This document shows positions 1 through 64,000 of a DNA stretch of 64,000 nucleotides, in pieces (the stretch's first letter is position 1; every line of letters starts with the position of its first letter). A program made the translations under genes and the position numbers. A model generated the notes under the pieces. It did no database searches and was not told where the DNA came from. It saw only the letters and a program-made list of their open reading frames with translations. The DNA is from an uncultured Pelagibacteraceae bacterium (GTDB taxonomy: Bacteria > Pseudomonadota > Alphaproteobacteria > Pelagibacterales > Pelagibacteraceae). Where the stretch lies: assembly GCA_902533445.1 (NCBI GenBank), contig CACALX010000003.1:71111-135110 (forward strand), written 5' to 3'.

Positions 1-10
1 AATTAGAAAC

Positions 11-544
11 TTAAATTTTTTCAGAAATATTAATTGCAATTTTCGAACCAGTTTTAATTATTTTATCTAAAATACTATAAGGTCCTTTTTTAGTTGCACC
101 TTTTTCATAAGCGATATCTTTATGATTGAGCTCATCTTCTCTAAATTTTGTAATTTTGTTTTTAAGAAATTTTTCATCTTCATCTAATTGATTAATTTGA
201 TTTAAGTAGTGTTCATCAATTACTTCTTCTACAGATGCTGTGCATAACATGGCTGCTTTTTTCCCTAATAAAGTAGAACCAAATCCCAAACCAACACCTA
301 GTAAATCCCACAGTGGTAAAAGTTTTGTTGGAGCAATGTTTCTTTTTTTAATTTCATTTTCAAAGAATTCACTATGTTCCTTTTCATGAATTTTCATATC
401 TTCTATGATTTTTTTCAAATTTTCATCTTTGACAAATGTATTCAAAGCTAATAATTGACCTTCATATATTTTAACTGCTCCACGCTCACCAGCATGATCT
501 ACCCTTATAAATTCTTCAATTTTTTTTTTACTTACTTTTGGCAT
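11..544 (-). CDS. coq7: COQ7-type demethoxyubiquinone hydroxylase (ferritin-like di-iron)
   Basis: Protein has IRVDHAGERGAVKIYEGQL, HEKEHSEFF and EEVIDEHYLNQ / EDELNHKDIA, the di-iron Glu/His motifs of COQ7. Confidence 0.93.
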   Translation of the reverse strand: MPKVSKKKIEEFIRVDHAGERGAVKIYEGQLLALNTFVKDENLKKIIEDMKIHEKEHSEFFENEIKKRNIAPTKLLPLWDLLGVGLGFGSTLLGKKAAMLCTASVEEVIDEHYLNQINQLDEDEKFLKNKITKFREDELNHKDIAYEKGATKKGPYSILDKIIKTGSKIAINISEKI

Positions 545-1010
545 AGTTTAAATAAATTTTTAATGCATTGATTGTAATTAGTATAGAAATTACAATATTG
601 TAAGTTGTAAGTGATAATCCAAAAATTTTAAATGTTACATCTTTGCAGCTCACTTTTTGTTCCTGCAATTGTTTTAAAATTGCTTCTTTGGAAGTTGCCT
701 CAGAGCCATTTTTTAGGTCACAAACTAAAGATTCCTCAATAAATCCTTGTTCAATACCAAAATGATAAACTGACAAGATAGTAGCTGTTAAAAAAACTAT
801 TACCAAAAAAACTAAAAATATTTTTTCAAACTGAGAAAATTTATAATTCAAGAGTATAATTACTATTGCAACTACATATGGAATTCTCTCTAAAATACAA
901 AGATTGCATGGTTGATGACCTAAAACATACTCAATAAAGAACGCTGATATTAAAGCAACGAAACTGACAAATAAAATTAGGTTAAGAAACAATGATTTGT
1001 TATTAAGCAT
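528..1010 (-). CDS. DsbB-like disulfide bond formation membrane protein
   Basis: Multi-TM protein with GHQPCNLCILERIPY (CxxC) and a second Cys pair in the loop. Confidence 0.85.
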   Translation of the reverse strand: MLNNKSLFLNLILFVSFVALISAFFIEYVLGHQPCNLCILERIPYVVAIVIILLNYKFSQFEKIFLVFLVIVFLTATILSVYHFGIEQGFIEESLVCDLKNGSEATSKEAILKQLQEQKVSCKDVTFKIFGLSLTTYNIVISILITINALKIYLNYAKSK

Positions 1011-1608
1011 TAAATTTAAAAATTAAAAATATAATTCCTAATACTATAACTATTAAAATTCCAATTATAGTGAACCATTTTGAACCATGCTTCTCCATTA
1101 ATTCAGTAAATAAGTCACCAAATTTATAAGATAAATAAGCAACAATAAAAAATCTAAGACTTCTAGAGATTAAACTTACAACAATAAATACAGGTAAACT
1201 AAAAGCAACAATACCGCTAGCAATAGTGAATGCCTTATAGGGAAGAGGAGTAAATCCTGCTAGAAAAAGAATACTTAGCCAGGCAAAAAAACCTGATCCT
1301 TGAGACAAACTTGTCTTCAAACTTTCTACATTGTTTTCATAACCATAAAATTCAATTATATGAATAGCTAAATCATAAAACAAATAACCTAGTAAATATC
1401 CAAAAATTCCACCTAAAACTGAAAATATAGATGCGATTAAAAATATTTTAAAAAATTCTTTTTTTTTAGCAATCACCATAGGAATAATCATTACATCTGG
1501 AGGTATGGGAAAAAATGAACTTTCAGTGAAGGAAACAATTCCCAAGTATAAATTTGAACTTTTGTGAGCAGCTAAATTTAAACACTTTTTATAAAGACTT
1601 TGGAACAT
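1003..1608 (-). CDS. DedA/YqaA-family membrane protein
   Basis: ESSFFPIPPDVMIIPM and GFTPLPYKAFTIASG motifs, multiple TM segments. Confidence 0.85.
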   Translation of the reverse strand: MFQSLYKKCLNLAAHKSSNLYLGIVSFTESSFFPIPPDVMIIPMVIAKKKEFFKIFLIASIFSVLGGIFGYLLGYLFYDLAIHIIEFYGYENNVESLKTSLSQGSGFFAWLSILFLAGFTPLPYKAFTIASGIVAFSLPVFIVVSLISRSLRFFIVAYLSYKFGDLFTELMEKHGSKWFTIIGILIVIVLGIIFLIFKFNA

Positions 1609-1665
1609 TTTTTGGTTTTAATATAATTTTAGTTCTTATACTATTTAATTATAATTTAATTTAAT

Positions 1666-1750
1666 GGGCGAATGGCGGAACTGGTAGACGCGCACGACTC
1701 AAAATCGTGTTTCGCAAGAAGTGAGAGTTCGATTCTCTCTTCGCCCACCA
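1666..1750 (+). tRNA. tRNA-Leu (anticodon CAA), CCA encoded
   Basis: Acceptor GGGCGAA/TTCGCCC, anticodon stem CACGA-CTCAAAA-TCGTG, long variable arm, T-arm GAGAG-TTCGATT-CTCTC, ACCA end. Confidence 0.97.
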
Positions 1751-1756
1751 AAGTTT

Positions 1757-3454
1757 ATGAATATAAAAAACTATAATAATCTTTTAGAACTATTTTATAA
1801 TCAGTATACAAAAGAAAAAGCAGATCAAATTTTTCTAAAATCTTTAAAAAATCCAAACGATAAATTTTCTTGGAGAGATACTTATTTGAATATTTTAAAA
1901 TTAAGCAATGAGCTCAAATCTTTAATTCAAAATAAAGATAGATGTTTATTGATTTCAGAAAATAGACCTGAATGGATGATATCTGATTTAGCGATAATGT
2001 TAGCAGGTGGAATTACCGTGCCAGCCTATACCATTTACGCCGAAAGAGATTACGAATATTTAATTGATGATTGTAATCCATCAGTAATAGTTGTCTCAGA
2101 TCAAGTTCAATATAATAAAATTAAAAATATAATTTCTACAAAGCCATTTATAAAAAAGGTTATCACCTTTGATCAAATTGACAGTCAATCAGATACCATT
2201 TGTATTAAAGACATTTTTTTGAAGAACGATTGTGAAGAGATCGATTTTTTAAAATTAGAAATTTCAAGAAAAGATGTAGCTTGTATTATTTATACATCAG
2301 GAACCCAAGGTAACCCTAAGGGAGTAATGCTCAGCCATGGGGGGATTTTAAATAATTGTGAAGGTTCTATTTCACTTTTAAAAGAAATAATATCTTACAA
2401 ACCTAAATTCCTAACTTGGTTACCATTATCCCATTCTTATGAACACACTGTTCAGTTTGTTCAAATAGCAATAGGTGCTGAAGTTTACTATGCAGAAAGT
2501 ATAGATAAGTTAATTAATAATATGGGACAATGTAGTCCTGATATTATGACAGCTGTTCCAAGATTTTATCAGAATCTGTATCAAAAAATTAATTCAACTT
2601 TCAATAAAGCTACTGGTTTTAAAAAATCTCTAATAAACAAAATGCTTTATCTTGGAGAAAAAGTACTAACAAATCAAAAACTTACTTTATTTGAAAAAAT
2701 GCAAAATACAATTTGCGAAAAAATAATTAGAAAAAAAATAAAAGCTCAATTTGGAGGTTCTCTAAAAGCATTCATTTCTGGAGGAGGTGCGCTAGATAAA
2801 GAAGTGGGTATTTTTTTAAATTCGATAGGTTTACCGACTTTGCAAGGGTATGGGTTAACTGAAACTTCTCCAGTTGTAAGTTGTAACCCGATAAAAGATA
2901 TAAGAATAGATACAGTAGGTCCTGCCTTTAGTGGTAATGAAGTGAAAATTGCTGACGATGGTGAAATTCTGGTTAAAGGTGAAAATGTTATGTTAGGCTA
3001 TTGGAATAAAAAGGTAGAGACCGAAAAAGTTTTAAAGGATGGCTGGTTACATACTGGAGATATAGGTCATTTTGAAAATGGATACTTAAAAATTACTGAT
3101 AGAAAAAAAGATATTTTAATTACACCAGGTGGTGACAATATTTCTCCTGTGAAAATTGAAAATGAATTACTCAAGATTGAATTTATAGAGCAAGCATTAG
3201 TTTATGGAGATAACAAACAATATTTAATATCTATTTTAGTTTTAAATAATAATGAAAGCAATGTGTCAGATGAAAACATTTCAAAAGAAATAGAAACAAT
3301 AAATAAAAACTTATCTAAGATAGAAAAAATTAAAAAGTTTTTTGTAATAAAAGATCAATTTACAATTGAAAATGGATTAATGACACCAACTTTAAAGTTA
3401 AAAAGATATAAAATTATTGAAAAGTATAAAAGTGAAATAGAAAAACTTTATTAA
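1757..3454 (+). CDS. Long-chain fatty-acid-CoA ligase (AMP-binding)
   Basis: IIYTSGTQGNPKGVMLSHGG, GYGLTETSPVV and GWLHTGDIG motifs. The ORF's upstream extension runs through tRNA-Leu, so the start is moved to ATG 1757. Confidence 0.92.
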   Translation: MNIKNYNNLLELFYNQYTKEKADQIFLKSLKNPNDKFSWRDTYLNILKLSNELKSLIQNKDRCLLISENRPEWMISDLAIMLAGGITVPAYTIYAERDYEYLIDDCNPSVIVVSDQVQYNKIKNIISTKPFIKKVITFDQIDSQSDTICIKDIFLKNDCEEIDFLKLEISRKDVACIIYTSGTQGNPKGVMLSHGGILNNCEGSISLLKEIISYKPKFLTWLPLSHSYEHTVQFVQIAIGAEVYYAESIDKLINNMGQCSPDIMTAVPRFYQNLYQKINSTFNKATGFKKSLINKMLYLGEKVLTNQKLTLFEKMQNTICEKIIRKKIKAQFGGSLKAFISGGGALDKEVGIFLNSIGLPTLQGYGLTETSPVVSCNPIKDIRIDTVGPAFSGNEVKIADDGEILVKGENVMLGYWNKKVETEKVLKDGWLHTGDIGHFENGYLKITDRKKDILITPGGDNISPVKIENELLKIEFIEQALVYGDNKQYLISILVLNNNESNVSDENISKEIETINKNLSKIEKIKKFFVIKDQFTIENGLMTPTLKLKRYKIIEKYKSEIEKLY

Positions 3455-3572
3455 ATTTCTTTAAATTAAGAGTTTATTTACCGCATAAACATTAACTAAA
3501 TTAATAAAAAAATTTTTTATAAAAAATAAAAAATAAAAAATAATTTTTTAAAATTCGCTTTTAATTAATGAT

Positions 3573-3601
3573 TTGACATAAGTTGTATAAAAAAATAAAA
3601 A
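3573..3601 (+). promoter_or_regulatory. Candidate sigma70-type promoter for the Lys-rich small ORF
   Basis: Perfect TTGACA at 3573-3578, then a 17-nt spacer and a weak -10 (TAAAAA) at 3596-3601. Confidence 0.4.
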
Positions 3602-3610
3602 TAAGTTAAC

Positions 3611-3631
3611 AACGAATCAATTTGATTCGTT
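3611..3631. repeat. Near-perfect inverted repeat AACGAATCAA-T-TTGATTCGTT
   Basis: 10-bp arms around 1 nt, read directly from sequence, immediately upstream of the small ORF's ribosome-binding region. Confidence 0.8.
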
Positions 3632-3652
3632 AAACTTAAAAGGGAGCTAAAG

Positions 3653-3748
3653 ATGCCTAAGAAAAGAAAAAAAGCGGCAAAGAAAACTAAGAAAAAAGCT
3701 AAGAAAAAAGCTAAAAAAGCTAAAAAGGCTAAGAAAAGAAGAAGATAA
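3653..3748 (+). CDS. 31-aa highly basic (Lys/Arg/Ala) histone-H1-like small protein
   Basis: ATG...TAA encodes MPKKRKKAAKKTKKKAKKKAKKAKKAKKRRR. Preceded by AAAGGGAGC (SD-like) and a promoter-like element, followed by a terminator. Not in the supplied ORF track (too short). Confidence 0.75.
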   Translation: MPKKRKKAAKKTKKKAKKKAKKAKKAKKRRR

Positions 3749-3766
3749 TAACTTAGTATTCTTTAC

Positions 3767-3808
3767 AAAAAACGCTTCTCATAACTTTTTGTGTGAGAGG
3801 CGTTTTTT
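3767..3808. terminator. Bidirectional rho-independent terminator between the small basic ORF and carD
   Basis: AAAAAACGCTTCTCA ... TGAGAGGCGTTTTTTTT: 15-bp stem with one wobble, A-tract and T-tract on either side. Confidence 0.88.
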
Positions 3809-3809
3809 T

Positions 3810-4712
3810 TTATTCGTCTAAGGGTTCGTCAGTTTCAGAAATAGGTTCTTCGACAGGTAAATCAGCAGTTGGAGTTTTAGGAGTAGCGCTAATCGCTTGT
3901 GTTTGTCCACCAACATTTCTCTTTAGTGCTTTATCTAATTTTTTTTGAGTGTCTTCTGGTGATAAATTTAAAATTATCTGAAATTCTGACTGCATTCTTT
4001 CATAAGCTTTTTCAAAAAGTTGTCTTTCACTATAAGATTGATCAACCATAAGATCATCACCTTTGTTTAGATCTCTTACAACTTCAGCTAATTCATAAAT
4101 TTTACCTGATGAAATTTTTGCCTCATATTCTTGTGCTCTTCTACTCCACATTGATCTTTTGATTTTTGGCTTACTTTTTAATATAGAAATACATTTGTTT
4201 ACTTGATTAATTGTTGCTAAAGGTCTTAGGTGAGACTGTTTGTTGACGGGTACCATACCGTTAGCTTTATCTTTTTCAAATTTGATAACGTATGTTTCAA
4301 CATCAATACTACCGATATTTATTTTTTTAAATTCTGTAATTTGACCAACACCATGTTTTGGATAGACAACATAATCTTTAATTTTAAATCCTCTTTTTTC
4401 AGTTTCCTGTTTTTTGACTTTTTTTATCTCTGGCTTAACCTCATTAGTTTTTGATATTCTTAAATTATCTACTTTCGGTTCATCTGGCGTTTTAGTAGTT
4501 TTTGAAACTTTTTTTATTTTAGGTGATTTATTTGGAATTTTTTTTGAAACTTTTTTGGTTTTTTTTATTACTTTTTTAACTTTTTTAGTTTTAGGTTTAA
4601 CAACTTTTTTAACTTTAGTTACTTTTTTCTTTTTAACTTTTTTTATCATTTCTTTATCTGATTTGCCTTTAAAGATTTTCTTTAAAATACTTTTCGTACT
4701 TATTTTGCTCAT
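3810..4712 (-). CDS. carD: CarD/CdnL-family transcription regulator with a Lys-rich N-terminal extension
   Basis: CarD core [18 protein letters not shown]...[11 protein letters not shown]...[21 protein letters not shown], preceded by a long [16 protein letters not shown]-type segment. Start placed at MSKISTKS. Confidence 0.9.
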
Positions 4713-4995
4713 TTTTAAATTTTTCGTGATCCGCAGGGGGATCTTTTTTCTCACTTATGTTTGGCCAGATTTCTGAATATTTTTTATTGATCTCTAACCA
4801 TTTTTCACTTCCAGGTTCTGTATCTGCTTTTATAGCATCAACGGGGCATTCTGGCTCACAAACGCCACAATCTATACACTCATCCGGTTTAATTACAAGC
4901 ATATTTTTACCTTCGTAAAAACAATCAACCGGACAAACGTCTACACAATCAGTAAGTTTACACTTAATACAATTATCGTTTACGATATAAGTCAC
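4669..4995 (-). CDS. fdxA: 7Fe/8Fe ferredoxin FdxA-type
   Basis: [29 protein letters not shown]...[16 protein letters not shown]. Confidence 0.93.
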
Positions 4996-5408
4996 TCTTT
5001 ACTTTCCTCTTTTACTCTATGCTTAATATCTCCCATAGTTTTGCTGTCAATGTATAAAAGTCCCGCTAATCTTCTCATAAGATTTGTTTCATACATATCT
5101 GCATCTTCATTAGAATAAATAATTGACCAAAGAGCTTCTACTATTTTAATTTTATCTTTTTTAGGTAAATTTTTAATTTCTCTTGTGAAGTCTAAAATTT
5201 GGTTTGAATTTTCCTCAATAATTTTTGCATCTTGGATAGTTTTTGTGATTTTTTCACTTTCAAGGCCCAACTCTAGAAGTGTTTTTTTAATTATTTCCTC
5301 TTCTTTGTCAGTATAATTTTCATCTATTTTTGCAGCATGGATTAATAAGGCACAAACTTTTATTATAAAGTTATTCTCTTCTTTTTTATCTGTCTTTTTA
5401 AAAAACAT
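4992..5408 (-). CDS. TerB-like (tellurite resistance family) protein
   Basis: [24 protein letters not shown]...[32 protein letters not shown]. Confidence 0.75.
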
Positions 5409-5412
5409 AAAA

Positions 5413-7890
5413 TTAACCTAACTTGAGATTTTTAAGAACTTTAAATGGATTTTCATTTGAAACTTTTTTGTTCTGTTTCTTTTTAAATTTTTTAACAGGA
5501 TTATATTTAAAAAACATTTCTTGTTCTTTCTCATAAGTTTTATAACCCATTTTTTGTAATAATTTTTTAAAGTTCTCTTTGCTACATCCTAACAGATTTA
5601 ACATTTCAGGTATCATTTTTATTTCACTATTTTCTTTTGAAGTAGCATTAATTATTTGTACAAAGAGTCTTTCAAGAATATCTATTCTTACAAAAAGATT
5701 ATCAAATTTTTCAAATCCACAGAGAAGCATAAAGTTTTTATTTTGTGAATCTTTATCTTCTAAAAAATTTAATCCAAAAGTTGGTGGTTTTAAATCATAG
5801 AATTTTTGATGAAAATTTTTCCACAATAAGGTTCTTAAAAATACAGCATCTGGTTTTATAAGTTGATAAAGGAATACATGGTATCTTCCAAATTTTACAC
5901 CCAATTCTCTAAGTACTTTTCTATCTATTTGTTCAAGATTTTTTAAATAATCAGAAACTTGTTCCCTTTTTAAAACACCATTATTCTCATAAAGCTGATA
6001 AGCCAAAGCCTTAATTGAAAACTTATCGTCTTTAATGTTTTTTAAATCGATTAAACTTTTCAAGACATCACTTATTTTAGAGTTAAGCCATTTTTGAATA
6101 AAATCATTTAGTTTTTGTTTTGGATTTTGTTCAATAATGTCATCAACAACTAAAGTAAAATTAGGACTTAAATAATCATTACCTGGTAACAGTCTAGCAA
6201 TTGAAAATTCATTCCAATATATTTTAAAATCCTCCTTTAAATCTATTAATCCCGTATCTATAATTGATTGAATTCTTTTATCAAACTCAGGTCCAATTGA
6301 TTGTCTAGCAGCTTTTTTTAATGACTTGATATCAGTTTCCAAAGAGCCTTTTTTTAAATCTAATTCTAATTTCAAACCTTTGATCTTACCAATAAACTGA
6401 TCGTCTATTTTAACGTCATTATTCTGTAATATTTCAGTTTTGAATTCCATGTCTTGTTTTAAACCTCTTGCGAGTATACTTGCTCTTTTGTCGATAAAAG
6501 TCTTGGTAAGTTCTTCATGAAGTCTGTCAGAAAGTCTATCTTCTAAATGTTTTGTTTTTTCTATCCAATAATTTTGATTTTCTACCCAATTATTTTTATT
6601 TGAAACATAAGACCAAGTTCTTACATTTGCAATTCTATTTGATAAAGAATCTACATTTCCCTCTAATTTATCAAGTTTCATGAGCTGTAATCTCATGTAA
6701 TCTTCTGAAATCAGACCTTTTTCACTGTTTAAAAATTTAAAAACATTTCTGATCACTTCATAATGATTGCCGTAGATTTTTTTAACAAAATCAGGTATTT
6801 GACAACATTCCCATAATAATTTGAGAGTTCTTTCGTTAAGTTCTAAATTATTTTTTTCATATTTTATAAAATATTTTAGTGCTCTTTCATCCTCACATTC
6901 TTGAACTTTTCTTAACCATTCCATCTGAGGTCTTTCTTCAAGACTTTTAATCAGTGAATTTGGGTTATTGAAATTAAGATCAGAATTTCTCCAGAATAAA
7001 GTTCTTATTTCTTCAAATTTATGTCCTTCAATTAATTCTACTTCTTCAGGTGTAATTTCTTTACAATCACCAGTAATTCCAAAACCGCCATCATTTAAAT
7101 ATCTTCCAGATCTTCCCGCTATTTGACCTATTTCAGATAAATTTAATTTTCTTAATTTTTTTCCGTCAAATTTCTTAAGGTTTGAAAAATACACATAATC
7201 TAGATCCATATTTATTCCCATTCCAATAGCATCAGTGGCTACTAAAAAGTCGACATCTCCAGATTGATAAAGCTCTACTTGAGCATTTCTCGTTTTAGGA
7301 CTTAATGAACCCATAACGATAGCAGCCCCACCCTTTTGTCTTCTTATTAATTCTGCTATTGCATAAACTTCCTCCGCTGAAAAGGCTATGATTGCAGTTT
7401 TTCTATTTATTCTTGATATTTTTTTATGTCCAGTATAAGTTAGTTTTGACAATCTATCTCTATTAATAAATTCTAAATCTTCGTTCAATTTAGATATAAT
7501 GTTTTTAATAGTGCTAGAACCCATTAACATCGTAAGTTTTTCACCTCTTAAATTTAATAGTCTATCTGTGAATATGTGACCTCTTTCAGGATCTGCACAC
7601 ATTTGGATTTCATCTATGCCCACAAATTCTAAATGCTTTTCAATAGGCATTGATTCGACGGTGCATAAATAATATTTTGCGTTTGTAGGAATTATTTTTT
7701 CTTCACCTGTTATTAAAGCAACTTTATCAATACTTATTTTTTTTATTACTTTATCGTAAACCTCTCTTGCTAATAATCTTAATGGGAACCCAATCATTCC
7801 ACTGTCAAAAGATAGCATTGTGTCAATTGCAAGATGAGTTTTCCCCGTGTTTGTTGGACCAAGAACAGCTGTAATTTTATTTTTAGGCAT
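5413..7890 (-). CDS. SUV3-like DEAD/DExH RNA helicase
   Basis: GPTNTGKTHLAI, DEIQMCADPERGHIFTDRLL, ATDAIGMGINMDLDYVYFS, QIAGRSGRY. Confidence 0.9.
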   Translation of the reverse strand: MPKNKITAVLGPTNTGKTHLAIDTMLSFDSGMIGFPLRLLAREVYDKVIKKISIDKVALITGEEKIIPTNAKYYLCTVESMPIEKHLEFVGIDEIQMCADPERGHIFTDRLLNLRGEKLTMLMGSSTIKNIISKLNEDLEFINRDRLSKLTYTGHKKISRINRKTAIIAFSAEEVYAIAELIRRQKGGAAIVMGSLSPKTRNAQVELYQSGDVDFLVATDAIGMGINMDLDYVYFSNLKKFDGKKLRKLNLSEIGQIAGRSGRYLNDGGFGITGDCKEITPEEVELIEGHKFEEIRTLFWRNSDLNFNNPNSLIKSLEERPQMEWLRKVQECEDERALKYFIKYEKNNLELNERTLKLLWECCQIPDFVKKIYGNHYEVIRNVFKFLNSEKGLISEDYMRLQLMKLDKLEGNVDSLSNRIANVRTWSYVSNKNNWVENQNYWIEKTKHLEDRLSDRLHEELTKTFIDKRASILARGLKQDMEFKTEILQNNDVKIDDQFIGKIKGLKLELDLKKGSLETDIKSLKKAARQSIGPEFDKRIQSIIDTGLIDLKEDFKIYWNEFSIARLLPGNDYLSPNFTLVVDDIIEQNPKQKLNDFIQKWLNSKISDVLKSLIDLKNIKDDKFSIKALAYQLYENNGVLKREQVSDYLKNLEQIDRKVLRELGVKFGRYHVFLYQLIKPDAVFLRTLLWKNFHQKFYDLKPPTFGLNFLEDKDSQNKNFMLLCGFEKFDNLFVRIDILERLFVQIINATSKENSEIKMIPEMLNLLGCSKENFKKLLQKMGYKTYEKEQEMFFKYNPVKKFKKKQNKKVSNENPFKVLKNLKLG

Positions 7891-8064
7891 TTCTATCTTT
7901 GGTGTATAATTTTTTTTACCTACCAGATATTGTTAGTGCTAAAGAACAAAAATAGACTAAAACATGACCGAATCGGAGGGTAAAAAGTTCTCATTTTTAT
8001 ATTAATATTAATTAGAATATCATAATTGAGATTAATTCTATAATAGTAATTTAATAAAAGAAAA

Positions 8065-10026
8065 ATGACCAATAAACTTTGGGAAGCATCTTTAAAAGAG
8101 AAAAAAAATTCAAATCTTTATGCTTTTGAGAAATTTATTTCAAAAAAAATCAAAAAAAAATTTAATTTAAATTACAAAACTTTTTTAAATTGGACTATTA
8201 AAAATTCTCCCAATTTTTGGAATTATTTTTGGGAATTTTCAGAAATTAAAGGATTGAAAAGTAAAAAAAAAATTAAAAAATCTAAAATATTTTATAAAAA
8301 TTTATTCTTACCAGGTAGTAAGTTAAATTTTGGTGAGAATTTATTGTCAAAAAATAATGATGATAAGGCAGTTACCTTTATAAGCGAAAATGGTTTTAGA
8401 GAGGAAAAATCTTGGAGAGAATTAAATATAAATACAGGCAAAATTGTAAAGTTTTTGAAGCAAATTAAAATTAAAAAAGGAGACAGAGTTGTAGCTTATA
8501 TGCCTAATACTATCGAGACAGTTGAGGCGTTTATAGCAGCGAGTACTATAGGAAGCATTTGGTCATCATGCAGTCCTGATTTTGGTATTAAAGGTGTTGT
8601 TGAAAGATTTTCTCAAATCAATCCAAAAGTTTTGTTCATTACAGACCAGTATTTTTACAATGGAAAAAAAATTAATGTATTAGAGAGATTATCTGAAATT
8701 TTAAAATCTATTCCATCAATTAAAAATGTTGTGATCGTTAATTATCCTGGAAAAAAATATGTCACCAATAAGAGTAAATATAAGAAAATAAATTTAATTA
8801 AATTGTGTGAGATTATTAAAAATCAATCTGAAAAAATAAATTTTAAAAAGTATGATTTCGAAAGCAAGTTGACTATTTTATATTCAAGTGGAACAACTGG
8901 AAAACCAAAATGTATTTGTCACAGAACTGGTGGAGTTCTTCTTCAGCATAAGAAAGAACATCAATTACATTGTGATATAAAAGAAAATGATAATGTGTTT
9001 TATTTTACCACTTGTGGTTGGATGATGTGGAATTGGTTAGTAAGCTCGTTAGCTTCAAAGGCATCAATAGTACTTTTTGATGGTTCTCCAATGTATAAAT
9101 CAAGTGATTTACTTTTAAAGATAGCACAAAGAGAAAAAATTACTCTGTTTGGAATAAGTGCTAAATATATTGATGCCCTAAGAAAATTAGAACCTAATCT
9201 TAAATTTAAATATAAACTTCAAAAACTAAAAACAATATGTTCAACAGGTTCTCCTTTATCAAGTGAAGGTTTTAAATATGTTTATAAAAATATTAAAAAG
9301 AAAGTTCATCTCTCATCTATTTCGGGTGGTACAGATATTGTATCGTGTTTTGTTTTAGGGAATATATATCAACCAGTAAATATTGGTGAAATACAAAATT
9401 CTGGCTTAGGTTTAGATGTTGATGTTTTTAATGATAGAGGCAAATCTTTAAAAAATTTTAAAGGTGAACTTGTTTGTAAAAATCCATTTCCATCAATGCC
9501 TCTTAAATTTTGGAATGATAAAAATGATGTAAAATTTAAAAAAGCTTACTTCAATAGATATAAAAATACTTGGCATCATGGTGATTATGCTGAAAGAAAA
9601 AATACTGATGGTTTTATTATACATGGAAGATCTGACACTACCCTTAATCCAGGAGGTGTAAGACTTGGTACTGCTGAAATATATTCTGAGGTTGAAAAGT
9701 TTAAAGAAATTAAAGAAGCACTAGTAGTCGGTCAATCTTGGGATAATGATATAAGAATAATTCTTTTCGTTGTAACGAGTAAAGGATACATACTTAATGA
9801 TTCTTTGCTGAGTAGAATAAAAACTCAAATAAGAACAAATGCTTCACCAAGACATGTCCCTAGTAAAGTAATTGTTGTAAAAGATATTCCTAGAACCAAA
9901 AGTGGTAAAATTGTTGAGCTTGCAGTTAAAAGCACTATAGAAGGAAGTGTTGTTAAAAATAAAGAAGCTTTAGCAAATTCAGAAGTTTTAATTCAATACA
10001 AGAATTTAAAAGAACTAAATCATTAA
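8065..10026 (+). CDS. aacS: Acetoacetyl-CoA synthetase
   Basis: Full-length ACS-like; LYSSGTTGKPKCICHRTGGVLLQHKKEHQLHCDI, TTCGWMMWNWLVSSLA, SISGGTDIVSCFV typical of AacS. Confidence 0.92.
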   Translation: MTNKLWEASLKEKKNSNLYAFEKFISKKIKKKFNLNYKTFLNWTIKNSPNFWNYFWEFSEIKGLKSKKKIKKSKIFYKNLFLPGSKLNFGENLLSKNNDDKAVTFISENGFREEKSWRELNINTGKIVKFLKQIKIKKGDRVVAYMPNTIETVEAFIAASTIGSIWSSCSPDFGIKGVVERFSQINPKVLFITDQYFYNGKKINVLERLSEILKSIPSIKNVVIVNYPGKKYVTNKSKYKKINLIKLCEIIKNQSEKINFKKYDFESKLTILYSSGTTGKPKCICHRTGGVLLQHKKEHQLHCDIKENDNVFYFTTCGWMMWNWLVSSLASKASIVLFDGSPMYKSSDLLLKIAQREKITLFGISAKYIDALRKLEPNLKFKYKLQKLKTICSTGSPLSSEGFKYVYKNIKKKVHLSSISGGTDIVSCFVLGNIYQPVNIGEIQNSGLGLDVDVFNDRGKSLKNFKGELVCKNPFPSMPLKFWNDKNDVKFKKAYFNRYKNTWHHGDYAERKNTDGFIIHGRSDTTLNPGGVRLGTAEIYSEVEKFKEIKEALVVGQSWDNDIRIILFVVTSKGYILNDSLLSRIKTQIRTNASPRHVPSKVIVVKDIPRTKSGKIVELAVKSTIEGSVVKNKEALANSEVLIQYKNLKELNH

Positions 10027-10107
10027 AAATAAATTATTAGAATTAATTTTTTTTAGATGATAAGATTTTCTAATTATTAATCAAAATATAAGAAATAAAG
10101 GAGATTT

Positions 10108-11115
10108 ATGTTTAAAAAAATTTTAAGAACATTTGCAGTTGTTTTATTTCTTTCAGGTTCTTTTGTTGGTAAAGCGATTTCTAATGAGTTGACTTTCTTT
10201 ACAATTGGTACTGGAGGAACTGCTTATACTTATTATCCAGTTGGAGGAATGATTGCTAATGCAATTTCAAAACCTCCAGGATCTAGGGAATGTGGAAAAG
10301 GTGGTAGTTGTGGAGTAGATGGTTTAATCGCTTCAGCTGTTTCATCTAGAGGTTCAGTTGATAACGTTAATGCAATCATTTCAGGTTTAAGAAATTCAGG
10401 TTTTGCTCAGTCAGATGTTGCTTATTGGGCTTATACAGGAACTGGAACTATGGAAGGAAAGCCGCCTGCAAAAGATTTAAGAACAATAGCAGCATTATTT
10501 GAAGAGCATATTCACTTAGTTGCATTAAAAGATAGTGGGATTAACTCTGTTAAAGATCTGAAAGGAAAAAGAGTCTCTTTAGACGAACCTGGTTCAGGTA
10601 CATATGTTGATGCTCTATTAATTTTGGAAGCAAATGGTATGTCTGAAAAAGATGTTAAAGCTGAAGCACTTAAAGGTAACGCTGCTACAGATGCTTTAAG
10701 AAATAAAAAAGTAGATGCTATTTTTGTTGTTGCAGGATATCCAACAGGTGCAATTGTTGAATTGGCATCTTCTGTAGACATTAAACTAGTTCCAATAGAT
10801 GGTGCTGGTGCAAAAACTTTAACTGATAAATATGGTTTCTTTTCTCAAAGTGATATTCCATCAGGAACTTACGAAAATGTAGGCACTACAAGCACAGTGG
10901 CTGTAGGTGCTCAATGGTTTACTTCTGCAAAAGAAGATGAAACTTTAATTTACAACATTACTAAAGCTTTGTGGAATAAGGAGTCCAGAAAGTTAATGGA
11001 TGTTGGTCATGCCAAAGGAAAAACAATTACACCTGCTACAGCTTTGTCTGGTGTGGGAGTTCCATTACATCCAGGTGCTGAAAAGTTCTATAAAGAAGCT
11101 GGTTTAATTAAATAA
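10108..11115 (+). CDS. TAXI-family TRAP transporter solute-binding protein
   Basis: Signal peptide; FFTIGTGGTAYTYYPVGGMIANAIS...; RVSLDEPGSGTYVDALLILEA. Good RBS AAAGGAGA before ATG. Confidence 0.93.
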   Translation: MFKKILRTFAVVLFLSGSFVGKAISNELTFFTIGTGGTAYTYYPVGGMIANAISKPPGSRECGKGGSCGVDGLIASAVSSRGSVDNVNAIISGLRNSGFAQSDVAYWAYTGTGTMEGKPPAKDLRTIAALFEEHIHLVALKDSGINSVKDLKGKRVSLDEPGSGTYVDALLILEANGMSEKDVKAEALKGNAATDALRNKKVDAIFVVAGYPTGAIVELASSVDIKLVPIDGAGAKTLTDKYGFFSQSDIPSGTYENVGTTSTVAVGAQWFTSAKEDETLIYNITKALWNKESRKLMDVGHAKGKTITPATALSGVGVPLHPGAEKFYKEAGLIK

Positions 11116-11130
11116 ATCAAAATCAAAGTT

Positions 11131-11161
11131 AAACCCTAAGTTTAAATAAGACTTAGGGTTT
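11131..11161 (+). promoter_or_regulatory. Perfect 11-bp hairpin between SBP and permease, covering the likely SD of the permease gene
   Basis: AAACCCTAAGT(9 nt)ACTTAGGGTTT, with the AGGG likely SD in the 3' arm about 8 nt before ATG 11167. Confidence 0.75.
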
Positions 11162-11166
11162 TCTTT

Positions 11167-13167
11167 ATGGAAAATAAAATATCAACATTAAAAGAATTAG
11201 AGGAGATAGAAAAAAAATATGATCCTCAGTTATCATTTAGAGAAATTGGATCAAAATTAAATTTTATAATTTTTATTCTATTAATCTCGATGTCAATTTA
11301 TCATTTTTGGGCATCAGGTTTTGGACTAGTTAGAGAAGTTTTACACAGAGGTATTCATATATCTTATGTCATCGGACTAGTTTTTTTACTTTTTAGTTGG
11401 AAAAAAAATATTACAAAAATTAGTTTTTTACATTTTCAAAATGTACCAATTATAGATATTATTTTTGCAATACTTGCAGTTGTTTCTGCTTTATATTTGC
11501 CTTTATTGCCTTCAGAAGTTTTAGCTCAACGAGTAGGTAATCCAGAAAAAATTGATGTTCTGATGGGCTCAGTTCTTATAATTTTAACGTTAGAAGCTAC
11601 TAGAAGATCTGTTGGTTACACTTTACCTTTAATTGCTATTATTTTTATTTTATTTGCTTTATTTGGACCCCTTGCTCCAGGAGCATTAAAGCATGGAGGA
11701 ACTAGTTGGCTTGGTTTTGTAAATCACATTTATATAACAAATCAAGGTGTTTACGGGATTGCTGTTGGAGTTATGGCGCAATATGTTTTTTTATTTATTC
11801 TATTTGGAGTATTGGCTACAAGAGTAGGCTTGGGTAAATTGTTTATTGATTTAGCCATGTTAATTGCTGGAAAATTTTCTGGAGGACCTGCAAAGGTTGC
11901 AATTTTTTCTTCAGCATTCATGGGAACAATTTCTGGTTCATCTATTGCTAATACTGTAACCACTGGTTCTTTAACTATACCAGCTATGAAAAAAGTTGGC
12001 TATCCATCACATTTCTCAGGTGCTGTAGAAGCAGCTTCTTCAACAGGAGGTCAAATAACACCTCCAATTTTAGGTGCAGCTGCATTCATCATGGTTGAAT
12101 ATTTAGAGTTACCACTTAGAGATATATTGGCTGCTGCTTTAATACCAGCTTTGCTTCATTATTTTGGGATTTTTATTATGGTTCACTTAGAGGCAAAAAA
12201 ATTAGGCTTAAGAGGTTTAGATGACAAAGAATTACCAAATTTTATTAAAGTTATAAAAGATAATTGGTTATCAATTATACCTCTGATTATTCTCGTTTAT
12301 TTTATTTTGGTAGGCCGTACTCCAGATTTTGCTGCAATATACGGAATCATCGCATGTGTTGTTGTTGGATTTATTAAACCAAATAATAAATTAAATTTAA
12401 AAGACTTATTTAATTGTTTAGCTGCTGGAGCAAAGAATACTTTAGCAGTAGGCGCTGCAGCAACATGTGTTGGTATTATAGTTGGAGTAGTAACATTAAC
12501 AGGTGTAGGCTTTAGATTAGGTTTTGTAGTACTTCAGACTGCAAGTGATATAGGAAATTTCTTTTCAAATATATGGCCCATTTCATATTTTACTTTTGAT
12601 CAGTTAAAATTGTTTTTTTCTTTAATATTAATAGCTATTTCTTGCATTATAATGGGAGCAGGAATTCCTACAACTGCTACATACATTATTCTTGTAGCTG
12701 TAGCCGCACCCGCTTTAGCTCAGTTAAATATCGAACCCTTAGTTGCACATTTTTTTGTATTTTATTATGGAGTATTAGCAGATATTACACCTCCAGTTGC
12801 TCTTGCAGCATATGCAGCTTCAGGAATTGCAAAATCCAATCCATTTAAAACTGGTAATACTGCTTTTAGACTTGGGATTGCTAAAGCATTAGTACCTTTT
12901 GTTTTTGTTTATTCGCCTTCATTATTACTCATTACTGGAGATTATGAATTGAACAAATTGGTTATAACTCTAATTGGGGTTTTAATAGGGATTGCTTTGT
13001 TGGGGATTGCTTTTACAGGTTATTTTGTCAGTGATTTAAAAACTTATGAGAGATGGATAGTTGGATTTGGATCCTTATTTTTTGTTGCCCCCGGGTTGAA
13101 AACTATGATTGTTGGAATTTTAATTTCTTTCCCAATTCTAATTTATCAATATTTGAAAAAAAATTAA
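11167..13167 (+). CDS. TRAP transporter permease, fused small/large (4TM/12TM) subunits, TAXI type
   Basis: Large membrane protein; FSSAFMGTISGSSIANTVTTGSLTIPAMKKVGYPSHFSGAVEAASSTGGQITPPILGAAAFIM. Confidence 0.93.
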   Translation: MENKISTLKELEEIEKKYDPQLSFREIGSKLNFIIFILLISMSIYHFWASGFGLVREVLHRGIHISYVIGLVFLLFSWKKNITKISFLHFQNVPIIDIIFAILAVVSALYLPLLPSEVLAQRVGNPEKIDVLMGSVLIILTLEATRRSVGYTLPLIAIIFILFALFGPLAPGALKHGGTSWLGFVNHIYITNQGVYGIAVGVMAQYVFLFILFGVLATRVGLGKLFIDLAMLIAGKFSGGPAKVAIFSSAFMGTISGSSIANTVTTGSLTIPAMKKVGYPSHFSGAVEAASSTGGQITPPILGAAAFIMVEYLELPLRDILAAALIPALLHYFGIFIMVHLEAKKLGLRGLDDKELPNFIKVIKDNWLSIIPLIILVYFILVGRTPDFAAIYGIIACVVVGFIKPNNKLNLKDLFNCLAAGAKNTLAVGAAATCVGIIVGVVTLTGVGFRLGFVVLQTASDIGNFFSNIWPISYFTFDQLKLFFSLILIAISCIIMGAGIPTTATYIILVAVAAPALAQLNIEPLVAHFFVFYYGVLADITPPVALAAYAASGIAKSNPFKTGNTAFRLGIAKALVPFVFVYSPSLLLITGDYELNKLVITLIGVLIGIALLGIAFTGYFVSDLKTYERWIVGFGSLFFVAPGLKTMIVGILISFPILIYQYLKKN

Positions 13168-13589
13168 CCTCCTGGACCTAAATTTGAAGGTTTAACTTTT
13201 AAAATTTTCCAAACCCCTGTTGCTGATGTTATAATTTTGTTATTGCATTTAAGCTCACAAAATAAAAATATTAATGTATTGGTTTTTTTTAATATTTTTG
13301 TGTGCCCAATAATTTCATCACCAACTTTTGAGGCACCAATAAATTTAATATCTAACGAAATAGTTACACATGGAGCATTATCAGCAGATCTGTGAGCTGC
13401 AGTTCCAGCGCCAGCATCTATTAATGCTGATAGATAGCCACCATGAGTTATGCCAGCAGCATTTAAGTGATTTTCATTTATAGTAGATTTAAATTCGTAT
13501 TCAGTTTCAGAAATGTTTCTAAACAAAACACCTCCATTGTGTTTCATGAACCCAGGGGTTAAACTAATTTGTTCAAATTCATTACTCAT
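13164..13589 (-). CDS. PaaI-type hotdog thioesterase
   Basis: NAAGITHGGYLSALIDAGAGTAAHRS...VTISLDIKFIGA. Confidence 0.88.
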   Translation of the reverse strand: MSNEFEQISLTPGFMKHNGGVLFRNISETEYEFKSTINENHLNAAGITHGGYLSALIDAGAGTAAHRSADNAPCVTISLDIKFIGASKVGDEIIGHTKILKKTNTLIFLFCELKCNNKIITSATGVWKILKVKPSNLGPGG

Positions 13590-13594
13590 AAAGT

Positions 13595-13693
13595 TTATAA
13601 TACAATTGTTAACAACAATAATAATAATGCAATAATTATAAAAAAGTAAATTACTGATTTTTGTAAAGATGCTTTTAAAAGCCCATCAATCAT
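13595..13693 (-). CDS. Putative 32-aa single-TM small membrane protein
   Basis: MIDGLLKASLQKSVIYFFIIIALLLLLLTIVL. AGGAT SD-like motif before ATG. Sits between tRNA-Arg and the thioesterase. Confidence 0.4.
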   Translation of the reverse strand: MIDGLLKASLQKSVIYFFIIIALLLLLLTIVL

Positions 13694-13706
13694 TTTTATC
13701 CTTCTA

Positions 13707-13783
13707 TGGTGGACCGCCCAGAACTCGAATCTGGAATCTCCCGGTTCGTAGCCGAGCGCCTTATCCAATTTGGCCAGCGGTCC
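13707..13783 (-). tRNA. tRNA-Arg (anticodon ACG), CCA encoded
   Basis: Acceptor GGACCGC/GCGGTCC, anticodon CTCGG-CTACGAA-CCGGG, T-arm CCAGA-TTCGAGT-TCTGG. Confidence 0.97.
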
Positions 13784-13930
13784 AAAATTAATTTTATTAA
13801 AGATACTGTATTTTATGGTTTTGTTAACAAATTTTGTTCAATTAAAACACAGCTTTGCATAAAAAGATTAATTAATGTGATAAAATAACATAAAAATATA
13901 TTTTATTTGAGTGTATAAGCCTTTTAAATA

Positions 13931-16900
13931 ATGAGCGAAAAACTACTTGTTCCTGATATTGGTGATTTTGAGAATGTTGAGGTAATAGAATTATTGGTAA
14001 AGCCTGGAGATACAATCAAGGAAAATGATCCAATAGTTACAATTGAAAGTGATAAATCTAGTGTTGAAATCCCATCAACTATTTCAGGGAAAATTGATAC
14101 CATTAATGTTAGAGTAGGTGATAAAGTTTCAAAAGGTGATTTACTTTTAAGTTTAAGCAATTCAACTAAAAGTCTTAAAGAGAGCAATCTTCCTAAAGAT
14201 ACAGAAAATATTATTAAACAAGCCGAAGAAGCTATGGCTGTGAATAAAGAGGAACAGGTAAATGCTCCAGAGCCAGCCAGAGAAAAAAAACAATCTATAA
14301 TTCAAGTTACAAATGGATTAGATATAGATCCTTTAGAAACTCAAGATTGGCTAGAGTCTTTATCCTCTGTAATTTCAAAAGATGGAAATCAAAGAGCTCA
14401 TTTTTTAATTAAAGAACTAATTAACAAAGCCTACCGTGAAGGAGCAAATATTCCTTACACCCAAAATACTCCGTATATAAATACCATTCCTCCTGAGGCT
14501 GAAATAAAATCAAATGGAGACCAAAATATTGAGAGAAGAATAAGATCTCTGATCAGATGGAATGCAGCTGCAATGGTAGTAAGAGCTAATAAAAAATTTC
14601 CAGAATTAGGTGGACACATAGGAACCTTTGCATCTGCTGCAACTTTATATGATGTTGGAATGAATCATTTTTGGAGAGCAAAAAATAATAAATTTGGAGG
14701 TGATCTAGTATATTTCCAAGGACACAGCGCACCTGGAATGTATGCTAGAGCATTTTTAGAGGGCAGATTAACTGAAAAACAATTAGATAGTTTTAGACAG
14801 GAAGTAAAACCTGGAGGATTATCTTCATACCCTCACCCTTGGCTAATGCCAAATTTTTGGCAATTTCCGACTGTTTCGATGGGGTTAGGACCAATGCTTG
14901 CAATTTATCAAGCAAGATACATGAAATATTTAATCAATAGAGGATTGATTAAAGATGAGGGACGGAAGGTTTGGGCTTTTTTAGGAGATGGTGAAATGGA
15001 TGAACCAGAATCCATGGGTGCAATTGGGTTAGCAAGTAGAGAAAAACTAGATAATTTAATTTTTGTAGTTAATTGTAATCTCCAAAGACTTGATGGGCCT
15101 GTAAGAGGAAATGGAAAAATTATTCAAGAACTTGAAGGTAGCTTCAGAGGTGCTGGATGGAATGTAATAAAAGTTATTTGGGGTTCATACTGGGACTCAT
15201 TGTTAGCTAATGACAAAACAGGTCAATTAGTAAAAATTATGAATGAAACTGTAGATGGTGAGTACCAAGCTATGAAAGCAAGAGATGGTGCATATGTGCG
15301 AGAAAAGTTTTTTGGAAAAAACCCAGATACTTTGGAGATGGTTTCATCTATGTCAGATAAAGATATTTGGAGACTAAATCGAGGAGGACACGATCCCCAT
15401 AAGGTATATGCAGCTTATGATAAAGCAATTAAAAACCAAGGAACTCCAACAGTTATTATTGCAAAAACAATCAAAGGATATGGAATGGGAAAAACAGGTG
15501 AAAGTGTAAACACTACTCACCAAACTAAAAAATTAGATGTGGATGATCTTATGTATTATAGAGATCGTTTTGATGTTCCTCTAACTGATGAACAAGTTAC
15601 AAATATAGAATACTTTAGGCCTGATGAGAAATCTCCAGAGATTAGATACATAAAAGAGAGAAGACTTAAATTGGGAGGTTATTTGCCAGAGAGGTCAACT
15701 TTTGCAAAACCTATTAAAGCGCCATCAAAAGATATTTTTGATTTTATGAAAGTTTCAACTGGTGAAAAAGAAATGTCTACTACAATGGCACTGGTCAGAA
15801 TGTTAACTAATTTGTTAAGAGATAAAAATATTTCACCTAGATTAGTTCCAATTATCCCAGATGAAGCAAGAACATTCGGAATGGAAGGATTTTTTCAAAA
15901 AATTGGAATATACGCTCACGAAGGACAGAAATATGAACCCGAAGATGCTGCACAACTAAGTTCTTATAGAGAATATAAAAGTGGACAGGTACTTGAAGAA
16001 GGAATTAATGAGGCAGGAGCGATGTCTTCTTGGATAGCGGCTGCAACTGCTTACACAAATCATGATATTGAAATGATTCCAATATACATTTTTTATTCTA
16101 TGTTTGGATTTCAAAGAATTGGAGATTTAGCTTGGGCTGCTGGTGATAGCCAAGCTAGAGGTTTTTTAGTTGGTGCAACAGCCGGAAGAACAACATTAGC
16201 AGGTGAAGGATTACAACATCAAGATGGACATAGTCATTTGATTGCATCAACAATTCCTAATTGTGTAACTTATGATCCTACATTTCACTATGAATTAGCA
16301 ACTATTTTTAGAGAAGGTCTAAGAAGAATGCATGAGAAGAAAGAAAATGTTTTTTATTATATTACAACAATGAACGAAAATTATTCACATCCTGAAATGC
16401 CTAAGGATAAAAATTGTGAAGAAGGAATTCTTAAAGGAATGTACAAGATAAAGGAATTTAATAAATATAAAAAAACAAAACTTCAACTTTTGGGCTCAGG
16501 AACAATATTAAGAGAGATGATGTCAGCTGCTGAAATTTTACAAAACGACTATCAAATTGATAGTGAAATATGGAGTGTTACAAGTTTTAATGAGTTAAGA
16601 AAAGATGGAATGGAAGTTGAAAGATATAACCTTCTAAATCCGGACAAAACTCCTAAAAAATCATATGTAGAGCAATGTCTTGGAAATACTGAAGGACCAA
16701 TTATGGCAGCATCTGATTATATGAGAATGAACTCTGATCAAATAAGACCTTACACAAACAATAAGAGCTTTTATTCTTTAGGTGCAGATGGTTTTGGAAG
16801 AAGTGATACTAGAAAAAATTTAAGAAAATTCTTTGAGGTAGATAAAGAACATTTAGTAGCTTATGGATTAAGCATTTTAGCAAAAGAACAATTGATAGCT

Positions 16901-16972
16901 TCAAAATATGCGAAAGATGCTATGAAAAAATACAAAATTGATGGCGATAAACCTATGCCAACAAAATTATAA
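13931..16972 (+). CDS. aceE: Pyruvate dehydrogenase E1, homodimeric (AceE) type, with N-terminal lipoyl domain
   Basis: N-terminus MSEKLLVPDIGDF...IESDKSSVEIPS (lipoyl), followed by AceE body GGHIGTFASAATLYDVGMNHFWRA, FLGDGEMDEPESMGAI, QDGHSHLIAS. Confidence 0.95.
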   Translation: MSEKLLVPDIGDFENVEVIELLVKPGDTIKENDPIVTIESDKSSVEIPSTISGKIDTINVRVGDKVSKGDLLLSLSNSTKSLKESNLPKDTENIIKQAEEAMAVNKEEQVNAPEPAREKKQSIIQVTNGLDIDPLETQDWLESLSSVISKDGNQRAHFLIKELINKAYREGANIPYTQNTPYINTIPPEAEIKSNGDQNIERRIRSLIRWNAAAMVVRANKKFPELGGHIGTFASAATLYDVGMNHFWRAKNNKFGGDLVYFQGHSAPGMYARAFLEGRLTEKQLDSFRQEVKPGGLSSYPHPWLMPNFWQFPTVSMGLGPMLAIYQARYMKYLINRGLIKDEGRKVWAFLGDGEMDEPESMGAIGLASREKLDNLIFVVNCNLQRLDGPVRGNGKIIQELEGSFRGAGWNVIKVIWGSYWDSLLANDKTGQLVKIMNETVDGEYQAMKARDGAYVREKFFGKNPDTLEMVSSMSDKDIWRLNRGGHDPHKVYAAYDKAIKNQGTPTVIIAKTIKGYGMGKTGESVNTTHQTKKLDVDDLMYYRDRFDVPLTDEQVTNIEYFRPDEKSPEIRYIKERRLKLGGYLPERSTFAKPIKAPSKDIFDFMKVSTGEKEMSTTMALVRMLTNLLRDKNISPRLVPIIPDEARTFGMEGFFQKIGIYAHEGQKYEPEDAAQLSSYREYKSGQVLEEGINEAGAMSSWIAAATAYTNHDIEMIPIYIFYSMFGFQRIGDLAWAAGDSQARGFLVGATAGRTTLAGEGLQHQDGHSHLIASTIPNCVTYDPTFHYELATIFREGLRRMHEKKENVFYYITTMNENYSHPEMPKDKNCEEGILKGMYKIKEFNKYKKTKLQLLGSGTILREMMSAAEILQNDYQIDSEIWSVTSFNELRKDGMEVERYNLLNPDKTPKKSYVEQCLGNTEGPIMAASDYMRMNSDQIRPYTNNKSFYSLGADGFGRSDTRKNLRKFFEVDKEHLVAYGLSILAKEQLIASKYAKDAMKKYKIDGDKPMPTKL

Positions 16973-18234
16973 TGTCAGATATTGAAATTAAGGTACCAAA
17001 TATAGGAGATTTTAAAGATGTTGAGGTTATTGAGGTATTAGTAAAAAAAGGTCAATCAATTAAAAAAAATGACCCTTTAATTACAATAGAAAGCGATAAG
17101 TCTAGCGTAGAAATACCATCTATTTTTGAAGGTAAAATTTCTAACTTAAATATAAAAGTTGGAGATAAAGTATCTGAGGGAGATTTAATTTTAACTTTAG
17201 AAAAGTCATCACAGGTAAATCAAAAAGTTGAAGAGAAGCCAATAATAGAAAAAGAGCTTAAAAAAATTGAAGTAATAAAACCTGAAATTCAACAACAAAC
17301 TAAAGTTTTAAATAATGTGTCTAACATTTCATCAGCAAGCCCAAAAGCTAGAAAATTTGCTAGAGAACTTGGTGTAGATATAAATAAAGTTTTAGGAAGC
17401 GAGAGAGATGGAAGGGTAGTTGAAGACGATATCAAAAAATTTGTAGCATTTAGATCAAATAATAACACTGAAGTCGTTGAGGAAAAAAAACCAAGTAAAA
17501 TCAAAAATGAATTTGAGCATTCAGATTTTGGTAAAATAGAGATCAAAGATATACCAAGAGTAAAAAAATTATCATCAAAGTATCTAACAAATTCATGGAC
17601 CACTATACCTCATGTTACAAATCATGATGAGGCTGATATTACAGAAATGGAAAGCTTTAGAAATTCTTTGACTGATATTTATACGGGAGAAAAAATTAAA
17701 ATTACTCCTTTAGCATTTATTATAAAAGCTTTAGTTGCTTCGTTAAAAAAATTTCCAAGTTTTAATTCTTCAATTGATGAAATTGAAACAGGTAAAATGA
17801 CAATGAAAAAATATTACCATATAGGTATAGCTGTAGACACTCCAAATGGACTAATGGTTCCAAAAATTAGAAATGCTAATAATAAAAAAATTTCTCATAT
17901 TAGTAGAGAGTTAAAGGAGGTAAGCGAGCTTTGTAGAAATTTAAAAATAGATAAAAAAGAATTGTTTGGTGGTTCAATGACTATTACAAGCCTGGGAGGA
18001 ATAGGTGGATCTTTTTTTACACCAATAATAAATTATCCTGAAGTAGCAATTTTAGGAGTAGGTAGGTCAGAGAAAAAACAAATTTATATAAATAGGAAGT
18101 TTCAAATTAGAACAATGCTACCGATTTCATTGTCTTATGATCATAGAATCATTGATGGTGCTGAGGCTGCAAGATTTAACAATGACCTTAAAGAAAACCT
18201 AGGCAAAAATTTTGCTTATAAGCTAGCTGTATAA
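16972..18234 (+). CDS. aceF: Dihydrolipoamide acetyltransferase (PDH E2)
   Basis: Lipoyl domain, peripheral-subunit-binding region (ASPKARKFARELGVDINKVLGSERDGRVVEDDIKKF), and catalytic SYDHRIIDGAEAARF. Confidence 0.93.
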   Translation: MSDIEIKVPNIGDFKDVEVIEVLVKKGQSIKKNDPLITIESDKSSVEIPSIFEGKISNLNIKVGDKVSEGDLILTLEKSSQVNQKVEEKPIIEKELKKIEVIKPEIQQQTKVLNNVSNISSASPKARKFARELGVDINKVLGSERDGRVVEDDIKKFVAFRSNNNTEVVEEKKPSKIKNEFEHSDFGKIEIKDIPRVKKLSSKYLTNSWTTIPHVTNHDEADITEMESFRNSLTDIYTGEKIKITPLAFIIKALVASLKKFPSFNSSIDEIETGKMTMKKYYHIGIAVDTPNGLMVPKIRNANNKKISHISRELKEVSELCRNLKIDKKELFGGSMTITSLGGIGGSFFTPIINYPEVAILGVGRSEKKQIYINRKFQIRTMLPISLSYDHRIIDGAEAARFNNDLKENLGKNFAYKLAV

Positions 18235-18240
18235 TCAAAA

Positions 18241-19137
18241 GTGTCTAAGCCCATTTCTATATTCAGTGCATTGTTGTGCACTTTTATATGGGGCACAACT
18301 TTTATTGCTCAAGATACTGGAATGGACAATATTGGTCCTTTTACATTTAATGCTGTTAGATTCTTTGTTGGTTTTTTAGCTATTACCCCACTCGTAATTT
18401 TGTTTGAATTAAAAAATTTTAAATCAGAATTAAACACAGATAAAAAAACATTTATAATTTATGTATTTTTAATAGGACTATCCTTATTTTTAGGCTCTGC
18501 ATTACAACAGGTTGCCTTGCTCTATACAGATGTTGCAAATGCAGCCTTTTTTACAATCTTTTATGTGCCTATGGTGCCTATCATAATTTATTTGTTTGGA
18601 AAAAAATCAATTCACTGGAGTGTTTGGCCTTCTGTAATTTTGTGTTTAATTGGAGGATATTTGTTAACAAATTTTTACGATGCAACTGTTAGGTTGGGGG
18701 ATACTTTAGTTGTACTGGGAGCTCTATTTTGGAGTACACATATTATATTTACTGGAATTATTATTTCTAAATATAATCTTCCACTTACAATAGGAGCAGT
18801 TCAAACTTTAATTGTAGCTATTTTATCTTTTTTCATTGGAATTCTTTATGAAGAATTTGTTTGGAACAACATTCTAATGGAAATATATTCTATATTATAT
18901 GCTGGAATATTATCTGGAGGATTTGCATTTGTATTACAGATTTATGCACAAAAAAATATTACACCTGCACCGGCAGCAATTATTTTCTCCCTTGAGGGTG
19001 TATTTGCAACTGTAGCGGCATGGTTTATTTTAAACCAAGTATTAGATATAAATAATATACTTGGGTGTTTTTTTATTTTGTGTGGAGTTTTGTTATCACA
19101 ATTACTTCCACTTATAAAAAGAAAAAAAATTCAATAA
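18241..19137 (+). CDS. EamA/DMT-superfamily transporter (GTG start)
   Basis: 10-TM DMT pattern with internal repeat; ALLCTFIWGTTFIAQD and PAPAAIIFSLEGVFA. Confidence 0.88.
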   Translation: MSKPISIFSALLCTFIWGTTFIAQDTGMDNIGPFTFNAVRFFVGFLAITPLVILFELKNFKSELNTDKKTFIIYVFLIGLSLFLGSALQQVALLYTDVANAAFFTIFYVPMVPIIIYLFGKKSIHWSVWPSVILCLIGGYLLTNFYDATVRLGDTLVVLGALFWSTHIIFTGIIISKYNLPLTIGAVQTLIVAILSFFIGILYEEFVWNNILMEIYSILYAGILSGGFAFVLQIYAQKNITPAPAAIIFSLEGVFATVAAWFILNQVLDINNILGCFFILCGVLLSQLLPLIKRKKIQ

Positions 19138-19895
19138 ATTAAACTGAACAAAAATAAAGCAATTATTATTCTATAAATTACAAATGCACTCATAGAAAAT
19201 TTATTTATAAAAATTAAAAAATATTTAACTGTTAAAAAAGAAAAAATAAAAGAAAATATAATTGCAATTATTACCAAGTAACTAAATTCTGTTGGTTGAT
19301 TAAAAATATCTTTTAAACTAAGTACACTTGCACCAGTTAATGCTGGGATAGATAGTAAGAAAGATATTTTACTTGAATCCACTCTATTAAATTTTAAAAT
19401 CCTTGCAGCTGTTATTGTAACGCCTGCTCTGCTTACTCCAGGTATCAATGATAAAATTTGCATTACTCCTATAAATAGAATTGATTGAATATTTAAATTT
19501 GTAGAAATTTTTTTATCAAAACGACTTTTGTCAGAAATGTATAAAACAATTGCAAATATTAAAGTTGTCCATGCAATAGTTTCAATGTTTCGTAAACTAT
19601 AAATTAGCTCTGTAGTATATAAAATATATCCAAAGATTATTAATGGAATAGACCCAATGATAATTAAACTTATTAGTCTTTTATTTTTATTAATGTTTAA
19701 TAATTCTTCTTTGAAATAATATACTATTGCAACAAGAGATCCTAGATGAAGGCTAATATCAATTAGTAATGAGCTAGATTTAAATTCATACAAATTTGAA
19801 ACTAAAATTAAATGTGCAGAAGAACTTATTGGAAGAAATTCCGAGATCCCTTGAATTGCTGAAAGGATTAAAACTTCTATAATATTCTGAAACAT
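19131..19895 (-). CDS. uppP: Undecaprenyl-diphosphatase
   Basis: SAIQGISEFLPISSSAHLIL and LIPGVSRAGVTITAARIL motifs. Confidence 0.95.
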   Translation of the reverse strand: MFQNIIEVLILSAIQGISEFLPISSSAHLILVSNLYEFKSSSLLIDISLHLGSLVAIVYYFKEELLNINKNKRLISLIIIGSIPLIIFGYILYTTELIYSLRNIETIAWTTLIFAIVLYISDKSRFDKKISTNLNIQSILFIGVMQILSLIPGVSRAGVTITAARILKFNRVDSSKISFLLSIPALTGASVLSLKDIFNQPTEFSYLVIIAIIFSFIFSFLTVKYFLIFINKFSMSAFVIYRIIIALFLFSLIY

Positions 19896-20077
19896 AATTT
19901 CTTCGTAGCTTATAAAGCTTATATTTCAAACAATACGATTTGATCATATTAGCTATGCATTTATTAGAAACCTGTTTATCTATAACAAAAATGAGAGATT
20001 AAAGGTCAATAAATATGACCTATTTAATGCTTTATTTAATAAAATCATTATATAGTTTGCCAAAAATTATATTTTTT

Positions 20078-21517
20078 ATGACTGATAAAATGTTAAAATT
20101 CGTAAAAATAGGTCAGCAAACTCCACCTAAAAGGGAAGTTGATCAAAGAAAAAAGGATTTTAACGAGATATATGATGAATATATCAATGAAAAAGCTAAA
20201 GAACAATCAAGTAGATGTTCTCAGTGTGGAGTTCCTTTCTGTCAGGTTCATTGTCCTTTAAGTAACAATATTCCTGACTGGCTAAAGTTAACTGCTGAAG
20301 GAAGATTAAAAGAAGCATACGAGCTTTCCCAAAGCACTAATAATATGCCTGAGGTTTGTGGAAGAATCTGTCCGCAAGATAGATTGTGTGAGGGGAATTG
20401 TGTAATTGAACAGTCTGGTCATGGAACAGTTACAATTGGTTCCGTTGAAAAATATATAACAGATAATGCTTGGGAACAAGGTTGGGTTAAACCAATCGAA
20501 GTTACAAATGAAAAAAACCAAAGTGTTGGAATTATAGGAGCTGGTCCTGCCGGATTAGCAGCTGCAGAACAGTTAAGAAAAAATGGGTATAAAATTACAA
20601 TTTACGATCGTTATGATAGAGCTGGAGGATTATTAATATATGGAATTCCAAATTTTAAATTAGAAAAAGAGATAGTTGAAAGACGAACAAAACTTTTAAA
20701 AGATGGTGGAATAGAATTCATACAAAATTTCGAAGTTGGCAAGGATGCAAGCTTAGAGCAATTAAGAAAAAAACATGATGCAGTATTAATTGCAACAGGA
20801 GTTTACAAAGCTAGAGAAGTCAATTTACCAGGTAATGATTTAGACAATATTTTTCCAGCAATGGATTTTCTTACAGCATCAAATAAGAAAGGATTGGGTG
20901 ATGACGTTGAATTATTTGACAAGGGAATTCTAAATGCTGAGGGAAAAGATGTTGTTGTAATTGGTGGAGGTGATACAGCAATGGATTGTGTTAGAACTTC
21001 AGTAAGACAAAAAGCAAAATCAGTAAAATGCTTATATAGAAGAGATAAAGAAAATATGCCTGGTTCAGCAAGAGAAGTTGCAAATGCTGAAGAAGAAGGT
21101 GTTGAATTTGTCTGGCTATCTAGTCCTAAAGAATTTAAAGGAACTAATAAGCTAGAAAATTTAATTGTAGATCAAATAAAGTTAGGTGAACCAGATGAAA
21201 CTGGCAGAAGAAAACCCGAAGTACAAGAAGGATCAAGTTATGAAATAAAAGCAGATATGGTTATTAAAGCTCTTGGATTTGATCCAGAGGATTTACCTAA
21301 TTTATTTGATAGCAATGAACTTCAAGTTACAAAATGGGGAACAATAAAAACAGATTTTGATACTATGGAAACTAATCTAAGCGGTGTTTTTGCTGCTGGG
21401 GATATTGTTAGAGGAGCTTCATTAGTTGTTTGGGCAATTAAAGATGGGAGAGGCGCAGCAGATTCCATAAAAAATTATTTAGAAACAAAATCCAAAAATG
21501 AGAAAAAAGTTGCTTAA
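20078..21517 (+). CDS. gltD: Glutamate synthase small subunit
   Basis: RCSQCGVPFCQVHCPLSNNIPDWLKL, GAGPAGLAAAEQLRKNGY. Start moved to ATG 20078 (MTDKMLKFVKIGQ). Confidence 0.95.
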   Translation: MTDKMLKFVKIGQQTPPKREVDQRKKDFNEIYDEYINEKAKEQSSRCSQCGVPFCQVHCPLSNNIPDWLKLTAEGRLKEAYELSQSTNNMPEVCGRICPQDRLCEGNCVIEQSGHGTVTIGSVEKYITDNAWEQGWVKPIEVTNEKNQSVGIIGAGPAGLAAAEQLRKNGYKITIYDRYDRAGGLLIYGIPNFKLEKEIVERRTKLLKDGGIEFIQNFEVGKDASLEQLRKKHDAVLIATGVYKAREVNLPGNDLDNIFPAMDFLTASNKKGLGDDVELFDKGILNAEGKDVVVIGGGDTAMDCVRTSVRQKAKSVKCLYRRDKENMPGSAREVANAEEEGVEFVWLSSPKEFKGTNKLENLIVDQIKLGEPDETGRRKPEVQEGSSYEIKADMVIKALGFDPEDLPNLFDSNELQVTKWGTIKTDFDTMETNLSGVFAAGDIVRGASLVVWAIKDGRGAADSIKNYLETKSKNEKKVA

Positions 21518-24500
21518 TGAAAACTTATAAAAAAAATTTTGATCTTCTTAAGAAAAACAATGTCTATTCTGAAGATATGGAGCATGATGCTTGTGGAGTA
21601 GGTTTAATAGCTTCAACAGAGGGAAAAAAATCCAGGAACGTGGTTGAATATGGAATTGAAGCTTTAAAAGCTGTTTGGCATAGGGGTGCGGTAGATGCTG
21701 ACGGGAAAACAGGAGATGGAGCTGGAATTCACGTAGAAATTCCAAAAGATTTTTTTATTGAGAAAATTGAGGTTACAGGACACACGCACGATAATTCTGA
21801 AATCTGCGTAGGAATGATTTTTCTTCCACGTAATGACTATGCGGCACAAGAGAGCTGTAAAACAATTGTTGAAAGCGAACTAACGAAAAATGATTTTAAT
21901 ATTTATGGCTGGAGACAAGTTCCTGTTAATCCAAAGGTTTTAGGTGAAAAAGCTTTTCAAACTATGCCTGAAATTATTCAGGTACTTTTTAAACCTCATA
22001 ATAAAGAACTTACAAATAAAGACTTGGAGAGAAAAATTTATGAGACAAGAAGAAAAATTGAAAACGAAGCTTTCAAAAAATCATTAAATAATTTTTATAT
22101 TTGTTCGTTAAGTTCAAAGTCAATTATCTACAAAGGAATGTTTTTAGCTGAAGCGATTTCAGAATTTTATTTAGATTTAAATGATGAAAGATTTGTATCA
22201 AGATACGCAATATTTCATCAGCGGTTTTCAACCAACACGGCTCCAAGCTGGAATCTTGCTCAACCATTCAGAGCAATTGCACATAATGGAGAAATTAATA
22301 CTTATAGAGGAAATAAAAATTGGATGAAAGTTCATGAACAAGAAATGAATAGTCCGTTGTTTGAAGATATAGAAAATCTAAAACCTGTTATTCAACAAGG
22401 AGCCTCAGATTCTGCAGCTTTAGATAATGTTTTCGAATTATTAAACATTTCAGGTCAACCTGCACCATTAGCTAAACTAATGTTAGTTCCTGATGCATGG
22501 TCTAAGAAAAATAAGACATTACCAAAAGACCATCAGCAATTATTTAATTTTTTAAATAGCACAATGGAACCCTGGGATGGACCTGCCGCTATAGCTGGAA
22601 CTGACAATGAGTGGGTTATTGCAGCAAATGATAGAAATGGATTAAGACCTTTAAGATATGCAATAACAAAGGATAAGCTATTGTTTGCAGGCTCAGAAAC
22701 TGGGATGATCGAGCTAAATGAAAAAAGAATTTTATCAAAAGGAAGATTAGGTCCTGGAGAAATTATAGGAGTAAGAATCGAAAAAGGCAAAGTATTTACT
22801 AATAAACAAATTAAGGATTACTTAGCAAAAGAGTATAAACATTTTAATTCACAAATTATTGATTTAGATGACAAGCTAACGATTGAGGATGAAAAAAATT
22901 CTTTTTCAGGGGATGATTTAAGAAGAAGACAGTATACTTTTGGAATTAGTTTAGAGGATCTTGAATTAATTTTACATCCTATGGCTGAGGATGCAAAAGA
23001 GGCTACAGGGTCTATGGGCGATGATACCCCTTTAGCTGTGCTATCAGATAAATATAGACCTCTGTATCATTTTTTTAGACAAAATTTTAGCCAAGTTACA
23101 AATCCACCAATAGACTCTTTGAGAGAAAACAAAGTGATGAGTTTAAAAACAAGATTTGGAAATCTTGGCAATATTCTAGATTTTGATAATTTAACAAAAC
23201 AGAATATTTATGTTCTTAATAGCCCAATTTTATCTAATTCTCAGTTTGAAAAATTCATCAATTTTTTTGGGAATAATTCAACAATAATTGATTGTACCTT
23301 TGAAGAAAGTAACAGTTTGTACGAAGCTATTAAAAAAATTCAAAAAGATGCAGAAATTGCTGTTAGACAGGGTGTTACACAATTAATTCTTAGCGATAAA
23401 GACTTATCAATATCAAAACTTCCAATTCCAATGCTGCTTGCAGTTGGTGCAATTAACTCATTCCTAATTGAGAAAAAATTAAGAGGCTATGTATCAATCA
23501 ACGTCCAATCTGGAGAAGCATTAGATACACACTCTTTTGCTACTTTAATTGGTGTTGGAGCAACAACAGTAAATCCTTATTTGGCGTTCGACAGTTTATA
23601 TCAAAGATTTGAAAAAAAATTATTTGGAAAGTTTAGCTTTGAAGAATGTGTTGAAAGATATATTAAATCAGTCAACGCAGGTTTATTAAAAATCATGTCT
23701 AAGATGGGTATATCTGTTTTAAGTTCTTACAGAGGTGGATGCAATTTTGAGACTGTTGGATTAAGTAGAACTATTGTTTCAGATTATTTTCCAGGAGTTG
23801 TGTCTAAAATTTCTGGTATTGGACTTACTGGAATTGAAAAAAAAATAAGAGCAATTCATAAAGAGGCCTTTGAAAGCACTGATACAATTCTTCCTATTGG
23901 AGGAATTTATAGATATAGAAAAAATGGAGAAACACATCAATACCAAGGTAAACTTATACATTTACTTCAAAGTGCAGTTGGTTCTAATTCTTATCACGCT
24001 TATAAAAGATATGCTGAAGGTGTTTATAATTTACCACCAATAAATTTAAGGGACTTAATTGATTTTAGAGAAAAAAAATTAAAGGGATCTATAGACATTT
24101 CAGAAGTAGAACCGATAGCAAATATTTTAAAAAGATTTGGAAGTGGAAGCATGTCTCATGGTGCTTTATCTAAAGAGGCACATGAAACTTTGGCTACAGG
24201 TATGAATAGAATTAAAGGAGCTTCTTGTAGTGGTGAAGGTGGTGAAGATGAAAAAAGATTTAAAGTGTTAGATAATGGAGATAGTGCAAACTCTAGAGTA
24301 AAGCAAATAGCCTCAGCAAGATTTGGTGTAACAGTTAACTATTTAAATAATTGTAATGAGATTGAAATAAAAATAGCACAAGGTGCAAAACCAGGAGAAG
24401 GTGGACAACTCCCGGGCTTCAAAGTTACTGATGAAATAGCAAAGTTAAGACACTCAACACCTGGAGTAACCCTAATTTCTCCTCCACCACACCACGATAT

Positions 24501-26022
24501 TTATTCAATCGAAGATCTTGCGCAGCTTATTTATGATTTAAAACAGATTAATCCAAAAGCAAGAATTGGAGTAAAGCTAGTTGCATCCTCAGGAGTTGGG
24601 ACTATTGCTGCAGGAGTTGCCAAAGCAAAAGCAGATATAATATTAATATCAGGACATAACGGTGGAACTGGAGCTACCCCACAAACAAGTGTAAAATATG
24701 TAGGTATTCCATGGGAGATGGGATTAACAGAGGCTAATCAGGTTTTAACATTAAACAATCTTAGACATACAGTTACACTTAGAACTGATGGGGGAATTAA
24801 AACAGGTAGAGATGTTGTTATAGCAGCCATGATGGGAGCTGAAGAGTATGGAGTTGCAACAACTGCTTTAGTTGCAATGGGATGCATAATGGTAAGACAA
24901 TGTCATTCAAATACATGCCCCGTTGGTGTCTGTACTCAAGATGAAAAATTAAGAGAAAAATTTACTGGAACACCAGATAAGGTTGTTAATCTATTTACGT
25001 TTATAGCAACTGAGGTTAGAGAAATTTTAGCTAAATTAGGTTTTAAATCATTAAATAATATTATTGGTAGAACTGAATTACTTAGACAAGTTAGCAAGGG
25101 TTCAGATAATTTAGATGATTTAGATTTAAACCCTTTATTTGTTCAAGCAGATACTGGGAACAATACTAGATACTGTGAAAACCAAGAAATTAATTTGGTG
25201 CCAGACACTTTAGACCAAGAAATATGGCCTGAGATTGAAAAGGCTCTAGATAATTCTGAAAAAATCGAAAAAGAATATTTAATTAAAAATACTCACAGAG
25301 CAGTTGGGACAAGAATTTCTCACCATTTATATAAAAAATATGGCTATGAAAAACTTGATGATAATTTTTTAGTATTAAACTTTAAAGGGTCAGCTGGCCA
25401 ATCTTTTGGGGCCTTTTCATCCAAAGGTTTGAAGTTGATATTAAAAGGTGATGCAAATGATTATGTTGGCAAAGGTCTTTCAGGAGCTACAATTTCTATA
25501 AGACTACCAGAGGAAAGTAATTTAGTTTCAAATGAAAATACTATCTTAGGAAATACAGTTCTATACGGAGCAACATCTGGAAAACTTTTTGCAGCCGGTC
25601 AAGCTGGTGAAAGATTCTCTGTAAGAAATTCAGGTGCAGTTACAGTTATTGAGGGATGTGACTCGAATGGTTGTGAGTATATGACTGGTGGCACAGTAGT
25701 AATTCTTGGAGAAGTTGGAGATAATTTTGCTGCTGGTATGACAGGTGGTATGGCTTTTATTTATGATAAATCGCAAGGATTTGAAAAAAAAGTAAACCCA
25801 GAGTCAGTTGTTTGGCAGAATGTTGAAACAAATTATTGGAAAGAAAATTTAAAAAATTTAATCAAAGAACACCATGAAGAGACAGGATCTTTGTTATCTA
25901 AAGAAATAATTGAAAATTATGATAATGAAATTAATAATTTTATTCAGATTTGTCCTAAAGAAATGTTGGATAAACTTAAAAACCCTATCAGTTTAAAAAA
26001 AGTTATAAAAGAAGTTAGTTAA
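21517..26022 (+). CDS. gltB: Glutamate synthase large subunit
   Basis: 1501 aa; DACGVGLIAS amidotransferase Cys, HNGEINTYRGN, PGEGGQLPGFKV, CHSNTCPVGVCTQ. Confidence 0.97.
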   Translation: MKTYKKNFDLLKKNNVYSEDMEHDACGVGLIASTEGKKSRNVVEYGIEALKAVWHRGAVDADGKTGDGAGIHVEIPKDFFIEKIEVTGHTHDNSEICVGMIFLPRNDYAAQESCKTIVESELTKNDFNIYGWRQVPVNPKVLGEKAFQTMPEIIQVLFKPHNKELTNKDLERKIYETRRKIENEAFKKSLNNFYICSLSSKSIIYKGMFLAEAISEFYLDLNDERFVSRYAIFHQRFSTNTAPSWNLAQPFRAIAHNGEINTYRGNKNWMKVHEQEMNSPLFEDIENLKPVIQQGASDSAALDNVFELLNISGQPAPLAKLMLVPDAWSKKNKTLPKDHQQLFNFLNSTMEPWDGPAAIAGTDNEWVIAANDRNGLRPLRYAITKDKLLFAGSETGMIELNEKRILSKGRLGPGEIIGVRIEKGKVFTNKQIKDYLAKEYKHFNSQIIDLDDKLTIEDEKNSFSGDDLRRRQYTFGISLEDLELILHPMAEDAKEATGSMGDDTPLAVLSDKYRPLYHFFRQNFSQVTNPPIDSLRENKVMSLKTRFGNLGNILDFDNLTKQNIYVLNSPILSNSQFEKFINFFGNNSTIIDCTFEESNSLYEAIKKIQKDAEIAVRQGVTQLILSDKDLSISKLPIPMLLAVGAINSFLIEKKLRGYVSINVQSGEALDTHSFATLIGVGATTVNPYLAFDSLYQRFEKKLFGKFSFEECVERYIKSVNAGLLKIMSKMGISVLSSYRGGCNFETVGLSRTIVSDYFPGVVSKISGIGLTGIEKKIRAIHKEAFESTDTILPIGGIYRYRKNGETHQYQGKLIHLLQSAVGSNSYHAYKRYAEGVYNLPPINLRDLIDFREKKLKGSIDISEVEPIANILKRFGSGSMSHGALSKEAHETLATGMNRIKGASCSGEGGEDEKRFKVLDNGDSANSRVKQIASARFGVTVNYLNNCNEIEIKIAQGAKPGEGGQLPGFKVTDEIAKLRHSTPGVTLISPPPHHDIYSIEDLAQLIYDLKQINPKARIGVKLVASSGVGTIAAGVAKAKADIILISGHNGGTGATPQTSVKYVGIPWEMGLTEANQVLTLNNLRHTVTLRTDGGIKTGRDVVIAAMMGAEEYGVATTALVAMGCIMVRQCHSNTCPVGVCTQDEKLREKFTGTPDKVVNLFTFIATEVREILAKLGFKSLNNIIGRTELLRQVSKGSDNLDDLDLNPLFVQADTGNNTRYCENQEINLVPDTLDQEIWPEIEKALDNSEKIEKEYLIKNTHRAVGTRISHHLYKKYGYEKLDDNFLVLNFKGSAGQSFGAFSSKGLKLILKGDANDYVGKGLSGATISIRLPEESNLVSNENTILGNTVLYGATSGKLFAAGQAGERFSVRNSGAVTVIEGCDSNGCEYMTGGTVVILGEVGDNFAAGMTGGMAFIYDKSQGFEKKVNPESVVWQNVETNYWKENLKNLIKEHHEETGSLLSKEIIENYDNEINNFIQICPKEMLDKLKNPISLKKVIKEVS

Positions 26023-26761
26023 TTAATAATTTTAGTTCTTTTAAGATTATATTAAGCCATTTCTTATTTGATAAGCTATGGTCACCCTTTTTTACAATGA
26101 TCAATTTCTTTTTTGCTTTTGGAAATAGTTTTAAAACTTTTCTAGAATAACTTACCGGTACAGCTTCATCATATTTACCATGCACCATGGTAATATTAAT
26201 TTTTGAATTTATTTTTTTGTTTAAAACTCTATTTTTTCTTCCATCTTTTATAAGTTGATAAGTAATTGGATACTCATAATTCCCATGTTTTAGGTGATAT
26301 ATACCTTTTTGGATTAATTCTTGCTTTATTTTTTTGGAGAATTTTTTCCACATCAAATTTTCTAAAAACTCAGGTGCCGACCCAATTCCTAAAAATCCCA
26401 TAATTTGTTTTTTAAATATTTTGAATTGTCTTAAAGCAATCCAAGCGCCCATACTTGAACCAATGACATAAAAATTATTATTTTTAATATATTTATTTAT
26501 CAATTTAGAAGTTTCTTTGGTCCATTTTGAAATATTTCCATTTGTGAATTTACCTGTAGATTTTCCATGACCTGAATATTCTAAAGCAAGAAAACTTAGT
26601 TTATTCTTTATTGCAAATTTTAAAAAAGCTTCTGGTTTTTTTCCTTCAAGATCTGACATAAATCCATGTAAGAAAACTATGAATGGAGTATTTTTATAAA
26701 TTTTACAAATATGTCTAATTTTCTTAGTCTTTGAAATTTTGTGGAATCTGAAATTTGCCAT
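26015..26761 (-). CDS. Alpha/beta hydrolase
   Basis: FLHGFMSDLEG, GSSMGAWIAL nucleophile elbow, HGKYDEAVPV, GDHSLS. Confidence 0.88.
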   Translation of the reverse strand: MANFRFHKISKTKKIRHICKIYKNTPFIVFLHGFMSDLEGKKPEAFLKFAIKNKLSFLALEYSGHGKSTGKFTNGNISKWTKETSKLINKYIKNNNFYVIGSSMGAWIALRQFKIFKKQIMGFLGIGSAPEFLENLMWKKFSKKIKQELIQKGIYHLKHGNYEYPITYQLIKDGRKNRVLNKKINSKINITMVHGKYDEAVPVSYSRKVLKLFPKAKKKLIIVKKGDHSLSNKKWLNIILKELKLLIN

Positions 26762-26803
26762 AATCGTTTATAAGAATTGGTAATTAATATATAATCATAC
26801 CAA

Positions 26804-27958
26804 ATGTCATATAATTTAAAAGTTTTGCAAGTAATCCCAAAACTTGGATATGGCGGTGCAGAGACCGGTTGTTATGATATTGCTCACTATTTGCCAGAAA
26901 ACGGTTGTAAGTCATTTATAGTTACTAGTGGTGGTGAGTTACTTAAATTTGTAGATAAAAATAAAGTAAAAGTTTTTAAACTTCCAGTTCAAAGTAAAAA
27001 CCCAATATTAATTTTAATTAATGCAGTAATTTTAACTTTTATCATTTTATTTAATAATATTTCTATAGTCCACGCTAGAAGTAGAGCGCCTGCATGGTCT
27101 TGTTTAATAGCCTCCAAGATAACAAGTAGAAAGTTTGTAACTACATTTCATGGAACTTATAATTTTAAAAGTAATTTGAAAAAATTATATAATTCAGTAA
27201 TGGTTCGATCTGATTTAATTATTGCAGGATCAAACTTTATTTTTTCACATATCAAAGAAAATTATTCAAATTACTTAAATCAAAAAAAAAAATTATTAGT
27301 AGTATTTAGAGGAATTAATGTTGATTATTTTGACCCTACTACAAAACTTGAAACTGAAGAGAAAAAATTATTAAAACAATGGGAAATAGAAAAAGATAAA
27401 AAGATTATACTTTTGCCGGGTAGATTAACTACCTGGAAGGGACAAGAGGTATTTATTGAAGCAATCAATCTGGTAAATATTGAATTAGGTTATGAGGCAT
27501 TTTATGCTGTTATCCTTGGAAGCGATCAGGGAAGAGATTTGTATAAAAAAAAACTAATAAGGCTTTCAGAGCAATATAGGTTGACTAAACAGCTAAGATT
27601 TATCAATCACTGTAAAGATATGGCGTTGGCTTACAAAGTTTCTGATATAATTGTTTCAGCTTCTATTGAACCCGAAGCTTTTGGTAGAGTTTCTGTAGAG
27701 GCTCAGTCTATGGAGAAACCAATTATTGCGAGTAATATTGGTGGCTCTAATGAGACTGTCGTTGATGAAAAAACAGGCTATTTGTTTAAAGCAGGTGACG
27801 CAAAGTCTTTGAGTCAGAAAATTTTAAAAACTCTTACAATCGACGAAACTCAATTAAAATTAATTGGTATTGAGGGAAGAAAAAATATAGTTCAAAAATT
27901 TAATGTTGAAAAAATGTGCTTTTCTACTTATTCAGAGTATAAAAGATTAATAAATTAA
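26804..27958 (+). CDS. Glycosyltransferase family 4
   Basis: PKLGYGGAETGCYDIA, LLPGRLTTWKGQEVFIEA, EPEAFGRVSVEAQSMEKPIIASNIGG. Confidence 0.92.
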   Translation: MSYNLKVLQVIPKLGYGGAETGCYDIAHYLPENGCKSFIVTSGGELLKFVDKNKVKVFKLPVQSKNPILILINAVILTFIILFNNISIVHARSRAPAWSCLIASKITSRKFVTTFHGTYNFKSNLKKLYNSVMVRSDLIIAGSNFIFSHIKENYSNYLNQKKKLLVVFRGINVDYFDPTTKLETEEKKLLKQWEIEKDKKIILLPGRLTTWKGQEVFIEAINLVNIELGYEAFYAVILGSDQGRDLYKKKLIRLSEQYRLTKQLRFINHCKDMALAYKVSDIIVSASIEPEAFGRVSVEAQSMEKPIIASNIGGSNETVVDEKTGYLFKAGDAKSLSQKILKTLTIDETQLKLIGIEGRKNIVQKFNVEKMCFSTYSEYKRLIN

Positions 27959-29875
27959 ATGCCTATAATTACATTACCTGACGGAAATAATATTGATTTT
28001 CCAAATAAAGTTACTGGATTAGAAGTAGCAGAAAAAATTAGTAAATCATTAGCTAAACAAGCAATGGTAATAAGTGTAGATGGCGAGTTAAAAGACTTAG
28101 AACATTTAATTGAGAAAGACTGTTTGGTAAAAATTTTCACATCTAAAAATCCTGAGGGTCTAGAAACCATTAGACATGATACTGCTCACATATTAGCAAT
28201 GGCAGTACAAGAATTGTTTCCAGGAACACAAGTTACGATTGGCCCTGTAATTGATAATGGATTTTATTATGATTTTGCTAGAAAAGAACCGTTTACAGAA
28301 GATGATTTAACAATGATTGAAAATAAAATGAAAGAAATTGTTGATCGAGATGAGATTACCAAAAGGGAAGTTTGGGACAGAAATAAAGCCATAGATCATT
28401 TTAAAAAAAAAGGTGAAATCTATAAAGCTGAGTTAATTGAAGCAATACCGGAGAATGAAGATGTTTCAATTTATTTTCATGGAGATTGGCATGATCTTTG
28501 TAGAGGACCCCATCTTTCTTCAACAGGTAAAATTGGAAAATACTTTAAATTAATGAAAGTTTCAGGAGCTTATTGGAGAGGTGATTCAAATAATGAAATG
28601 CTTCAAAGAATTTATGGTACAAGCTGGGCTTCTCAAAAAGATTTAGACGATCATCTAAAAAGAATAGAAGAAGCAGAAAAAAGAGATCATAGAAAGTTAG
28701 GAAAAGAAATGGACTTGTTTCATTTTAGAGAAGAAAGTCCAGGCTCAGTTTTTTGGCATGAGAGAGGGTGGGCATTATTTCAAAAATTAATTAATTATAT
28801 GAGAAGCAGACAAGATGCTGCAGGATACAAAGAGGTAAATACACCTGAAATTTTAGATCGACAATTATGGGAAAAATCTGGTCACTGGGAAAAATATGGA
28901 GAGAATATGTACACATCAGAAACTCCTGATGAAAAAGTGTTTGCAATAAAACCAATGAATTGTCCTGGTCATATACAAGTGTTTAATCAGGGATTGAAAA
29001 GTTATAGAGATCTTCCATTACGTATCACAGAATTTGGCAAGGTTCATCGTTACGAACCATCAGGTGCTTTACATGGTTTACTTAGAGTAAGAGCTTTTAC
29101 TCAAGATGATGCGCATATTTTTTGTGCAGAAGATCAAATTACGAGCGAGTGTTTAAATGTAACAAATTTAATTTTAGATATTTATAAAGACCTTGGTTTT
29201 GAAAATGTAATTTTAAAATATGCAGATCGACCAGAAGTTAGAGTTGGAGATGATGAGGTTTGGGATAAAGCAGAAGCCTCACTTCTTGAAGCAGTTAAAG
29301 CCTCTAAGTTAGAGTATAGTATTAATAAAGGTGAAGGAGCCTTCTACGGGCCAAAAATTGAATTTGTTTTAAGAGATGCTATCGGAAGAGATTGGCAATG
29401 TGGAACTTTGCAAGTTGATTTAAATTTACCTGGTAGATTAGATGCATCATATGTCGATAAAGATGGAACAAAAAAAGTTCCTGTTATGCTTCATAGAGCG
29501 CTGTTTGGTTCCTTAGAAAGATTTATTGGAGTATTGATTGAAAATTATGCTGGGAAATTTCCTTTTTGGATTTCACCTTTGCAGACAATGGTAATTCCAA
29601 TTTCAGAAGAATTTAATGATTATGCATTAGAAGTTTCCAAAAAAATCAAAGAGGCAGGTATAAGTTCTGCAGTTGATATTAAAAATAATAATTTAAACTA
29701 TAAAATTAGAGATCATTCTTTAGCAAAAATACCTCTTTTGTTAATTTGTGGTAAAAAAGAAGTTGACTCCAATTCAGTAACGATTAGAAGGTTAGACTCT
29801 AATAAACAAGAAAATATGGATATAGATTTATTTTTAAAAACTTTCTCTGCTTTAAATAAAGCATCATCAAACTAA
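27959..29875 (+). CDS. thrS: Threonyl-tRNA synthetase
   Basis: TGS domain, HDTAHILAMAVQELFPG, MNCPGHIQVF, LHRALFGSLERFIGVLIE. Confidence 0.98.
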   Translation: MPIITLPDGNNIDFPNKVTGLEVAEKISKSLAKQAMVISVDGELKDLEHLIEKDCLVKIFTSKNPEGLETIRHDTAHILAMAVQELFPGTQVTIGPVIDNGFYYDFARKEPFTEDDLTMIENKMKEIVDRDEITKREVWDRNKAIDHFKKKGEIYKAELIEAIPENEDVSIYFHGDWHDLCRGPHLSSTGKIGKYFKLMKVSGAYWRGDSNNEMLQRIYGTSWASQKDLDDHLKRIEEAEKRDHRKLGKEMDLFHFREESPGSVFWHERGWALFQKLINYMRSRQDAAGYKEVNTPEILDRQLWEKSGHWEKYGENMYTSETPDEKVFAIKPMNCPGHIQVFNQGLKSYRDLPLRITEFGKVHRYEPSGALHGLLRVRAFTQDDAHIFCAEDQITSECLNVTNLILDIYKDLGFENVILKYADRPEVRVGDDEVWDKAEASLLEAVKASKLEYSINKGEGAFYGPKIEFVLRDAIGRDWQCGTLQVDLNLPGRLDASYVDKDGTKKVPVMLHRALFGSLERFIGVLIENYAGKFPFWISPLQTMVIPISEEFNDYALEVSKKIKEAGISSAVDIKNNNLNYKIRDHSLAKIPLLLICGKKEVDSNSVTIRRLDSNKQENMDIDLFLKTFSALNKASSN

Positions 29876-30421
29876 GTGGCAGATTTCAAACAAAACTACT
29901 TTCAAAGAAGAACAAAGGATAGAGGTCCAAGGTCCAATAACCGAATATCTTCACCGGATGTTCAAGTTATTGCAAGCGATGGTGAAAATCTTGGAGTGAT
30001 CAGCACTAATGAAGCTATATCAATGGCAAAAAACCAAGGATTAGATTTAATTGAAATTGCACCTAATGCAAACCCACCTGTATGTAAAATCATGGATATG
30101 GGAAAGTATAAATATGATGCTCAAAAAAAAGCAAATCTTGCAAAAAAGAAACAAAAAATAATTTCACTAAAAGAAATTAAAATGAGACCTGTAACAGAAA
30201 CTCATGATTATGAATTTAAGGTCAAAAATGCAAAAAAATTTATATCCAAAGGAGATAAAGTTAAATTTACTATCAGATTTAAAGGGCGAGAACTCCAACA
30301 CTCTCATTTGGGCAATCAACTGATGGGTAAAATTAAAGAGGATATGAAGGATATTGGTAGAGTAGAATTGCAACCCAAATTTGATGGGAAGCAAATGATC
30401 ATGGTAATTCAACCTTTATAA
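29876..30421 (+). CDS. infC: Translation initiation factor IF-3 (GTG start abutting the thrS stop)
   Basis: RISSPDVQVIASDGENLGVISTNEAI...ANPPVCKIMDMGKYKYD...RPVTETHDYEFKVKNAKKFI. Confidence 0.96.
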   Translation: MADFKQNYFQRRTKDRGPRSNNRISSPDVQVIASDGENLGVISTNEAISMAKNQGLDLIEIAPNANPPVCKIMDMGKYKYDAQKKANLAKKKQKIISLKEIKMRPVTETHDYEFKVKNAKKFISKGDKVKFTIRFKGRELQHSHLGNQLMGKIKEDMKDIGRVELQPKFDGKQMIMVIQPL

Positions 30422-30474
30422 GGCTTAATAGAGGTTGTAAAATTTCAACATTCTTTGTATAAGTCCGCAGATTT

Positions 30475-30681
30475 ATGCCAAAATTAAAAACAAAAAGCTC
30501 AGCAAAAAAAAGATTTAAGATATCAGCTAAGGGCAAAGTTATATCTGCTCAAGCAGGTAAAAGACATGGTATGATTAAACGAACGAATTCACAAATTAGA
30601 AAATTAAGAGGCACTACAACTTTGTCTAAACAAGATGGCAAAATTGTTAAATCATACATGCCTTACAGTTTAAGAGGGTAA
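30475..30681 (+). CDS. rpmI: 50S ribosomal protein L35
   Basis: [22 protein letters not shown]. Confidence 0.97.
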
Positions 30682-30683
30682 AA

Positions 30684-31040
30684 ATGGCTAGAGTTAAAAG
30701 AGGTGTAACAAGTAAAGCGAAGCACAAAAAGGTTTTGAAAGCCGTAAAAGGTCAGTGGGGCAGAAGAAAAAATACTATCAGAGTTGCCAAACAATCTATG
30801 GAGAAATCCATGCAGTATGCTTACAGAGATAGAAGAAACAAAAAAAGAGATTTCAAATCACTATGGATACAAAGAATTAATGCTGGTGTAAGAGCAGAGG
30901 GTATGACTTATTCAAAATTCATTAATGGTTTAAGTAAATGTGGCGTTGCAATAGATAGAAAAATTTTAGCTGAAATAGCTTACGATAGTCCAGAGGCATT
31001 TAAAACAATTGTACAAAAAGCTCAATCCGCTTTAAATTAA
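30684..31040 (+). CDS. rplT: 50S ribosomal protein L20
   Basis: [35 protein letters not shown]. Confidence 0.98.
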
Positions 31041-31080
31041 TCTCTATTGTTTTTATTTCTTAAGGAAATAATCTACTAAT

Positions 31081-32148
31081 ATGTCAGACATAAAAAATAT
31101 TAGAGATCAATTTGTATCAAAGCTTAAAAATGAACTAAGCTTAGATGATATCAATTCAATCAAAACAGAGTTATTTGGAAAAAATGGTCAAATTTCATCT
31201 TTATTCAAAACTGTAGGAACAATACCAGAGTCTGATAGAAAAACTTTTGCAGCAGACTTAAATAAAATAAAAATTGAACTGCAATCTTTAATTTCGGGAA
31301 AGATTAAAGAGATAGAAACAAATGAAATTAATCAAAAACTTGAAAAAGAAAAAGTTGATATAACTTTACCCGGAAGACCTTTTGTTAGAGGAAAAATTCA
31401 TCCTGTATCTCAAACGATAGATGAGATTTCATCTATATTTTCAGAAATAGGTTTTAGTGTTGAAGAAGGACCAGATGTAGAAAATGAATATAATAATTTT
31501 ACTGCACTAAACACTCCAGATAATCACCCAGCTCGTGACATGCACGATACTTTTTATTTAGATGAAAATAAGGAAGTTTTGTTAAGAACGCATACTTCAC
31601 CAGTTCAAATTAGAACTATGTTAAAGGATAAACCACCATTTAAAATTATTGCTCCAGGTAGAACATATAGATCAGATAGTGATCAAACACATGCGCCAAT
31701 GTTCCATCAGGTTGAGGGCCTTCATATAGATAAAGATATTAACATGGGTCATTTAAAGGGTTGTTTAAATTATTTCATTAAAGAGTTCTTTGAAGTGAAA
31801 AAAATCAAAATGAGATTTAGACCAAGTCATTTCCCTTTTACAGAACCATCTGCAGAAGTAGATATTGGTTACGAAATTAAAGATGGTAAAATTGTTATAG
31901 GAGAAGGGGATCAGTGGCTTGAAATTTTAGGATGTGGAATGGTTCATCCAAACGTTTTAAAAAATGTCAAAGTAGATCCTGGTAAATACCAAGGATATGC
32001 ATTTGGTATAGGTATAGACCGGTTAGCTATGCTAAAATATGGTATTAATGATTTAAGAGCTTTCTTCGACTGTGATTATAGATGGTTAAATCACTTTGGA
32101 TTTGATCCACTAGATGTACCCACAAATTATAGAGGTCTAAGTCGATGA
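31081..32148 (+). CDS. pheS: Phenylalanyl-tRNA synthetase alpha
   Basis: [39 protein letters not shown]. Confidence 0.98.
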
Positions 32149-34553
32149 AAATAACATTTGATTGGTTGAAAGATCATTTATCTGTAAGTGCTAAGGAAGA
32201 GAAGTTACTTGAGAAATTAACTGATATTGGACTTGAAGTTGAAAGTGTTGAAAATTTATCTGAAGGTTTAGATTTATTCAAAGTAGCAAAAATTTTAAAA
32301 ACCGAAAAACATCCTAATGCAGACCGCTTAAAAATTTGTGATGTTGATGTGGGTGAAAAAGAAATTAAAAAGGTTGTATGTGGTGCACCAAATGCTAGAG
32401 AGGGTTTGATTACTGTTTATGCTCCTCCTGGTGCAGTTATTCCAAAAAATAAAACTAAATTAGTTATAGCAAAAATTAGAGATGTTACATCTTATGGTAT
32501 GCTTTGTTCTGAATCTGAACTAAATTTGTCTGAGGAAAGTGATGGAATTACTGAGCTTTCATCCTCAAAATACAACAAAAGTATTGGAAAATGTTTTTTT
32601 ACTCAATCTAGTTCTAATTTGATTGATTTATCAATCACACCTAACAGACCGGACTGTCTTGGTGTTAGAGGAATAGCTAGAGATTTAGCAGCTTCAGGCT
32701 TTGGTAAATTAAAACAGACTAAAGAACAAAAAATAAAATCGAAAAAATCTCAAACATTAAAAGTAAAAATTACAAACGAAAAAAACCAAGGATGTTTTTC
32801 TTTTGGAAGCTGTTTGGTAACAAATGTAAAAAATACTGAAAGTCCAAAGTGGTTAAAGGATAAATTAATTTCTATAGGTCAAAAACCTATTTCAGCAATT
32901 GTTGATATTACAAATTATGTAATGATTGATATTAATCGTCCATTACATGCATATGATGCTGATAAAATTGAAAAAGGTATAATTGTTAGAAACTCAAAAT
33001 CTGGTGAAGAGTTTACAGCCTTAGATAACAAAACCTATAAACTTGAAGATGATATGTGTGTAATTACTGATAATAAAGGTGTTTTAGGACTAGGTGGTAT
33101 CATCGGAGGCACAAGATCTGGAACAGAATTGGATACACAAAATGTTTTAATTGAGTCAGCATATTTTGATCCAAGATCAATTAGAAGAACAGCAAAAAGG
33201 TTAAATATAGATACAGATGCAAAATTTAGATTTGAAAGAGGAATAGACCAATTGTCAATCGAAGAAGGTTTAAATAAAGCAGCATTTTTAATTAAAGAAA
33301 TTTGTGGTGGTGAAATTAGTAAGATTGATATTCAAAAAATTAGTACATTTAAAAATCAAATAATTAAATTTGATCCAAATTCATTTGAAAAAGTTACTGG
33401 TTTTAAAATTTTAACAAAAGATATGTTAAAAATTTTAGATAACTTAGGTTTTACATGCAAAAAAGATAAAAAAGTTTTTAAATTAACTATACCGTCCTGG
33501 AGACCAGATATTACTCAGGAAATAGATGTTGTTGAAGAATTGGTAAGAATAGTTGGGTATGATAAGATAAGGATAGAAGAACCAATCAAAGAGAGAAAAA
33601 AATCTACTTTAACACAAACTCAAAAATTGTTTCATTTTCTTCAAAGATCCGTTGCTTCAAAAGGTTATTTAGAAGCAATTACTTGGTCTTTCACAGATGC
33701 AAAATATAATGATCATTTTAAAGGACAAAATGATGAATTAAAAATTGTGAACCCTATAAGTTCAGAATTAGGAGTTTTAAGAAATTCAATATTTTCAAAT
33801 TTAATTATGTATATGAGCAAAAATATAGATAGAGGAATTAAAGATTTATCTATTTTTGAAATTGGGCCAACATTTTTTGGAAAACTACCTGGTGAACAAA
33901 ATATAGTAGTTTGTGGTCTAGCAGCTGGAAAAAAATCTCGTCTTTCCTGGTTAGAAAAAGAGAGAAATGTTGATGTTTTTGATATCAAAAAAGATGTGGT
34001 TCAAACTTTAGTTGAAGCAGGTTATGACACTGAAAAATTTTTTATTGATGATGAAACTCCTGATTATTATCATCCGGGAAAATCAGGTAGATTGTTTTTA
34101 AATAGAGGTAAAGAAAGTGTAGCTGCATACTTTGGCGAAATTCATCCAAATATCATTAAGCAAATAGATATGAAAACTGAGTCGCTAGTAGGTTTTGAAA
34201 TATTTCTTGATAATTTAAAATTACCAAAAAAATCATTAAAAGATCAAAAAACAAAATATTCTGTTTCAGATTATCAAAAGTCAGAAAGGGATTTTGCATT
34301 TATAGTTGATAAGAAAATTAAAGTTCAAGATTTGGTAAATGTTATATCAAATGTTGATAAAAATTTGATTTCTAATATTAAAGTTTTTGATGTTTATGAG
34401 GGTGATAATATTCCTGAAAACCAAAAATCAATTGCAATCAGTGTTACTATTCAATCTCAAGACAAAACTCTTAAAGATGCTGATTTAGATCAAATTACTA
34501 AATTAATTATAGAAACAGTCGAAAATAAAATTGGCGCTAAAATTCGATCCTAA
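32145..34553 (+). CDS. pheT: Phenylalanyl-tRNA synthetase beta
   Basis: [41 protein letters not shown]. Confidence 0.97.
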
Positions 34554-34558
34554 ATCCA

Positions 34559-36367
34559 ATGAGTTCAATCGATAATATAAGAAATTTTGCAATCATTGCG
34601 CACATTGATCATGGAAAATCTACTATTGCAGATAGAATAATTCATAGTTGTGGTGGCCTGACTGAAAGAGAGATGAAAGCTCAAGTTTTAGATTCAATGG
34701 ATATTGAACGAGAGAGAGGTATCACCATTAAAGCCCAAACAGTAAAGCTAAATTATAAAGCTAAAGACGGAAAAGAATATATTTTAAATATTATAGATAC
34801 ACCAGGCCATGTAGATTTTAGCTATGAGGTAAGCAGATCATTATATGCCTGTGAAGGTTCAATTTTGATTGTGGATAGTACTCAAGGAGTTGAGGCTCAA
34901 ACTTTAGCAAACGTTTACCAGGCATTAGATACAAATCATGAAATTGTCCCAGTTTTAAATAAAGTGGATTTACCAGCTTCAGATTTAGAAAGAACAAAAA
35001 AACAAATCGAGGAAGTTATTGGGATAGATACTGAAAATGCTATTCCTTGTTCTGGAAAAACTGGTGAGGGAATAGGAGATATTTTAGAACAAATTATAAC
35101 GACTTTACCAGCCCCAAAAGGGGAAAGTTCATCAGATTTAAAATGTTTATTAGTTGATAGTTGGTACGATACTTATTTGGGTGTTGTCATATTAGTTAGA
35201 GTTATAGACGGCAAACTTTCGAAACATATGAGGATCAAAATGATGTCTACAAATCAAGAATATATCGTAGAAAAAGTTGGTGTTTTTACCCCCAAGCCAG
35301 TTGATATTAATGAATTAAAAACAGGAGAAATAGGATTTATCACAACAGGAATAAAAGTGTTATCAGAAACAAAAGTTGGAGATACAATTTGTGATGCAAC
35401 AAAACCATTAAATGAAGCTTTACCAGGTTTTAAACCAAGTAAACCAGTGGTATTTTGTGGATTATTTCCTGTAGATAGCTCAGAGTTTCAAAAATTGAAA
35501 GATGGTTTAGCAAAGTTACAATTAAATGATGCGAGCTTTTCTTTTGAACCAGAGTCATCTTCAGCTTTAGGTTTAGGATTTAGATGTGGGTTTCTAGGTT
35601 TACTTCATCTAGAAATAATAACAGAACGACTTGAGAGAGAATTTGATGTTAATTTATTAACAACAACACCAGGAGTAGTTTATAAAGTTCATTTGAATAA
35701 TGGTGATACAATGGATTTACAAAATCCATCTAGTTTACCAGATCCTACTCTAATAAAGTATATTGAAGAGCCTTGGATAAAGGCAACTATCATTACGCCA
35801 GATCAGTACTTAGGTTCAATAATTAAAATGTGTCAGGACAAGAGAGGGATACAAACTAACCTAAGCTATTCTGGTAATAGAGCAGTAGTAAATTATGAAC
35901 TTCCTTTAAATGAAGTTGTGTTTGATTTTAACGATAGACTTAAGTCTATGACAAGTGGATACGCAAGTTTTGATTATGAAATAATTGAGCATAGAGAAGG
36001 CGATCTAGTAAAACTTGGTATTTTAGTGAATGGTGAACCTGTTGATGCTTTAGCTATGATGATACATAAAGATTTTGCTCAAAAAACTGGGAGAGAAGTT
36101 TGTGAAAAATTAAAAGACTTAATTCCAAGACATAATTTTATGATTCCTGTCCAAGCTGCAATAGGAGGAAAAATTATTGCTAGAGAAACTATTAAAGGGT
36201 TTAAAAAAGATGTTTTGACAAAAATTCACGGTGGTGGAGCTACAGATAGAAAAAGAAAATTATTAGAAAAACAAAAAAAAGGTAAAGCTAGATCAAAACA
36301 ATTTGGAAGGGTGGAAATACCACAAGAGGCATTTATTGGTGTTCTTAAAATTTCAAAAGAAAAATAA
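34559..36367 (+). CDS. lepA: Elongation factor 4
   Basis: [33 protein letters not shown]-terminal [32 protein letters not shown]. Confidence 0.98.
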
Positions 36368-36369
36368 CT

Positions 36370-36459
36370 GGAGAGGTGGCCGAGTGGTTGAAGGCGCACG
36401 CTTGGAAAGCGTGTAAAGGAGAAATTCTTTCATGGGTTCGAATCCCATTCTCTCCGCCA
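36370..36459 (+). tRNA. tRNA-Ser (anticodon GGA), CCA encoded
   Basis: Acceptor GGAGAGG/TCTCTCC, anticodon CACGC-TTGGAAA-GCGTG, long variable arm, canonical T-loop TTCGAAT. Confidence 0.97.
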
Positions 36460-36462
36460 TAA

Positions 36463-37239
36463 TTAAAAATTTTTATAAAAAAAATTAGATCTATTTTTTA
36501 CCTCAAAAATTTTTTTGTAATTCATAGATAGTAAATAATTATTAACTGATTGAAAATTTTTTTCAAAAATTTCAATTTGTAAAATACATTTGTTGTTTAC
36601 GAGAGTCTTATTTATACCCTCTAAAACATTTAATTCATGCCCCTCTACATCAATTTTTAATGATAGTTTTTCATCTTTTAAATTTAAATACTCATCACCA
36701 ATTTTAAAATCTGCAAAAAAACTGTTATGATTTTTTAAATTAGTATCATTATTCGTTACACCCGCTCCACCAGTTTGGTGATATCCAAATTTAACCATTG
36801 TTTGCATCTTTAGCTTCTTTGATACATTAGATAATCCAAAATTATTTAAATTAATTTTTTTTGATAAATCAGAATTTATATCTAATGATTTTGAAAATTT
36901 ATAAAAAGCCTCTTTGTTAGGCTCAAAGGCTATAACGGAAATATTTTCGATATTTTTTCCAATTGTTAAAGAATAGTAACCACAATTAGCCCCAACATCT
37001 AAAAAAAAATTAATTTTATAGATATTAATTTTTTCAATTAAATAATTAATTTCCAACCTTTCAAATTCATTGTGTAATATTAATTCTCTATCTATTGGAT
37101 CTAGAAAATCTAGAAACATTTTAGTATTTTTAATTTTAAAATAGCCTCTATTTTTTTTTAAAATTTTTAATAATCTAATCAGCACACTTGGTATAAGTCT
37201 TTTTAAAATTGGGAGTTTAAGTAGTTTTCTAAATATCAT
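36463..37239 (-). CDS. FkbM-family methyltransferase
   Basis: [52 protein letters not shown]. Confidence 0.88.
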
Positions 37240-37383
37240 TAAAATATTTTCTTTTTACTAGTGAAATCATATATAAATGATTTGAGAACGTTAAATATGT
37301 AAAATCTCATTGTTTTTAAATGCATTTAAAAGCATTTTTTTGACAGAAGTTGTTATTTATCAACAATAATTATTAAAAAATGA

Positions 37384-39477
<2,094 letters not shown>

Positions 39478-39479
39478 AA

Positions 39480-40763
39480 ATGAAGTTTTTTGAAACTTCA
39501 AAACACCATTCATTCAAAAAATCTACTTATATTGCCTTAAGATGGATTGGAATAATAGGACAGTTAATTGCAGTTAATTTTGTATACTTTGTATTAGATT
39601 TTAAATTTGATTTTATAACTTCTAATCTAGTTATATTGGTTGGCATTATAAGTAATTTTTACTTAATTTTTATTTATAAAAAAACTCAATTATCAGACAG
39701 ATCAGCTTTCATTTTTTTAGTTATTGATATTTTGCAATTAGCTATTTTACTGTACTTGTCAGGTGGAATTCTTAATCCATTTGTTATTTTTATAATTATA
39801 CCAAGTGTATTTTCATCATCTAATTTAAGTTTTAGAACAAATACTTTACTTGTATTTTTATCTGCTTTTTCAATTATATTTTTAACTTTATATTCATCAG
39901 AATTACCTTTTCCACTTGGCGATCATCTTCATGCAAGTCCTTATTACTATTACTCTATCCCAATCGCTTTGATTATTGCTCTTGTTTTTTTAAATTATTT
40001 TGCAATGACATTTGGAACTCAGTCTAGGTTAAGAAAAGAAGCTCTTACGAAAATGGAAGAAGTAATGGCTAAGGAACATGAGCTTTTATCTTTAGGTGGT
40101 CAAGCAGCTGCAGCTGCTCATTCATTGGGTACACCACTTTCTACGATAAAAATAATTACCCAAGAATTACTAAAACAATTTGGGGGTAATAAAGATGTAG
40201 AAAAAGATATCAATTTATTATCAAGTCAGGTTGAAAGATGTAATGAAATATTAAAAAAATTAACATTAAATCCAGATGAAGAAGATGAATTTATTGATAA
40301 GGATATTTCAATTAGAGATTATTTAAATGAAATTTTAAATTCATTTAAAGAAATAAGTACAAAGAACTTTATCTTTAATTTTGATCAAGACTCTAATTCA
40401 AAAAAAATAGTTAAATCTATAGAAATTGTCTATGGACTAAGAAATTTCCTTGGTAATGCTAATAAATTTTCTGGTGAAAATATTTTTATAAATTTAAAGA
40501 GTGATAGTGAATTTACTGAAATAAGTATTGAGGATGATGGTCCCGGTTATCCAAAAGATATTTTGTCAAAAATAGGAGAACCATATTTAAAATCAAATAA
40601 CCCTCAAGATAAATCAAAAACAGGACTTGGTTTAGGTTTGTTTATAGGAAAAACATTGTTAGAAAAAAATTTTGCTTCTGTAATATGTAGAAACTCTAAA
40701 ACAAGATCTGGAGCTGAAGTGATAATTAAATGGAGAAATAAAGATTTATTTAATATTCAATGA
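39480..40763 (+). CDS. regB: RegB/PrrB/ActS-type redox sensor histidine kinase
   Basis: GGILNPF (RegB quinone-motif-like), [20 protein letters not shown]-box, [13 protein letters not shown] (RegB-like Cys), [13 protein letters not shown]. Confidence 0.88.
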
Positions 40764-42553
40764 AATTCTCTCTTTGTTTCGAATAAAGAGCTAAGTTGAG
40801 ATATCATCACATCACCTAATTCATTTACATCAGTAATTTTTATAGCTCTGTCGTAATACCTCGAAACGTCGTGGCCAATACCAATCGCTAAAATTTCAAT
40901 ATCAGATTTATTCTCAATAAATTTGACCATTTTCTTTAAATGTTTTTCTAAAAAGTCTCCTGAATTTACTGAAAGTGTTGAGTCATCAACTGGTGCTCCA
41001 TCAGAAATTACCATTAAAATTTTTCTTTCTTCTTTTCTTTTTTTAATCCGGTTGTATGCCCAAGATATAGCTTCTCCATCAATATTTTCTTTTAACAAAC
41101 CTTCTTTTAACATCAAACCTAAATTATTTTTTGCCTGTCTCCAATGTGTATCTGCACCTTTATAAATTATATGTCTTAGATCGTTAAGTCTACCAGGTGT
41201 TTTTGGTTTTGAATTTTTAGTCCAAAATTCTCTACTTTGTCCACCTTTCCAGTTTTTTGTTGTAAATCCTAAAATCTCTACTTTTACCGAACATCTTTCT
41301 AGTGTTCTTGACAGGATGTCTGCGCAGATAGCAGCAATCGTTATTGGTCTTCCTCGCATAGATCCAGAATTATCAATAAGCAAAGTTACTACTGTGTCTT
41401 TAAAGTCTAGATCTTTTTCTTTTTTAAATGACAAAGAGTTATATGGATCCATTATTATTCTTGGTAACTTTGAACTATCAAGCAAGCCTTCTTCTAGATC
41501 AAATTCCCAAGCTCTATTTTGCTTTGCTAGTAATTGTCTTTGAAGTTTATTAGCTAATTTAGTAATTATATCTTGGAAACCAACTAACTGTTGATCTAAA
41601 TTTTTTCTAAGTTTAGTAGCCTCATCTGCATTTTCTAGATTTTCAGCTTTAACAACTTCATCGTATTGTGTAGTAAATATTTTGTAATCAAGATTTGCAT
41701 TATCAATTTTTTTTTGAATTACCTGCTCAGAGTTTTGCTCATTAGACTCAACATCAGACAACTGATCATCCAAATTAAACTCGTCTATACTATAATCAGC
41801 ATCAACAGATGCCTCTGTTTGCTGTTCATCATTTTCATCTTTACTATCTTGATTATCTTTATTTTGGTCATCATTTGAGGGATTTTCTTGACCCTGATCT
41901 TGATTTTCTTCTTCTTGGTCTTCCTCATCACTTTGAAAAATATCCATTTCCTCTAGTATTTCGGAAAATTTAGAGCTGTATGTATTTTGATTTTCTAAAT
42001 TATTTAATAAAAATTCTTTATGTTTTTTAATTGATTGCTCAAAATCTTTTTCCCAGAAATTAAGCATTCTAGATGTTAAAGGATTTAGGTCTATATTATG
42101 AAAATTTTTAAGCATATATAACTCAAATGCTTCAGCAACAGGAACGTCTTCCTTTTTTTTGAGCTGATCTTTTCTTTTACGATTAATTATTTGTGAATAG
42201 TTTTCAGAAAAATTTTTTTGAATTCCTTTCAACATTTTGCCTCCTAGGGCTTCATATCTAATCTTTTCAGCTATATTATATAAAGATTTAGAGGAAGCGT
42301 TAGAGGGCAAATTTTTTCTGTAAATTTTTTCATTAGAAAATCTTTTTTTAAGTGCTGTAGAGTCTGTTTCAGCCCTTAATTTTATAAAATCACTTGGACT
42401 AGTTAGATCATTTATTTCAAATGATGAAATATCTTTAGTCCTTTTATCTTCAGAAGATTTGTTGTTTATATCTATGTCGTCTGCGATAACCTTTGCTGTT
42501 GAAGATAAAGCAATTCTAAATTTTTCTTTTAAATTTGTTTCTTTATTGCTCAT
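40757..42553 (-). CDS. cobT: CobT-like VWA protein (cobaltochelatase CobT family)
   Basis: Acidic central region plus C-terminal [28 protein letters not shown] ... [16 protein letters not shown]. Confidence 0.88.
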
Positions 42554-43528
42554 TTAAATTTGAATATTGATCAAAGACTCAGGTAATTCTTCACCGAAAC
42601 ATCTTTGATAATATTCCGCGATTGTATTTTTCTCAATATCATCGCATTTATTTAAAAAAGTAACTCTAAAAGCATATCCAGTATCTTTAAAAATTTCAGA
42701 ATTTTCAGCCCAATGAAGAACTGTTCTTGGGCTCATTACAGTAGATATATCTCCAGCAATAAAACCTTTTCTAGTTAATGATGCTACTTTAATCATATTA
42801 GCAACTTTTTCTTTTCCCTTAGCATTATTTAAATTCTTATTCTTTGATAAAACTATATCCATTTCTCTATCTAGGCTTAGATAGTTTAATGTTGTTACAA
42901 TATTCCATCTATCCATTTGACCTTGGTTAATCTGCTGTGTTCCGTGATAAAGTCCAGTAGTATCACCAAGCCCAACTGTATTAGATGTAGCAAATAACCT
43001 GAAATACTTATTTTGACTAATTACTTTGTTTTTATCTAGTAGCGTGAAATTTCCTTCAGCCTCCAACACTCTTTGAATAACGAACATAACATCTGGTCTT
43101 CCAGCGTCATACTCATCAAATACTAAAGCAACTGGATTTTGAATTGACCATGGCAGAATACCCTCAATAAACTGTGTTACTTGCTTTCCATCTTTAAGGA
43201 CAATTGCATCCTTACCTATTAAATCTATTCGACTAACGTGACTGTCTAAATTTACTCGAATACAAGGCCAGTTTAATCTTGCAGCTATTTGCTCTATATG
43301 TGTTGATTTTCCAGTACCATGATATCCCTGAACCAATACTCTTTTATTGAACGCAAATCCTGAAATGATTGCAAGTGTAGTATCTCTATCAAATTTATAA
43401 TTTTTATCTATTTCAGGTACATATTCACTTCTTTTTGAAAAGGCATCCACTTCCATTTCGGAATCTATTCCAAAAGATTGTTTTAATGAAACTTTGATGT
43501 CAGGTTGAATGTTAAGATTTGGTGTCAA
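42554..43528 (-). CDS. cobS: CobS-like AAA+ ATPase (cobaltochelatase CobS family)
   Basis: [42 protein letters not shown]...[22 protein letters not shown]. Confidence 0.9.
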
Positions 43529-44045
43529 TTTTTTCCCTATAAGTGTTTTTTAGCTGCGTGTAAGCTAAAGTTATCAGTTTTAATTTTTCCTCGTATTTTT
43601 TATTTCCGGCATTCATATCAGGGTGAAATTTTTTAACAAGCACTTTGAATTTTTCTTGTATTTTTTGCCACTTCAAACCCACAGATATTCCCAATATTCC
43701 AAATGCTTTAATATCTTTATGATCAAATTTAAATTGACGCATATGATTATAGTCTCCATTGAATTTATCTTTATCAAATTCATCTTTTAATGTTGTGTTC
43801 CATAGGACTTTAAAAAAATTATCTGAAGAACTAAAATTTTGAGTGGGTTTATGCCAAGTCATATCCGACTTTAAAAAATTGATTACTTGATTATCACTCA
43901 TCCCAGAAAAATAATTCCAGTTTTTGTTAAATTCTTTAACATGTTCTAGACAAAGCATTCTATATTTCCTGCTATTATCCTTCTCAATTGGTGCTCTGTA
44001 TTCACCAATTTCATTACAATTATTCCAGTCACAAATATTTTTCAT
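43512..44045 (-). CDS. J-domain (DnaJ-like) protein
   Basis: C-terminal J domain [32 protein letters not shown]. Start placed at [10 protein letters not shown]. Confidence 0.88.
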
Positions 44046-44062
44046 GATATAATAATTACTAT

Positions 44063-44323
44063 ATGGATATAAATGAATTAATTGCAATTATAAAAAAAAA
44101 ATTATCAGATCAAATAAATATTCAAAGTATAGATATAGAAGATAAATCTTTTCTTCACAAAAATCACAAAGGTAATCAAGAAAGCAAATATCATTTAAAG
44201 TTAAATATAGTTTCTGATGAGTTAAAAAGTATGAACAGAATTGAAAGTAATAAAAAAATTTATAAAGTATTAGATAAAGAATTGAAAGAAACTATTCACT
44301 CAATTCAAATTCAACTATCTTAA
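44063..44323 (+). CDS. bolA: BolA-family protein
   Basis: Small BolA-like protein with HKGNQESKYHLKLNIVSDELKSMNRIESNKKIYKVLDKELKETIHSIQIQL. Confidence 0.85.
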   Translation: MDINELIAIIKKKLSDQINIQSIDIEDKSFLHKNHKGNQESKYHLKLNIVSDELKSMNRIESNKKIYKVLDKELKETIHSIQIQLS

Positions 44324-45418
44324 ATAATCATTAAAAAATTTTTTCAATCTTTCTTTTGGATATTCAATATTAATTTGTGGAGACCCAATTTTTTTTAAAA
44401 GCACCAAATTAATCTTTTGGGATTTATTTTTTTTATCCTTTGTCATGAAAAATAATATTTTATTTATATCTTTTTTTGTAAAAAATTTATTAACAGATAT
44501 TGCTAGATTTAAATTATTGATATGATTTAATATTAGGTTGTAATCACTTTTTTTAAGTATTTTTAAATTTAAACTAAATCTTAATGCTGTTTTTATACCT
44601 AGTATTACTGCTTCACCGTGATTTAACTTCTTATTGTAATTTAAGCTTGCTTCATAAGCATGGCCAAATGTATGTCCAAAATTTAAAACTTTTCTTAAAT
44701 TTTTTTCTTTCTCATCTTTTTCAACCACATTTTTTTTAATTTTACAGCTTTCATAAATTGCTTTTTCAATAAATGGAGAACTCAGTTTAGTAATTTTATT
44801 CACATTCTTATTTAAAAATTTAAAGAAATTTTTATCTCTTATCAGAGAATGTTTTAAAATTTCACCATATCCACAAACAATCTCTCTTTTTGGCAGCGAT
44901 TTAAGAAAATCAACATCGGATATAACTAAGTTTGGTTGATAAAAACTACCAATTAGGTTTTTTCCGTAATGTGAATTTATGCCAGTTTTGCCACCAATCG
45001 AAGAGTCAACTTGGGATAAAAGTGTTGTTGGTATATTTATAAATTTCATCCCTCTTTTAAAGATACTAGATGCAAAACCACTTATATCACCTGTAATACC
45101 CCCACCTATTGATATTATACAGTCATCTCTAGAAAAGTTTTTATTTAATAAAATTTCTAGGATCTTATTAATAATATTAAAGTTTTTATTGGCCTCACTG
45201 GCATTAAAAAAACATATATGTATTTTCTTTTTTTTTAATGAATTTTCTATTTTAACGATAAATTTTTTTGGTACATTTTTATCAACTACAAGAAGACATT
45301 GATTGAATGTTATGAAATTATTCTTAATTATTTTTGATAGGTTGGTAATTAAATTTGATCCAATTATTATTGGGTATTTTTGTGTTTTTGTTTCAATTTT
45401 TAATTTAATTGGTTTCAT
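44315..45418 (-). CDS. aroB: 3-dehydroquinate synthase
   Basis: GGGITGDISGFASSIFKRGMKFINIPTTLLSQVDSSIGGKTGIN, NFGHTFGHAYE, LNHGEAVILG. Confidence 0.97.
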   Translation of the reverse strand: MKPIKLKIETKTQKYPIIIGSNLITNLSKIIKNNFITFNQCLLVVDKNVPKKFIVKIENSLKKKKIHICFFNASEANKNFNIINKILEILLNKNFSRDDCIISIGGGITGDISGFASSIFKRGMKFINIPTTLLSQVDSSIGGKTGINSHYGKNLIGSFYQPNLVISDVDFLKSLPKREIVCGYGEILKHSLIRDKNFFKFLNKNVNKITKLSSPFIEKAIYESCKIKKNVVEKDEKEKNLRKVLNFGHTFGHAYEASLNYNKKLNHGEAVILGIKTALRFSLNLKILKKSDYNLILNHINNLNLAISVNKFFTKKDINKILFFMTKDKKNKSQKINLVLLKKIGSPQINIEYPKERLKKFFNDYLR

Positions 45419-45917
45419 AAATTTCTTTAATTTTGCTTACTATTTCATTTTTTGTAAGGTTATCACATTTGATTTCATATAAGGCTTTAGAATAAATGTT
45501 AGTTCGTTTTTTAATTAAATCAATTAAATCATTATCTGTAGCATTAATTGTTAAAGGTCTTTTTTTGCTATTTTTAATTCTTTCAACTAAAATTTTTTCA
45601 TTCCAATTTAACCAAAATGAATAATGATTTTTTAAAACTTCATTTCTAATATTTTTATTTGCAAAAGCACCTCCCCCAAGAGAGACAACTGTAGAACTAA
45701 GTTTTAATTTTTTAAGTGTGGTTTTTTCCTCAATTTTTCTAAAATATTCTTCTCCTTTTGTTTCAAATATTTTTCGAATTGTTGTATTTAAATTTTTCTC
45801 TATTTCTTTATCTACATCTACAAAATTTAATTTAAATTTTTTTGCTACTAAAGAGCCTATAGAACTCTTACCAGATCCCATCATACCTAGAAAAACTAGA
45901 TTTTTTTTTGATTTCAT
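45405..45917 (-). CDS. aroK: Shikimate kinase
   Basis: VFLGMMGSGKSSIGSLVAKKFKLNFVDVDKEIE, EEYFRKIEE, VSLGGGAFA. Confidence 0.95.
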   Translation of the reverse strand: MKSKKNLVFLGMMGSGKSSIGSLVAKKFKLNFVDVDKEIEKNLNTTIRKIFETKGEEYFRKIEEKTTLKKLKLSSTVVSLGGGAFANKNIRNEVLKNHYSFWLNWNEKILVERIKNSKKRPLTINATDNDLIDLIKKRTNIYSKALYEIKCDNLTKNEIVSKIKEIYETN

Positions 45918-45974
45918 AAGTTTAAATATTGAAAAAACACAAATATGTCTTAATTTGAAATTAACTAAAGTTAT

Positions 45975-46157
45975 ATGCAATTCAACAAAAATACAAGTTC
46001 AGGTAAAAAAAGTATGATCGGACTAGTTGTTAAATCTATTTTTGGACTAGTAATTGTTCTTGGCGTTGTTTTAATTCTCAATTCAATTGATTTTCCTGCT
46101 CCTAAAAAGGAAATTGAAAAAATTATTCCAAATGAAAATTTTAAAATTGTTAAGTAA
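45975..46157 (+). CDS. Small single-TM hypothetical protein
   Basis: 60 aa with basic N-terminus and TM segment IGLVVKSIFGLVIVLGVVLIL. Confidence 0.6.
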   Translation: MQFNKNTSSGKKSMIGLVVKSIFGLVIVLGVVLILNSIDFPAPKKEIEKIIPNENFKIVK

Positions 46158-47889
46158 AAAATTCTTTTTTATTTTTTTTAGCTATCTAATTATTTTAAAT
46201 CCTATCCACGCAGAAGATAATCCAATTGATATATGGAATCTTGAAAAAAAAGAAAATGAAACTGTTGAGGGAGCAGTTATTACTGAAGGTGAAAATAATA
46301 ATGATCAAATAAGTGTTTTTGATATGCAGTCAGATAAAAATACTGGCTCGATAGAATTAGATGAAAATTTAATATCAAAAGAAGTCAAAATAGTAGGATT
46401 ATACGATCCTGCAGAACATGGTTTGACTATTGATATGTGGACGAATTCTGATGGTCAAAAGTTAAAAAATTTATTTAACAGTTTAGAGAAAGTTAATCTT
46501 TCTAATGATGCATTAGAAATTATGGAAGTTTCATTATTAACTAACGCTCATTATCCTAATCAAAATATTACTGAAAATGAATTTTTAAAATTTAAATCTG
46601 ATTGGTTAATTAAAAATTCTAGTTTAGAACTTATTGAAGAATTTTTGGTTAATAATCAAATTGTAAATTCTCATCCCAAACTAACCAGACATTTATTAGA
46701 TAACTATTTATCAGATAAAAATATAAAAAAGACCTGTGAATTTTTTACAAAAATTAAAGAACCAGTTGAAGATGAATATTTATCTAAATTAAATTTATAT
46801 TGTTTAGTTAATTATGGAAAAAATGAAGAAGCCCAATTAATTCTAGATCTTAAAAAAGAGTTAGGTTTTCAAGATGAATATTTTGAAAATAAAATGAATT
46901 ACTTGTTTGGTTATCTTGAAGAAGCATCCAAAGAAGTTTCTGAAAGTTCAGTATTTGAGTTTCATTTAGCTCATAGAACAAATCCAGAATTTTCATTTGA
47001 ACCCAATGAAAATACGCCTCAACTAATTTGGAAATATCTATCAAATTCAAATTTACTACCAGATCTAAGTAATGTTGACATAAATGATCAAGATAAAATC
47101 TTAATTATTGAGAAAGCTGTAAATTATAAAATTTTCTCAGAAAAAGACTTATTTGAATATTATAAAAAATTTCAATTTAATATTGATCAATTGTTAAGTG
47201 CAACTGATACTTACAAGTTGTTGTCTCCGTTAGAAGCAAGAGCATTAATTTATCAAAGAACACTTTTAACGAGTAAACCAGAATTGAAATTGAAATTTTT
47301 ACAGTTGCTGAAGCAGCTATTTGAGGACAACAAAATTAGTTTAGCTTTTGATAGAGAGCTCAGTAACTTTTTGAATGAAATTGAAGTAGATAATGTTCCT
47401 TCAGATTATTTAATTTTTTACAATAACTATTCAAAAAATCAGAATTCAGAGTTCAAAAAAATTCAATACAATAATAATATTTTACATCAATCTAAGTGGG
47501 TAAATTATTTTAGAGGAGATTATTCAAAATCTGAAATACAAGAAGATTTAAAAAAATTTCTTGATAGAATAGTTTTTAGTAATGAAACTTTGTCCATTAA
47601 AGATATAATTTTTATAGAAAGTCTGAAATCAGACGGAGTAGAAATACCAAGCGAGTATGAAAGTTTGTATTCACAAAAACCTTTTGAACTAGATGAAAAT
47701 CTAGCGAAGTTGATAGAGGCAAATGAAGTTGGAACAGTTTTATTGTCTTTAATTGAGATAATAGGTAATGACAAAATAGAAAATATTGATGAAAAAAGAC
47801 TTTATTTTATTTCGAATACCCTAAATCAAATAAATGCTGATTTAATAAGAAATAAGCTATTGCTAAAAGTTCTTCCTTTAAAAGTATAA
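46132..47889 (+). CDS. Secreted/periplasmic protein of unknown function
   Basis: Signal peptide MKILKLLSKKFFFIFFSYLIILNPIHAED, then ~560 aa likely alpha-helical. Overlaps the end of the preceding small ORF. Confidence 0.8.
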   Translation: MKILKLLSKKFFFIFFSYLIILNPIHAEDNPIDIWNLEKKENETVEGAVITEGENNNDQISVFDMQSDKNTGSIELDENLISKEVKIVGLYDPAEHGLTIDMWTNSDGQKLKNLFNSLEKVNLSNDALEIMEVSLLTNAHYPNQNITENEFLKFKSDWLIKNSSLELIEEFLVNNQIVNSHPKLTRHLLDNYLSDKNIKKTCEFFTKIKEPVEDEYLSKLNLYCLVNYGKNEEAQLILDLKKELGFQDEYFENKMNYLFGYLEEASKEVSESSVFEFHLAHRTNPEFSFEPNENTPQLIWKYLSNSNLLPDLSNVDINDQDKILIIEKAVNYKIFSEKDLFEYYKKFQFNIDQLLSATDTYKLLSPLEARALIYQRTLLTSKPELKLKFLQLLKQLFEDNKISLAFDRELSNFLNEIEVDNVPSDYLIFYNNYSKNQNSEFKKIQYNNNILHQSKWVNYFRGDYSKSEIQEDLKKFLDRIVFSNETLSIKDIIFIESLKSDGVEIPSEYESLYSQKPFELDENLAKLIEANEVGTVLLSLIEIIGNDKIENIDEKRLYFISNTLNQINADLIRNKLLLKVLPLKV

Positions 47890-47913
47890 AAATTATAATA
47901 ACATACAAATTTT

Positions 47914-48432
47914 ATGGCGATAAGAACGATTATTACAGAACCAAACAAATTACTTCGACAAGTATCAAAACCTGTAGAAGCTGTTGGAAGTGAAGAGCAA
48001 AAATTAATGAATGATATGCTTGAAACAATGTATGATGCAAATGGCATTGGTCTTGCAGCAATTCAGATTGGTATACCAAAAAGAATTATAGTGATGGATA
48101 TAAGCAAGGATGAAAACAAAAAAGAGCCTAGATACTTTGTAAATCCTGTAATAAAAAATAAAGATTCACTTAAGGCAACTTATGAAGAAGGGTGTTTATC
48201 TGTACCAAATCAATTTGCTGAAATAGATAGACCAAGTAAATGCGAGGTAGAATATTTGGATTACAATGGAAAGAAACAACTACTAAAGGCAGATGGATTG
48301 CTTGCAACATGCATACAGCATGAAATGGATCATTTGGAAGGGATATTGTTTATCGATTATCTTTCAAAACTAAAAAAATCAATGATCATAAAAAAACTTT
48401 CAAAATTAAAATCAAATACAGCTGAAGTTTAA
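47914..48432 (+). CDS. def: Peptide deformylase
   Basis: GIGLAAIQIG, EEGCLSVP, QHEMDHLEGILFIDYLS. Confidence 0.98.
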   Translation: MAIRTIITEPNKLLRQVSKPVEAVGSEEQKLMNDMLETMYDANGIGLAAIQIGIPKRIIVMDISKDENKKEPRYFVNPVIKNKDSLKATYEEGCLSVPNQFAEIDRPSKCEVEYLDYNGKKQLLKADGLLATCIQHEMDHLEGILFIDYLSKLKKSMIIKKLSKLKSNTAEV

Positions 48433-48435
48433 ATA

Positions 48436-49356
48436 ATGTCAAAAAAGTTAGTTTTTATGGGTACGCCCATGTTTGCTGTACCAATTTTAAAATCTTTATA
48501 CCAAAATGGATATAATATTTCTTGTGTGTATACACAACCACCTCAAAAATCAAAAAGAGGACAAAAGATTAATAAGTCTCCAATACAAGGTATTTCTGAA
48601 ACTTTAAATTTAGAATATAGAACGCCACCAGTTTTAAATAATGAAGAGGAGTATAATTTTTTAAACTCTTTAGATGTTGATTTAGCAATAGTTGTTGCTT
48701 ACGGACAAATCATACCTAAAAAATTTCTAAACCTGACTAAAAAAGGTTTTATAAATATACATGCATCTTTACTGTCTAAATGGAGAGGTGCCGCACCAAT
48801 TCAAAGATCAATTATGAATTTAGATAAAGAGACTGGAATAAGTATAATGAGAATTGCCGAAAAATTAGATACAGGACCAGTTTGTAATAATTATAAAATT
48901 CAGCTTAATGAAAATTTGAATGCGTTAGAAATTAGTGAAAAGCTTTCTAACTTAGCAGCAGAAAAAATTTTAGATAACGTAGATGATATTTTAGATGGTA
49001 AAGCAAATTTTATTGAGCAAGATCATTCGAATGCAACCTATGCATCTAAAATTCAAAAAACTGAAGGTCAAATTAATTGGGATGAAAATGCTGAAAAAAT
49101 TATTGGTAAGATAAACGGTTTATATCCATCACCAGGAGCATTTTTTATGTTTAATGGTGAAAGATATAAAATTCTAAAAGCTCAAGTTGGAAGAGCTCAA
49201 GGAAATCCAGGTTCAGTATTGAGTGATAATCTTGAAATTGCTTGTGGTAATAATCAATCGATAATTATTAAGGAAATTCAAAGGCAAGGGAAAAGACCCC
49301 AAAATATTGGTGAATTTATTCAAGGTTCACAGATAAAAAAAGGTTCAAAGATATAA
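48436..49356 (+). CDS. fmt: Methionyl-tRNA formyltransferase
   Basis: LVFMGTPMFAVPILK, VVAYGQIIPK, NIHASLLSKWRGAAPIQRSI. Confidence 0.97.
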   Translation: MSKKLVFMGTPMFAVPILKSLYQNGYNISCVYTQPPQKSKRGQKINKSPIQGISETLNLEYRTPPVLNNEEEYNFLNSLDVDLAIVVAYGQIIPKKFLNLTKKGFINIHASLLSKWRGAAPIQRSIMNLDKETGISIMRIAEKLDTGPVCNNYKIQLNENLNALEISEKLSNLAAEKILDNVDDILDGKANFIEQDHSNATYASKIQKTEGQINWDENAEKIIGKINGLYPSPGAFFMFNGERYKILKAQVGRAQGNPGSVLSDNLEIACGNNQSIIIKEIQRQGKRPQNIGEFIQGSQIKKGSKI

Positions 49357-50097
49357 ATGTTTAGATATCAGCTTTTGATAGAATATTTAGGCACAAATTA
49401 CAAAGGTTGGCAAATTCAAAAAAAAAATAAAACTATTCAAGGAATACTTCAAGACAAAATTAGAAAGTTATTAAAAGAAAACATTACTATAGTTGGATCG
49501 GGTAGAACAGATGCTGGTGTTCATGCCATAGAGCAGTCCGCACATTTTGATTTAAAAAATAAATTATTGAGCTTAGATAAATTTATTAACTCAATTAATC
49601 ACTTTTTAAAAAATGAAAATATTGCAATCCTTAAAATAAGAAAAAGGACTAGCAACTTTCACTCAAGATTTTCTGCAAAAAAGAGAGTTTATAAATATGT
49701 CATTTTAAATAGAACAAGTTTACCTGTGATTGAAAAAAACCAAGTTTGGCATGTGAGAAAAAAATTGGATTTAGATTTGATGAAATTAGGGGCAAAAAAA
49801 TTAGTTGGCACTAAAGATTTTTCAACATTTAGGGCCTCAAGTTGTAATGCTAAGAGTCCAATTAGAAAGATGGATTTTGTAAAATTAAAACCTTTAAATG
49901 ATAAAATAGAAATTCAGTTTAAATCTCAATCTTTTCTTCAACAGCAAGTACGATCTATGGTTGGTTGTTTAAAATATTTAGGTGAAAAGAAATGGGATTT
50001 AAAAAAATTTGACAAAGCTCTAAAGTCTAAAAAAAGGTCACTGTGTGCTCCTCCAGCACCACCTACAGGATTATTTTTATCTAGAGTTTTTTATTAG
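49357..50097 (+). CDS. truA: tRNA pseudouridine synthase A
   Basis: GSGRTDAGVHAIEQSAHFD. Confidence 0.97.
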   Translation: MFRYQLLIEYLGTNYKGWQIQKKNKTIQGILQDKIRKLLKENITIVGSGRTDAGVHAIEQSAHFDLKNKLLSLDKFINSINHFLKNENIAILKIRKRTSNFHSRFSAKKRVYKYVILNRTSLPVIEKNQVWHVRKKLDLDLMKLGAKKLVGTKDFSTFRASSCNAKSPIRKMDFVKLKPLNDKIEIQFKSQSFLQQQVRSMVGCLKYLGEKKWDLKKFDKALKSKKRSLCAPPAPPTGLFLSRVFY

Positions 50098-50568
50098 ATT
50101 TTTTTTATTACTCATGGCAAATTTTTTATTTATTCGCCATCTAGATTCTGCTCTTATAATATATCCACAACAATTTTTTGACTTACACTTACAGGGAAAT
50201 TGTTTGTAATTTTCATCATAACCAAAACCATAATCACAGGTAAATTCTTCACCTTTTTTGATATCTTTAATTGCTTTAACCCAAATTTTTAGACCTTTAC
50301 CATCATAATCACAATTATTGTCACAAGAATGATTAATTAATCCTGCAGTATTCCATGGAAAATCTCCATCAAGGTCATATCTTTTATTGATAGTAAATAA
50401 ATAGATTGGTTTACTATTGTCATATTTAGCAGACTCTTCAGTTTGTTTTTTTGTAATTAGTTTGCCAACGTAATCAATAATCTTAGTACCTTCTTTGATA
50501 TCTTTAGTAGCATAAAGTCCTCTACCTTGTTTATCGATATCAGATTTTTTAATTTTATATAATTTCAT
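50077..50568 (-). CDS. SET-domain (lysine methyltransferase-like) protein with post-SET Cys motif
   Basis: GRGLYATKDIKEGTKIIDYVGKLI, AGLINHSCDNNCDY, GEEFTCDYGF, post-SET CKCKSKNCCGYI. Confidence 0.9.
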   Translation of the reverse strand: MKLYKIKKSDIDKQGRGLYATKDIKEGTKIIDYVGKLITKKQTEESAKYDNSKPIYLFTINKRYDLDGDFPWNTAGLINHSCDNNCDYDGKGLKIWVKAIKDIKKGEEFTCDYGFGYDENYKQFPCKCKSKNCCGYIIRAESRWRINKKFAMSNKKNLIKNSR

Positions 50569-50599
50569 TGAGTTTTATTTAGTTTTTTATTGGGAATTA

Positions 50600-51529
50600 T
50601 CAATTAAATTCTATTAAAGCATCAACATGTCTTTGAGTACTATCTTGCAGTGCTTTTAAGTCATATCCACCTTCTAGAATAGATACTACATTACCTCTAC
50701 AAAATGATTTTGAAATTTCTAAAGTTCTTTTTGTAATTGTGTAATAATCTTCAGCATTAAGTTTTAATTGTGCTAATGGATCATCAATATGAGCATCAAA
50801 ACCTGCAGAAAACAATAGAAATTCTGGTTTAAATTCTTTTAATTTCTTTAATACCAGTTCATATGCATTTAAATATTCTCTAGCACTTGTTCCAGCTTCA
50901 AGTGGAATATTTAAAATATTATTAAATTTTCCAATCTCTTTTTCCGAACCTGAACCTGGATAATATGGAGATTGATGAGTGGAAATATATAAAACTTTTT
51001 CATCATTGAAAAAAATATCTTGCGTCCCATTTCCATGATGGACGTCAAAATCAATTATAGCAATTTTTTTATAACCATATTTTTCAATTAAATAATTAGC
51101 TCCAACTGCAACATTGTTGTAAATACAAAAGCCCATGGCCTTCTCTTTTTCTGCGTGATGACCTGGAGGTCTTACTGCACAAAAAGCATTTTTAAATTCT
51201 TTTTCCTCCACACCGTCAATCGCTGCAATAATTGATCCAACAGCGTCCATTGTTGCTTCTTTGCTACCAGGGGAGACAACTGTATCTCCATCTAAAAAAT
51301 TAAATCCATTTTGAGGGTATGATCGATCGACATGATCAATATATTCAGAAGAATGAGTTTTTATTAATATTGATTTTTCAAATTTTGAAGGCTTTTTCCA
51401 TATTAAATTTTTGTTATCTAATTTTTTAAAGTTATCAATAACAGCTGTAACCCTGTCTATTTTTTCAGGATGTCCATCTCCTGTATTATGATTTTTGTAT
51501 GTATCAGAAGTAATTAAAGCTGTTTTCAC
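50600..51529 (-). CDS. Histone-deacetylase-family (class II-like/AcuC-like) protein
   Basis: RPPGHHAEKEKAMGFCIYNNVAVGA, IDFDVHHGNGTQDIF, LFSAGFDAHIDDPLAQL. Confidence 0.93.
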   Translation of the reverse strand: MKTALITSDTYKNHNTGDGHPEKIDRVTAVIDNFKKLDNKNLIWKKPSKFEKSILIKTHSSEYIDHVDRSYPQNGFNFLDGDTVVSPGSKEATMDAVGSIIAAIDGVEEKEFKNAFCAVRPPGHHAEKEKAMGFCIYNNVAVGANYLIEKYGYKKIAIIDFDVHHGNGTQDIFFNDEKVLYISTHQSPYYPGSGSEKEIGKFNNILNIPLEAGTSAREYLNAYELVLKKLKEFKPEFLLFSAGFDAHIDDPLAQLKLNAEDYYTITKRTLEISKSFCRGNVVSILEGGYDLKALQDSTQRHVDALIEFN

Positions 51530-52683
51530 TTAAAATAATTCTTTAAAATATTTGAATAAATTAAAGTTAATTTTTTTAAATCACCTAAAGAAACTGCTTC
51601 ATCTACTTTGTGCATTGTTTTTCCAACCAAACCAAATTCTAAACAGGGAGCAATCTTTCTAATAAATCTTGCATCAGAGGTGCCTCCTGTGGTTGAGAGT
51701 TCAGGCTTAATTTTAGTAATCTTTTTAATTATATCTTGTATCATATATGTAGTTTGATTTGGTTTAGTTAAAAAAGCTTCACCAGATACACTATATTCAA
51801 TTTTGTAATTTGACTTATTTTTATGACAAATTTTCTTCAATATTTTATTTATTTTTGTCTTAATTGAATTCGATGAATGTTTGTTATTAAATCTAATATT
51901 AAAAGTTGCATTAGCCATACCTGGAATTATGTTGTCAGCTGTATTATCAATATTTATTTTTGTAACTTCTAGGTTTGTTGGCTGAAAGTCTTTAGTTCCT
52001 TTATCAAATTTAATTTCCTTCAATTCTTTTAATATTTGAACAAGAGCAGTTGATGGATTGTTAGCCCTATGAGGATAAGCAACATGACCCTGAATACCTA
52101 TAATTGAAAGTCTGCCAGTCATACTTCCTCTTCGACCAATTTTAATCATTTCTCCCAATTTACTTGGGTTAGTAGGCTCTCCAACTAAACAAAAATTAAT
52201 TTTCTCTTTTCTTTTTTTTAAGTATTCAACAACTTTTTTTGTACCGTTAATAGCAATTCCTTCTTCATCCCCTGTAATTAGTAGGCTTATAGAGCCATTA
52301 AATTTTTTGTTATTTTTAACAAAAATGCTGACAGCAGAAACAAAAGCTGCAATAGAACTTTTCATGTCATTTGCTCCTCTTCCAATTAAATGTCCTTTTT
52401 TAATTGAGGGTCTAAAAGGATTTACTGTCCAATCTTTTAAGTTTCCAGCAGGCACAACATCTAAGTGACCAGCATAACAAAAATTTGGACCTTCAGTTCC
52501 AAGTCTTGCATAAAGATTTTTTACTGGTTTAGTGTTTTTTTCCTTAAACTCTAATATTTTAGTTTTAAATCCAAGTTTTCTTAATTTTTTTTCTAAGAAT
52601 TTCATTACCCCAGAATCTATTGGTGTTATAGACGGGTAACGAATTAGCTCTTTGGCTAATTGTAATTCATTAATGGTTTGCAT
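51526..52683 (-). CDS. dapE: Succinyl-diaminopimelate desuccinylase
   Basis: FCYAGHLDVVPAG, GRGANDMKSSIAAF, TGDEEGIAINGTKKV, TTGGTSDARFI. Confidence 0.95.
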   Translation of the reverse strand: MQTINELQLAKELIRYPSITPIDSGVMKFLEKKLRKLGFKTKILEFKEKNTKPVKNLYARLGTEGPNFCYAGHLDVVPAGNLKDWTVNPFRPSIKKGHLIGRGANDMKSSIAAFVSAVSIFVKNNKKFNGSISLLITGDEEGIAINGTKKVVEYLKKRKEKINFCLVGEPTNPSKLGEMIKIGRRGSMTGRLSIIGIQGHVAYPHRANNPSTALVQILKELKEIKFDKGTKDFQPTNLEVTKINIDNTADNIIPGMANATFNIRFNNKHSSNSIKTKINKILKKICHKNKSNYKIEYSVSGEAFLTKPNQTTYMIQDIIKKITKIKPELSTTGGTSDARFIRKIAPCLEFGLVGKTMHKVDEAVSLGDLKKLTLIYSNILKNYFK

Positions 52684-52684
52684 T

Positions 52685-53512
52685 TTAATCTCTTAAAAGA
52701 TCGTTTACTGATGTTTTAGATCTTGTTTTTTCATCTACTTGTTTGATGATTACTGCACAATACAATGAGGGCGCTGCAGGATTGTTTTTGTCTGGTAATG
52801 ATCCAGGAACAACAACTGAGTAAGGAGGTATTTTACCGTGAGTTACTTCACCAGTTTTTCTATTAACGATTTTAGTTGATTGGCCAATATACATACCCAT
52901 ACTAAGCACCGAACCTTCACCAACTATTACACCTTCTACAACTTCTGACATGGCACCCACAAAAACATTATCTTCAATAATGGTTGGAAGAGCTTGTGCT
53001 GGTTCTAAAACTCCACCAATACCAGTTCCAGCTGAAATATGACAATTTTTTCCAATCTGACAGCAACTACCTGCACGACTAAAAGTATCCATCATTGTTC
53101 CTTCATCTATGTAAGCACCAATATTTACATAACTCGGCATTAGAACAACATTTTTAGCAACATATGATCCTTTTCTCATTGCAGTATTTGGTACCATCCT
53201 AAAACCTGCTTTTTCAAAATCAGCGTTTGACCATCCAGCTGTTTTTCCTTTTAACAAATGAGCTTTATCTCTCCAAGCTGAGTAGGGACCATCTAAAGTT
53301 TCCATTCCATGAATTCTAAAACTTAGCATAATTGCTTTTTTTAAGTGTTGATGAGTTACCCATTCACCATGAATTTTTTCAGCAACTCTAGATTTACCAC
53401 TATCTAGATCTTCTATTACTTGATTAATAGTATCTTTTAATTTTTGATCTGAATTTTGATTAACTTGATCTTTCTTTTCCCAAGCTTCATTTATAATGTT
53501 TTCTATACTCAT
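52685..53512 (-). CDS. dapD: Tetrahydrodipicolinate N-succinyltransferase
   Basis: [51 protein letters not shown], left-handed beta-helix hexapeptides. Confidence 0.97.
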
Positions 53513-53515
53513 AAT

Positions 53516-54187
53516 TTATTGGTTTTTTAATAGCCTTATTTCTTTTAAAAATAAAGTAAGATTTTCAATTTTATAATCAATATATTCTTTATTAGATTCT
53601 TTTTTGCCCCATTCCTCATCATTAATTAACCAAGCAGTAATTGTTCCTCGCTCTTTACCTATCGATAAGTTTTTTGCTATATCTTCAATATACAAAGTTT
53701 CTTTTGGATCAATTTTGAATTTTTCTATCATTAAATCGAAAGCTTTAGCTTCTGGTTTTGGGTGATATTCTGCATCTACGATATCAAATATGCCTTCAAA
53801 TTGATCATCAATTCCTAGGGTTGTAGTGATATGCTTTACATGATTTTGACTACCATTAGTAAAGACAAATTTTCTTAAATTTATATTCTCTAACTCATAT
53901 TTTAATGCTGTATCTTTTTCTAAAAAAGATAAATCAATATCATGAACAAAATCTAAAAATTCTTTAGGATCAATTTCATGATGTATCATTAGACCATTTA
54001 AGCTTGTGTTGTATTTGTGAAAGTAATTTGTCTGAAGTTCTTTGGCTTTTTTTAAATCTACATTAAGTTTACTTGAGATATATTCAGTCATTTTTCGACT
54101 TACTTGACCAAATACTGCCTCTAGGTCGCTATAAAGAACACCATCACAATCAAATAGAATATTTTTAATATGGCTTAAATTTTTCAT
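53516..54187 (-). CDS. HAD-family hydrolase (pyrimidine 5'-nucleotidase type)
   Basis: LFDCDGVLYSDLEAVF, RKFVFTNGSQNHVKHI, TLYIEDIAKNLSIGKERG. Confidence 0.85.
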   Translation of the reverse strand: MKNLSHIKNILFDCDGVLYSDLEAVFGQVSRKMTEYISSKLNVDLKKAKELQTNYFHKYNTSLNGLMIHHEIDPKEFLDFVHDIDLSFLEKDTALKYELENINLRKFVFTNGSQNHVKHITTTLGIDDQFEGIFDIVDAEYHPKPEAKAFDLMIEKFKIDPKETLYIEDIAKNLSIGKERGTITAWLINDEEWGKKESNKEYIDYKIENLTLFLKEIRLLKNQ

Positions 54188-55050
54188 TGTCTAATTAAAG
54201 TTCCAGATCCTTCATCTGATAAAAGTTCAAATAGAACAGAATGATTTTTTCTTCCATCTATTATAACAACTCCTTTTACTCCGTTACTAGCAACATCTAA
54301 GCAATTATTTATTTTTGGGATCATACCACCAGTAATTATTTCATTATCGATTAAGTTTTTTATAGATTCTGAATTAATTTCTGGAATTAGATTTTTATTG
54401 TTATCCAAAACACCTTCTACGTCACTTAATATAATTAACCTTCTAGCATTAATTTTTTTAGCAATATAGCCAGCTGCAGTGTCTGCATTGACATTATTAG
54501 TTTGATCATTTTTATCTAAACCTAAAGGTGCAATAATAGGGATTTTTTTATCTGCTATAATTTTATATATTATTGATTGATCTACATTTATAGGAGAGCC
54601 CACAAAACCAAGTTCTTCATTTTCTTGTATAACTGTTAAAATATTATTTTCTTTAGAATTAATACTCTGACTTTTGCAATTTTGCTGATCTAGAGCATTA
54701 ATAATTTCCTTATTAAAATCAATTAATACTTCTTCTACAACTTTTATTGTTTCTTTATCGGTTACCCTTAATCCTTTTATAAATTTACTTTCTAAACCTA
54801 TCTCATTAAGTTTATTACTTATTCTTTTTCCACCCCCATGAACAATAATAGGAGTAAATCCTAGTTTATTTAGTATTGAAATATCTTGAATAAAAATATC
54901 AAAAAGATTTTTATCGATTAAAACACTACCACCACATTTAATAACAATATATTCATCATTATATTTTTCTAAATATTTTTTTACTTCTTCAGTTGAAGGA
55001 CCATCTAATGGTAGAATTGTTTTTAATTCTTCTTCTTTAATATCCAACAT
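54184..55050 (-). CDS. argB: Acetylglutamate kinase
   Basis: VIKCGGSVLIDKNL, IIVHGGGKRIS, NVNADTAAGYIAKKI. Confidence 0.96.
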   Translation of the reverse strand: MLDIKEEELKTILPLDGPSTEEVKKYLEKYNDEYIVIKCGGSVLIDKNLFDIFIQDISILNKLGFTPIIVHGGGKRISNKLNEIGLESKFIKGLRVTDKETIKVVEEVLIDFNKEIINALDQQNCKSQSINSKENNILTVIQENEELGFVGSPINVDQSIIYKIIADKKIPIIAPLGLDKNDQTNNVNADTAAGYIAKKINARRLIILSDVEGVLDNNKNLIPEINSESIKNLIDNEIITGGMIPKINNCLDVASNGVKGVVIIDGRKNHSVLFELLSDEGSGTLIRQ

Positions 55051-56726
55051 TAAGTTGTTGTTTTAACAGTGGTTCGTTTCATTATGAAAACTTGTTGTGC
55101 CATAGTTAAAATATTATTTACTGTCCAATATATTACCAACCCTGCCGGGAAGGGTGCTAAAATTATTGTTAGGAATAATGGAAAGAACATAAATATTTTT
55201 GCTTGCATCGGATCTGTTGGTGCAGGATTTAACTTTTGTTGAACCCACATAGAAACACCCATTGCAACAGGCCATGCTCCAATGACTAAAAATGATGGTA
55301 CATCATAAGGCAATAATCCAAATAGATTAAACAAAGAGGTAGGGTCTCTCTCAGATAAATCTTGTATCCAGCCATAAAAAGGCATTTGTCTCATTTCAAT
55401 TGTTACAAATAAAACTTTGTACAAAGCAAAGAAAACTGGAATTTGTACCAATATGGGCAAACATCCACTCATAGGATTTACCTTCTCTTTTTTATAAAGA
55501 GCCATCATTGCTTGCTGCAATTTCATCTTGTCACCCTCGTGTAAAGTTTTTAACCTTGCCATTTCAGGCTGTAAGGCTTTCATTTTTGCCATGCTTCTAA
55601 ACGAAAAGTTTGCAAGTGGGAAAAATGCTAATCTTATGCAAATCGTAATTGCTATAATCGCTAGGCCATAATTTCCGAGTAATTTAAAGAAATAATCTAT
55701 TCCAAAAAATAACGGTTTGGTAATAAAGTATAAAAATCCCCAATCAATTGTTAAGTCAAATTTATCAATATTTAAAGATTCAGCATATCCGTCAATTACA
55801 TCAACTCTTTTTGCAGCAACAATGATTTGTAACGTTTCTTCAATCAATGAATTTTCATTAAGTTCCAATGGTTCTGTTGATACAAAATTTGCTCTGAACT
55901 TATCTTTATAATCAAATGTTGTTTTAAATTCTTTTTCTCTAGGTGGAATTAGCGAAGTTACCCAATATTTATCTCCAATACCTAGCCATCCTTTTTGAGC
56001 TGTTCTTGAAAATTTCTTCTCTTGTATATCATCGTAATCTTCTTCAATAAGTTCATCATCAAGTGTTGCCACTAATCCTTCATGAAGGATATAGAAGTTA
56101 GATATATCAGGCATTTCATTTCTAATGATTTGCCCATAAGTATAAAAATCATATTTTTTATCTGTAGGATTGATTACGCTTTGTTTAATTGAAAATAAAT
56201 ATTTGTCATCTAAGGCGATCTCTTTTTCAAATGTAATACCTTGATCATTTGTCCAAGATATTTTTATAGGAGATTGATCTGTTAATTTATTATTTCCTGA
56301 AACTTTCCAAATAGAATTTGAATTTGGAATTTCAACATTTTTATCTGATGTAATAAAACCACTTTCAATTAAATAACCATCTTTTGAATTTCTTGGGGAA
56401 AGAAGTGTAACTTTTTCTTGAGAGTCTAGACTGACATTATATTGCTTAAAAGTTAGATCATCAATTACGCCACCTTTAAGTGAAATAGAACCAACAATAC
56501 TCTCATTTTCAAAATTAATTCTTTCACTTTGATTTAAAGCTTCTTCTCTAGAAATTTCAACAACATTTTCTTTTTGATCAAGAGAAGGTGTGTCACTGTT
56601 TTGTTCAACTTTATTTCCTTCAGCCACATTTTCTTTAGTAATTGGTGGAGGAGCAAAAAATAGTGAATATAAAACTATAACTGCTGCTGATAATGAAATT
56701 GCTGCTACTATATTTTTAGTATCCAT
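55050..56726 (-). CDS. yidC: Membrane protein insertase YidC
   Basis: MDTKNIVAAISLSAAVIVLYSLFF, large periplasmic domain, FRSMAKMKALQPEMARLKTLHEGDKMKLQQAMMALYKKEKVNPMSGCLPILVQIPVFFALYKVL. Confidence 0.97.
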   Translation of the reverse strand: MDTKNIVAAISLSAAVIVLYSLFFAPPPITKENVAEGNKVEQNSDTPSLDQKENVVEISREEALNQSERINFENESIVGSISLKGGVIDDLTFKQYNVSLDSQEKVTLLSPRNSKDGYLIESGFITSDKNVEIPNSNSIWKVSGNNKLTDQSPIKISWTNDQGITFEKEIALDDKYLFSIKQSVINPTDKKYDFYTYGQIIRNEMPDISNFYILHEGLVATLDDELIEEDYDDIQEKKFSRTAQKGWLGIGDKYWVTSLIPPREKEFKTTFDYKDKFRANFVSTEPLELNENSLIEETLQIIVAAKRVDVIDGYAESLNIDKFDLTIDWGFLYFITKPLFFGIDYFFKLLGNYGLAIIAITICIRLAFFPLANFSFRSMAKMKALQPEMARLKTLHEGDKMKLQQAMMALYKKEKVNPMSGCLPILVQIPVFFALYKVLFVTIEMRQMPFYGWIQDLSERDPTSLFNLFGLLPYDVPSFLVIGAWPVAMGVSMWVQQKLNPAPTDPMQAKIFMFFPLFLTIILAPFPAGLVIYWTVNNILTMAQQVFIMKRTTVKTTT

Positions 56727-56727
56727 A

Positions 56728-56976
56728 TTATTTTATTTTTGTTTTTTTTTTAACAGGATCAAAACCTTCACCACCACCTAAAAATTTGATTGGGTGACAA
56801 GATAAGATTCTTTTAATACTTAAAAATGATCCTTTTAATAGACCAAATTCTTTAAGTGCATCAATACTGTATTCTGAGCAAGTAGGCAAATATCTACAAG
56901 AATGTCCAAATAGAGGGCTAATCAAATATTTATAACCTTTTATAATTTTAATTAATATACTTGTAAAAATATTCAT
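56728..56976 (-). CDS. yidD: Membrane protein insertion efficiency factor YidD
   Basis: GYKYLISPLFGHSCRYLPTCSEYSIDALKEFG. Confidence 0.95.
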   Translation of the reverse strand: MNIFTSILIKIIKGYKYLISPLFGHSCRYLPTCSEYSIDALKEFGLLKGSFLSIKRILSCHPIKFLGGGEGFDPVKKKTKIK

Positions 56977-57317
56977 TATTTTATTTTTTCAAAATCCTGA
57001 AATAGAGTTTCTTTTATTAATTTGTATTCATTATTTAGCATAGATGACTTAGCGATAACAAGGTATGAATAGTTAAAATTTATTGATATTTTTTTAATTG
57101 CCTCGTTTAATATATTCCTTAATCTTCTTTTAATCTTATTTCTCTTAACAGCATTCCCTAATTTCTTTTTTGTTACAAAACTAATATTGAGTTTTTTATT
57201 ATCTTTATTCATTAAATTACCAAAGAAAATAGTTACGTACTTATTTGAAAACTTTTTTTGTTTAAGTAAATTTTTAAATTCCTCGTTTTTTGAAAGAGCA
57301 ATAATTTTGCTTTTCAT
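56976..57317 (-). CDS. rnpA: Ribonuclease P protein component
   Basis: FVTKKKLGNAVKRNKIKRRLRNILNEA. Confidence 0.93.
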   Translation of the reverse strand: MKSKIIALSKNEEFKNLLKQKKFSNKYVTIFFGNLMNKDNKKLNISFVTKKKLGNAVKRNKIKRRLRNILNEAIKKISINFNYSYLVIAKSSMLNNEYKLIKETLFQDFEKIK

Positions 57318-57321
57318 TAAT

Positions 57322-57462
57322 TTACACTGATACAGTTAAAGATTTTCTTCCTCTGGCTCTTCTTCTAGCTAAAAGTTTCTTTCCACCTTTAGTCTTCATT
57401 TTTGATCTAAAGCCGTGTTTTCGTGCTCTTTTTTTATTTGAAGGTTGGTACGTTCTTTTCAT
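57322..57462 (-). CDS. rpmH: 50S ribosomal protein L34
   Basis: [46 protein letters not shown] translated by hand. Not in the supplied ORF track. Confidence 0.97.
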
Positions 57463-57556
57463 AAATAAATTGATTAAATTTTATAAATTTTGCCCCTTTA
57501 TATTAGCAATAATAAAAATAGCAAATAGAAGATTTAAGAATAAAATAACAATATTC

Positions 57557-58279
57557 ATGGAAAAAACAAAAAAAATTAAACTAATTATAGGTTTATCTTA
57601 CTTATTAATTGTTAGTTTATTTTTATATTTTTTCTTTTCAAAATTCAGTCTTCAGGAGATTACATCTTATGATTTTTTGAGAAATAACAGATCTTATTTA
57701 ATTGAGTTGAAGAATTCTAATTTATTTTTAGTTTCAATTTCTTTCTTGTTTCTAACGGTGCTTTGGGTATTCCCTTTTTTAGGCTTCGGATCTCCCGTAG
57801 CACTTATGGGCGGTTTTATTTTTGGCAAGTGGATTGGAACATTAGTTGTGGTAACTGGTTTAAGTGTAGGTGCAACTTTTTTATATATATTTGGAAATTA
57901 TTTTTTAAGAGATTTAATTAGAGAAAAATTTCTTAATAAATTTCAAAATCTTGAAATCAAATTTAAAAAATCTGAATTTTTTTATATGCTCGTTTACAGA
58001 TTTATTGGAGGAGTTCCTTGGCAAATAAGCTGTCTATTGCCAACATTATTTAATGTAAGAATAAAAAATTTTCTATTAGCAACTTTTTTAGGAATAATAC
58101 CCCAGATTTTTTTGGCAGTTTCAATTGGAAGTGGGATTGAAAAAGTAATCGATCAAAATTCAGAAGTTCCTGGAATAATGGATATTATCTTTTCTCCAGA
58201 TATTTATGTTCCTCTTTTAGCGTTTTTTGTACTAATTGTGATTTCAATTATTTTTAGAAAAAAATTTTACAGAAATTAA
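57557..58279 (+). CDS. TVP38/TMEM64 (DedA-like, VTT-domain) membrane protein
   Basis: GFGSPVALMGGFIFGKWIGTLVVVTGLSVGATFLYIFGNYFLRD, YRFIGGVPWQISCLLPTLFNV. Start moved to MEKTKKIK. Confidence 0.85.
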   Translation: MEKTKKIKLIIGLSYLLIVSLFLYFFFSKFSLQEITSYDFLRNNRSYLIELKNSNLFLVSISFLFLTVLWVFPFLGFGSPVALMGGFIFGKWIGTLVVVTGLSVGATFLYIFGNYFLRDLIREKFLNKFQNLEIKFKKSEFFYMLVYRFIGGVPWQISCLLPTLFNVRIKNFLLATFLGIIPQIFLAVSIGSGIEKVIDQNSEVPGIMDIIFSPDIYVPLLAFFVLIVISIIFRKKFYRN

Positions 58280-58353
58280 TGGTGCTCCCACCCTGTACTG
58301 ACCAGGGAACTAGTCATTACCAATGACTTGTTATACCATTTAACTACAGGAGC
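58280..58353 (-). tRNA. tRNA-Thr (anticodon GGT), CCA encoded, noncanonical T-loop GTCAGTA
   Basis: Reverse strand GCTCCTG-TA-GTTA-AATGGTA-TAAC-A-AGTCA-TTGGTAA-TGACT-AGTT-CCCTG-GTCAGTA-CAGGG-TGGGAGC-A-CCA: all four stems pair. Confidence 0.92.
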
Positions 58354-58452
58354 TAAAATACATTTAGTAATTTATTGATAATAAAGCATTTTTTTCAAAT
58401 TATTGCCTTAATTTTTTGGCCATAATGATCTATATCTACTAAAAAAAATGTT

Positions 58453-58653
58453 ATGGGAATTCACTACGATTATAAATCTACAAAAGGCAACAAGCTTATG
58501 GAGAAGCAAGCTAAAAGAGAAAAAAAGCTTGCTGAAAAGAAAGCTAAACGTCTAGCTAAAGAAGGCCCAAAAAAAGAAGAGCCCATATCGAAACCATTAG
58601 ATCCTAATAAACCAATATCTTTAGATTTTTTGACTAATCCCAACAAAGAATGA
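58453..58653 (+). CDS. Small Lys-rich hypothetical protein
   Basis: 66 aa MGIHYDYKSTKGNKLMEKQAKREKKLAEKKAKRLAKEG...; ATGA overlap with the next small ORF. Confidence 0.75.
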   Translation: MGIHYDYKSTKGNKLMEKQAKREKKLAEKKAKRLAKEGPKKEEPISKPLDPNKPISLDFLTNPNKE

Positions 58654-58751
58654 GTTCTAAAGATAAAAATGAGCGTTTGAGCTTAGCTTTAAAAAAAAAC
58701 TTAAAAAAAAGAAAACTATTTCAAAAAAAAAATAAAAAAAAATCTAAGTAA
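58650..58751 (+). CDS. 33-aa basic small protein between the 66-aa ORF and dcd
   Basis: [33 protein letters not shown]. Coupled by ATGA (58650-58653) upstream and TAATG (58749-58753) into dcd. Missed by the ORF track. Confidence 0.65.
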
Positions 58752-59311
58752 TGTCTATTCAGCCTGACTCATGGATTAAGAAGATGTGCAAAGAGCACAA
58801 TATGATTGAACCATTTTTAGACCATCAAGTTGCAGAGGGAAAAATATCATATGGATTAAGTAGCATGGGTTATGATGTTAGAATCTCTGATGAATATAGA
58901 ATATTCACTAATGTAAATAATTCCTTAGTTGATCCAAAAAATTTTTCAGATGACAATTTTATAGAGAAAAAGGGACCACATTGCATTATTCCCCCAAACT
59001 CATTTGTTTTAGCTAAAACAGTAGAATATTTCAGAATTCCAAAAGATGTACTTTGTATATGTGTTGGTAAAAGTACTTATGCAAGAACAGGTATAATTTG
59101 CAATGTAACTCCTATTGAAAATGAATTTGAAGGAAATATAGTTATAGAGCTAAGCAACACTACACCCAATCCAGCAAAAATTTATTCTAATGAAGGTATA
59201 GCCCAATTTTTATTTTTTAAATCAGAGACTCAACCAGAGACAACTTATAAATCTAAGAACGGTAAATATCAGGGACAAACTACTATTCAGGTTGCCAAAA
59301 TTAAAAAGTAA
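58751..59311 (+). CDS. dcd: dCTP deaminase
   Basis: [51 protein letters not shown]. Confidence 0.96.
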
Positions 59312-59314
59312 GTC

Positions 59315-60577
59315 ATGGACAAATTTCTGATTGATGGTCCTAGCAAAATCAAGGGCAAAGTTTCAATATCAGGTTCTAAAAATGCATCATTGCCAATATT
59401 AGCAGCTACACTACTTTTTGATTTACCTGTAACTATTCATAACCTTCCAAGAGTAAAAGATATTAGTACTATGCTTAATTTACTTAAGTCTCTTGGATCA
59501 AAAATCGAACTTTCTAAAGATAAAAAAACTGCAAAAATTTCAAATAATAAAAATATGAAAACTTTTGCTAGTTATTCATTAGTTAAAACAATGAGAGGTT
59601 CAATTTTAGTATTAGGACCATTAGTTGCAAAATATCATAAGTCAAAAACATCATTACCAGGCGGTTGCTTAATTGGTGCAAGACCAGTTAATTATCATTT
59701 GTCAGCTTTAGAAAAACTTGGGATGAATTATGAAATTAAGGACGGTTACATTTTAGCAAAATCTTTTGGTAAACTTAAAGGTGGATTAATTAGATTTCCT
59801 AAAATTACTGTTGGAGCAACTGAAAATTCTATAATTGCTGCATGCTTGGCGAAAGGAAAAACAGTATTAAGAAATTGCGCTGTTGAGCCAGAAATAAAAG
59901 ATCTCACTAACTTTCTTAACTCAGCAGGTGCAAAAATTAATTGGAAAGGAAGAACTTGTACTATCGACGGAGTAAGTTCATTAAAATCAACAGATTATTC
60001 TGTAATGGCCGATAGAATTGAAGCTGGTACTTTTTGTGTAGCAGCAACTCTAGCCAAAGGAACTCTAGAAATTAATAATTTAGATCCAAAAATAATAAAT
60101 ACAGAACTTAATTTATTAAAAAAAATAGGAGCCAAAATAAAAGTAAGCAAAAATAAAATTCATATCAATGGACCAGAAAAAATTAAGTCTATTAAAAATA
60201 TTAAAACAAAAGAGTTTCCAGGAATACCAACAGATCTACAGGCGCAATTAATGGTCTTAATGTGTAAATCAATAGGAAAAAGTTCAATCACAGAGAATAT
60301 TTTTGAAAATAGATTTATGCATGTTGCTGAATTACAGAGATTAGGTGCGAATATTACGACCAAAAATAACAAAGCATATATTGAGGGTAATACGAAATTT
60401 ATTGGTGCAGAAGTAATGTCTAGTGATTTAAGAGCATCAGTGGCGCTTGTCTTAGCAGCTTCAGTTGCACAAGGGAAATCTGTAATAAATAGGATTTATC
60501 ATTTAGATCGTGGTTATGAAAAAATTGAAAATAAATTAAAAAATATTGGTGTTAAAATAAAAAGATTAAAAAGATGA
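59315..60577 (+). CDS. murA: UDP-N-acetylglucosamine 1-carboxyvinyltransferase
   Basis: SGSKNASLPILAATLL, LPGGCLIGARPVNYHL, DLRASVALVLAA. Confidence 0.97.
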   Translation: MDKFLIDGPSKIKGKVSISGSKNASLPILAATLLFDLPVTIHNLPRVKDISTMLNLLKSLGSKIELSKDKKTAKISNNKNMKTFASYSLVKTMRGSILVLGPLVAKYHKSKTSLPGGCLIGARPVNYHLSALEKLGMNYEIKDGYILAKSFGKLKGGLIRFPKITVGATENSIIAACLAKGKTVLRNCAVEPEIKDLTNFLNSAGAKINWKGRTCTIDGVSSLKSTDYSVMADRIEAGTFCVAATLAKGTLEINNLDPKIINTELNLLKKIGAKIKVSKNKIHINGPEKIKSIKNIKTKEFPGIPTDLQAQLMVLMCKSIGKSSITENIFENRFMHVAELQRLGANITTKNNKAYIEGNTKFIGAEVMSSDLRASVALVLAASVAQGKSVINRIYHLDRGYEKIENKLKNIGVKIKRLKR

Positions 60578-60966
60578 ACAAATATTTAGCTAAAATTATT
60601 GCTACAGACAAAGAGGGATTACAAATGATTTCTGCTTGTAGTTCAGGAGCCAAAGTAAAAGTTTCAGATATTAAGTATCTAGAATCTAATAAAGTGTTTT
60701 TATTATCAATTGAGCGTATTAAAGTAGAAAATGAAAATGAGGACAAAAAAGTCAATAGTATCTGCAGATTTGATTTTGTTGATAAGGTAAAGTCAAAAAA
60801 TATTGATCAATCAAATCAAGAATTGGTTTTAGAATTAGTAGGAATAGATTATTTGAAAAATAACGATGATTATGAAATAAATCTCTTCTTTAGTAATAAT
60901 GCTCATATTGCCTTGACCGCTGAAGCGATTGAAGCAATATTAGAGGATCAAAGTGAAATAAATTAG
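60574..60966 (+). CDS. DUF2948-like alphaproteobacterial protein
   Basis: Position between murA and hisD and ISACSSGAKVKVSDIKYLESNKVFLLSIERI...HIALTAEAIEAILED. Confidence 0.7.
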   Translation: MNKYLAKIIATDKEGLQMISACSSGAKVKVSDIKYLESNKVFLLSIERIKVENENEDKKVNSICRFDFVDKVKSKNIDQSNQELVLELVGIDYLKNNDDYEINLFFSNNAHIALTAEAIEAILEDQSEIN

Positions 60967-60968
60967 AG

Positions 60969-62252
60969 ATGAAGGTTTTAGATAGCAGTAAGAAAAATTT
61001 TGACAAATTATTAGATAATTTGTTAATGCAAAGAAAGAGAAAAGTTCAATCAAGTTTTGTTTCTGTCACTAACATTATTAAAGATGTTAAAAAAAATGGC
61101 GATAAAGCTTTATTAAAATATGAAAAAAAATTTAACAAAAATTCAGTAATCAAGCCTAGCTCAAATCAAATTCAAAAATCAATTCAATCATTAAATTCTA
61201 TTGTAAAAAAATCTATCGATACTGCTTACAATAGGATTTATAAATTTCATTCATTACAAAAGTTTAAAAATATTTCTTACACTGATAAATTTAAAAATAA
61301 ACTTGAGTATAAATATATACCATTAGATTCGGTTGCAATTTATGTGCCTGGTTCAACTGCATCCTATCCATCTAGTGTGTTGATGAATGCAGTTCCAGCT
61401 ATTGTTGCTGGTGTAAAAAGAATAGTTATGATCAACCCAGGCTATAAAGGAAAACAAAATCCTGCAGTCTTATATGCTGCTAAAAAATGTAAAATTAAGG
61501 AAATTTATTCAATTGGCGGACCTTCTGCTATTGCTGCAGTCTCTTATGGAACAAAAAAAATTAAAAAGGTTGATAAAATTGTAGGACCTGGAAATGCTTA
61601 CGTTGCAGCTGCAAAAAAAGAAGTTTTTGGAGATGTTGGAATTGAGGGTATGACCGCCGGTCCTTCTGAGGTTACAATAGTTTGTGACAAGTATTCAAAT
61701 CCAGAATGGGTTGCAAGCGATTTAATAGGACAAGCAGAACATGATTATCTCGCACAGTGCATATTAATTTCAAAAGATAAAAACTTATTTAATAAAGTTA
61801 AAACTGAAATAATTAAACAATTAAAAGAAATTCCAAGAGGGTCTATTGCAAAGAGAAGTTTGCAAAATAATGGAATTTTAATGCATGTAAATTCAGATAA
61901 AAAAATTATCAATATTGTTAACAAAATAGCTCCAGAGCATTTAGAGTTAAATGTTAAAAACTATAAATCTATTGTTTCAAAAATAAAAAATTCAGGATCG
62001 ATTTGTTTAGGAAAATATGCCGTTATGGCTATGACGGATTATAATGTTGGTTCAAATCATGTTTTACCAACTAATGGATCAGCAAAATACTCTAGTGGTA
62101 TAAGTGTAAACGAATTCTATAAAAGAATTTCATACATAAACCTATCAAAAAAGGGTATTGAAAGTCTTGGACCATCAGTTATAACACTTGCAAATTACGA
62201 AGGCCTGGTTGGGCATGCTCAATCAGTATTAAAAAGAATAAGGAGAAAATAA
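60969..62252 (+). CDS. hisD: Histidinol dehydrogenase
   Basis: [71 protein letters not shown]. Confidence 0.98.
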
Positions 62253-62254
62253 AT

Positions 62255-62470
62255 TTGTCAAAACAAGACTTACTTGAATTCAAAGGGACTGTGATAGACC
62301 TACTTCCGAATGCAATGTTTAGAGTTAAGCTAGAGAATGGTCATACGGTTACAGCTCACACAGCAGGTAAGTTAAGAAAAAACAGAATTAGAGTTCTTCA
62401 AGGTGACAATGTAACTGTGGAGATGACACCTTACGATCTTACTAAAGGAAGAATTATCTTTAGAGGATAA
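62255..62470 (+). CDS. infA: Translation initiation factor IF-1 (TTG start)
   Basis: (M)[54 protein letters not shown] precedes the TTG. Confidence 0.97.
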
Positions 62471-62474
62471 ATAA

Positions 62475-62549
62475 GGCTGAGTAGCTCAGGAGTAGAGCAG
62501 AGCCCTGAAAAGGCTTGTGTCGGAGGTGCGAATCCTTCCTCAGCCACCA
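62475..62549 (+). tRNA. tRNA-Phe (anticodon GAA), CCA encoded, noncanonical T-loop TGCGAAT and D-loop AGGAGTA
   Basis: GGCTGAG-TA-GCTC-AGGAGTA-GAGC-A-GAGCC-CTGAAAA-GGCTT-GTGTC-GGAGG-TGCGAAT-CCTTC-CTCAGCC-A-CCA. Confidence 0.95.
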
Positions 62550-62630
62550 CAACGAAGTTTGATCTTGAAATACCTGTAAAAGAAATTAACTTAATTAATA
62601 TAATAAATAACAAAAGGACGAAGAAATAAG

Positions 62631-62843
62631 ATGAGTACACTACAAGGTAAAATAAAATGGTATAATGGTAAAAAGGGATATGGCTTTATAGAGAGAGACG
62701 ACAAAGAGAAAGATGCCTTTGTACATGCTTCAGCCGTAAAAGCTGCTGGAATGAGATTTCTTAATGAAGGTGATAAACTTGAATTCACATTAGAAGACGG
62801 TCCTAAAGGTCCTTCTGCAGTAAATTTAAAAAAAATAGACTAA
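62631..62843 (+). CDS. cspA: Cold-shock protein (CspA family)
   Basis: GKIKWYNGKKGYGFIERDDKEKDAFVHASAVKAAG. Confidence 0.96.
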   Translation: MSTLQGKIKWYNGKKGYGFIERDDKEKDAFVHASAVKAAGMRFLNEGDKLEFTLEDGPKGPSAVNLKKID

Positions 62844-62859
62844 TTTTCTTAAAATTTCC

Positions 62860-62903
62860 AAAGGACGTTACTTCTACATTTAATAGATTAACGTCCTTTT
62901 TTT
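62860..62903 (+). terminator. Rho-independent terminator after cspA
   Basis: AAAGGACGTTA ... TAACGTCCTTTTTTT: perfect 11-bp stem plus T-tract. Confidence 0.9.
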
Positions 62904-63005
62904 ATTTAAGCCTTGAATATTAATAATTTTTGTCTAAAACGCTGCTCATGAATATAAATATTATATACAGAATTACTTATAGAAGTACTCACAGAAACTG
63001 GTTCC

Positions 63006-63021
63006 ATAGCCATTAGGCTAT
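63006..63021 (+). other. Small hairpin ATAGCC-ATTA-GGCTAT followed by a T/A-rich run (weak terminator-like)
   Basis: 6-bp perfect stem and 4-nt loop between cspA and tRNA-His. Confidence 0.4.
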
Positions 63022-63076
63022 TTATTTATATTATAATTTTCATTCCACATAAAATAAGATAATAACTAAAGGATAA

Positions 63077-63150
63077 GCTTTGGTGGTGAAATAGTATCAC
63101 GTCGGTTTGTGGATCCGAAGTCGTAGGAGCGTAACCTACCCAAAGTACCA
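63077..63150 (+). tRNA. tRNA-His (anticodon GTG), CCA encoded, noncanonical elbow, G1:T72, A73
   Basis: GCTTTGG-TG-GTGA-AATAGTA-TCAC-G-TCGGT-TTGTGGA-TCCGA-AGTC-GTAGG-AGCGTAA-CCTAC-CCAAAGT-A-CCA. Confidence 0.93.
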
Positions 63151-63155
63151 CTAAA

Positions 63156-64000
63156 ATGGAAAAAGATAAAAAACTCAATCCTTCCTTACCATCTGGATTT
63201 GAAGATCGTTGGAATAAAAAATTAGTTTTAAAAAAACAACTTTTAAAAGTGATTGAAAAAAATTTTTTAAAATTTGGAGCTGAACCATTAGAGACACCTT
63301 CTTTTGAGATCAGCGAAAATATTGGTTCGTTTTTAGCAGAGGACGAGGATAACCCTATGTCTGATGTATTCTCATTCAAAGATGATGATAAAAATATTAC
63401 ACTTAGATATGATCTATCTAGTCCTTTAGCTAGATTTGTTGCTCAAAACAATCAAGAGCTTCCATCAATTTACAAAAGATATGCAATTCAGAATGTTTTT
63501 AGAAATGAAAAAGCAGGAAATGGAAGATACAGAGAGTTCATGCAGGCAGATTTTGATATTGTTGGAAATGTTAATTCAGCCCAAGCTAATGCAGAACTTT
63601 GTAATTTAATCTCAAGTACACTCTTAGATTGTGGTTTGAATAAAGATCAATTCACAATCAATATTAGTAACAGAAAAATAGTGCAAGGTTTGATTGATGA
63701 TTTAAAAATATCTGAAGATAAGCAATTAAAAGTAATTAGAGCTATTGATAAATTAGACAAACCTGGATTTGGTTTAAAAGGTGTTGAAGATCTTCTTAAA
63801 AAGGAGAGAAAAGATGTAAGCGGTGCAGTTACAAAAGGTGCTGATCTAACAGATGAACAAGCATCACAAATATTAAATTTCTTAAAAATAAAAAACTTAA
63901 AACAATTAAAAGAAAATTTAAAAAATCCATTGTCTCAGGAAGGAATTAAAGAGTTAGAGGACATTTTTGAAATTTTAGAATTTGGTTCTAATTTAGATCA
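63156..64000 (+). CDS. hisS: Histidyl-tRNA synthetase, truncated by window end
   Basis: MEKDKKLNPSLPSGFEDRW...TLRYDLSSPLARFVAQN...YKRYAIQNVFRNEKAGNGRYREFMQADFDIVGN. Confidence 0.95.
   Translation, partial: MEKDKKLNPSLPSGFEDRWNKKLVLKKQLLKVIEKNFLKFGAEPLETPSFEISENIGSFLAEDEDNPMSDVFSFKDDDKNITLRYDLSSPLARFVAQNNQELPSIYKRYAIQNVFRNEKAGNGRYREFMQADFDIVGNVNSAQANAELCNLISSTLLDCGLNKDQFTINISNRKIVQGLIDDLKISEDKQLKVIRAIDKLDKPGFGLKGVEDLLKKERKDVSGAVTKGADLTDEQASQILNFLKIKNLKQLKENLKNPLSQEGIKELEDIFEILEFGSNLD

Follow-up and report, generated by a model that had tools for sequence, protein, structure and literature searches.

Histidine leader peptides precede hisS* and hisZ in Bacillus (PMC2965389) and the his operons of Firmicutes (PMC9413887). 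As for tRNA-His itself, the passages found of PMC3937112 give A73, the loss of G-1 and a Gly-type histidyl-tRNA synthetase (HisRS) as traits that SAR11 has in common with Rhizobiales and Caulobacterales, and report these derived tRNA-His/HisRS traits for seven of eight SAR11 strains. Those passages make no mention of hisS operon linkage, of alleles or of exchanged elbows, and the words 'operon' and 'synteny' are absent from the paper's text; similarly, a paper on the structured RNAs of Pelagibacter (PMC2704228) leaves hisS, histidine and leader peptides unmentioned. Here we analysed 64,000 nucleotides of DNA from an uncultured Pelagibacteraceae bacterium (the window), in which a tRNA-His gene stands directly before hisS (Table 1). 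We consider it likely that this gene encodes a functional tRNA, the sole tRNA-His of its genome, and that it is the first gene after the leader in an operon (leader peptide - tRNA-His - hisS - hisZ - hisG) under histidine control. An operon that combines a histidine leader with a tRNA gene subject to exchange is apparently, as a provisional statement, undescribed in the open-licence literature.

Table 1. Features of the tRNA-His-hisS region and its upstream neighbour, in window coordinates.
Feature	Position	Strand	Remarks
tRNA-Phe(GAA)	62475..62549	+	A18/G55, D-loop AGGAGTA, T-loop TGCGAAT; variable neighbour, outside the operon
Promoter-like TTGAAT-N16-TAAAAC	62913..62940	+	just 5' of the leader ORF; weak consensus, unlisted by the scan
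Leader ORF, MNINIIYRITYRSTHRNWFHSH*	62948..63016	+	His codons at 62990, 63005 and 63011; about 60 nt upstream of the tRNA
Hairpin P2, ATAGCC-ATTA-GGCTAT, then TTATTTATAT	63006..63021	+	terminator-like; begins inside a leader His codon
Conserved A+T-rich element, TTTNAAT..TAAGATAA / TAGTATAAAA in relatives	63033..63064	+	candidate second promoter beside the tRNA
tRNA-His(GUG), type I allele	63077..63150	+	A18/G55 and A54/U58 elbow, CCA encoded
Spacer CTAAA, tRNA 3' end to hisS ATG	63151..63155	+	5 nt; AAAA in most relatives
hisS, histidyl-tRNA synthetase	63156..64000, runs beyond the window	+	464 aa in all; derived Gly motif-2 loop

The tRNA-His gene was matched by the Rfam tRNA model in Infernal (63077-63147, forward strand; 50.6 bits, E 7e-8, gathering cut-off 29), with the CCA encoded at 63148-63150; ARAGORN did not call it. 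The initial annotation had placed the end of the tRNA at 63150 and the start of hisS at 63156 on the same strand, which both the sequence and Rfam bear out, and all the odd bases that it listed are present. By reading, the acceptor end has G1:U72, A73 and A at -1, the anticodon is GUG, the D-loop AAUAGUA contains A18 and G19, the T-loop AGCGUAA contains A54, G55, C56, G57 and U58, and every stem pairs except for a U31-U39 mismatch in the anticodon stem. This was the only tRNA-His among 30 tRNA matches in the window's own genome (87% complete) and the only one found among 32 tRNA matches in G065, a complete genome in one contig with the same allele, where two matches, placed by size and synteny rather than by reading, were assigned to Leu-GAG and Thr-GGT. 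In neither the incomplete nor the complete genome did we find a separate canonical tRNA-His with G-1:C73. The gene encodes CCA at 109 of 112 family loci; those of G017, G037 and G040 (L092, L093, L094) do not.

An element that lies directly 5' of its own synthetase gene, that ARAGORN rejects and whose elbow bases are off consensus could be read as a tRNA-like mimic, or a decaying tRNA, that regulates hisS in the manner of thrS-type operator mimicry and is no working tRNA. We regard this as extremely improbable: neither in G065 nor in the genome of the window did we find a tRNA-His other than this element, all its stems pair save U31-U39, position 18 changes in step with 55 and position 54 with 58 between variants, and tRNA-Val(GAC) in the same genomes carries these loops too. 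Indeed, the coordinated change of the elbow argues for working tRNAs.

The synthetase was identified by TIGR00442 (344 bits, cut-off 287; scored on the G080 orthologue, which is 98% identical to that of the window). Its motif-2 loop, RNEKAGNGRYREF, carries Gly at the place where the ancestral types (RGERAQ.GRFREF) have Gln, and the enzyme is therefore of the derived alphaproteobacterial type that the initial annotation had supposed. In a class-wide search, a high-scoring group from other alphaproteobacterial families (E<1e-75) has the Gly loop and the rest score lower; by this split, which rests on E-value and motif, the window's HisRS does not group with the G-1-dependent enzymes. The HisRS of the sister family (f2) also has the derived Gly loop, for which reason we dropped an assignment of f2 as HIMB59-like and treat it simply as the sister family. 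On the tRNA side, G1:U72 (112 of 112 loci) and A73 (111 of 112) are the sole oddities constant across alleles, and the base at -1 is A, T, G or C at 46, 42, 20 and 4 loci, respectively, with no conserved encoded G-1. A more extreme tRNA-His was seen at L132 (genome G159; L327 1501-1571), with G73, T-loop AGAGTTA and D-loop AAAATTA, which lacks G18-G19; the HisRS next to it has an altered motif-2 loop, RNETSKTGRGRYRSF, and this G73 tRNA-His is the only one found in that genome.

The linkage of tRNA-His to hisS proved real and family-wide across SAR11. The tRNA stands before hisS at every one of the 112 Pelagibacteraceae loci surveyed, at a distance of 3-6 nt in 104, and at none of 5 sister-family loci or 28 loci of other Alphaproteobacteria; the class sample to which those 28 loci belong holds one further Pelagibacteraceae member, which does show it. 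The genomes surveyed are mostly species representatives, many of them drafts, and we treat oddities of single genomes as leads only. Since the tRNA occupies the same place throughout the family, the adjacency is no chance event. Directly 3' of hisS, the gene order continues with hisZ and then hisG in G080, G012, G075, G077 and G061, with the family assignments made in G080. The genes 3' of the leader, tRNA-His, hisS, hisZ and hisG, are thus genes for making or charging histidine, as would be expected downstream of a histidine attenuator. The lack of a conserved Shine-Dalgarno sequence, together with the A-rich 4-nt spacer, suggests that tRNA 3' processing frees a nearly leaderless hisS mRNA.

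The leader ORF sits between the csp terminator and tRNA-His, and a short ATG-started ORF with clustered His codons is found here in essentially all 112 family loci (consensus THRHHFHAGC.LAI). At least two His within 10 amino acids of such an ORF occur in 110 of 111 distinct upstream regions, compared with 5.3% of dinucleotide shuffles, and at least three in 84 of 111, compared with 0.7%; the reverse-strand control gave 2 of 111. The peptides are otherwise divergent and keep the His cluster, as in MIKKVIINRETHRHHFHAGCKLAI, MKKIELNKLAIKSTLRKTLEGTSRVAHTHFHAG and MKNIVLNHTHHHTHAKHGLGN, which have little else in common, and CAT as well as CAC codons are in use. By eye, the leaders of L052 and L108 are of the usual type (..STHRVCLHSL), and that of L112 has a single His. 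Many relatives have TTGnnT-N16-TAAAA-like sites at the same position before the leader; in the window, such a promoter would yield a near-leaderless transcript of the leader ORF.

The hairpin at the end of the leader ORF is the sole terminator-like site found in 62800-63200, and its U-tract is imperfect (TTATTTATAT). In nearly all relatives the last His codon has its first base 1-3 nt from the start of the stem, whose two arms covary (GCTGGC/GCTAGC, ATAGCC/GGCTAT, ATGGCT/GGCCAT, GCAAGC/GCTTGC, GCTAAGC/GCTTAGC). We found no clear alternative antiterminator hairpin in the leader region, where single-sequence folds gave, in many loci but not all, an A+T-rich helix that joins the start of the leader to sequence beyond the hairpin. 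When Rfam covariance models, including those of the His leader and the T-box, were run on the region, the tRNA alone scored, other matches being at chance level.

Much of this arrangement could, in principle, reflect plain streamlining: SAR11 genomes are compact, and tRNA-His might stand before hisS by happenstance and be transcribed from its own promoter, the short ORF having no regulatory role. The A+T-rich promoter-like element 5' of the tRNA fits such a view, for it may be a second promoter and could free tRNA-His from leader control. However, a cluster of His codons with a hairpin at the last of them is kept across lineages whose leader peptides cannot be aligned, and the genes that come next, hisZ-hisG, are for histidine synthesis; we therefore judge streamlining alone to be distinctly unlikely.

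From the gene order, the leader and its hairpin we infer instead that the SAR11 leader is a histidine leader-peptide attenuator controlling tRNA-His, HisRS and HisZG, the last of which catalyses the first step of histidine synthesis. Transcription would start just 5' of the leader. With His-tRNA in short supply, translation would halt at the later His codons of the leader, the ribosome would cover the 5' arm of the hairpin, and the polymerase would continue into tRNA-His, HisRS and HisZG; when His-tRNA is plentiful, the hairpin would form and transcription would end. The geometry is specific in this respect, in that the 5' arm would be covered by a ribosome halted at the later His codons but not by one halted at the first. 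Because the U-tract is imperfect and there is no clear antiterminator hairpin, the sign of the regulation, derepression under histidine shortage, is itself inferred, by analogy with known his attenuators. With the operon under leader control, the circuit's first gene would encode the very tRNA that it senses.

The description of this tRNA as 'aberrant' needs qualification. All of the features named exist, but those of the elbow mark one of at least seven alleles, and G1:U72 and A73 alone are constant. Position 18 could be placed in 26 elbow variants, of which 9 have A18/G55 and 17 have G18/U55, with no exception; positions 54-58 are U-A or A-U, with G-G once, and G19-C56 is kept except in L132. 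Judged from this comparison, the elbow is compensated, A18 going with G55 and G18 with U55. The tRNA-Val(GAC) of the window's genome (L003, L023), with T-loop AGCGTAA and D-loop AATAGTA, has the loop pair of type I tRNA-His, and A18/G55 is also found in some tRNA-Phe.

The 112 loci contain 35 distinct tRNA-His sequences, which fall into at least seven very different groups. Between the genome of the window and G012, G071 or G075, tRNA-His is 53-64% identical, whereas most other tRNAs are >90% identical. Mapped on a hisS tree of 74 genomes, the allele groups require at least 15 changes, where 5 would suffice. At L115 and L113, for example, hisS is 96.7% and the upstream region 91.7% identical, whereas tRNA-His is 57% identical; the L115 tRNA is 100% identical to that of L058, where hisS is 81% identical. 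Between L034 and L068 the difference is confined to the tRNA (78%), with 100% identity over the preceding 45 nt and about 94% over the wider flanks. Conversely, L125 has a type I tRNA body, with a different acceptor stem, beside a HisRS that is only 54% identical. By these comparisons, alleles of tRNA-His pass from strain to strain without hisS, in tracts of about 75-120 nt, and the conserved flanks allow the tRNA on its own to be replaced by homologous recombination.

These exchanges bear on the overall proposal of the initial annotation, which raised the possibility that tRNA-His and hisS form a linked cassette, co-evolving and perhaps passed on as one block. Its linkage and its derived HisRS stand, and it did not include the leader peptide, the downstream hisZ-hisG or the exchange of alleles. 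The two genes are always together, both have derived identity traits, and at L125, L132 and L095 both are unusual for their neighbourhood, all of which suits a cassette. Transfer as a unit, however, does not fit tRNA types scattered over the hisS tree with 15 changes, hisS genes 95-97% identical next to tRNA-His genes 45-57% identical (L113/L115, L090/L122), or a type I body kept at L125 beside a different hisS; the alleles are exchanged and hisS stays put. We thus consider a moving cassette improbable, and contradicted by these loci as a general rule.

As to where the alleles come from, import from phages or remoulding of tRNAs of the same genome would both account for their divergence, but we think either source unlikely. 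The type I allele matches no record among annotated phages and other alleles give only partial matches of 75-79%, apart from short stretches, so we rejected an origin from annotated phages. When the non-His tRNAs of five genomes were compared with the tRNA-His alleles, none was more than about 74% identical to any of them, and remoulding from other isoacceptors was rejected on this ground. A search for the type I allele elsewhere in the phylum was also negative (0 of 398 other genomes). More tentatively than the operon itself, and with some doubt, one may suppose a self-sensing attenuator on tRNA-His, HisRS and the first enzyme of histidine synthesis, and a tRNA-His locus with many alleles, kept diverse by selection, that strains swap in tracts of about 100 nt, each allele with its own matched alternative elbow; tRNA-attacking phage or toxin systems, for instance, are candidates for such selection.

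Other tRNA genes of the neighbourhood vary as well. Positions 1666-62549 of the window contain tRNAs Leu-CAA, Arg-ACG, Ser-GGA, Thr-GGT and Phe. The window's Arg(ACG), Thr(GGT), Phe, Ser(GGA) and His tRNAs are among the most divergent in five genomes compared, often 53-77% identical, and most tRNAs outside this 62-kb stretch are >90% identical; the stretch looks like a region of tRNA replacement. The tRNA-Phe between infA and csp exists in very different versions in some close relatives (L036, L048, L051, L072), and in L036 the infA/csp flanks were replaced together with it. Protein genes here are strongly mosaic too: in G022 and G161, compared with the window, GyrB is 93-94% identical, HisD (hisD, 60969-62252) 48% and HisRS 58%.

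SAR11 bacteria are among the most abundant cell types of the ocean and are known for few regulators. Control of the sensed tRNA by a conserved histidine leader would explain why tRNA and synthetase are joined. The allele exchange indicates that an essential, apparently single-copy tRNA is replaceable by a version about 57% identical, with synthetase and flanks unchanged, and the strict A18/G55 versus G18/U55 rule offers evidence from nature as to which elbow pairs function in a bacterial ribosome. The operon with its probable histidine leader and the exchanging tRNA gene appear, provisionally, to be new; the identity traits were already known, as the passages found of PMC3937112 show.

Similarly to the His attenuators of E. 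coli (hisL), Bacillus and Firmicutes, the locus has a His-codon ORF and a terminator-like hairpin before hisS, hisZ and hisG. Unlike them, it has a single hairpin, which begins at the last His codon, lacks a recognised antiterminator and an Rfam match, and has tRNA-His as its first downstream gene. With the G-1-less tRNA-His/derived HisRS pair of Caulobacter, Rhizobiales and SAR11 it shares U72, A73, the motif-2 Gly and the lack of G-1, but adds to the published pair linkage in a hisS operon, many tRNA-His alleles and exchanged elbows. Finally, its elbow departs from G18-Psi55 and T54-A58, as do the non-canonical elbows of mitochondrial tRNAs and tRNA-Pyl; in contrast to those, the change is coordinated (A18/G55, and A54/U58) and occurs in ordinary free-living bacteria, in an essential and apparently sole isoacceptor.
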